A stretch of 32,614 bases of DNA from Candidatus Aquidulcis sp. (GTDB taxonomy: Bacteria > Chloroflexota > Anaerolineae > UBA4142). Both the position numbers and the translations under genes were made by a program. Position 1 is the stretch's first letter. Each line of letters starts with the position of its first letter. Positions 1 through 32,614 of the stretch are shown here, piece by piece. The notes under the pieces are model-generated. The model saw only the letters and a program-made list of their open reading frames with translations, searched no databases and was not told the DNA's origin. Where the stretch lies: positions 8,228 through 40,841 of the forward strand of contig DYJA01000060.1 in assembly GCA_020723345.1 (NCBI GenBank), in the 5' to 3' direction.

Positions 1-505
1 GCGTCGCCTTCTTCTTCTGTGCGCTTTTCTTCGCAGTTTTCCCTTTCGCGGCTTTCGCCTTTTTCGCGAGTTTCGTGTTCCGAGTTTTCGCAGTTTTCGC
101 GCTCCGAATTTTTTTCGCGCCCTTCGCGTCAAACATCCGCTTGATCGCGCCGAGATAATACAACTCCCAGCCCTCCGTCGTTCCCGCGTAATCGAATTCC
201 TCGACATTCTCGTGCAGCAAATCGACGCGCGTCTGCTTGCCAACCGCTTTGAGCGTGAATGTCACGACCGAATCTTCGCGCTCCCAATTATCCGGCAGCC
301 ACGTCATCGCCAATTTCTTGCGCGGCGTCACTTGAACGATTTCGCCGACGATGCTGCCGTCCCACAACGCGTACTCTGCGCCGACGACTGGCTCAAATTC
401 CGCGTCCGCGTCCGACCACAATTCGATCACATCGGGATCAGTCAGCGCGCGCCACACTTGCGCGGGCGACGCGTCGATGAGATATGTTTGTTTGATTGTG
501 TCCAA
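1..505 (-). CDS. SRPBCC/AHSA1-family protein, 3' end cut by window edge
   Basis: About 168 residues are visible; the stop lies beyond the left edge. The N-terminus (DTIKQTYLIDASPAQVWRAL, then TDP) and the later GWELYYLGAIK stretch fit the SRPBCC/AHSA1 (Hsp90-activator-homology) helix-grip fold, a small-ligand-binding domain of about 140 residues; the ligand is unknown. The tail after about residue 130 is a Lys/Ala/Thr-rich extension (for example AKTAKTRNTKLAKKAKAAKG), probably disordered and basic, encoded by imperfect 9-bp units. Start choice: a TTG at 505 sits 5 nt after GGAGG (511-515) and gives MDTIKQTYLIDA; an upstream in-frame ATG at 517 lacks a Shine-Dalgarno and would place that GGAGG inside the gene. 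It lies downstream of uvrB on the same strand with no sign of a functional link. Family call fairly firm, role unknown. Confidence 0.75.
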   Translation of the reverse strand, partial: MDTIKQTYLIDASPAQVWRALTDPDVIELWSDADAEFEPVVGAEYALWDGSIVGEIVQVTPRKKLAMTWLPDNWEREDSVVTFTLKAVGKQTRVDLLHENVEEFDYAGTTEGWELYYLGAIKRMFDAKGAKKIRSAKTAKTRNTKLAKKAKAAKGKTAKKSAQKKKAT

Positions 506-549
506 CAGAACCTCCATGCAAGACCGCCGACAGCAGACCGCCGACCGTC

Positions 550-577
550 ATTCACGTTTCACGCATCACGCATCACG
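550..577. repeat. GTGATGC-type heptanucleotide array at the uvrB 3' end
   Basis: Four 7-bp units (ATTCACG, TTTCACG, CATCACG, CATCACG on the + strand; GTGATGC on the minus strand) run without spacers. The uvrB stop codon (573-575, TGA on the minus strand) is part of a unit. The same unit family recurs at 13001-13070, 13799-13847 and 16057-16098. Confidence 0.85.
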
Positions 578-2648
578 TCTTGCGCTTTCCCCTCATTTCC
601 CTCAATTCCCTCACATAATCCGTCGCCTCTTGCTCGCGCACCTTTTCCCACTCCGGGCGCGCGTCCTGCGCGTCGATCATTTGCCGCAGTTCGAAAATCT
701 GATCGCGCAAGAGCGCGGCTTTTTCAAATTCCCAGTTCTGCGCGGCTTGCTTCATTTGCGATTCGAGTTCCGCGATCAAGCGCGCGCCTTCGGACTTTGG
801 AATTTCCAACGGCGCGCGTCCGGGCTTGTACCCCGGCTTGGCTTCGGCGGCGACGCGCACGCGGTCCGTCAGATCGCGCACCTGCTTGACGATGCCTTGC
901 GGCACGATGTTGTGCGCGGCGTTGTGCTCCGTCTGCACTTGGCGGCGGCGATTCGTCTCGTCAATCGCGCGCTTCATCGAATCGGTCATCGTGTCGGCGT
1001 ACATAATCACTTGCCCGTTGACGTGGCGCGCCGCGCGCCCCGTCGTCTGAATGAGCGCGGTCTCGCTGCGGAGAAAACCTTCCTTGTCTGCATCGAGAAT
1101 CGCGACGAGCGACACTTCGGGCAAGTCCAATCCTTCGCGCAACAAGTTGATCCCGACGACGACGTCGTAGACGCCGAGACGCAAGTCGCGCAGAATTTCG
1201 ATGCGCTCGAGCGTTTGCACTTCGGAGTGCAAATAGTGAACCTTAAGATTGAGTTCGTGCAAATAATCGGACAAATCCTCTGCCATCCGCTTGGTCAACG
1301 TCGTCACCAAAACACGCTCGTGGCGTTCGATGCGCGCTTTGATCTCCGCGATCAAATCGTCAATCTGCCCCTTGATCGGACGCACGATCACTTCGGGGTC
1401 AACCAAGCCGGTCGGGCGAATGATCTGTTCGGCGACTTGCGAACTGATTTTCAATTCGTATTGCGCGGGCGTCGCGCTGACGAAAACAACCTGATGAACT
1501 TTTTTCTCGAACTCCTCAAAGCGCAGCGGACGATTGTCGAGCGCGCTCGGTAATCGGAAACCGTACTCGATCAGCGTTTCTTTGCGCGCGCGGTCGCCGT
1601 TGAACATGCCGTGCACTTGCGGAATCGTCATGTGCGATTCGTCAATGAACATCATGAAATCGTCCGGGAAGAAATCGAGGAGCGTCCACGGCGGCGAGCC
1701 GGGCGCGCGCTGCGCGAGTGGACGCGAATAATTTTCGATCCCAGAGCAATAGCCGACTTCGCGCAACATTTCAAGATCGTACTTGGTGCGCTGTTCGATC
1801 CGCTGTGCCTCCAGCAATTTTTCTTGCGCCTTGAACTTGGCGATCTGGTCTTCCAACTCTTTTTCGATGTCGCCAATCGCCGCGTTCAGTTTGTCCTGCG
1901 GCGTGATGAAATGCTTCGCCGGGAAAACTTCAATCGTGTTGTGCTCCACCAGCACTTCGCCGGTCGTCGTGTCAATCTCGACGATGCGATCAATCTCGTC
2001 GCCGAAAAATTCGATGCGGTACGCCGTCGTGCCGTACGCGGGCGCAACTTCGACCGTGTCGCCGCGCACGCGAAACTTGCCGCGTCCCAGGTCGAGATCG
2101 TTGCGCTCGTAGTGAATTTCGACAAGGTGGCGCAGCACTTTGTCGCGGTTGCGCGTTTCGCCGCGCTTGACCGTCAAGCGCACGCCGCCAAATTCCTCCG
2201 GCGAACCCAAGCCGTAGATGCACGACACCGACGCGACGATCACGACATCGCGCCGCGACAAGAGCGCGGAGGTTGCCGCGAGGCGCAGGCGATCAATCTC
2301 TTCGTTGATGCTCGAATCTTTTTCGATGTAGAGATCGTGCTGCGGCACGTACGCTTCGGGTTGGTAGTAATCGTAGTACGAAACGAAATACTCGACCGCG
2401 TTGTGCGGAAAGAATTCGCGGAACTCGGCGTACAACTGCGCGGCGAGCGTCTTGTTGTGCGCGAGCACGAGCGTCGGCTTTTGGACGCGCGCGATGATCT
2501 CCGCCATCACGTACGTTTTGCCGGTGCCGGTCGCGCCGAGCAAAGTTTGAAAGCGGTCGCCGCGCTGAATTCCTGCGACAAGTTTCGCAATCGCGGTCGG
2601 CTGATCGCCGGTCGGTTGAAAGGGGGAAACGAGTTTGAATTCGGGCAC
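573..2648 (-). CDS. uvrB: UvrABC excinuclease subunit B
   Basis: UvrB is the damage-verifying helicase-like subunit of bacterial nucleotide excision repair: UvrA2B loads it on DNA, and it then recruits UvrC for incision. The 691-residue length is normal for the family. Visible motifs: Walker A GATGTGKT (residues 38-45), the damage-probing beta-hairpin [12 protein letters not shown] (91-102), DESH helicase motif (336-339), [20 protein letters not shown], and a C-terminal UVR domain (about 646-681) that contacts UvrC. The start is GTG at 2648, with GAGG about 7 nt upstream; the N-terminus [20 protein letters not shown] matches the family start. The C-terminus RGKRKT and its TGA stop fall inside the 7-bp repeat array at 550-577. 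No LexA-type operator was recognised upstream; that space is filled by a long imperfect hairpin. Confidence 0.98.
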
Positions 2649-2664
2649 TGTAACCTCAGGGGAA

Positions 2665-2796
2665 CAGAAGGGATAAGAGGGAATAAGAAGGCGGAAGAAG
2701 GCAAAGAAAGCGAGAGGGCAAAGAGGGCGCGTGCCTTCCCTATAGTCTCTGCCTTCTGCGCCCTCTCTGCCTTCTCAAGCCATCTTATCCCTTCTG
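2665..2796. repeat. 132-bp imperfect hairpin with 14-bp perfect terminal arms
   Basis: CAGAAGGGATAAGA (2665-2678) is exactly complementary to TCTTATCCCTTCTG (2783-2796), and inside it GAGGGCGC (2723-2730) pairs with GCGCCCTC (2758-2765). The left half is almost pure purine and the right half almost pure pyrimidine, built from loose GAAGGC/AAGAGG units. It fills the uvrB upstream region and encodes the last codons and TAA stop (2785-2787) of the neighbouring Uma2-family gene. No U-tract, so not a canonical terminator. Confidence 0.8.
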
Positions 2797-3426
2797 CTCT
2801 TCGCGAATCTCGCGCAACACATCTTCTTCCAGCGGCAGCGGCTCTTGCCACAGCCATTCGACGCGCAGCCAGAAACCGTCGACGACTTGGGAGCGGTAAA
2901 CGCCGCGCGCGTCCGGTCTAATGCTTTGGTACTTTCCTGCTGCATTGAGAACATTGAACTCTGCAATGCGACGAATTGGATCAATCAACCAATATTCTTT
3001 TACCCCAGAACGCTCGTACTCCACAAACTTGACGCCACGATCAAGCGCAACACTATCTGGCGTAACTATTTCGATTGCCAAATCCGCGGTGCCATCACAA
3101 AAGTTTTCCTGAAATCGATCGTGATGCTCTCGGCGTACAAATAGGATGTCTGGGAACCGTGCGCTCGGTGCGGTAGGCAAATACATCATGTAACCGAGAT
3201 GCAACATCTTCCCTACCTCTTTCTTTTCGATGTATCCACCCAAAACGCACATCAGAAAACCAAGCAGTTCCTGATGTCGGGTGGTCACGTGTGGCAGGAA
3301 ATGCGCTTCGTCATCCACCCATTCCGCCCATGTGTCTTCATCGCACCATTCGAGAAACTCGTCGAATGTCATTTTTGTTTTTGGCGGCGCGTGAGTTGGC
3401 GCGTCCGCAAATTGGGTTTCGATCAT
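2785..3426 (-). CDS. Uma2-family (DUF820) putative restriction endonuclease-like protein
   Basis: A 213-residue protein of the Uma2/DUF820 family, which has a PD-(D/E)XK nuclease-like fold. These genes occur in many copies in Cyanobacteria, Chloroflexota and Deinococcota; their biological role is not established. Candidate active-site elements are FPD (residues 91-93), AIEIVTPDS (E119) and GVKEYWLIDP (E144). Start choice: ATG 3426 is preceded by AGGAAG at good distance and gives MIETQFADAP; the longer reading frame up to 3477 runs through the promoter and is rejected. It is transcribed divergently from the gene at 3532 and precedes uvrB. Its last three codons and stop belong to the 2665-2796 hairpin, so the C-terminus may have been altered by that repeat. 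Confidence 0.9.
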   Translation of the reverse strand: MIETQFADAPTHAPPKTKMTFDEFLEWCDEDTWAEWVDDEAHFLPHVTTRHQELLGFLMCVLGGYIEKKEVGKMLHLGYMMYLPTAPSARFPDILFVRREHHDRFQENFCDGTADLAIEIVTPDSVALDRGVKFVEYERSGVKEYWLIDPIRRIAEFNVLNAAGKYQSIRPDARGVYRSQVVDGFWLRVEWLWQEPLPLEEDVLREIREEQKG

Positions 3427-3459
3427 ACGCACTTCCTTTCCAGCAATTGCCGCGCCGAC

Positions 3460-3488
3460 ATTATAACACGGATACATCGTTTCTTCAA
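3460..3488 (-). promoter_or_regulatory. Sigma70-type promoter of the Uma2-family gene
   Basis: On the minus strand TTGAAG (3483-3488), a 17-bp spacer and TATAAT (3460-3465). Transcription would begin near 3453, giving a leader of about 27 nt that contains the AGGAAG ribosome-binding site. It lies back to back with the promoter at 3495-3523. Confidence 0.75.
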
Positions 3489-3494
3489 ACAGTT

Positions 3495-3523
3495 TTGACT
3501 TTTTCGAACTAGTCGATTATATT
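3495..3523 (+). promoter_or_regulatory. Sigma70-type promoter of the surface-protein gene, probably leaderless
   Basis: TTGACT (3495-3500), 17-bp spacer, TATATT (3518-3523). The expected transcription start (about 3529-3532) coincides with the GTG/ATG start codons at 3529 and 3532, so the mRNA would have little or no 5' leader. No Shine-Dalgarno is present. Confidence 0.75.
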
Positions 3524-3531
3524 GTCCAGTG

Positions 3532-4626
3532 ATGAATTCCAGAACAAGGTTGAAATTAATCGGCGCGCTCGCGCTAGTCGCGCTGGCTCTGCCGATCTTC
3601 CTCCGCAACGCGCCGGTCGACGCGCATCCTCCCTTTGACGCGACGCCGGTTTCGCCCGATAACAAAAACGCGAAAACATTGAAAGACCCGTGCGCGCGCG
3701 ATTCGCGCAACTTGATCCGCAACGGCTCGATGGCGCCCAGCCACGATACGCAGTACGGCTCGCTCGCCGATCAATGGGAGCCGTTCATCTTCGAAGGCAA
3801 CGCGCCGCAATTTCGCTGGGTCGGCAACGAGCAAATCGATCCGGAAGGATCGCAGCAAATTTTTTCGAGCGGCACGTTCGACGCGGGTATTTATCAAACC
3901 GTCGGCGGCTTGCAGCCCGGCGTGTACTATTGGTTTCGCCTCGGCTATAGTCTCGCCGCGAAATCGTACAGCGGACCGAACGTGCGCGTGGATTCGATTG
4001 GACGCCGAGTTGGTTATGATCCGTACGGCGGCACGGATCCGAAATCGCCGAACGTGGTTTGGAATCCTGCGGTTTTCGACGGCAACGCGGCGGTCAACAT
4101 CACGGAAATGATTTTGCTGTTCCCCGCGCGTTCACCGAACGCGACGATCTTCATTCGCGCGATTGCGCGCGATGGATCGAGCGGCGAAAATCGCGTGTGG
4201 CTCGACGCAGTATGCATGGAAGCGCGTACTGACTTGCCGACCGCGACGCCGCCGCCGCCGACCGCAACATCCGCGCCGTCCGCGACTGCGACGCGTCCGC
4301 CGGCGACGCGCCAACCCGCGACGCGCATCGCGCAAGCGCCGACCGTAGCGAACACGCCCGTTCCCGCTTCACCGACCGTCGCCAAAACGCCAACGCCGCG
4401 CGGCAGCCCGACTGCGTCTGCCACGCCGCGCTACGCGCGTCCCGACGTGACGCCGTCCGCCGGTTTTACTATCGATCCCGGCACTGGCGCGATGACCGGA
4501 CTTGGGTTGCTGTCGATCTTCGCCGGATTCATTTCGTTTGGCATCGGTATCTTGTTATTGATCAAGCAGACTCCGCCGCGGCGGCGGCTTCGAACCGAAC
4601 CCCAAACTCCAGCCATGTGGCAATGA
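3532..4626 (+). CDS. Exported, membrane-anchored surface protein with Pro/Thr stalk
   Basis: A 364-residue protein. Residues 6-25 form an N-terminal signal or anchor segment (LKLIGALALVALALPIFL). Residues about 55-230 look like a beta-sandwich of the carbohydrate-binding jelly-roll kind (LIRNGSMAPSHDTQYGS... GIYQTVGGLQPGVYYWF), with two cysteines (C54, C228) that could pair. Residues about 233-315 are a low-complexity Pro/Thr/Ala stalk. A hydrophobic segment follows (about 321-344, LGLLSIFAGFISFGIGILLL), then an Arg-rich tail. This order suggests a domain displayed outside the cell and held by a C-terminal membrane helix. The ligand is unknown. ATG 3532 (or GTG 3529) lies at the predicted transcription start. 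The epimerase gene begins 16 bp downstream and is probably co-transcribed. Domain assignment is by pattern only. Confidence 0.75.
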   Translation: MNSRTRLKLIGALALVALALPIFLRNAPVDAHPPFDATPVSPDNKNAKTLKDPCARDSRNLIRNGSMAPSHDTQYGSLADQWEPFIFEGNAPQFRWVGNEQIDPEGSQQIFSSGTFDAGIYQTVGGLQPGVYYWFRLGYSLAAKSYSGPNVRVDSIGRRVGYDPYGGTDPKSPNVVWNPAVFDGNAAVNITEMILLFPARSPNATIFIRAIARDGSSGENRVWLDAVCMEARTDLPTATPPPPTATSAPSATATRPPATRQPATRIAQAPTVANTPVPASPTVAKTPTPRGSPTASATPRYARPDVTPSAGFTIDPGTGAMTGLGLLSIFAGFISFGIGILLLIKQTPPRRRLRTEPQTPAMWQ

Positions 4627-4642
4627 AGGATAAAAGGCGACG

Positions 4643-5569
4643 ATGCACTTTTTGATCACCGGCGGCGCGGGCTTTATCGGCGCCGCGCTCGCAAACTTTT
4701 TGATCGCGCAAGGACACCAAGTCCGCGTGCTCGACGATTTGAGCGCGGGCGAACCGAACGGACTCGATTCGCGCGTTCTTTTCACGCGCGGCGACGTGCG
4801 CGATGTGCCCAAGTTGTGGGGTTTGCTCAAAGGCACCGATTGCGTGTACCACCTTGCCGCGCGCGTCAGCGTCGCGGAATCAGTTTTGTATCCGGTCGAG
4901 TACAACGCGGTCAACGTCGGCGGCACGGTCGCGTTGATGACCGCCGTGCGCGATGCCGGAGTCAAGCGCGTCATCCTCGCGTCGTCCGGCGCGGCGTACG
5001 GACATCAAGCGCAACAACCGGTGTGCGAAAACGCGATCATGCACCCCGACTCGCCGTACGCGGTCAGCAAACTCGCGTCGGAATATTACTTGCACTCGAT
5101 TGGCGCGTTGTGGAAAATCGAAACGGTCGTGCTGCGAATTTTCAACGCGTACGGACCGCGCCAGCCGCTGCCGCCGTCGCACGCGCCGGTCATTCCGCAA
5201 TTCCTCAAACAAATTGGCAGCGGCGGATCGATCGTCATGTTTAGCGGCGGCAGTCAAACGCGCGATTTCGTCTACATCGGCGATGTGGTGGACGCGCTCG
5301 AACGCGCGGCAACCGCCGAACGCGTCAACCGCGCGATCATCAACATCGGCAGTGGACAAGAGGTGAGCATCGCGCAACTTGTGGAACACATCGAGCGCGT
5401 GACGAAACGCAGCGCGCATCGCTTGGAGAACCCGGAGCAAGCCGGAGGAGTGCCGCGCCTCGTCGCGGACATTCGGCTGGCGAGCGAGTTGCTGAAATGG
5501 AAACCGCGCGTTTCGTTGGACGAGGGCTTGCAGAGGATGTTAACTGAGGACGAACGATTTAGAAAATGA
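4643..5569 (+). CDS. NAD-dependent nucleotide-sugar epimerase/dehydratase (extended SDR)
   Basis: A 308-residue extended short-chain dehydrogenase of the GalE-like epimerase/dehydratase group, acting in the cytoplasm on nucleotide sugars. The Rossmann NAD-binding motif GGAGFIG is at residues 7-13, D31/D32 follow beta-2 (favouring NAD over NADP), and the catalytic Y139xxxK143 (YAVSK) with the upstream ASSGAAYG serine pair is intact. RIFNAYGPRQP and FVYIGDVVDA are typical of UDP-glucose 4-epimerase-like and dTDP-glucose dehydratase-like enzymes. Substrate cannot be set from sequence alone. It begins 16 bp after the surface-protein gene, with AAAAGG ahead of the ATG, so the pair may be an operon linked to surface glycosylation (inference). 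It converges on the toxin gene, leaving 16 bp between stops. Confidence 0.9.
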   Translation: MHFLITGGAGFIGAALANFLIAQGHQVRVLDDLSAGEPNGLDSRVLFTRGDVRDVPKLWGLLKGTDCVYHLAARVSVAESVLYPVEYNAVNVGGTVALMTAVRDAGVKRVILASSGAAYGHQAQQPVCENAIMHPDSPYAVSKLASEYYLHSIGALWKIETVVLRIFNAYGPRQPLPPSHAPVIPQFLKQIGSGGSIVMFSGGSQTRDFVYIGDVVDALERAATAERVNRAIINIGSGQEVSIAQLVEHIERVTKRSAHRLENPEQAGGVPRLVADIRLASELLKWKPRVSLDEGLQRMLTEDERFRK

Positions 5570-5585
5570 AGACAGCGGAGATCGG

Positions 5586-5849
5586 CTACGATAACAATTT
5601 CTCGTATTCTGGATGCGGACCAATCCAAAACCACACGATACCTTCTGGTTTTTCTGCACCCAGCGCGCGGTAATATGCACCAACGCGAACTGACCACAAA
5701 TTCTTTTTTGGACTTACTTTCTTAAAATGTAATGACGGATGATGCGGATTAGACTTGAGCAACTCGAAATTCTTGTCTGCTAGTGCTTGCACTTCTGCAG
5801 GTAGTTGATTATAGTGATGCCAAAAGCGCGGTAGAGTTCGATGCTTCAC
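5586..5849 (-). CDS. RelE/ParE-superfamily toxin of a type II toxin-antitoxin pair
   Basis: An 87-residue protein. LPAEVQALADKNFELLKSNP, then LHFKKV, then LWSVRVGAYYRALG and WFWIGPHPEYEKLL reproduce the helix-helix-beta-sheet pattern of RelE/ParE-like toxins (RNases or gyrase poisons; which one is not decidable here). Start choice: GTG 5849 gives MKHRTLPRFWHHYNQL and lies 10 nt after the antitoxin stop; the reading frame stays open back to 5927, but that stretch overlaps the antitoxin out of frame and shows no family similarity. No strong Shine-Dalgarno, so translation is probably coupled to the antitoxin. The antitoxin-first order is the usual one. Confidence is good for family and moderate for activity. 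Confidence 0.85.
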   Translation of the reverse strand: MKHRTLPRFWHHYNQLPAEVQALADKNFELLKSNPHHPSLHFKKVSPKKNLWSVRVGAYYRALGAEKPEGIVWFWIGPHPEYEKLLS

Positions 5850-5859
5850 AGTGGTCTGC

Positions 5860-6042
5860 TTAGCCCGCTTTGTATTCCTTATCCACTTCTGAAAGCAATT
5901 GGTCGAGACGTCCCGCTTCCAGGTCATGCTCGATTTGTTTGTCCCACATTCGCGCGTGGTACTCCTCGAACCATGCCGTGAACTCTGCTAATTCCTTAGG
6001 CGACAACTGAGTAACCGCAATCTCCATTTCTGTTACACTCAT
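5860..6042 (-). CDS. Antitoxin partner of the RelE/ParE-type toxin
   Basis: A 60-residue acidic protein: MSVTEMEIAVTQLSPKELA, FTAWFEEYHARMWDKQIEHD, then EAGRLDQLLSEVDKEYKAG. The pattern of LSPKEL..F..WFEE followed by W-D-xx-IE-D--AGRLD is the one I know from short antitoxins paired with this kind of toxin. It has no recognisable ribbon-helix-helix or HTH region, so it may neutralise the toxin without repressing the operon itself. ATG 6042 is preceded by AGGAAG; an internal ATG at 6027 is less favoured. Upstream promoter at 6066-6094. The toxin start follows the stop by 10 nt. Confidence 0.8.
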   Translation of the reverse strand: MSVTEMEIAVTQLSPKELAEFTAWFEEYHARMWDKQIEHDLEAGRLDQLLSEVDKEYKAG

Positions 6043-6065
6043 CTTTGTCTTCCTTTCTCATCAGC

Positions 6066-6094
6066 ATTATAACACACGCGTCCCCTTGTGTCTA
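6066..6094 (-). promoter_or_regulatory. Sigma70-type promoter of the toxin-antitoxin operon
   Basis: Minus strand TAGACA (6089-6094), 17-bp spacer, TATAAT (6066-6071). Its -35 hexamer overlaps that of the divergent promoter at 6086-6113, so the two probably compete for polymerase. Confidence 0.75.
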
Positions 6095-6113
6095 CGCCGA
6101 TTCCGCGTATAAT
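6086..6113 (+). promoter_or_regulatory. Sigma70-type promoter of the metallophosphoesterase gene, probably leaderless
   Basis: TTGTGT (6086-6091), 16-bp spacer, TATAAT (6108-6113). The ATG at 6121 begins 8 nt after the last base of the -10 hexamer, where transcription should start, so a leaderless mRNA is expected. This also rejects the upstream in-frame ATG at 6088, which would lie inside the promoter. Confidence 0.7.
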
Positions 6114-6120
6114 CCTCGCC

Positions 6121-7278
6121 ATGTTGCCAAAAGATTTTTCACGCGCGACGCGCTTGCCCGGTACGACGACTCACCCATTCGATACGCTCGTCCGTCTCGC
6201 CGATCTCGTCGAAAGTTTGCCCGCACCGATTTTCGCCGCGCTCTTGTTCGCGCTCGCGCTCGTTCCGACATTCGCCGATCTGCCGCGCGCGTTCGGCTTG
6301 TGGCTGTTTTTCCTGATCGACTGGGTACTGATCGCCGCGCTGCCGCGCGCCGGTAAATCGTTCGGTCCCGCCAAGCCGCCGACGCTTTTGCTCGCGCTGA
6401 TGCGCGCGCCGTTCGCCGCGCTACCGCTGCCACTCGCCGCGCTCGCGCAACTTTGCGGTACTGCGCTCGTCGTCTACGCGTTTTGGATCGAGCCGCACCG
6501 TGTTCGCGTGACGCGCCAGCATTTGCAATCGGCAAAACTGAAACCCGGCGCGCCGCCGCTGCGCGTGTTGCACCTCGGCGATCTGCACGTCGAACGCGTC
6601 ACCGCGCGCGAACGCCAACTCGTCGAACTCTCGCGCGCGCTCAAGCCCGACGCGATCTTTTTCTCCGGCGATTTCCTGAATCTCTCGAACGTCCACGATC
6701 CGGTCGCGTGGGAACACACGCGCGCGATTCTGCGCGATTTGAACGCGCCGCACGGCGTCTACGTCGTGACCGGTAGTCCACCGGTCGACAAACCGGAAGT
6801 GATGCCACAACTCCTCGACGGACTCGCGCATGTGCAGTGGCTGCGCGATGAACGCGTCACTTTTGATCATTACGGACAGCCGATTGACATCGTCGGGATC
6901 ACTTGCACGCACAAACCGACAATTGACGGCGCGTCGCTCGACGATATTCTGCACGGCGATCCTGACGATTTCACAATTCTGTTGTATCACACGCCCGACC
7001 TCGCGCCAATCGCCGCCGCGCAAGGCGTCGACTTGCAACTCTCCGGACACACGCACGGCGGACAAATCCGCCTGCCATTTTTCGGCGCGCTCTTCACTTC
7101 ATCGCTGTACGGAAAAAAGTTCGAAGCCGGGCGATACCAGGTCGGCGCGCTCACGCTGTACGTTTCGCGCGGCATCGGCTTGGAAGGCAAAGGCGCGCCG
7201 CGCGCGCGATTCTTGTGCCCGCCGGAAATTATTCTCTGGGAAATTTCCGCTAATGTCGAAAATGCCGGACGCCCGTGA
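6121..7278 (+). CDS. Membrane-anchored calcineurin-like metallophosphoesterase lacking GNHD
   Basis: A 385-residue protein. Residues about 35-125 contain several hydrophobic helices; the C-terminal 240 residues form a YkuE-like metallophosphoesterase domain. Metal-site motifs seen: LHLGDLH (D154, H156), FFSGDF (D184), LLYHTPD (H290) and LSGHTHGGQ (H310, H312). The motif expected between these, GNHD, is replaced by GSPP (218-221, in VVTGSPPVDKP), so one metal ligand Asn and the catalytic His are absent; the protein may be inactive, altered in reaction, or use other residues. Known relatives cleave phosphoester or pyrophosphate bonds of membrane or cell-wall intermediates; the substrate here is unknown. 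Start ATG 6121 follows from the promoter position. The 3' end overlaps the convergent purH by 29 bp. Confidence 0.85.
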   Translation: MLPKDFSRATRLPGTTTHPFDTLVRLADLVESLPAPIFAALLFALALVPTFADLPRAFGLWLFFLIDWVLIAALPRAGKSFGPAKPPTLLLALMRAPFAALPLPLAALAQLCGTALVVYAFWIEPHRVRVTRQHLQSAKLKPGAPPLRVLHLGDLHVERVTARERQLVELSRALKPDAIFFSGDFLNLSNVHDPVAWEHTRAILRDLNAPHGVYVVTGSPPVDKPEVMPQLLDGLAHVQWLRDERVTFDHYGQPIDIVGITCTHKPTIDGASLDDILHGDPDDFTILLYHTPDLAPIAAAQGVDLQLSGHTHGGQIRLPFFGALFTSSLYGKKFEAGRYQVGALTLYVSRGIGLEGKGAPRARFLCPPEIILWEISANVENAGRP

Positions 7279-8776
7279 TCACCATCGCGATCCCCGCCGC
7301 GTCGGCTGCCGCGAGCGCGTCCGCATCGCGTTGTGATCCGCCGGGATGCGCGATCGCGGTGATCCCGGCTTGCGCCGCGACCGTCACCGAATCGGGAAAC
7401 GGGAAGAACGCATCCGACGCCATCACCGCGCCGCGCGATTTTGCGCCCGCGCGTTCCACCGCGATCCGAACGCAATCGACACGGTTCGGTTGACCGCCGC
7501 CGATGCCGACCGTCGCTTCGCCGCGCGCAAACACAATCGCGTTCGACTTGACGTGCTGACACGCTTTCCACGCAAAGCGCAGCGCGCGCATTTCGTCTTC
7601 CGTCGGCGCGCGTTTCGAAACCACCTTCCACCCCCCCTCAGTCCCCCCCGTCGCCGACAGGGGGGAGGGCGGATCGCCAAAGTCGATGTCTTGTTTCAGA
7701 ATGCCGCGCGTGATCGAACGCAGTTCGTAACGCGGCTCGACTTGCGTGTTCGGCATTTCGACCAGGCGGCAATTTTTCTTCGCGGCGAGAATTGTGCGCG
7801 CGTCGTCGCTGAAACCCGGCGCGGCGATGCACTCGACGAACAGATCGCCGAGCGCGCTCGCGGTCGCGCCATCGAACGCGCGATTGCTCGCGATGACGCC
7901 GCCAAACGCGGAAACCGTATCGGACGCGAACGCCGCGGCGTACGCCTCCGCCAATCGATCGGCTGACGCGATGCCGCAAGGCGACAGATGCTTGACGATG
8001 CAAATCGTCGGGCGATCAAAACTGACAGCCGCGCGCCACGCGGCATCGAGATCGAGCAGATTGTTGTACGATAATTCTTTCCCCTGCAAAACTTGACCGC
8101 CGAGCGGTCCCGCGCCCGGTTCGTACGAATACACCGTCGCCGCTTGATGCGGATTTTCGCCGTAGCGCAGCGATTGCGCGCGATACGCGGTGATCTGCAA
8201 CGCGTCGTCTCCCGACAGATAGCGCGTGATCGCCGCGTCGTAATGCGCGGTAAGCGCGAATCCTTTCAGCGCGAGTCGTTTGCGCGTGGCGGGCGCGACG
8301 CCGCCCGCGCGCAGTTCGCTCAACACCGTCGCGTAATCCGCCGGATCGCACACGAGCGTCACGCGTTGATGGTTTTTCGCCGCCGCGCGAATCAGCGTGA
8401 CGCCGCCGATGTCGATGTTCTCGATGGCTTCGTCCTCCGTCACATTCGGTTTGGCAATCGTCTGCTCGAACGGATACAGATTGACGGCGACGAGATCGAT
8501 GTAATCCCAACCCAGGTTGCGTAATTCGGCGCGGTCGGCGTCGGTCGCGCGCGCGAGCAAACCACCGTGGATCGCCGGGTGCAGCGTCTTGACGCGCCCG
8601 CCCAAAATTTCGGGCGAGCCGGTGTACGCCGCGACTTCGGTCACCGGAATCTGCTGATCGCGCAATAATTTCGCGGTGCCGCCGGACGCGAGCAGCGTCC
8701 AGCCGAAATCGCGCAGACCGCGCGCAAATTCGACGAGTCCGGTTTTGTCGTGAACCGAAAGAATTGCTTTGGGCAT
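7250..8776 (-). CDS. purH: Bifunctional AICAR formyltransferase / IMP cyclohydrolase
   Basis: PurH performs the last two steps of de novo purine synthesis: formyl transfer to AICAR, then ring closure to IMP. It has 508 residues, close to the family norm. The N-terminal cyclohydrolase domain shows SVHDKTGL, LASGGTAK (29-36) and GGRVKTLHP; the transformylase domain shows SLRYGENPHQ (202-211), the catalytic K262-H263 in VKHLSPCG, FGGVIASN, and the usual end VITGVRHFRH. Start: ATG 8776 with GGAG about 8 nt upstream gives MPKAILSVHDKTG; longer frames are rejected. Odd point: residues 368-382 (DPPSPLSATGGTEGG) sit in a normally short linker and are encoded by a G/C-run palindrome (7631-7669), apparently an in-frame repeat insertion. 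Last gene of the minus-strand run. Confidence 0.97.
   Translation of the reverse strand: MPKAILSVHDKTGLVEFARGLRDFGWTLLASGGTAKLLRDQQIPVTEVAAYTGSPEILGGRVKTLHPAIHGGLLARATDADRAELRNLGWDYIDLVAVNLYPFEQTIAKPNVTEDEAIENIDIGGVTLIRAAAKNHQRVTLVCDPADYATVLSELRAGGVAPATRKRLALKGFALTAHYDAAITRYLSGDDALQITAYRAQSLRYGENPHQAATVYSYEPGAGPLGGQVLQGKELSYNNLLDLDAAWRAAVSFDRPTICIVKHLSPCGIASADRLAEAYAAAFASDTVSAFGGVIASNRAFDGATASALGDLFVECIAAPGFSDDARTILAAKKNCRLVEMPNTQVEPRYELRSITRGILKQDIDFGDPPSPLSATGGTEGGWKVVSKRAPTEDEMRALRFAWKACQHVKSNAIVFARGEATVGIGGGQPNRVDCVRIAVERAGAKSRGAVMASDAFFPFPDSVTVAAQAGITAIAHPGGSQRDADALAAADAAGIAMVITGVRHFRH
7631..7669. repeat. G/C-run palindromic repeat inside purH
   Basis: A run of seven C (7631-7637), a second C-run (7643-7649), a GTCG-C-CGAC core (7650-7658) and six G (7660-7665) form a strong hairpin read in frame as PSPLSATGGTEGG. 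The composition is unlike the surrounding codons. Confidence 0.75.
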
Positions 8777-8800
8777 TTTGTATCTCCAGGAAATTTTTTG

Positions 8801-8841
8801 TCCACGACGGAACACGAAAAATCCTTCGTGACCTTCGTGGA
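8801..8841. repeat. Imperfect hairpin in the nnrD-purH gap
   Basis: TCCACGA (8801-8807) pairs with TCGTGGA (8835-8841) and CACGAA (8813-8818) with TTCGTG (8825-8830), leaving a 6-nt loop. It fills much of the 90-bp gap upstream of the purH ribosome-binding site. No U-tract in either direction. Confidence 0.7.
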
Positions 8842-8866
8842 TCAATTTTGCGGCGGCGCTGCCGCG

Positions 8867-10495
8867 CTATTGACTGATAGTTCGGATCGCCTGAGGCAGG
8901 CGCGACAGCAAATCTCCCGCGACCACACCCGCTCTTCCGATCTCTTTTTCGGCGATTTCTCCGGCGAGTCCGTGCAAGTACGCGCCTGCGATTGCCGCGT
9001 CGTACACCGACAATCCCTGCGCGAGCATCGCGACGATGGTTCCGGCAAGCACATCGCCGGTACCGGCAGTCGCAAGCGCGGGCGTCGCGAACGGGAGCAA
9101 GGTCGCGCGCGCCCTGAGCGGAGTCGAAGGGTCCGGCGACGCGACGACTGTGAACGCGCCTTTCAGCACGACAACTTGCTGCCACTGCGCCGCGAATTTT
9201 CGCGCGACGTTCACGCGGTCAGGTTGGATCGCGTCGCGCGACCAGCCGGTGAGCCGCGCCATTTCGCCGGGATGCGGCGTGAGAATCACGCGGTTCGGCG
9301 CGAGGCGCGTCCACCAGTCACCGGACTGCGCGAGCGCGTAGAGCGCGTCGGCGTCGATGACGAGATTGATGATCTCAGATTTATGATTTGTGATTTCCGC
9401 CAAGAGCGATTGAACAAAGGCAATTGTTTTTTCAGCGCGACCGAAGCCACAGCCGATCAGGAGCGCGTCGTAACCGGCAAGATAATCGGTCAAGGCGCGC
9501 GTCGCGTCGGGAACGAGCACGCCCGCGTCGTCCGGCAACGCGACAAAAGTCGTCTCGTGCAGCGCGCTCGCGACCATCGGATAAATCGCGCGCGCGAGCG
9601 CGAGCGTGACGAGTCCCGCGCCCGCGCGCGTCGCCGCGGAACCGGCGAGAAACGCCGCGCCGACATAATTCGCCGAACCGGCGCAAATCATCGCCTTGCC
9701 GAATGTGCCCTTGTGCGAATCGCGCGTGCGCGCCGGAAGCCGCGCGGCAATTTCCCGGGCCGCGGCAACCTCAAGCGCGTTGCCGCCCGCCCATTCTGCC
9801 GGAATTCCAATGTCCGCGACGACGAGTTCGCCGACCGCGTTCGCCCCGGGAAAAGCGAGTTGTCCGATTTTCGGAAACGCAAACGTCACGGTGAGATCGG
9901 CATTGAGCGCGGCAGGATCGAGCGCGCCGGTGTCGGGATTCAAGCCGGAAGGAAGGTCGATGGCGACAACCGAAGGAACCGAAGGAACTGAGGGAACTAA
10001 TGGAACGAGTTCCCCCAGTTCTTCTAGTTCCCTCATTTCGCGGCTCTTCTTCACAACCTTCAACATTTCCTTCAAGACACCCTCAATCGGTCGCGTGACG
10101 CCGGTGCCGAGAAGCGCGTCGACGATGAGATCGGTTTCGGCAAGCGATTTTTTCAGCGCGCTAAAATTGGGATCGTCTTCGGCGCGCGTCGTCGCGATCG
10201 CGCGCTCGCGGCAGAATTTCCAATTTTCGTCGTCGGGATTGTCTGCACGTTTCCAGATGTACAGCGCAACGCGCGCGCCCGCGTCGCGCAAATAGCGCGC
10301 GCAGACCAAGCCATCGCCGCCGTTGTTGCCGGGACCGACGAGCACGAGCACGCGTTTAGCGCGCGCGCCGTACCGTTCGCTCATCGCGTCGGCGACGGCT
10401 TTGCCCGCGCGTTCCATCATCAGCGCGTACGTATTTCCACTTGCATCCGCGCGCTGTTCGAGCGCGCGCATTTGATCGGCAGTCACAAGTTTCAT
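8867..10495 (-). CDS. nnrD: Bifunctional NAD(P)H-hydrate epimerase / ADP-dependent dehydratase
   Basis: This enzyme repairs damaged NADHX/NADPHX: the N-terminal YjeF_N domain (about 1-235) epimerises R- and S-forms and the C-terminal ribokinase-like domain (about 255-542) dehydrates the S-form at the cost of ADP or ATP. Motifs: GPGNNGGDG (54-62), VDALLGTG (125-132), IDLPSGLNPDTG, GTFGKAMICAGS (264-274), ILTPHPGEMARLTG (404-417), ATAGTGDVLAG (475-485). The length, 542, exceeds the usual 490-520 because of three low-complexity inserts encoded by repeats: residues 154-175 (EEL/VPS triplets), 367-375 (EITNHKSEI) and 454-462. Start: ATG 10495 with GAGG 5 nt upstream; that GAGG overlaps the stop of the preceding gene, indicating coupled translation. 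The fused form is named nnrD here; nnrE activity is carried by the N-terminal half. Confidence 0.95.
   Translation of the reverse strand: MKLVTADQMRALEQRADASGNTYALMMERAGKAVADAMSERYGARAKRVLVLVGPGNNGGDGLVCARYLRDAGARVALYIWKRADNPDDENWKFCRERAIATTRAEDDPNFSALKKSLAETDLIVDALLGTGVTRPIEGVLKEMLKVVKKSREMRELEELGELVPLVPSVPSVPSVVAIDLPSGLNPDTGALDPAALNADLTVTFAFPKIGQLAFPGANAVGELVVADIGIPAEWAGGNALEVAAAREIAARLPARTRDSHKGTFGKAMICAGSANYVGAAFLAGSAATRAGAGLVTLALARAIYPMVASALHETTFVALPDDAGVLVPDATRALTDYLAGYDALLIGCGFGRAEKTIAFVQSLLAEITNHKSEIINLVIDADALYALAQSGDWWTRLAPNRVILTPHPGEMARLTGWSRDAIQPDRVNVARKFAAQWQQVVVLKGAFTVVASPDPSTPLRARATLLPFATPALATAGTGDVLAGTIVAMLAQGLSVYDAAIAGAYLHGLAGEIAEKEIGRAGVVAGDLLSRLPQAIRTISQ
9112..9131. repeat. 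20-bp dispersed-type repeat inside nnrD
   Basis: CCCTGAGCGGAGTCGAAGGG is read on the minus strand as part of SPDPSTPLRA. I recognise this 20-mer as one that recurs in many Chloroflexota-like genomes (memory, not searched). It interrupts the strand between KGAFTVVA and the PALATAGTGD motif. Confidence 0.6.
9371..9397. repeat. GATTTNN heptanucleotide units inside nnrD
   Basis: GATCTCA-GATTTAT-GATTTGT-GATTTC has a strict 7-bp period and encodes residues 367-375 (EITNHKSEI). The same unit type appears in the untranslated leader at 18145-18204. Confidence 0.7.
9972..10034. repeat. Seven 9-bp units, four direct and three inverted, inside nnrD
   Basis: Four GAAGGAACC-like units (9972-10007) are followed by three inverted AGTTCCCTC-like units (10008-10034); GAGGGAACT (9990-9998) and AGTTCCCTC (10026-10034) are exact complements. 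The 9-bp period keeps frame and yields REL/EEL/GEL then VPL/VPS/VPS/VPS in the protein. Confidence 0.9.
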
Positions 10496-10502
10496 CGTGT
10501 CC

Positions 10503-11504
10503 TCAGAATCGTTCTGCGATAATCCGCGCGGCGAAGGTCCCAATCGGCACGAGCATCGCCGCGACGAGATTGCGGAGCGTCTCTGGATTGAAGGGCCACT
10601 CGGGCGCGTCCTGCAATCGCTTTTCGTACGCTAACCACGCGGTCACCCAGTTCGCCAGATTCGGATCGGAGCGTTCTTTGAGCCGCCGGTAATCCTCCGA
10701 AAGATGGCGGCGCACAATGTCGAGTTCGCGCCGTTTCGTTTCGACCAAGAGACAATGTGATTCGTACGTGCTGAAAAGAAAAATGAAACCACTCAAAAGA
10801 ATCAGCGCTGCGTAGATGATCGCAAAAAGCGTAATGTTACGAAAAGTCTGCGGCGGGAAGAAAAAGACGCTCAACGCAATCGCGCCGACGTACACCATCG
10901 TGATGGCAAGACTGCGGCGCGCAATCGCATTGACGAAGATCGGATGAAAGAGATCGATTTCCAATTTCTGATGGTGCAATCGCGTGAACAAGCGCGTCAC
11001 CGCGAGCGAACTGTAAATGCCCCAACTGCCCAGCGCAAACATGACGATCGATGACAACGACAGAAAGAGATTCGTCCAGCGAAATTGTTCGGGGATCATC
11101 CACTCCAAAGGCAACATGATTCCGATGGCTGCGCCGATCAACAGGGCGACGAGTTCGCCGCGTCGCGTGAGCGGCGAAATCCGCATCAGAAAACGATGGT
11201 ATTCGATTGGCTCCATGCCGATCATTTTGCGAAACGCTTCTGTCACACCGACCCTGGAGGGCTTGAGATAGAATTGCAAAAAGAAAATGTAAACGGCAAT
11301 CGTCGGCTCGAGCAAAAGCACGCGCAATAAATCGAATTCCCAGAGGCGGAAAATTATGCCGTCCAAATACGCCGCGCCGAAGAGATTGATCAGCGCGATC
11401 GCGGCAAACAAAAAGAGCACGACTCCGCGCGGCACACGCACGCGCATGAGCAAATCGTCAAACACCGTGCGCGGATAAACCCGAATGAACTCGCTCTGTT
11501 CCAT
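10503..11504 (-). CDS. Polytopic membrane protein with C-terminal cytoplasmic helix, unknown function
   Basis: A 333-residue protein I do not recognise. About six hydrophobic segments are visible: VVLFLFAAIALINLFGAAYL (near 28-48), LLLEPTIAVYIFFLQFYL, LVALLIGAAIGIMLPL, LFLSLSSIVMFALGSWGIY, LAITMVYVGAIALSVFFF and ITLFAIIYAALILLSGFIFL. After the last one comes a charged region (VETKRRELDIVRRHLSEDYRRLKER), probably a cytoplasmic helix or coiled coil, and a short amphipathic end. Start: ATG 11504 with AGAGAGG upstream gives MEQSEFIRVYPRTVF. The stop TGA overlaps the ribosome-binding site of nnrD (7 nt between genes), so the two are co-translated. The short gap on its upstream side holds a 30-bp perfect palindrome. 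Confidence 0.85.
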   Translation of the reverse strand: MEQSEFIRVYPRTVFDDLLMRVRVPRGVVLFLFAAIALINLFGAAYLDGIIFRLWEFDLLRVLLLEPTIAVYIFFLQFYLKPSRVGVTEAFRKMIGMEPIEYHRFLMRISPLTRRGELVALLIGAAIGIMLPLEWMIPEQFRWTNLFLSLSSIVMFALGSWGIYSSLAVTRLFTRLHHQKLEIDLFHPIFVNAIARRSLAITMVYVGAIALSVFFFPPQTFRNITLFAIIYAALILLSGFIFLFSTYESHCLLVETKRRELDIVRRHLSEDYRRLKERSDPNLANWVTAWLAYEKRLQDAPEWPFNPETLRNLVAAMLVPIGTFAARIIAERF

Positions 11505-11522
11505 CGGACACCTCTCTGGAAA

Positions 11523-11552
11523 GGTAGGACAAATTTGCAAATTTGTCCTACC
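11523..11552. repeat. 30-bp perfect palindrome between the 11568 and 10503 genes
   Basis: GGTAGGACAAATTTG followed directly by its exact reverse complement CAAATTTGTCCTACC, in a 63-bp gap upstream of the ribosome-binding site of the membrane-protein gene. It could be a dispersed repeat, an operator or a cruciform-forming site; there is no U-tract. Confidence 0.9.
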
Positions 11553-11567
11553 AGCATTCCGAGCGCG

Positions 11568-12986
11568 TCAGTGTTTTTTGGCAACGCGGATCCCTGGTTC
11601 CACTCTTTGCCACGCCGCGCGCACAGTCGCGATTCGCTCCGGCGCGGCATTTTCTTCGCCATAGTGGACGGCAACGTACGCTTCGGTAATCGCGTGGATG
11701 TCGTCGCTCTGCTCAGAAAACACGGCGGTCAAGCGCGGCAAAAATTCGTATGGCGTTTCGGCGACGCGGCGCGCCACGCCCGCGTCGGCTGCGCGCGCGA
11801 CGAGCGCGGCGTAGATGCGGCGAATGGATTCGGCGGCGAGGTGGTGCGCGCGCGAACGCGGCGGACGCGATTTTTTCAGTGCGCCGCGCCGCGCGCGTTC
11901 CGCGTCCTCTCCCGCGTCGGTGGCTTCGCGGATGTACGCTTCGCCTTCGATCTGTTTCATGCGGCGATTCAACGCGCGCAAAAGAAAGTACGCGACGATC
12001 ATCAGCGCGGCGGGCACGATCAGCATCTGCGCGATGTTTGCGATGTCGCTCCACACCGACGACTCAGGCGCGCGCTTGAGCATCTCTTGCGCCTGCTGCG
12101 GCATCAAACTCGCCAGGTCTTGCAACGCGCGCGCCATTTTCTCAAAAACGGGCTTGAGCAACTCCACGAGCAAGCCCGCCAGATATCCAAAGGGAATCGC
12201 CAGCAGCATGATGATCGCGCCGAAAAGCCACCAAATCAACGCGAATGGCTGCAACAACCAACGCGCGATTTCGGGATTGAAAAATTGCAGAATGCCCAAA
12301 CCGATAAACAGCACGAGCGCGATGCCGCCAAGGATCGTCGCCGCCCAACGCGGGCTGTACCGAATCTCGCCGCCCATTTCTTCAATCCGCGCGAGCGCGA
12401 TCGCGCAAAGCGAAACGACAAAGTAGACGAAAATCCACAGCGTGGGATCGTACGATCCGTCCACGGCGAACGGACGCGTAAATCCCGCCATCGAAAACAG
12501 GACGAAGAAAACTACGATGCCCAGGCGAAACTGAAAGCCGACGAACCAAAGCGTCAGCGGTCGCTGCGCGAATCCCAAACCGCGCACGAATACGTACAGC
12601 ACGCCCGCCGTGACGAGATGCTCGGTCGCGATGCCGCGCGTGATCGAAAGAATCGCAACCAGCGCGCGCGGCAGCCACGCGAAATCGTACCAATCGAACG
12701 CGGCGAAAAGTTCGACGCGGACAACCGCAAGCACAGTTACCGCGACGATGACGAGCGCGGTCGCCTGGAGCGCGAGCCACTGCTTGCGCGATTGCGGCAG
12801 CGCGCGTCCGAGGACGAGCGCGAGCCAGTACGCGAAGAAAAACGGCAGCGGCGTTAACGCGCGCGGCGCGCCGATTTGCGCGGCAAGAAAGACGACGACC
12901 GCAAAGACCCAGCACGTTTCCATCGCGGCGAGGAGCGCGAGGCGGAGTTCGCGATGCAAGTTCAGTCTTCCGAGATCGAGTTTCAT
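11568..12986 (-). CDS. Polytopic membrane protein with C-terminal DUF4129 domain
   Basis: A 472-residue protein. The first 240 residues or so hold about seven hydrophobic helices (for example CWVFAVVVFLAAQIGA, WLALQATALVIVAVTVLAVV); further helices (near ALVLFIGLGILQFF and IIMLLAIPFGYLAGLL) follow and a final one (MLIVPAALMIVAYFLL) precedes the soluble C-terminus. The last 90 residues (RRIYAALVARAADAGVARR, ETPYEFLPRL, ITEAYVAVHYGEE) fit DUF4129, a domain found in transglutaminase-like proteins next to MoxR/DUF58 genes. Role unknown; context suggests assembly or processing of exported proteins. Start ATG 12986 gives MKLDLGRLNLHREL; there is no Shine-Dalgarno, only a 14-nt gap after the 13001-13070 repeat. 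Longer frames run through the repeat and neighbouring gene and are rejected. Confidence 0.85.
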   Translation of the reverse strand: MKLDLGRLNLHRELRLALLAAMETCWVFAVVVFLAAQIGAPRALTPLPFFFAYWLALVLGRALPQSRKQWLALQATALVIVAVTVLAVVRVELFAAFDWYDFAWLPRALVAILSITRGIATEHLVTAGVLYVFVRGLGFAQRPLTLWFVGFQFRLGIVVFFVLFSMAGFTRPFAVDGSYDPTLWIFVYFVVSLCAIALARIEEMGGEIRYSPRWAATILGGIALVLFIGLGILQFFNPEIARWLLQPFALIWWLFGAIIMLLAIPFGYLAGLLVELLKPVFEKMARALQDLASLMPQQAQEMLKRAPESSVWSDIANIAQMLIVPAALMIVAYFLLRALNRRMKQIEGEAYIREATDAGEDAERARRGALKKSRPPRSRAHHLAAESIRRIYAALVARAADAGVARRVAETPYEFLPRLTAVFSEQSDDIHAITEAYVAVHYGEENAAPERIATVRAAWQRVEPGIRVAKKH

Positions 12987-13000
12987 AGCAAAGACAAAAC

Positions 13001-13070
13001 GTGATGCGTGATACGTGTTGCGTATTGCGTGTGGCGTATGGTGTATTGCGTGTGGCGTGTGGCGTGAGAT
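13001..13070. repeat. Ten-unit GTGATGC-type heptanucleotide array
   Basis: Ten contiguous 7-bp units (GTGATGC, GTGATAC, GTGTTGC, GTATTGC, GTGTGGC, GTATGGT, GTATTGC, GTGTGGC twice, GTGAGAT). It fills the whole junction between the methyltransferase stop (13070-13072) and the DUF4129 gene start, in the inverse orientation to the array at 13799-13847 on the other side of the methyltransferase gene. Confidence 0.95.
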
Positions 13071-13798
13071 TATTTGAGTGCGGTGAGGCGATAGTACGGA
13101 ATTTCCATGCCGAGTTGGCGCGCTTGCTCTTGCAAATCCGTCGCCATTCGGCGGAACCCGGCGCGCAAATCGTCGTTGGGCAGTTTCGGCAACAGCGCGT
13201 TCAGGCGTCGCTGGAAAAAATCCAACGCGTTCGGATCGGAGATTCGTTCCGCGTGGTTCGTCCATTCCACATTTTCAAATCCGACGAGCCGGCACAACGC
13301 GCTCAGCGTGTCCGGGAAAAATTCGGCGAACGGGAATCCGCCAGCGAGTACGGTCGCGGATTTCAGGACACGCCACTTGATTGCCCAGATTTCTTGCGCG
13401 GGTATGACCGCTTCGTTGATTGGAAACTCCTCTTCGATGAACAATCGCCCACCTGGTTTCAACACATCCCAAAATTTTCGCAGCGCGAGTACCGCCGCGC
13501 CTTCATTTGTGTTGACGGCGCACAACGTGTAATTGCAGACGATTCGATCAATCGAATTGTCCGCGACACCTGCCAACTCGCACGCGCCCGTGCGGACAAA
13601 TTCGACGCGAACATTCTTGGCGCGAAATTCATCGCGCAATTTCTGGAAATGCGCGTCCGAAATATCGGTCACGACCAACGTCGCATCAGCATAGCGCGAC
13701 AACAATTCAACCAGCCGCCGCGTCGCATCGCCGCGCCCGCTGCCGACTTCCAAAACAATTTTGCCCGCTAAATCTTCCCGCTCAATGTCCATTTGCAT
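13070..13798 (-). CDS. Class I SAM-dependent methyltransferase
   Basis: A 242-residue protein with SAM-binding motif I LEVGSGRGD (16-24), an acidic end of beta-2 (LVVTDIS), VDNSIDRIVCNYTLCAVN-type motif around beta-4, and the post-motif LRKFWDVLKPGGRLFIEEEF. These are typical of Methyltransf_11/25-type enzymes; the acceptor is unknown. Only about 15 residues precede motif I, short for the family, so the N-terminus may be reduced. Start ATG 13798 (or 13792) directly abuts the heptanucleotide array at 13799-13847, leaving no Shine-Dalgarno. Both ends of the gene are bordered by arrays in opposite orientation, and it interrupts an otherwise standard moxR-DUF58-DUF4129 cluster, so it may be an inserted gene (inference). 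Confidence 0.88.
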   Translation of the reverse strand: MQMDIEREDLAGKIVLEVGSGRGDATRRLVELLSRYADATLVVTDISDAHFQKLRDEFRAKNVRVEFVRTGACELAGVADNSIDRIVCNYTLCAVNTNEGAAVLALRKFWDVLKPGGRLFIEEEFPINEAVIPAQEIWAIKWRVLKSATVLAGGFPFAEFFPDTLSALCRLVGFENVEWTNHAERISDPNALDFFQRRLNALLPKLPNDDLRAGFRRMATDLQEQARQLGMEIPYYRLTALK

Positions 13799-13847
13799 TT
13801 CACGCAACACGCAACACGTTTCACGTATCACGCATCACGTTTCACTC
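13799..13847. repeat. Seven-unit heptanucleotide array across the DUF58/methyltransferase junction
   Basis: Units TTCACGC, AACACGC, AACACGT, TTCACGT, ATCACGC, ATCACGT, TTCACTC on the + strand. On the transcribed strand it encodes the last residues (VKRDA) and the TGA stop (13828-13830) of the DUF58 gene and then runs straight to the methyltransferase ATG. Confidence 0.95.
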
Positions 13848-15018
13848 GTCTTACCAAAATTCCTTCCAACTCACATTCATCCGGCGTCCAACTTTCATCG
13901 AGCGAGACGAGCGCGAGGCGGCGACCGACGCGGCGCAACCGCAGCATCTCCGCAAGAATTTCTTCGGTGACGATGCTCGTGATCATCACGAGCGTCGCGC
14001 CCCACGCCAAACCCGCGCTCTCTTGGCGCAGCAACGTTTCAATCGGCGTCGTGATGAATGGCGTGACCGCCGCGAGCGCTTCGAGAACGTGGCGCAAATG
14101 ATTCGGATCGCGGCTCGGCAGAATCTTCAAACGCTGATCCGATTCGGGCCACGTGCCGTTCGCGATCAAACCGACGGCGTACTTGCGCTCGGTCGCGAAA
14201 TTTGCGAGCGACGCGGCGAAACTGATCGTGCGTTCGAGCAGCGCGGGATCGGTGCCTTCCCACGCGTGCGGGAATGTCGCGACGTTCAAAAACAAAACCC
14301 ACTGGTACGTGATCGTCGGGTCGTACACTTTGACTTGGAGTTCGCCGCGCCGCGCCGTCGCGCGCCAATGAATGTGCTTGGGCGCATCGTCGGAACGATA
14401 ATCGCGCACGCCGCGCGGACGCGTCGCGTCGTCGAAAATTGGCGTGCGCGCTTTCACATCGCCGAGCGGCTCTTTCGGCGGCAAGCCCCAATCCTCCATC
14501 GACAAAACGCGCGGATAAACAATGAGCCGATCCGTGCGCGGGCTTTCCAACTCTTGCTCGAACAAGCCGAATAGATCGCCCGACCGGAGCCGCGCAGGAC
14601 CGAGCGTGTAAAAACCGCGCTGATCGCAGTTGATGCGATAATTCCAGCGCGCGCGTTCGAACGCGCCGAGCGCGGCGCGCTGCACGAGAAACGCGCTCAG
14701 TGGAATGTGCGACGGCGCGAGCGGTTTGTCAATCGGCAGACGCGCGGGAAAGCGATCATCGATTTTGATCCATGCGAGCGGCAGAATTTTGCGATTGCTG
14801 ACGCGCACGCTCAGGTCAACCGTTTCGCCGACAAAGACGCGGCGCTCGCTCAGGACGCGCTCGTAACTGACGCGCCAGAGCGCGACGCGATTCCACGCCC
14901 ACGCAATCGGAATGATCGTGAGCAATAGCGTCGCCAGCGCAATCAGCGCGTTCGATTGCGTCGCCGCGCCAGCAAGAATCATTACGATGGAAATGTAAAT
15001 CCAGGATTCGTTGAACAT
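13828..15018 (-). CDS. DUF58 domain-containing protein
   Basis: A 396-residue protein with two N-terminal hydrophobic helices (about 7-20 and 23-41), an exported-looking beta-rich region (about 50-170) and a C-terminal DUF58 region with the signature GVRDYRSDDAPKHIHW (203-218) followed by ATARRGELQVKVYDP; the end resembles a von Willebrand A-like fold. DUF58 proteins are nearly always encoded next to MoxR AAA+ ATPases, as here; the pair is thought to act in folding or activation of exported or membrane complexes, but no reaction is known. Start ATG 15018 gives MFNESWIYISIVM; no Shine-Dalgarno, because the upstream gap is filled by a GGATGAA hairpin. Its final codons and stop lie within the heptanucleotide array at 13799-13847. 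Confidence 0.92.
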   Translation of the reverse strand: MFNESWIYISIVMILAGAATQSNALIALATLLLTIIPIAWAWNRVALWRVSYERVLSERRVFVGETVDLSVRVSNRKILPLAWIKIDDRFPARLPIDKPLAPSHIPLSAFLVQRAALGAFERARWNYRINCDQRGFYTLGPARLRSGDLFGLFEQELESPRTDRLIVYPRVLSMEDWGLPPKEPLGDVKARTPIFDDATRPRGVRDYRSDDAPKHIHWRATARRGELQVKVYDPTITYQWVLFLNVATFPHAWEGTDPALLERTISFAASLANFATERKYAVGLIANGTWPESDQRLKILPSRDPNHLRHVLEALAAVTPFITTPIETLLRQESAGLAWGATLVMITSIVTEEILAEMLRLRRVGRRLALVSLDESWTPDECELEGILVRRVKRDA

Positions 15019-15025
15019 AAGGCAG

Positions 15026-15085
15026 AAGGATGAAGGATGAAGGATGAGGGATGAAGGAATCTTTCATCCTTCATCCTTCATCCTT
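15026..15085. repeat. Heptanucleotide hairpin: AAGGATG units followed by inverted CATCCTT units
   Basis: AAGGATG three times plus AGGGATG and AAGGAAT (15026-15060), then CATCCTT three times (15065-15085), forming a long near-perfect hairpin. It takes up almost the whole moxR-DUF58 gap (15019-15091). No U-tract on either side. Confidence 0.92.
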
Positions 15086-15091
15086 TGGCTT

Positions 15092-16048
15092 TCAGACCTG
15101 TTCGACAGGAACCGGCACCGCGTCCACAACCTCGCGCACAATCTGCCGCGCGTCGCGACCGCGCAGACGCGTTTGCGCGCTGATGATGAGGCGATGCGTG
15201 AGGACAAAGGGCGTGAGGTACTTGACATCGTCGGGCAAAACGAAATCGCGACCGCGCAGCGCGGCGAATGCTTGCGCGGCGTGGTAGAGATACAGCGAAC
15301 CGCGCGGACTCGCGCCGAGTTCGACCGAAGCGTGTGCGCGCGTCGCGCGGACAATCGCGATCACATAATCGCGCACGGATGCTTCGACGCGCACCGTGCG
15401 GACGACGCGCTGCATTTCCATAATCGTCTCCGCGTTGACGACGGGCTGCAACGTTTCGAGCGGCTCGGCGCGTTCAAAGCGCAGCAGAATCGCGTGTTCT
15501 TCTTCCTCGCTCGGATAGCCCAGTTCGAGTTTCATAAAAAAGCGATCCACTTGCGCTTCGGGCAGCGGAAACGTGCCTTCGAGTTCAATCGGGTTTTGCG
15601 TCGCGAGGACGAGGAAGGGACGCGGTAAAACGCGCGTCGTGCCGTCGACGGTGATCTGGCGTTCTTGCATCGCTTCGAGGAGCGCGGACTGGGTGCGCGG
15701 CGTCGCGCGATTGATTTCGTCCGCGAGCAAAATCTGTGTCATCAATGGTCCCGCGCGAAATTCAAACTCTTGCGTCTTTTGGTTGTACACCGCGAGTCCG
15801 GTCACATCGCTCGGCAACAAATCGGGCGTGAATTGAATGCGGCGGAACGCGCAGTCGAGCGAACGCGCGAGCGCTTTGGCGAGCGTCGTCTTGCCGATGC
15901 CGGGAACGTCTTCAAGCAAAAGGTGTCCTTCGCACAAGAGCGCGACGAGCGCGAGATCGACCACATCGCCTTTGCCGACGATGACCTTGCCGACGTTCTC
16001 GCGGATTTTCGTCGCAGTAGATTGAATGTCGCGGATGGTGGGTGGCAT
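15092..16048 (-). CDS. MoxR-family AAA+ ATPase
   Basis: A 318-residue AAA+ ATPase of the MoxR family, cytoplasmic and presumed chaperone-like. Motifs: Walker A EDVPGIGKTT (46-55), FTPDLLPSDVTG (73-84), Walker B ILLADEINRA (106-115), the ALLEAMQERQ segment, sensor 1 LATQNP (148-153), PLPEAQVDRF (161-170) with the arginine-finger region, and the C-terminal SPRGSLYLYHAAQAFAALRGRDFVLPDDV-type lid. Start: ATG 16048 with GAGGA 5 nt upstream. It is the first gene of the minus-strand run; DUF58 follows after 73 bp. Its leader carries a six-unit heptanucleotide array (16057-16098) and, above that, a possible extended -10 promoter. Confidence 0.95.
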   Translation of the reverse strand: MPPTIRDIQSTATKIRENVGKVIVGKGDVVDLALVALLCEGHLLLEDVPGIGKTTLAKALARSLDCAFRRIQFTPDLLPSDVTGLAVYNQKTQEFEFRAGPLMTQILLADEINRATPRTQSALLEAMQERQITVDGTTRVLPRPFLVLATQNPIELEGTFPLPEAQVDRFFMKLELGYPSEEEEHAILLRFERAEPLETLQPVVNAETIMEMQRVVRTVRVEASVRDYVIAIVRATRAHASVELGASPRGSLYLYHAAQAFAALRGRDFVLPDDVKYLTPFVLTHRLIISAQTRLRGRDARQIVREVVDAVPVPVEQV

Positions 16049-16056
16049 AAGTCCTC

Positions 16057-16098
16057 GTGATGTGTGATACGTGATGCGTGTTGCGTGATGCGTGATGC
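16057..16098. repeat. Six-unit GTGATGC heptanucleotide array in the moxR leader
   Basis: GTGATGT, GTGATAC, GTGATGC, GTGTTGC, GTGATGC, GTGATGC, ending 9 nt upstream of the moxR start codon on the other strand. It would be transcribed as part of the 5' untranslated leader. Confidence 0.95.
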
Positions 16099-16105
16099 GA
16101 ATGGA

Positions 16106-16114
16106 ATTTTACCA
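16106..16114 (-). promoter_or_regulatory. Possible extended -10 promoter of the moxR gene run
   Basis: On the minus strand TGG-TAAAAT (hexamer 16106-16111, TGG at 16112-16114). No good -35 hexamer is found at 16-18 bp. It is the best candidate in the 150-bp divergent region; transcription from it would include the heptanucleotide array. Confidence 0.4.
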
Positions 16115-16140
16115 CACAATCAGTGATTCGGCTAATGAGT

Positions 16141-16169
16141 TTGCGGAGAGCGGGTAGCGGTGGTATAAT
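16141..16169 (+). promoter_or_regulatory. Promoter of the second Uma2-family gene
   Basis: TTGCGG (16141-16146), 17-bp spacer ending in TGG, and TATAAT (16164-16169), an extended -10 type. Transcription would begin near 16176, giving a leader of about 23 nt with AAAGGTGG before the ATG at 16199. Confidence 0.65.
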
Positions 16170-16198
16170 TGCATTGGCTCTGGAAAGGTGGTGAGTGG

Positions 16199-16891
16199 AT
16201 GACGTCTCAAGTTGAAACTACGGTGAAAGAGTTGGCGCGCTCTCCGTTGCTTCCTTTTGTGCAGCGTCAGATCGATGCGCTGATGGCAGACGAGCAACGT
16301 CGGCGCGCGGCATTTCATCGCGCGGTGGACGCAAATGATCCACGGTACTACGGCAAACAAATCGAGTTCATCAATGGGGAGGTCGTGGAGATGTCACCCG
16401 CACAGCGCAGGCACGGGAATGCAGGACAACTCTTGTTGCGGTTGCTCCAGACCTTTGTTCAGTTGCGCCACTTGGGGGAAGTTGGCTTTGAAAAATGGAT
16501 GGTCTCGCTGACGCGAAATGACTATGAACCGGATATTTGTTTCTGGCACGCAGCAAAAGCAGCCGCGTTCACGCCAACTCAAATGCGGTTCCCCGCTCCC
16601 GATTTCGTTGTCGAAATACTTTCGCCCAGTACAGAAAAGATGGACCGCGAGATCAAGTTCAGAGATTACGCCGCGCACGGCGTTGCCGAATATTGGATCA
16701 TTGACCCAGAACATCAAGTTGTCGAGCAGTATACCCTGCGCGACGACGAGTACATGCTAGTTGCGGCGATCCGGGATGGCATGGTAAGTAGCAGTACTCT
16801 GCCAGGGTTCCAAATTCCGCTCGCGGCAATCTTCGACGCGGACGCCAATCTCGCCGCGTTACGCCAAATCTTGCCGAATGCAAACACGTGA
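16199..16891 (+). CDS. Uma2-family (DUF820) putative restriction endonuclease-like protein
   Basis: A 230-residue member of the same PD-(D/E)XK-like family as the gene at 2785 but not a close copy. Candidate active-site elements: YEPDICFW (D112), FVVEILSPSTEKMDREIK (E139, with following lysines) and GVAEYWIIDP (E164). The N-terminal 45 residues form an extra charged helix (QRQIDALMADEQRRRAAFHR). Start: ATG 16199 follows AAAGGTGG and gives MTSQVETTVKELA; an upstream TTG at 16169 would lie in the promoter. The stop overlaps the start of the following membrane-protein gene by 14 bp, suggesting coupled expression. Cellular role unknown. Confidence 0.9.
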   Translation: MTSQVETTVKELARSPLLPFVQRQIDALMADEQRRRAAFHRAVDANDPRYYGKQIEFINGEVVEMSPAQRRHGNAGQLLLRLLQTFVQLRHLGEVGFEKWMVSLTRNDYEPDICFWHAAKAAAFTPTQMRFPAPDFVVEILSPSTEKMDREIKFRDYAAHGVAEYWIIDPEHQVVEQYTLRDDEYMLVAAIRDGMVSSSTLPGFQIPLAAIFDADANLAALRQILPNANT

Positions 16892-17879
16892 CGCGCCAGA
16901 ATCCCGTCTTCATTTGGAAAACGGGATTCTTTTGTTCGGTCTCACCCTCGTCGCGTTTTTCTGGTTCGCGTCGTGGACGCGCCTCGGCGCGCTCGGCGAG
17001 TACGCGTTCTTTCCGCTCTGGCTCGGTTACATTCTCGTCGTGGACGCACTCGTCGCGCGGCGGACGGGCGCGTCGCTGTTGACGCGCGCGCCGCGCGAGT
17101 TTGGCGCGCTCTTTTTACTCAGCGCGCCGGTGTGGTGGATTTTCGAGTTTCACAATTATTTTCTGCTGAATTGGCATTACCTCGGCGCGCGCGATCTATC
17201 GTTCTGGGAAATGTTCTTCGTCGGCACGCTTGATTTCTCGACGGTGATCCCCGCGATATTCGAAACGCGCGCGTTGATCGGAACGTTCGCGCTTTTTCAG
17301 AAACCAGGTTTCTCGAACAATACCGTCGCCAAAATCCCCCCACTGACAGAACGCCACCCGGATGATGGAACACGCGAACAAGAACCTCCGCGTTCGCTTC
17401 GCTCAGTGGGGCAAAATCAACGCGCGGGTTTCTCGGCGAAGGCGTTGGCAAAGCAACCCAGTTTCTGGGTGACGCCGCGCGGTTTGTGGCTTGCGATGTA
17501 TGGCGCGGTCTTTTTGTTCGCGGGCGTGCTGTTTCTGCCGCGCTACTTTTTTCCGTTCACGTGGATTTGGTTATTCGTCTTTGTGGACGCGCTGAATTGT
17601 CTGCGCGGGCGCGCGTCATTGATTGAGCAAGCGTCGCGCGGCGATTGGCGCAATGTCGTTACGCTCGCGCTGGCAGGAATCGCCTGCGGCTTCTTTTGGG
17701 AAATGTGGAATTTTTTCGCGTTGCCGAAATGGTACTACACGGTACCGTTCGTCAACTTTGCGAAAATTTTCGAGATGCCATTGCTAGGGTACGGCGGCTA
17801 CGTTCCGTTCGCGTGGGAACTGTACGCGCTGTACCATTTTGTCTGGGGCGTGTTGCGTCGTCCCACGCACGTCAAGTAA
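16878..17879 (+). CDS. Integral membrane protein, unknown function, with repeat-derived loop
   Basis: A 333-residue polytopic protein I cannot assign. Hydrophobic segments include ILLFGLTLVAFFWFASW, FFPLWLGYILVVDALVA, FGALFLLSAPVWWIFEF, WEMFFVGTLDFSTVIPAIF, WLAMYGAVFLFAGVLFLP, FPFTWIWLFVFVDAL and NVVTLALAGIACGFFWEMW; the repeated WxxEMW/F and WWIFEFHNY elements suggest an internal two-fold repeat. Residues about 141-198 form a hydrophilic loop between the halves, encoded by DNA rich in palindromes (AGAAACC-A-GGTTTCT at 17299-17313, ACCCAG-TTT-CTGGGT at 17455-17469), apparently an in-frame repeat insertion. Start ATG 16878 overlaps the end of the Uma2 gene by 14 bp; no separate promoter is needed. 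Confidence 0.8.
   Translation: MQTRDAPESRLHLENGILLFGLTLVAFFWFASWTRLGALGEYAFFPLWLGYILVVDALVARRTGASLLTRAPREFGALFLLSAPVWWIFEFHNYFLLNWHYLGARDLSFWEMFFVGTLDFSTVIPAIFETRALIGTFALFQKPGFSNNTVAKIPPLTERHPDDGTREQEPPRSLRSVGQNQRAGFSAKALAKQPSFWVTPRGLWLAMYGAVFLFAGVLFLPRYFFPFTWIWLFVFVDALNCLRGRASLIEQASRGDWRNVVTLALAGIACGFFWEMWNFFALPKWYYTVPFVNFAKIFEMPLLGYGGYVPFAWELYALYHFVWGVLRRPTHVK
17298..17469. repeat. Palindrome-rich insertion inside the 16878 membrane-protein gene
   Basis: Two short palindromes bound the segment (17299-17313 and 17455-17469); between them are GGGTTTCTCG (a second copy of the first element's GGTTTCTCG) and a TTCGCTTCGCTCAGTGGGG stretch of the kind I associate with dispersed repeats. It encodes about 57 hydrophilic residues. 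Confidence 0.6.
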
Positions 17880-18022
17880 GGGCGAAGCATTTGCGTAAAC
17901 AGAGTCTTGAGGCAACTTGGTTGGTACGATGCCGGTCAGATTCTCTTGACGCTGTGCATTGGCAAATGCTTCGCCCCTACGGCGATACGCACAAACTTTC
18001 TATTTCCCCAGTGGACGTTTGA
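17880..18022. repeat. Inverted repeat GGGCGAAGCATTTGC / GCAAATGCTTCGCCC in the 410-bp gap
   Basis: Perfect 15-bp arms at 17880-17894 and 17962-17976 enclose 67 bp of unassigned sequence; the first arm starts one base after the membrane-protein stop. The rest of the gap to 18022 holds no gene I can support. The 17880-18289 interval as a whole comprises this repeat, a promoter (18023-18051) and a long leader (18058-18289). Confidence 0.8.
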
Positions 18023-18051
18023 TTGACAGGGGAACATTTTTTCCATATAAT
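18023..18051 (+). promoter_or_regulatory. Consensus sigma70 promoter of the first importer operon
   Basis: TTGACA (18023-18028), 17-bp spacer, TATAAT (18046-18051): an exact consensus match. Transcription should begin near 18058, leaving a leader of about 230 nt before the binding-protein gene. Confidence 0.9.
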
Positions 18052-18105
18052 CAGCGCACATTAGGACGCCGCAAATTTCTCCGTTTATCCTCGCTAACTA
18101 ACACC

Positions 18106-18193
18106 AAAGGGGGTGATCGACTCAAAGAAGATGCTCCACCTTTCGATTTCAGATTTGGGCTTTATGATTTCAGATTGCACTCTCCAAACCTGA
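18106..18193 (+). other. Leader element: strong anti-16S match and possible 20-codon uORF
   Basis: AAAGGGGGTGATC (18106-18118) differs by one base from the sequence complementary to the 16S rRNA 3' end (AAAGGAGGTGATC), yet no long gene follows it. An ATG at 18131 opens a 20-codon frame ending at TGA 18191-18193; a GTG at 18113 is in the same frame. Spacing to the ATG is longer than usual, so translation is uncertain. Confidence 0.35.
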
Positions 18194-18204
18194 AATCTGA
18201 AATC
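18145..18204. repeat. GATTTCA heptanucleotide inverted repeat in the leader
   Basis: GATTTCAGATTT (18145-18156) pairs with AAATCTGAAATC (18193-18204), 12 bp perfect, with further GATTTNN units between. In the mRNA it would form a stem-loop about 85 nt upstream of the binding-protein start codon. Confidence 0.8.
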
Positions 18205-18289
18205 CAAAATTACCCGGGGTGGAGGTCTAACATCCATTTGCATCCACAACCAACTAGTCAGCGTGTTAATCTCACAGGAGGAGAGAAAG

Positions 18290-20860
18290 ATGAAGAAAGT
18301 AACGTTCGTTTTCGTGCTGTTGATCATCGCGCTGTTGATCGCGTGCGCACCGACACCGACGCCGGTTCCACCGACCAAGGCGCCTGAACCGACCAAGGCA
18401 CCGGTTGCTCCGACCAGCGCGCCGCAACCCACCGCAGCCCCCAAACCGACCGAGGCGCCCAAGCCGACCACGGCACCCGCTCCCAAAGGCGCATGGGTGG
18501 ACGAGGTCGTGTTCTTTGAAGAACCCGACAGCAACAAAGCCGTCAGTATGATCGAAGCCGGCGATATGCACCTCTTTGGCTTTGGCATTTCGGATGGCAA
18601 GATCTATGCCAAGTTGAAAGACTCGAAGAACGCGGCGTATGATTTTTCCTACGGCTCCACTTCGGAATTGACGTTCAACCCCGCCGGTCCCACGTTCAAA
18701 GACGGTCGCCTCAATCCGTTCTCGGTCCCCGCGATTCGCGAAGCGATGAATATGCTCGTTGATCGCAATTACATCGCCAAGGAAATTTACCTCGGCATGG
18801 CGATGCCGATGTACACCGTGATCAACCCGGTCTTCCCCGATTACGCCAAGACGGCGGATGTCGGGCGCGCAATCGAGATCAAGTACGCGTACGATGTCAA
18901 GAAAGCGAAAGAAGTCATCGACGCAGAAATGAAGAAACTCGGCGCGGAACTCGTCAGCAATGTGTGGAACTACAAAGGCGCACCGGTCAACATCATCCTC
19001 ATCATCCGCACCGAAGATGAGCGCCGTTTGATTGGCGACTATGTCGCGAAGCAGTTGGAGGACATTGGTTTCAAGGCGGACCGCCAATACAAAACCGCCG
19101 CCGAAGCGACGCCGCTCTGGATGACGGGTGATCCGGCGGAAGGCAAGATGCACGTCTACACCGGCGGCTGGATCAGCACCGTCGTCAGCCGCGATCTGGC
19201 GAACAACTTTACCTACTACTACACCGCGCGCGGACGCTCCGACGCGCTGTGGCAGGGCTATAAAGTCTCGCCGGAATTCGACAAGATTTCCGAACGCCTG
19301 ACTCGCCGCGATTACAAAGACGTGGCGGAACGCACGCAAATGTTCGCGGAAGCGATGAACCTTTCGATGAAAGATTCCGCGCGCGTGTGGCTGGTCAACC
19401 GCCAGAGCTTGAATGTCCATCGCCCCGAAGTCAAAGCCGCCGTGGATCTGGCGGGCGGCACTTCTGGTTCCTGGCTCTGGCCCAACACGATCAACATCGG
19501 CGGCAAGCCCGGCGGTACGGTCCGCTTCGGCGCGCCGAGCATCCTGAGCACCGTCTGGAACCCGATCGGCGGCAGCAACTGGATTTACGACTCGATGATC
19601 TTCCGCGCGACCGGTGGGCTTGCCACCGTCTCCGACCCCTACACCGGACTTTATTGGCCCTATCGCATGGACAAAGCCGATGTGACGGTGAAGCAAGGTC
19701 TGCCCGTTGGCAAATCGCTCGATTGGGTCACACTCAACTTTGCGCCCACCATCGAAGTACCAAAGGACGTGTGGATTGACTGGAATCCCGAAAAGCAGCA
19801 GTTCATCACCGTCGGCGAAAAGTACACCCAGACCTTGACCGCCAACACCAAAACCGTCATGACCTACAACAAGGATCTGTTCAAGAACAAGACGCACGAC
19901 GGCAATACGCTGTCGGCGGCTGATTTCGTGCTGGGGATGATCCTGACCTTCGACCGACCGAATGACAAGAGCGCGATCTTCGACGAAGCGCCGGTTCCTG
20001 CCTTCAAGTCCTTCCTCACCAATTTCCGTGGCTGGAAGATCGTCTCCAAGGATCCGCTGGTCATCGAAGCGTACAGCGATACCTTCTACCCGGACGCCGA
20101 GGAGATCGTACGGAACCGGGATGTCTACCCGTACTATGCCCAAGGTATCGGTCTGTGGCACACAATGTCACTCGGAGTCCAAGCCGAAGCCGCCAAGGAA
20201 CTCGTCTTCACCAGCGCCAAAGCCACCAAACTCAAAGTCGAACAGACGAATTACATTGGCGGGCCCAGTCTCAAGGTCCTCGAAAAGTACCTCGCCTCGT
20301 CCACCGACAAGAGTTACATTCCGTACGCGCCGACGATGGGACAATTCGTCACGGCAGCGGAGGCAAAGGCGCGCTACGAGAACCTGGGCAAGTTCTACAA
20401 GGATCGCGGTCACTTCTGGGTCGGCGATGGTCCATTCTATCTCCACCAAGTCCGCTCGACGGAAAAGATCATCACGCTCCGCAAGTTCGCCGACTTCCCT
20501 GATCCTGCGGACCGCTGGCTGCGCTTTGCCGAACCCCAGATTCCCGCCGTGGCTGTGTCTGGTCCTAGCCGCGTCACAGTCGGGCAAGTTGCCGATTTCT
20601 CAGTGAAGGTGACGTTCAAGAACCAGCCATACGCCACCAAGGATCTCGACTTTGTCAAGTTCCTCATCATTGACGCCACCGGCAATCTCGCCTTGACGGC
20701 GAATGCCAAAGCCACCAAAGATGGCGAGTGGGCGGCTTCGCTTACCGCGGATCAAACGAATAAACTCGCCGCGGGCTCCAACCGCATCGAGGTGATCGTC
20801 GTCTCCAAGTTGGTTGCCAAACCCACGTTCGAGTCCATGTCGTTCGTAACGATCAAGTAA
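18290..20860 (+). CDS. Oligopeptide-type ABC binding lipoprotein with permuted SBP_5 domain
   Basis: An 856-residue extracellular binding protein of an Opp/Dpp-type importer. Signal peptide ends at lipobox LIAC (C19), then a Pro/Thr linker to about residue 66. Family motifs appear out of order: first those usually in the C-terminal half (VDEVVFFEEPDS..MIEAGDMH 70-94; IREAMNMLVDRNYIAKEIYLG 149-169; YDVKKAKEVIDAEMKKLG 201-218; GKMHVYTGGW 285-294; PEVKA 379-383), then those usually N-terminal (GGTVRFGAPSILSTVWNP 408-425; YTGLYWP 451-457; HDGNTLSAADFVLGM 536-550; VGDGPFYLHQVRSTEKIITL 711-730). A C-terminal Ig-like beta domain covers about 752-856. ATG 18290 has AGGAGG 8 nt upstream. A longer frame from 18263 lacks a signal. 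The ligand is unknown. Confidence 0.92.
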   Translation: MKKVTFVFVLLIIALLIACAPTPTPVPPTKAPEPTKAPVAPTSAPQPTAAPKPTEAPKPTTAPAPKGAWVDEVVFFEEPDSNKAVSMIEAGDMHLFGFGISDGKIYAKLKDSKNAAYDFSYGSTSELTFNPAGPTFKDGRLNPFSVPAIREAMNMLVDRNYIAKEIYLGMAMPMYTVINPVFPDYAKTADVGRAIEIKYAYDVKKAKEVIDAEMKKLGAELVSNVWNYKGAPVNIILIIRTEDERRLIGDYVAKQLEDIGFKADRQYKTAAEATPLWMTGDPAEGKMHVYTGGWISTVVSRDLANNFTYYYTARGRSDALWQGYKVSPEFDKISERLTRRDYKDVAERTQMFAEAMNLSMKDSARVWLVNRQSLNVHRPEVKAAVDLAGGTSGSWLWPNTINIGGKPGGTVRFGAPSILSTVWNPIGGSNWIYDSMIFRATGGLATVSDPYTGLYWPYRMDKADVTVKQGLPVGKSLDWVTLNFAPTIEVPKDVWIDWNPEKQQFITVGEKYTQTLTANTKTVMTYNKDLFKNKTHDGNTLSAADFVLGMILTFDRPNDKSAIFDEAPVPAFKSFLTNFRGWKIVSKDPLVIEAYSDTFYPDAEEIVRNRDVYPYYAQGIGLWHTMSLGVQAEAAKELVFTSAKATKLKVEQTNYIGGPSLKVLEKYLASSTDKSYIPYAPTMGQFVTAAEAKARYENLGKFYKDRGHFWVGDGPFYLHQVRSTEKIITLRKFADFPDPADRWLRFAEPQIPAVAVSGPSRVTVGQVADFSVKVTFKNQPYATKDLDFVKFLIIDATGNLALTANAKATKDGEWAASLTADQTNKLAAGSNRIEVIVVSKLVAKPTFESMSFVTIK

Positions 20861-20866
20861 CGGTAG

Positions 20867-20905
20867 TTGAGACCTGACAGGTCTTGCCGACCTGTCAGGT
20901 CTCAA
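20867..20905. repeat. 17-bp inverted repeat after the binding-protein gene
   Basis: TTGAGACCTGACAGGTC (20867-20883), 5-nt loop, and the exact complement (20889-20905). Each arm itself contains ACCTGACAGGT, a near-palindrome. No U-tract follows, so it is better seen as a repeat that may also protect the 3' end of, or reduce transcription beyond, the binding-protein mRNA. Confidence 0.9.
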
Positions 20906-20914
20906 AGGCAAATC

Positions 20915-21024
20915 AAGGGTCGTAGTGCGGAGTTTGATTTTCGCTCCCGCGCAGATCATCATCGGAAAACAACGTACTGAATTGTCCAAAACACTGTCCG
21001 TTATGATTTGCGGCTACGACCCTT
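20915..21024. repeat. Distant 11-bp inverted pair ahead of the permease gene
   Basis: AAGGGTCGTAG (20915-20925) and CTACGACCCTT (21014-21024) enclose 88 bp in the gap between binding-protein and permease genes. The right arm ends 16 nt before the AAGGAGG ribosome-binding site. I see no gene or clear promoter within it. Confidence 0.65.
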
Positions 21025-21053
21025 CGTAGCATATTTTCCGAAGGAGGGTCGCT

Positions 21054-22190
21054 ATGGCATCCGGAGTTCTAACCGAGAAAGCATTATCCCGACCGAAAAT
21101 CGGTATTCGCATTCCCGACACGCTAGCGCGCATCGGCAAGTACGTGCTTTATCGCAGTGTTGCCTTGTTCGTGACGGTCGTGATCGGGGTGTACCTGACC
21201 GTCCTGATCGTGAATATGGGCGGCTATTTGGACACCATCCGCATCGCGCAAATCCGCGAGCAAGTCGGCGCAGGTGTGCTGGGCGATCCCACGCTGCAAA
21301 CCCTTCCGCCGAGTGAATTACGCAAGCACATTGATGAGTTGGTCGTGCTCGAAGTGCAACGCCTGCGCCTCGATCAACCTTTCTTCGTGCGGAGCGTGGA
21401 CTATCTTGTGGACGCGCTGACGCTGAATCTGGGCCGCGCCGAGATCATGACGAGCAACAGCGGTTCGAAGCAAGTGCGCTTGATCTTGCTAGAACGAATT
21501 CCGGCGACGCTCTTGCTTTCCGCCTCCGCGAACTTGTCGCTCTTTTTTGGCGCGATCTTTGTCGCACTGTTCCTGTCCCGCCGCTATGGAAGTTGGCTCG
21601 ACCGGATCGTGATCGCGATGGCGCCGAGTTCAACCGTCCCCGCGTGGTTCTATGGCATCTTTCTCATTCTTATCTTCGCGTCCTTGCTCCACATCCTACC
21701 CTTTGGCGGGATGGTGGCAGCGCCGCCCCCCGAGTCCACATTTGACTACACCCTCAGTTTGCTCAAGCACATGATCTTGCCAGTCAGCGCGATTATTCTC
21801 CACGGCATCTTCGTCAGTATCTACCAATGGCGTACCTTTTTCCTCATCTACTCTAGCGAGGATTATGTGGATATGGCGAAAGCCAAAGGACTGACCGCGC
21901 GTACGATTGAACGACGGTACATCTTGCGCCCGACGCTGCCGCCCATTGTCACCTCGTTCGCCTTTACGCTCATCTATCTCTGGCAAGGCGCGATCATTTT
22001 GGAAACCGTCTTCGCTTGGCCCGGCGTGGGACGTTTGCTCTATCAAGCGATCAGCATTTTCGATGTGCCGGTGATCGTCGGCAACGTCGTGTTGATCGCG
22101 TACCTCTTGGTGACGACCGTCTTCTTGCTGGATATTATCTACGCCCTACTCGATCCGCGCGTCAAAGTGGGCGGGGAGCGTCGCGCATGA
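21054..22190 (+). CDS. ABC importer permease, DppB/OppB type
   Basis: A 378-residue inner-membrane permease of the BPD_transp_1 family. The EAA cytoplasmic loop that contacts the ATPase is EDYVDMAKAKGLTARTIERR plus YILRPTLPP (269-297), and the end LETVFAWPGVGRLLYQAI ... YALLDPRVK is typical of DppB. It is longer than the usual 305-340 residues: an N-terminal tail of about 30 residues and a stretch between the first helix and the LGRAEI segment (about 57-125) that includes a hydrophilic helix (SELRKHIDELVVLEVQRLRL). Start ATG 21054 has AAGGAGGG upstream. The stop TGA shares ATGA with the next gene. Forms the channel with the 22187 protein. Confidence 0.95.
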   Translation: MASGVLTEKALSRPKIGIRIPDTLARIGKYVLYRSVALFVTVVIGVYLTVLIVNMGGYLDTIRIAQIREQVGAGVLGDPTLQTLPPSELRKHIDELVVLEVQRLRLDQPFFVRSVDYLVDALTLNLGRAEIMTSNSGSKQVRLILLERIPATLLLSASANLSLFFGAIFVALFLSRRYGSWLDRIVIAMAPSSTVPAWFYGIFLILIFASLLHILPFGGMVAAPPPESTFDYTLSLLKHMILPVSAIILHGIFVSIYQWRTFFLIYSSEDYVDMAKAKGLTARTIERRYILRPTLPPIVTSFAFTLIYLWQGAIILETVFAWPGVGRLLYQAISIFDVPVIVGNVVLIAYLLVTTVFLLDIIYALLDPRVKVGGERRA

Positions 22191-23539
22191 AAGTCCCAGG
22201 TCCTCTCAAAGAACTGACGCATTACCGCTCCGCTGTTTTCGGGTTGTTGATCATCGGTTCACTGATCGCGCTGGCGATTTTCACAGTCGTGACGATTCCT
22301 TACGACGAAGCCATTCAGCGTTGGCGCGCGGGCGAGGAAATGTGGGGCGATTATCCCCGCAACGCCGTCCCAGATTGGTTTACGCTCTTCGCCGGCAATA
22401 AACTCCCCAAGACGCTCATTTTGAGCAGTCTTGATGGAAGTGTTCGCAAAGAATCCCAAGCCGTCGCGGACGATATGCGGACAGCGGATATGAAATTCAC
22501 ATTCGACTATACCTCCGACGGTTTTCCCAGCGAACTCAACCTCTTTTTGACCGGCAAGTCGGCACAAAAGAAACCGCTCGCGACGATGATCTGGAAAACG
22601 CCGGACGGCCGTACCATTCCACTCGGCGATGTGACGGTTGGCGTCGCCGAACGGTTTGCAATCTCGACGGATCAACGACTCTCGCTCAAACTCGACGGGC
22701 GCGCGCCGGAGGTAGGGTTGTTTGCGCAGCCGGGCACGACCGCGAAAGGGATGACCCCCGTCGTGCAAAAAGGGAAATACGAACTGCTCGTCGAGGGACT
22801 CACGTTTGAAAAGGATTCAACGCTGGACGCCAAACTGGTCGTCTACGGCCAGGCGTACGGGTGGGCGGGCACCGATCATCGCCGGCGCGACATTTTGCTC
22901 GCGCTGCTGTGGGGCACGCCGATTGCGCTCGCGTTCGGTTTCCTCGCGGCGGTCGGTTCGACACTGACCACATTCGCGATTGCCGCGATCGGCGCGTGGT
23001 TTGGCGGGTGGGTGGACGCGACGATCCAACGCCTCACGGAGATCAATTCGGTCTTGCCGACGCTACCCATTCTCATTCTCGTCGGCACGTTTTACACGCG
23101 CAACATCTGGGTCATCTTGGGGATCGTCATCGCGCTCGGCATTTTCAGTTTGGGCATCAAGACCTATCGCTCGATGTTCATCCAAGTCAAGGAAATGCCC
23201 TACATCGAAGCGGCGCATGCGTATGGCGCAGGCAACTTGCGCATCGTCTTTCAATACATGATGCCCAAGATCGCGCCTGTGCTCATCCCCTCGTTTGTCA
23301 CCTTGATTCCCAGTTTCGTCTTTCTCGAAGCATCGCTTGCGCTGCTGGGACTGGGCGATCCGTTGTTGCCCACCTGGGGCAAAGTGATCAACGAGGCGTA
23401 CACCAATGGCGCGCTCTACAAAGGGATGTACTACTGGGTCTTGGAACCCGCCGCGCTCTTGATGCTGACCGGACTCGGCTTTGCCGTCGTCGGTTTTGCG
23501 CTGGATCGCATCTTCAATCCACGGTTGCGGGAGTTGTAG
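22187..23539 (+). CDS. ABC importer permease, DppC/OppC type, with large extracytoplasmic insert
   Basis: A 450-residue permease; DppC proteins usually have 270-320. The first helix (AVFGLLIIGSLIALAIFTVV, about 16-35) and the C-terminal core (GTDHRRRDILLALLWGTPIALAFG from 228; EAA loop YIEAAHAYGAGNLRIVFQYM 339-358; LEASLALLGLGDPLLPTWG 379-397) are normal. Between them residues about 41-225 form a mostly beta-rich block (SELNLFLTG, MIWKTPDGRTIPLGDVTVG, KYELLVEGLTFEKDSTLDAKLVVY) that must lie outside the membrane, where the usual protein has only a short loop. Start ATG 22187 overlaps the previous stop (ATGA), indicating coupled translation; the longer frame from 22016 is a shadow of the upstream gene. 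The insert could dock the unusual binding protein. Confidence 0.95.
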   Translation: MKVPGPLKELTHYRSAVFGLLIIGSLIALAIFTVVTIPYDEAIQRWRAGEEMWGDYPRNAVPDWFTLFAGNKLPKTLILSSLDGSVRKESQAVADDMRTADMKFTFDYTSDGFPSELNLFLTGKSAQKKPLATMIWKTPDGRTIPLGDVTVGVAERFAISTDQRLSLKLDGRAPEVGLFAQPGTTAKGMTPVVQKGKYELLVEGLTFEKDSTLDAKLVVYGQAYGWAGTDHRRRDILLALLWGTPIALAFGFLAAVGSTLTTFAIAAIGAWFGGWVDATIQRLTEINSVLPTLPILILVGTFYTRNIWVILGIVIALGIFSLGIKTYRSMFIQVKEMPYIEAAHAYGAGNLRIVFQYMMPKIAPVLIPSFVTLIPSFVFLEASLALLGLGDPLLPTWGKVINEAYTNGALYKGMYYWVLEPAALLMLTGLGFAVVGFALDRIFNPRLREL

Positions 23540-23541
23540 GA

Positions 23542-24510
23542 ATGGACAAACCGATTCTCAACGTCGAAAATCTGTACCTGCATTTCCGCGCGACCAAAGG
23601 GATTGTCCAAGCCGTTGACGATGTAAGTTTCGATCTCCAACGCAATGAAGCCATCGTTTTTCTGGGAGAATCCGGCTGCGGCAAAACTACCCTTGCCAAA
23701 GCGATTCTGCGCCTCCTCCCGCGCAACGTCCACAAGTATACCGGCAAAGTATATATGGACGATACGAATTTGATGGAATTGGATGACGAACGCTTTCGCC
23801 GCGAAGTGCGCTGGGTCAAAATGTCGATGGTCCCGCAAGCGGCGATGAATTCGCTCAATCCCGTCATTCGCGTCGGCGATCAGGTCGCAGAGCCAACGGA
23901 GGCGCACTTTGGCTTGAAGAAAGAGGCGCTTGCCCAGGCACGCGAAGTCTTTCAACGCGTCGGCGTGCCGGTGGATTTCATGAGTCGTTACGCGTTCGAA
24001 CTGAGCGGCGGGATGCGCCAGCGCGTCGCGATCGCTATGGCGCTCGTCACCAGTCCCGACGTTGTCATCCTGGACGAACCAACGTCTGCGCTCGACGTGC
24101 TGACCCAGGCGAACATTATGAACGTGCTCAAGCGTATCAAGAAAGAAACCGAGACAAGTTTCATTCTGATCACGCACGACATCTCGACCTCCAGCGAACT
24201 CGCGGATCGCGTCGCCGGAATGTACGCCGGACAAATCATCGAGTTGAACGACGCCGAACATTTCTTCTCGACGCCGCTGCATCCGTACTCGCAAAAACTG
24301 ATGGCGAGCGTGCCGACGCTGCACCAAACCAAAAAACTCGAATTCATTCCCGGACAGCCGCCGAGTCTCATCAATCTCCTGCCCGGTTGCCGCTTTGCGC
24401 CGCGCTGCCCGTCCAAATTCGAGAAATGCGCGCAAGACCCACCGCTGATTGATATGGGCGAACGCCGCAAGGTCAAGTGCTGGCTGTACGCGAACGGCAA
24501 GGAGAAATAG
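23542..24510 (+). CDS. ABC importer ATPase, DppD/OppD type
   Basis: A 322-residue cytoplasmic ATPase that powers uptake together with the next gene product. Walker A GESGCGKTT (42-50), Q-loop region MSMVPQAAMNSLNP (94-107), signature LSGGMRQ (154-160), Walker B VVILDEP (174-180), switch H212. The C-terminal oligo_HPY extension contains PGCRFAPRCP...KC...KVKCW with four cysteines (283, 289, 296, 313), the pattern reported to bind an iron-sulfur cluster in some DppD/OppD proteins. Start ATG 23542, 2 nt after the previous stop, with GGGAG about 9 nt upstream; the frame extended to 22861 is not credible. Confidence 0.96.
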   Translation: MDKPILNVENLYLHFRATKGIVQAVDDVSFDLQRNEAIVFLGESGCGKTTLAKAILRLLPRNVHKYTGKVYMDDTNLMELDDERFRREVRWVKMSMVPQAAMNSLNPVIRVGDQVAEPTEAHFGLKKEALAQAREVFQRVGVPVDFMSRYAFELSGGMRQRVAIAMALVTSPDVVILDEPTSALDVLTQANIMNVLKRIKKETETSFILITHDISTSSELADRVAGMYAGQIIELNDAEHFFSTPLHPYSQKLMASVPTLHQTKKLEFIPGQPPSLINLLPGCRFAPRCPSKFEKCAQDPPLIDMGERRKVKCWLYANGKEK

Positions 24511-24512
24511 AC

Positions 24513-25514
24513 ATGCCCGCCAACACACCTTCCCCCAACAATGGCACCTTGCTGTCCATCCAAAACCTCCACACCTGGTTTGAACTACGCAAGTGGGGCT
24601 TTGGGCGCGCCGGCTATGTGCGCGCGGTCGACGGCGTGAATTTTGACTTGGGTTACGGCGAAGCCATCGCGTTCGTCGGCGAAAGCGGATGCGGCAAGAG
24701 CACGCTCGCCAAAACCATGCTCGGCATTCACCGCCCCACCAAAGGCGATGTGATTTTCCAGGGCAAGAAACTCAACGCGTTTAGTTCCCAAGAGATGCAG
24801 TGGTATCACTCCCAGGTGGGCTATGTGCAACAAGACCCCTACGGCGCGCTGCCGCCGTTCATGAATGTTCATCGCATCTTGTCCGAACCACTACTCATCA
24901 ACAAAGTCGCCGACAAAGATGAACGCGAACAGCGCATTCGCGATGTGATGACCGAAGTCAAGATGACGCCGCCGGACGATTTTCTGCAAAAATTTCCGCA
25001 CATGCTCAGCGGCGGACAGCAACAACGCGTCGTGATTGCGCGCTCGATGATCATGCGCCCCAAACTGATCGTCGCGGATGAACCGGTCTCGATGCTCGAC
25101 GCGTCGGTGCGCGTGGAAATTCTCATGCTCCTGCGCGCGCTCCAGCAAAGCCACAACCTCGCGGTCAGTTATATCACGCACGACCTTTCCACCGTTCGCT
25201 ATTTCTCCGAACGCATCTTTGTCATGTACGCGGCAAGAATCGTGGAAACCGCGCCCGTAGACGATCTGCTGCGCGAACACTTGCATCCCTACACCCAGGC
25301 ACTGATGCTGGCGATTCCCGATCCCGACGCGAAAAACGCGCTCACACTCAAAGAAGTCCCGCCGGGGGAACCGCCCAGTCTCATCAATCCGCCGCCGGGT
25401 TGCCGATTCCATCCACGTTGCCCGCACGTCATCAAAGGACTCTGCGACACCCAGGAGCCGCCGGCGTTCGAGCCCCGACCGAAGCACTTTGTCGAGTGCT
25501 GGCTGTACAAATGA
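24513..25514 (+). CDS. ABC importer ATPase, DppF/OppF type
   Basis: A 333-residue partner of the 23542 ATPase. Walker A GESGCGKST (56-64), Q-loop YVQQDPYGALPPF (104-116), signature LSGGQQQ (165-171), Walker B LIVADEP (185-191), switch H223 in YITHDLS. C-terminal oligo_HPY segment PPGCRFHPRCPHVIKGLC and a final VECWLYK. Start ATG 24513, 2 nt after the preceding stop, with AAGGAG 9 nt upstream; the stop TGA shares ATGA with the following small gene. May also energise the second permease pair at 28961-30835, which has no ATPase nearby (inference). Confidence 0.96.
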   Translation: MPANTPSPNNGTLLSIQNLHTWFELRKWGFGRAGYVRAVDGVNFDLGYGEAIAFVGESGCGKSTLAKTMLGIHRPTKGDVIFQGKKLNAFSSQEMQWYHSQVGYVQQDPYGALPPFMNVHRILSEPLLINKVADKDEREQRIRDVMTEVKMTPPDDFLQKFPHMLSGGQQQRVVIARSMIMRPKLIVADEPVSMLDASVRVEILMLLRALQQSHNLAVSYITHDLSTVRYFSERIFVMYAARIVETAPVDDLLREHLHPYTQALMLAIPDPDAKNALTLKEVPPGEPPSLINPPPGCRFHPRCPHVIKGLCDTQEPPAFEPRPKHFVECWLYK

Positions 25515-25729
25515 GATACGTGACACCGGCGCGCCTCATTCTGATCGGGTTCGCCTTGCTTCTGCTCGGCTTCATCCTGCCATTCTTGATGGTCTTGCAG
25601 TTGCTGGAATCAACGCTGCTGTTGAACTTTATCGCGTACCTGACTTCGTTCTTTGGGTTGCTCGCCGGGCTGAGCGGCATCGTGACGTACGCCCGCGAGC
25701 GGAAGAAAGACGAAGACGAACCGGAATAG
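25511..25729 (+). CDS. Small two-helix membrane protein coupled to the importer operon
   Basis: A 72-residue protein: MRYVTPARL, helix 1 LILIGFALLLLGFILPFLMVL, a short polar turn, helix 2 LLNFIAYLTSFFGLLAGLSGIV, then a charged cytoplasmic-type tail (YARERKKDEDEPE). Start ATG 25511 overlaps the stop of the upstream ATPase gene (ATGA), so it is translated with it; it ends just before the terminator at 25736. I do not recognise the family. It could be an accessory subunit of the importer or an unrelated small protein; a longer frame from 25400 overlaps the ATPase and is rejected. Confidence 0.75.
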   Translation: MRYVTPARLILIGFALLLLGFILPFLMVLQLLESTLLLNFIAYLTSFFGLLAGLSGIVTYARERKKDEDEPE

Positions 25730-25735
25730 GCGAAG

Positions 25736-25768
25736 ACCCGAAGAGTCCGCAGACCCTTCGGGTTTTTT
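25736..25768 (+). terminator. Rho-independent terminator of the first importer operon
   Basis: ACCCGAAG (25736-25743) pairs with CTTCGGGT (25756-25763), followed by TTTTTT (25763-25768), 6 nt after the stop of the small membrane-protein gene. The loop is 12 nt. Confidence 0.85.
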
Positions 25769-25775
25769 CGTCGCT

Positions 25776-27113
25776 GTGAAAAACACAAAGAGGATTGTTG
25801 CCTTGAGGAAAGATGTAATTTGCTGGGCGACTGAGTTGTGTTTGCTGGCGGTCCTCACCACTTGCGCCCCCTATCCGATTTCTGTTTCAGCGCCAACGCG
25901 CACACCCCAACCTGTACCGGCTGACGCGCTCGTGATTCAAAATGGGACGGTCATCGACGGCACCGGAGCCACGCCCATCCCAGATGGCAGCGTCGTGATC
26001 CTGAAGAACAAGATCGCGGCGGTGGGTCCCGCCAAAGATTTCTTGCTGGCTCCCGAAACCAAGGTCGTGGATGCCAGAGGCGGAACGATTCTGCCGGGCA
26101 TCATCAATTCACATGTCCACGAAGCCGGTTCGGCGCTGGTGCGCCGGTTCTATTTTCTGCAGCGCGGCGTGACGGCGGTGTGCGATCTGGGCGCGCCGCT
26201 AACAAGTATGCCGCAATACAAAAACCACGACGCGTATGGACTTGCCGCGCGCGGTTTTCTTTCCGGTCCGATCATCAACGTTCCATTGGGGTATCCCGGA
26301 ACGGAAGAATTCTTGTATACCGTTGCCAGTCCCGCGGAGGCGCGCCATGCCGTAACCGATCTGGTGAATCGCGGCGCGGACGTGATCAAGATCGCGCTCG
26401 AGCCGTGGAATTGGAAACTGCCTTGGCCCATGCCGGAGCGCGAGGCAATTCCGAATCTCGATCCCGCCGAGATCAAGGCAATCGTCGAACAAGCGCACGC
26501 GCACGGCAAGTTGGTGCGCGCTCATATCGGCACCGCGCAAGTTCTCGATATCGCGTTGGACAGCGGTATCGATGTCGTCGAACATGTACCGCTGCCGAAT
26601 CTGGAAGACATCGATTTCCAAGCCGGATCATCCAGCCGCGATTACGCGCCGCTCGCGCCTGCCTACGAAGCGCAACTTGCGCGCATGGTCAAACAGCGCG
26701 TCGTGATGGTGCCCACGTTAGACAAGATCATCACCTGGTGCGAAGGATACGCCGTAACCGACGCGCGCAAGAAACTGTGCCGCAAGTACGCACTGTCGCC
26801 GGTGATCCGCTTTCTGCAATTAGGCGGCAGCGTCGCGCTAGGCGACGATTCCGGTTTCATGACTCGAACGTGGATGCCGGTACGCGAAATGCAATGGCTC
26901 GGAACTGCCGGGCTGACGCCGATGCAAGTCCTTCAAGCCGGCACGCAGCGCGCCGCGCAGGTTTGCGGACACGGCGACACGTTGGGCACGTTGGAACCGG
27001 GCAAACTGGCGGACGTCATTGTCGTTTCTGGAAATCCACTGACCGACATCGAAGTGATGAATCATGTGACCGTCGTCGTCATCGATGGTCAGATCGCCTT
27101 CACCACAAAATAA
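25776..27113 (+). CDS. Exported amidohydrolase (prolidase/imidazolonepropionase-like)
   Basis: A 445-residue (or 436 with a later start) metal-dependent amidohydrolase. Metal-site elements: H113xH115 in INSHVH, K205 in DVIKIALEP (position of the carboxylated lysine), H250 in VRAHIGT, H270 in VEHVPLP, and D357 in ALGDDSG. GTLEPGKLADVIVVSGNPL is the usual C-terminal beta-sandwich signature. The N-terminus has a hydrophobic stretch ending VLTTC (C30), a weak lipobox (T at -1), followed by a Pro/Thr linker, so it probably acts outside the cell. Start uncertain: GTG 25776 lacks a Shine-Dalgarno and lies 8 nt after the terminator; TTG 25803 has AGAGG upstream and also keeps the signal. Its place between two peptide-type importers suggests substrate processing before uptake; substrate unknown. 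Confidence 0.88.
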   Translation: MKNTKRIVALRKDVICWATELCLLAVLTTCAPYPISVSAPTRTPQPVPADALVIQNGTVIDGTGATPIPDGSVVILKNKIAAVGPAKDFLLAPETKVVDARGGTILPGIINSHVHEAGSALVRRFYFLQRGVTAVCDLGAPLTSMPQYKNHDAYGLAARGFLSGPIINVPLGYPGTEEFLYTVASPAEARHAVTDLVNRGADVIKIALEPWNWKLPWPMPEREAIPNLDPAEIKAIVEQAHAHGKLVRAHIGTAQVLDIALDSGIDVVEHVPLPNLEDIDFQAGSSSRDYAPLAPAYEAQLARMVKQRVVMVPTLDKIITWCEGYAVTDARKKLCRKYALSPVIRFLQLGGSVALGDDSGFMTRTWMPVREMQWLGTAGLTPMQVLQAGTQRAAQVCGHGDTLGTLEPGKLADVIVVSGNPLTDIEVMNHVTVVVIDGQIAFTTK

Positions 27114-27140
27114 CCACCGGGCATTTTCATCGAAAAGGTT

Positions 27141-27169
27141 TTGACAGTCGATCGCAATACTTGTATAAT
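27141..27169 (+). promoter_or_regulatory. Consensus sigma70 promoter of the second importer cluster
   Basis: TTGACA (27141-27146), 17-bp spacer, TATAAT (27164-27169): exact consensus. Transcription should begin near 27176, giving a leader of about 60 nt with AAGGAG at 27223-27228. Confidence 0.92.
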
Positions 27170-27236
27170 CGCCGCATCGTGGACATCCAGTAATATTCCG
27201 GTTTTCCCGAAGGGTTAAATCGAAGGAGAAGAAGAG

Positions 27237-28946
27237 ATGATAAAAAAACCAACGATCTGCCTTGCGTCGCTCGTCGCGATTGTTCTGCTCGCGGCGTGCG
27301 CCGCTCCTGCGCCTACTCCTGTCCCACCCACCGTCGCGCCGACGATTGTTGCCGCGCCGCCGCCTACACCCGCGATGGTTTCGCCCACGCAAGCGCCCAT
27401 CGTCGCGCCGACAGCCGCCGCGTCGCGCGGCGGTGAACTAAGAATCGCCACGACCACTGACGCGGTGACCCTGCATCCGTACAAACGCACCGATTCCGCG
27501 TCCGGCGGGTACATCGGTCGGATGTTCACCGGTGCTTTGTGGCGCTACAATCCGGAAACACTCGAACCCGAACCATTCATCGCCAAAGCGTGGAAAGTTG
27601 CCGCCGATCAAAAAACGATCACCTTTACTTTGAACGAACTGAAATGGAGCGACGGCAAGCCCTTGACCGCCTTCGATTATCAATGGACATTCGAGCAGGC
27701 GATGAAACCGGAAAACAAATGGCCCTATCGTTCGGATCCGGAAAAGAACATCGTCACCTACAAAGCGCTGGACGATAAGACGCTGGAGATTGCGATCAAA
27801 GAAGCCAAGCCGCTGCCGGTGCTGCTGGACAAAGTAGATCTCATCACGCCGCTGCCCAGGCACGTCTGGGAAAAGTACGATTGGAACGATCCGACCAAGA
27901 ACCCGGAAATCATGCAGCCCACCGTCGTCAGCGGAATGTATTTGTTGAAAGAATGGAAGCGCGACGATCACGCGACCTTCAGCCGCAACGACAATTATTT
28001 CCGCGGCTCGCCCAACATCGAAACGATCACGTACCGCATCGTGCCGAATACCTCCGTCTCGCTGCAAATGCTGTTGAGCGGCGAAGTGGATCAGTCGGCG
28101 ATGAGCGACAACGACTTCGACAAAGCCAAAGCCAGCGACAAACTGAATTTGTACGAATGGGATCCGGCTGCCGCATCGTGGGATTACATTGGTTTCAATC
28201 TCCGCCGCGCGCCGAACAACGATGTCGAATTCCGCCACGCGATTTCCTACGCCATCCCGCGCGACTTGATCGCGCAGAAAATTTACAACGCGCTTCGCAA
28301 GCCGATCTACTCCATCTTCCCGCCAACCTCGTGGGTCTACAATCCGAATGTGCCCAAGTACGAGTACAACATCGAAACCGCGAAAGCGACGCTCGACAAA
28401 GCCGGCTATAAATTGGACGCGAACGGCAAACGACTCGGCAAAGACGGCAAACCGCTCAAGTTGAAATTGCTGCACGAGACGCCCGCCCCGACGCGCGAGA
28501 AAACCGGTTTGGTCATGCAAGAGGAACTCGGCAAACTTGGCATTGACGTGGAAATCGTGCCGCTCGAATGGGGCGCGTTCCTGAACGCGGTCAAGAAAGA
28601 GCCGAACGATTGGGATCTCGACATCCTCGCCTGGAGTGTCGGCATCGAACCCTCCGGCATCCGCGACATTTGGAGTGAAGCGACCATTCCCGATCTCAAC
28701 AGCGTCGCCTACATCAACAAAAACCTGGAAGCGCTGTGGGATCGCGGCGAAAAGGAATTCGATCAAGCCAAGCGCAAAGTCATCTACCAAGAAATTCAAC
28801 AAGTCATCAGCGGTGATTCCCCGTACGTTTTCTTGACGTACCGCAGCGGCTGGTCGTTCCTGAACAAACGCGTCTCGTCCAACCCCGTGACCCGGCTAGG
28901 CATCGCGTACGATTTCCAACGGTGGTTCATCACGCCTGGCAAGTAG
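27237..28946 (+). CDS. Oligopeptide-type ABC binding lipoprotein (SBP_5), canonical order
   Basis: A 569-residue extracellular binding lipoprotein. Lipobox LAAC (C21), Pro/Thr linker to about residue 62, then an SBP_5 domain with motifs in normal order: GGELRIATTTDAVTLHPY, LKWSDGKPLTAFDYQWTFEQ, VVSGMYLLKEWKRDDHATFS, the LQMLLSGEVD segment, FRHAISYAIPRDLIAQKIY, KYEYNIETAKATLDKAGYKLD, and a DWDLDILAWSVG segment. Such proteins bind peptides, nickel-chelates, sugars or other small ligands; this one cannot be assigned. ATG 27237 has AAGGAG 8 nt upstream and a consensus promoter. It is clearly paralogous to the 30861 protein (shared AYDFQRWF/AYFPEQWY end, LYEWDPAA/LYEWSPAA, YEYNIETAKATL/YDYNIDTAKATL). 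First gene of the second importer cluster. Confidence 0.95.
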   Translation: MIKKPTICLASLVAIVLLAACAAPAPTPVPPTVAPTIVAAPPPTPAMVSPTQAPIVAPTAAASRGGELRIATTTDAVTLHPYKRTDSASGGYIGRMFTGALWRYNPETLEPEPFIAKAWKVAADQKTITFTLNELKWSDGKPLTAFDYQWTFEQAMKPENKWPYRSDPEKNIVTYKALDDKTLEIAIKEAKPLPVLLDKVDLITPLPRHVWEKYDWNDPTKNPEIMQPTVVSGMYLLKEWKRDDHATFSRNDNYFRGSPNIETITYRIVPNTSVSLQMLLSGEVDQSAMSDNDFDKAKASDKLNLYEWDPAAASWDYIGFNLRRAPNNDVEFRHAISYAIPRDLIAQKIYNALRKPIYSIFPPTSWVYNPNVPKYEYNIETAKATLDKAGYKLDANGKRLGKDGKPLKLKLLHETPAPTREKTGLVMQEELGKLGIDVEIVPLEWGAFLNAVKKEPNDWDLDILAWSVGIEPSGIRDIWSEATIPDLNSVAYINKNLEALWDRGEKEFDQAKRKVIYQEIQQVISGDSPYVFLTYRSGWSFLNKRVSSNPVTRLGIAYDFQRWFITPGK

Positions 28947-28960
28947 AAAAGTAGACACCC

Positions 28961-29923
28961 ATGTCCGGCACCAGCCGCTACATTCTGCGCCGCCTCATCC
29001 AAAATATTCTGCTGCTTTTTGTCATCACCGTCCTAAGTTTCGCGTTTATGCGCCTTGCGCCCGGCGGACCCGAATCCTTCATCGGCGCGGACGATCCCAA
29101 GATGTCGCCCGATCTCAGATCGCGAATCCGCGCCGAGTACGGCTTGGACGATCCGATTCCAGTGCAGTACTGGAATTGGCTTTCCCACGTTCTGCAAGGC
29201 GATTTCGGTCGCTCGTTCATCGACCAGCGCCCGGTGCTCGACAAAATCGCTGAACGTCTGCCTGCGACGATCACCCTGAACCTCGCGACGATCTTCGTCG
29301 GCTTGTTCGGCATTCCAATTGGTATTCTCGCAGCGGTCAAACGCGGCGGGCTGTTCGATCGCTTTATGGCGATTTTCAATTCGCTTGGCAATTCCGTGCC
29401 GCATTGGTGGCTCGGCTTGATCATCCTCATCTTCATCGCCGCGCCAACCGGTCTCTTGCCGCTCGGCGGAATGTACACGATCGGCAAAGAAAACGATATT
29501 ATGGATCGACTGTGGCACTTGCTCTTGCCCGCCACCATCGCCGCGCTCGGCGATTGGATCACGCTGTCGCGTTATTTGCGCTCCAGCATCCTCGAAGTGA
29601 TTCGCCTCGACTACATTCGCACCGCGCGCGCGAAAGGCATGAACGAGCGCGTCGTGTTGTGGCGGCACGCCTTTCGCAACGCCCTGATCCCGATTGTGCC
29701 TTTTTTCGTCTTCTCCATCGCCGGTTTGATTTCCGGCGCGGTCATTTACGAAAATACTTTTTCTTGGCCCGGCATCGGAAGAATGGCAGTCCAAGCCGCC
29801 TTCCAGCGCGATTATCCAGTTGTGATGGCGTTGACGATCATCGGATCGTTTCTGACGATCACCGGTCTTATCATCGTGGACATCATCTACACGCTGGTCG
29901 ACCCACGCGTCAAGTACACCTAG
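28961..29923 (+). CDS. ABC importer permease, DppB/OppB type (second cluster)
   Basis: A 320-residue permease of ordinary length. First helix NILLLFVITVLSFAFMRLAPG followed by the family's GGP element, YGLDDPIPVQYWNWL, LQGDFGRSF, and EAA loop RLDYIRTARAKGMNERVVLW plus RHAFRNALIP; the end YENTFSWPGIGRMAVQAAFQRDYP ... YTLVDPRVKY is typical of DppB. Unlike the 21054 permease it has no extra segments. Start ATG 28961, 14 nt after the binding-protein stop, with no clear Shine-Dalgarno (AAAAG only). Pairs with the 29930 protein to form the channel. Confidence 0.95.
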   Translation: MSGTSRYILRRLIQNILLLFVITVLSFAFMRLAPGGPESFIGADDPKMSPDLRSRIRAEYGLDDPIPVQYWNWLSHVLQGDFGRSFIDQRPVLDKIAERLPATITLNLATIFVGLFGIPIGILAAVKRGGLFDRFMAIFNSLGNSVPHWWLGLIILIFIAAPTGLLPLGGMYTIGKENDIMDRLWHLLLPATIAALGDWITLSRYLRSSILEVIRLDYIRTARAKGMNERVVLWRHAFRNALIPIVPFFVFSIAGLISGAVIYENTFSWPGIGRMAVQAAFQRDYPVVMALTIIGSFLTITGLIIVDIIYTLVDPRVKYT

Positions 29924-29929
29924 CGAGTG

Positions 29930-30835
29930 ATGATCATGACTGCTTCTCCATTCGCCGCGCCGCGCAAGATTTCCGAAGGATTCTACCGCGAATCGTTCAA
30001 ACGCTTTCGCCGGGATCGCGTTTCGATGATTGCGTCGATCATCTTTTTGTTCATCTGTCTGCTCTCCATCAGCGCGCCGTTGTTCACGGAATTCGTTCTG
30101 CGCACCAGCCCGAACAAACAAGATTTGCTCCGCGACTATGAACCTCCCAGCCCGCAACATTGGGGCGGCACCGACGGACTCGGGCGTGACGCGCTCGCGC
30201 GCGTGATCCACGCCGGGCAAGTTTCGCTCGGCATCGGTTTCGCCGTCGCCGGTTTGCAGTTGACGATTGGCGTCATCCTGGGTCTGATCGCCGGTTTCTA
30301 TCACGGGCACGTCGACGATGCAATCAACGCGATCATTTTGACGCGCGGCGGCATTCCCACGCTGTACTTTTTGATTTTGCTCTCAGTCACTTTTCGCGGT
30401 TTCGTCGGAACGCCATGGGGACTCGCGATCATCTTTGGCTTGCTCGGCTGGACGGGCGTGACGCGGCAAGTGCGCGGCTTGGTGCTGTCGGTCAAACAAC
30501 GCGACTTTGTGGATGCAGCGCGCGTCACTGGCGCGCGCGACGCGCGCATCATGTTCCGCCATATTTTGCCCAATGTGATGTACATCATCCTGATCATCGC
30601 GGGCTTCGACATCATCGGCGCGATGCTCGGCGAAGCCGGGTTGAGTTATCTCGGCTTGGGCATTCAAGCGCCGACCGCGTCGTGGGGCAACATGTTGAGC
30701 GGCTCGCTCGACGATTTTCAAAAAGCGCCCTGGCTCGTTTTCCTGCCCGGCATTTTCATTTCGATCACCGTCTTGTGCATCTTTCTCATCACCGACGGCT
30801 TGCGCGATGCGTTCGATCCGCGCTTGAAGGAATAA
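29930..30835 (+). CDS. ABC importer permease, DppC/OppC type (second cluster)
   Basis: A 301-residue permease of usual length. N-terminal cytoplasmic segment YRESFKRFRRDRVSM, first helix IASIIFLFICLLSISAPLF, then HWGGTDGLGRDALARVIHAG, a normal short loop where the 22187 permease has its insert. EAA loop RDFVDAARVTGARDARIMFR plus HILPNV, and GEAGLSYLGLGIQAPTASWGNML and DGLRDAFDPRLKE at the end. Start: GTG 29927, ATG 29930 and ATG 29936 are all in frame just after the preceding stop (29921-29923), none with a strong Shine-Dalgarno; 29930 is chosen arbitrarily among the two ATGs. Confidence 0.95.
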   Translation: MIMTASPFAAPRKISEGFYRESFKRFRRDRVSMIASIIFLFICLLSISAPLFTEFVLRTSPNKQDLLRDYEPPSPQHWGGTDGLGRDALARVIHAGQVSLGIGFAVAGLQLTIGVILGLIAGFYHGHVDDAINAIILTRGGIPTLYFLILLSVTFRGFVGTPWGLAIIFGLLGWTGVTRQVRGLVLSVKQRDFVDAARVTGARDARIMFRHILPNVMYIILIIAGFDIIGAMLGEAGLSYLGLGIQAPTASWGNMLSGSLDDFQKAPWLVFLPGIFISITVLCIFLITDGLRDAFDPRLKE

Positions 30836-30860
30836 TTTCCGAATTTTCGATTGGAGATCA

Positions 30861-32525
30861 ATGCGAAAAGTATTTCTCGTTTTTTTTCTAGGGCTAGCCC
30901 TCGCCGCGTGTGGAGCGCCCGCGACGCCGACGCCCGCGCCCACACTCGCGCCCGCAACCGCGAAAGCGCCGCCGACTGCCGCGCCCACGCCGACAATATT
31001 CACTCCGCAAAAAGGCGGCGATTTCCGCGAAGTGATCGCGAGCGACGCGGTCAGTTTTCATCCGTACCAAACCACCGACGCGATCTCGCGCACGTACCAA
31101 GACAAAGTGTATGCCAGCGGCTTGTGGCTGCGCGATCCAAAAACTTTGCAGCCGATCCCAGGCATGGCAGAATCGTGGGCAATCTCGAACGACGGCAAGA
31201 CCTACTCCTTTTCACTCCGTAAAGATCTGAAATGGAGCGACGGCGCGCCGCTGACCGCGCACGATTTCGTCTGGACGTTCGAGCAAGCCGACAAACTAGA
31301 AAACAAATATCCGTACGCGGAAAGCATCAACAACATCGCGTCGTACATCGCCAAAGACGATACCACGCTCGAAATCACGCTCAAAGAAGTGACGTGCCTC
31401 GCGCTGACGACCGCGGACGCGATCACGCCGCTGCCCAAACACGTCTGGAGCAAACTCGATTGGAACAATGCCGCGAAAAATTCCGAGATCAATTTTCCAA
31501 GCGTCGTTTCGGGTCCGTACAAAGTGAAAGAGTGGCAGCGCGGCGATCACGTGACTTTTGTTCGCAACGATTTGCATTATCGCGGCGCGCCGTACTTTGA
31601 TTCGTACACGATCCGCATCGTTTCCGATCCAGCCAAGCAATTCCAAATGCTCAAGCAGAGCGAAGCGGATACCGCGCCCGTCGCCGCGTCCGATGTTGCC
31701 GAAGCGCGCAAACTCGACAATCTGAAATTGTACGAATGGAGTCCCGCCGCGCCGGAGTGGGATTTCATCGGCTTGAATTTGCGCCGACCGTTCTTGAAGA
31801 ACGCGCAGGTGCGCCAAGCGTTGGCGTACGCGCTGCCGCGCGACGCGATTGCCGATCAAATCTTTTTCGGTCTCGCCAAGCCAACCTATTCGATCTTTGC
31901 GCCGATCTCGCCGGTGTTCAACCCCGACGTGCCGCGCTACGATTACAATATTGATACTGCCAAAGCGACGCTGCAAAAAGCGGGCTACAAACTCGACGCG
32001 ACCGGCAAACTCGTGGACAGCGCGAACAAGCCCGTACCCAAATTGCGGATTCTCTACAACGTCGGCAACAAGCAGCGCGAGCAAATCGGGATGGTCGCGC
32101 AAAACGAATTCCGCAAACTCGGCATCGACTCCGATCTGCTCTACGCGGATTTCGGGACCTACGTCGATTACCTTCGCAAAGACCCATTCGATTTCGATCT
32201 ATTCATTCTCGGCTGGCGCGCGCCCATCGAACCGTACCTGTCGTACCAAATGTGGACGGAGGCGAATATTCCGCAGTTGAATTTCAGCGCGTACGTCAAC
32301 AAAGATGTCGAGGCGTGGTTCCATCAAGCGAATCACGCGCCGTGCGACGCCGACGCGCGCAAGAAAATATTCGCGCAGATCCAAAAAACGATTGCGACAG
32401 ACGCGCCGTACATTTTCCTGACGTACCGCACCGGGTACGCGTTCGTCAATAAACGCGTCACGCCAAACAATCCGACGCTGCTCGGCATCGCGTATTTTCC
32501 CGAGCAATGGTACATCGTCAAGTAG
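30861..32525 (+). CDS. Oligopeptide-type ABC binding lipoprotein (SBP_5), paralogue
   Basis: A 554-residue extracellular binding lipoprotein. Lipobox LAAC (C17), Pro/Thr/Ala linker to about residue 50, then SBP_5 motifs in normal order: GGDFREVIASDAVSFHPYQT, LKWSDGAPLTAHDFVWTFEQ, VVSGPYKVKEWQRGDHVTFV, VRQALAYALPRDAIADQIFF, YDYNIDTAKATLQKAGYKLD, and FDLFILGWRAPIEPY. It is a tandem paralogue of the 27237 protein, separated from it by the permease pair. Start ATG 30861 has GGAG 5 nt upstream; 25 nt after the permease stop, so it is probably in the same transcript. The 89 bp beyond its stop (32526-32614) contain no feature I can support. Confidence 0.95.
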   Translation: MRKVFLVFFLGLALAACGAPATPTPAPTLAPATAKAPPTAAPTPTIFTPQKGGDFREVIASDAVSFHPYQTTDAISRTYQDKVYASGLWLRDPKTLQPIPGMAESWAISNDGKTYSFSLRKDLKWSDGAPLTAHDFVWTFEQADKLENKYPYAESINNIASYIAKDDTTLEITLKEVTCLALTTADAITPLPKHVWSKLDWNNAAKNSEINFPSVVSGPYKVKEWQRGDHVTFVRNDLHYRGAPYFDSYTIRIVSDPAKQFQMLKQSEADTAPVAASDVAEARKLDNLKLYEWSPAAPEWDFIGLNLRRPFLKNAQVRQALAYALPRDAIADQIFFGLAKPTYSIFAPISPVFNPDVPRYDYNIDTAKATLQKAGYKLDATGKLVDSANKPVPKLRILYNVGNKQREQIGMVAQNEFRKLGIDSDLLYADFGTYVDYLRKDPFDFDLFILGWRAPIEPYLSYQMWTEANIPQLNFSAYVNKDVEAWFHQANHAPCDADARKKIFAQIQKTIATDAPYIFLTYRTGYAFVNKRVTPNNPTLLGIAYFPEQWYIVK

Positions 32526-32614
32526 GGAACGCCTCAAGTCAAAAAACTTCCAGAGTTATCTATACTTCACACGGGCACAAGTTGCGCTTTTTTGAAGGTT
32601 TGAAAACGCAAGGT

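Follow-up and report, generated by a model that had tools for sequence, protein, structure and literature searches.

Among the binding proteins of ABC importers we found one published case of a natural permutant, TpMglB-2 (Tp0684), a tethered lipoprotein described as a circularly permuted glucose-binding protein of 'Type Ic / Cluster Bc' (PMC4990184). In this protein only strands of the N-lobe have been moved to the C-terminus, and a fourth hinge crossing has been added (PMC4990184). TpMglB-2 is a Type I, cluster B sugar binder, whereas the protein analysed here belongs to cluster C, the SBP_5 proteins, for which no report of a permuted member was found in the open-access literature. It is encoded in a stretch of 32,614 nucleotides from Candidatus Aquidulcis sp. 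(in the following, the window). With TpMglB-2 (PMC4990184) it shares a natural circular permutation and the form of a tethered lipoprotein, but here a cut in domain I divides the chain into two parts of roughly the same size. Its top fold matches are all cluster C binders (Z 20-30), TpMglB-2 is absent among the fold matches listed, and, judging from the model, membership in Type Ic / Cluster Bc is very unlikely.

The canonical cluster C proteins, such as AppA (1XOC), DppA (1DPP) and NikA, have the same three-domain fold and belong to the same PF00496 family as the window protein, and both neighbouring binding proteins of the window are of this canonical kind. The window protein differs from them in the place where its chain opens, in an enlarged domain II and in an extra Ig-like domain at the C-terminus. 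Its closest solved relative, by profile (E 6.8e-51) as well as by structure, is the archaeal oligopeptide permease A of T. kodakarensis (OppA, PDB 7FI3), which holds a pentapeptide and likewise has an enlarged domain II together with the motifs around it. However, 7FI3 is canonical in order, with the equivalent of half B (34-347) in front of that of half A (335-755), and has no Ig-like domain between the halves. All evidence presented here is computational and the structures are AlphaFold2 models; computation established the segment order and where the chain is cut, how the two halves fold, and that the order is conserved within an operon.

Segment order and fold of the window protein

The features of the locus are listed in Table 1. 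The ORF runs from an ATG at 18290 to a last stop base at 20860, with 856 codons translated, and the lipobox cysteine is nearly invariant in an alignment of 11 homologous sequences. Half A, the canonical C-terminal part, contains domain III in full, flanked by the last portion of domain I and by the C-terminal strand; half B, the canonical N-terminal part, comprises the start of domain I, the enlarged domain II and the GPF/Y strand. The Ig-like domain of the window protein is without any Pfam match, and in the homologue L034 a FlgD_ig match is weak and below cut-off. Upstream of the gene, the promoter-like site agrees with the sigma-70 consensus at 12 of 12 positions, one such site being found against 0.4 expected in the consensus scan.

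Table 1. Coordinates of the permuted binding protein gene, its parts and the adjoining transporter genes (positions in the window)
Feature	Position	Strand	Basis or remark
Permuted SBP_5 lipoprotein gene, 856 aa	18290..20860	+	ORF, Pfam, AlphaFold2
Lipoprotein signal peptide, lipobox LIAC, Cys19	18290..18346	+	Read from sequence
Pro/Ala/Thr-rich linker, residues 20-66	18347..18487	+	Disordered in AlphaFold2 model
Half A, residues 67-404	18488..19501	+	Canonical C-terminal part of SBP_5 fold
Half B, residues 405-745	19502..20524	+	Canonical N-terminal part of SBP_5 fold
C-terminal Ig-like beta domain, residues 746-856	20525..20857	+	Mostly beta in model
Promoter-like site TTGACA-17-TATAAT, ~240 bp upstream of SBP start	18023..18051	+	Predicted, position only
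OppB-type permease	21054..22190	+	BPD_transp_1 E 3e-28; second gene of conserved operon
OppC-type permease	22187..23539	+	BPD_transp_1; ~190-residue insertion between TM1 and transport core
OppD-type ATPase	23540..24510	+	ABC_tran and oligo_HPY
OppF-type ATPase	24477..25514	+	ABC_tran and oligo_HPY

PF00496 (SBP_bac_5) matches the window protein above its gathering cut-off (94.8 against 32.4 bits; E 7e-27) in two stretches, and the better one aligns residues 68-300 with profile positions 146-352, so that the protein begins with what is the second half of the profile. The best PDB sequence match, 7FI3, is swapped in the same manner (query 457-749 on chain 33-314, query 108-329 on chain 369-600). 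Both results bear out the initial annotation, which had noticed motifs of the second half of SBP_5 proteins in front of those of the first half; the ranges it gave for them, residues 70-385 and 405-730, are right within a few residues, as structural alignment locates the join at 406/408 and lets the fold begin at 64-67. It had also read the neighbouring binding proteins at 27237 and 30861 as normal in order, and as internal controls each of them gives one unbroken normal-order PF00496 stretch (profile 1-349 and 2-357, respectively). Since the second half precedes the first and the canonical segment order is absent, the window protein was filed as a permuted variant and not as an ordinary SBP_5 member; no NCBIfam model fits the whole protein.

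A clear rotation signal requires profiles or 7FI3. Rotation of the single sequence raised its score against the HMM of normal SBPs from 63 to 68 bits, a small gain because domain II is enlarged and diverged, and this test was replaced by a profile-profile rotation in which 71 full-length homologues were compared with 22 normal-order SBP_5 proteins, all taken from the window or its loci. Without rotation, hhalign returned three out-of-order pieces (3-315 on 268-573, 464-542 on 140-205 and 639-673 on 228-261, with scores of 154.2, 45.5 and 29.7), whereas half B (405-745) placed before half A (67-404) yielded a single alignment of 420 columns with a score of 191.2 (E 6.5e-23), well outside what chance would give. 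When all rotations were scanned, the maximum was reached only for starts at residues 392-517, compared to 154.2 for the native start; this plateau is broad because the first ~115 residues of half B align poorly. The idea that the Ig-like domain is an insert inside normal-order proteins was rejected, as it has no profile match and its retention in the rotated profile breaks the single alignment.

The AlphaFold2 model of the window protein (71 sequences) has a pLDDT of 90.7 and a pTM of 0.86, with residues 1-60 alone being disordered (pLDDT < 50). Used as a whole in Foldseek, it was matched over one half only (384 columns, TM 0.33 to 7FI3) because Foldseek keeps the chain order, and half B (residues 402-745) was therefore modelled separately, with a pLDDT of 94.7. 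In VIA-align, residues 64-406 of the full model superpose on 7FI3 335-755 (Z 26.9, rmsd 2.6, 340 aligned) and also on AppA 208-520 and DppA 202-507, so that the matches of half A run from domain I to the canonical C-terminus. The half B model superposes on 7FI3 34-347 (Z 30.0, rmsd 2.3, 297 aligned; Z 10.8 for the next best structure) and also on DppA 1-210 (Z 9.2) and NikA 2-190. Superposed separately, both halves thus occupy complementary, adjoining parts of the same canonical chains, and the cluster C fold with domains I, II and III is present in the window protein. The structural alignment sets the join at 404-408, the new chain start at 64-67 and the new domain end at ~745.

These matches also bear on the possibility that two independent half-domains or two degenerate SBPs were fused in tandem, each half being a separate domain, for which one could cite that 856 aa exceed the usual SBP length and that PF00496 matches as two separate stretches. 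However, each half aligns to one complementary part, the two parts adjoin with almost no overlap (DppA 1-210 and 202-507), and after rotation of the profile a single match replaces the three seen in native order, so that we regard such a fusion as extremely improbable. The initial annotation had named two outcomes as incompatible with its reading, halves that are complete domains and a non-SBP fold in either half, and both are absent here. Profiles and models together argue for a true circular permutation of the SBP_5 domain, which we consider almost certain.

Conservation, anchoring and the transporter operon

With the window family as query, every full-length homologue found has the permuted order: 93 homologous ORFs (loci L001-L092 and the window) are permuted and none is in normal order. 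Relatives of the source genome carry collinear orthologues. The permuted order is hosted by Chloroflexota, Bipolaricaulota/Acetothermia, Bacillota, Thermotogota and Neomarinimicrobiota MAGs and, on the archaeal side (Thermoproteota), by Bathyarchaeota, Caldarchaeum-like archaea and Sulfolobales, and the viral contigs searched contained no relatives of the window protein. On the sequences at hand, the permuted order is ancient and common to bacteria and archaea. The window stems from a 132-contig draft genome, and an assembly or binning artefact, for example a scaffold join within the gene, would be a conceivable source of an altered order; but the same order occurs in dozens of independently assembled genomes with 43-83% identity, including the isolate Bellilinea caldifistulae (L034), which leaves this explanation with a practically negligible probability. 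The circular permutation proposed in the initial annotation, along with the rotated alignment, structure prediction and orthologue search by which it might be checked, is hence supported by the profile rotation, by the structure of both halves and by the conserved order in homologues.

Individual homologues depart from the layout of the window protein. Two orthologues of ~1000 aa (L010 and L011, genomes G014 and G018) have an extra insertion of ~100 residues near query residue 510, in half B. A frameshift near query residues 680-756 divides the gene of L008 / L019 into two ORFs, the Ig part being in the other frame, and reflects either an assembly error or a real break. A single ORF at L030:7783-11538 combines a Ser/Thr protein kinase domain (Pkinase E 2e-52) with a permuted SBP_5 domain downstream of it, which suggests a receptor kinase built on a permuted binder.

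Besides, the initial annotation had supposed that the new N-terminus could alter which lobe is tethered to the membrane. This part was not supported. The canonical N-terminus of OppA lies within domain I, and the cut, at canonical ~202-210 (DppA numbering), lies in domain I as well, so the tethered lobe should be unchanged. In addition, the bacterial permuted members are, as read from their sequences, lipoproteins or plainly secreted, and those of archaea have a TM anchor as their last element, in many cases preceded by a coiled coil or a Thr-rich stretch. Since the anchor of these archaeal proteins, which share the permuted order, sits at the C-terminus, segment order is not tied to anchoring mode. 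Anchoring as the cause of the permutation is likewise unsupported, with N-terminal lipoproteins, plainly secreted proteins and C-terminal TM proteins all among the permuted members.

The binding protein gene is followed by OppB-, OppC-, OppD- and OppF-like genes, and this order is kept in 61 of 80 loci, nearly all others being cut by a contig end. For OppD, the mechanical ORF starts at 22861 and the true start is probably near the end of the OppC gene. In one locus, two consecutive OppB-like genes stand behind the permuted SBP (L066:8427 and 9979). The OppC insertion (window 22322-22840, ~190 residues) recurs after TM1 with 182-209 aa in all 73 loci tested; it has no PDB sequence match and is possibly a family-specific docking domain. 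A role as a partner specific to the permuted SBP was rejected, as the normal-order protein of locus L190 also adjoins a long OppC.

Normal-order relatives and further permuted SBP_5 proteins

Using the normal-order 7FI3 sequence (561 aa) as query in 121 genomes of the phylum of one archaeal carrier, 30 of 30 fetched loci were permuted, and the archaeal loci comprise 51 permuted (three pairs being the same gene) versus 2 normal ones. The normal-order exceptions seen are L190 (genome G153), with half B before half A, and L213 (genome G237), which is 79% identical to L190. The L213 match contains two in-frame TGA codons, due to a frameshift, an error or decay. L190 and the permuted L214 are 38% identical with their halves exchanged (L190 416-844 on L214 52-471, L190 33-393 on L214 453-781), and despite this exchange the signal peptide and the TM tail keep their terminal places. 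L190 heads a B-C-D-F operon, too.

A smaller archaeal subfamily, A2 (L058, L192, L194-L196; Thermoproteota), came up together with further rotated SBP_5 proteins in a PF00496 scan of six carrier genomes. On the profile of normal-order proteins its members read 247-544 and then 55-247, with the cut at position 247 being that of the window protein; they have an extra domain after half B, and L058 has a TM end. In a maximum-likelihood tree of the rotated sequences (40 rows, 613 columns; root set by an outgroup), the permuted family and A2 stand apart from generic SBP_5 proteins, and 7FI3 and L190 are nested within the permuted clade on starred branches. The fewest order changes on this tree are three, and the starred branches force this number. 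A single clade of all permuted proteins was rejected (p-AU 0.00027), as was one clade of L190 and 7FI3 (p-AU 0.0012), and trees of half A and of half B each put L190 with the permuted L214-L218.

The half trees are relevant for the origin of the two halves as well. Anaerolineae genomes hold dozens of SBP_5 paralogues, and by recombination between them halves A and B could each have been drawn from another normal SBP and been joined the wrong way round. We consider this very improbable, for both halves of the main family share 7FI3 as closest solved relative and the half trees agree for L190 and 7FI3.

Although change counts on the tree cannot tell gain from loss, the three changes are read with some preference as one gain followed by two separate returns to the canonical order, in 7FI3 and in L190. 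This reversion is less sure than the permutation itself because the branches leading to 7FI3 (TK-OppA) and L190 are rather long and the composition of L190 deviates. Alternatively, their normal order might be ancestral in the subfamily and the permutation gained several times at one site, namely in the main bacterial/archaeal family, L219, L214-L218 and A2. The canonical order being that of ordinary SBP_5 proteins, the lack of an Ig-like domain between the halves of 7FI3 and independent permutation elsewhere in SBP_5 at other cut sites speak for such a history. It needs more changes on the tree than the minimum of three, however, and the permuted members agree on the cut site within a few residues, usually with a domain or tail after half B, so that we think repeated gain unlikely, if still worth keeping in mind.

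The independent cases are of two kinds. Type b (L114, L140-L146; Anaerolineae) reads 310-559 and then 55-310, with the cut at profile 310-314 just before FxDxRVRQA, and for L114 rotation lifts the score from 216 to 349 bits as one alignment. Genome G052 has a type b gene and, at a distance of ~5 kb, a normal-order paralogue that it matches with halves exchanged. A type b SBP and a normal-order paralogue, ~5 kb apart, flank one permease/ATPase set in L191 (1393-3387 and 7942-9912), a pair that is a candidate trace of local duplication. Type c (L099, L108, L120-L137) is cut at ~150-158, inside domain II, and was counted in 36 of 80 genomes of the window's class among the rows listed; rotation of its sequence failed to give a single HMM alignment, and its order rests on separate matches (159-549, then 53-150) together with Pfam. 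Some type c domains follow another binding domain in the same fusion protein, namely SBP_bac_3 in L126-L128 and Peripla_BP_6 in L120, and in L128 a haem-binding domain (CxxCH) stands in front of the SBP_bac_3 and type c fusion. In the tree, types b and c fall into separate SBP_5 clades of Anaerolineae away from the window family, and the simplest reading is therefore that SBP_5 was permuted at least three times independently.

Proposed origin, function and implications

For the window protein, we propose that the old termini (C-terminus at ~404, N-terminus at ~408) were joined by a few linking residues, Gly and Lys, that the chain was opened in domain I instead, after the GPF/Y strand and before DEVVF, and that the Ig-like domain was appended at the new C-terminus. 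A tandem gene duplication followed by loss of the outer halves would be the likely origin. A single event in a common ancestor probably gave the window family and the A2 subfamily their permuted order, and the normal order of T. kodakarensis OppA and L190 would then be a secondary return.

The window protein presumably serves a five-gene ABC importer of the Opp/Dpp type as its substrate-binding lipoprotein. Once folded, it should act as a normal cluster C Venus-flytrap binder, from which the ligand would be passed to the adjacent OppBCDF. By analogy, peptides, most likely oligopeptides, are the probable ligand, since a pentapeptide is bound in 7FI3, the closest solved relative, and the genes form an Opp/Dpp-type operon. 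Cluster C also includes sugar and metal-chelate binders, so this assignment of a ligand class is inferred rather than fixed.

The order swap explains why the protein is partially covered by Pfam, with the best stretch spanning 233 of 856 residues, and by fold aligners that keep the chain order, as in the Foldseek comparison with 7FI3. The fixed cut sites of these families represent ready-made permutants for binding-protein sensors. In a large family of bacteria and archaea most members are permuted, and because normal-order sequences with 38% identity to permuted relatives exist, homologous proteins allow one to test how a permutation is gained and reversed. Taken as a whole, the cluster C (SBP_5) fold seems, on balance, to have been re-opened repeatedly: three cut sites would stand for no fewer than three independent permutations, of which one is ancient and found across bacteria and archaea, and the canonical order would have returned at least twice. 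If this is true, 7FI3, the only solved member of the family, would look normal because its order has reverted.
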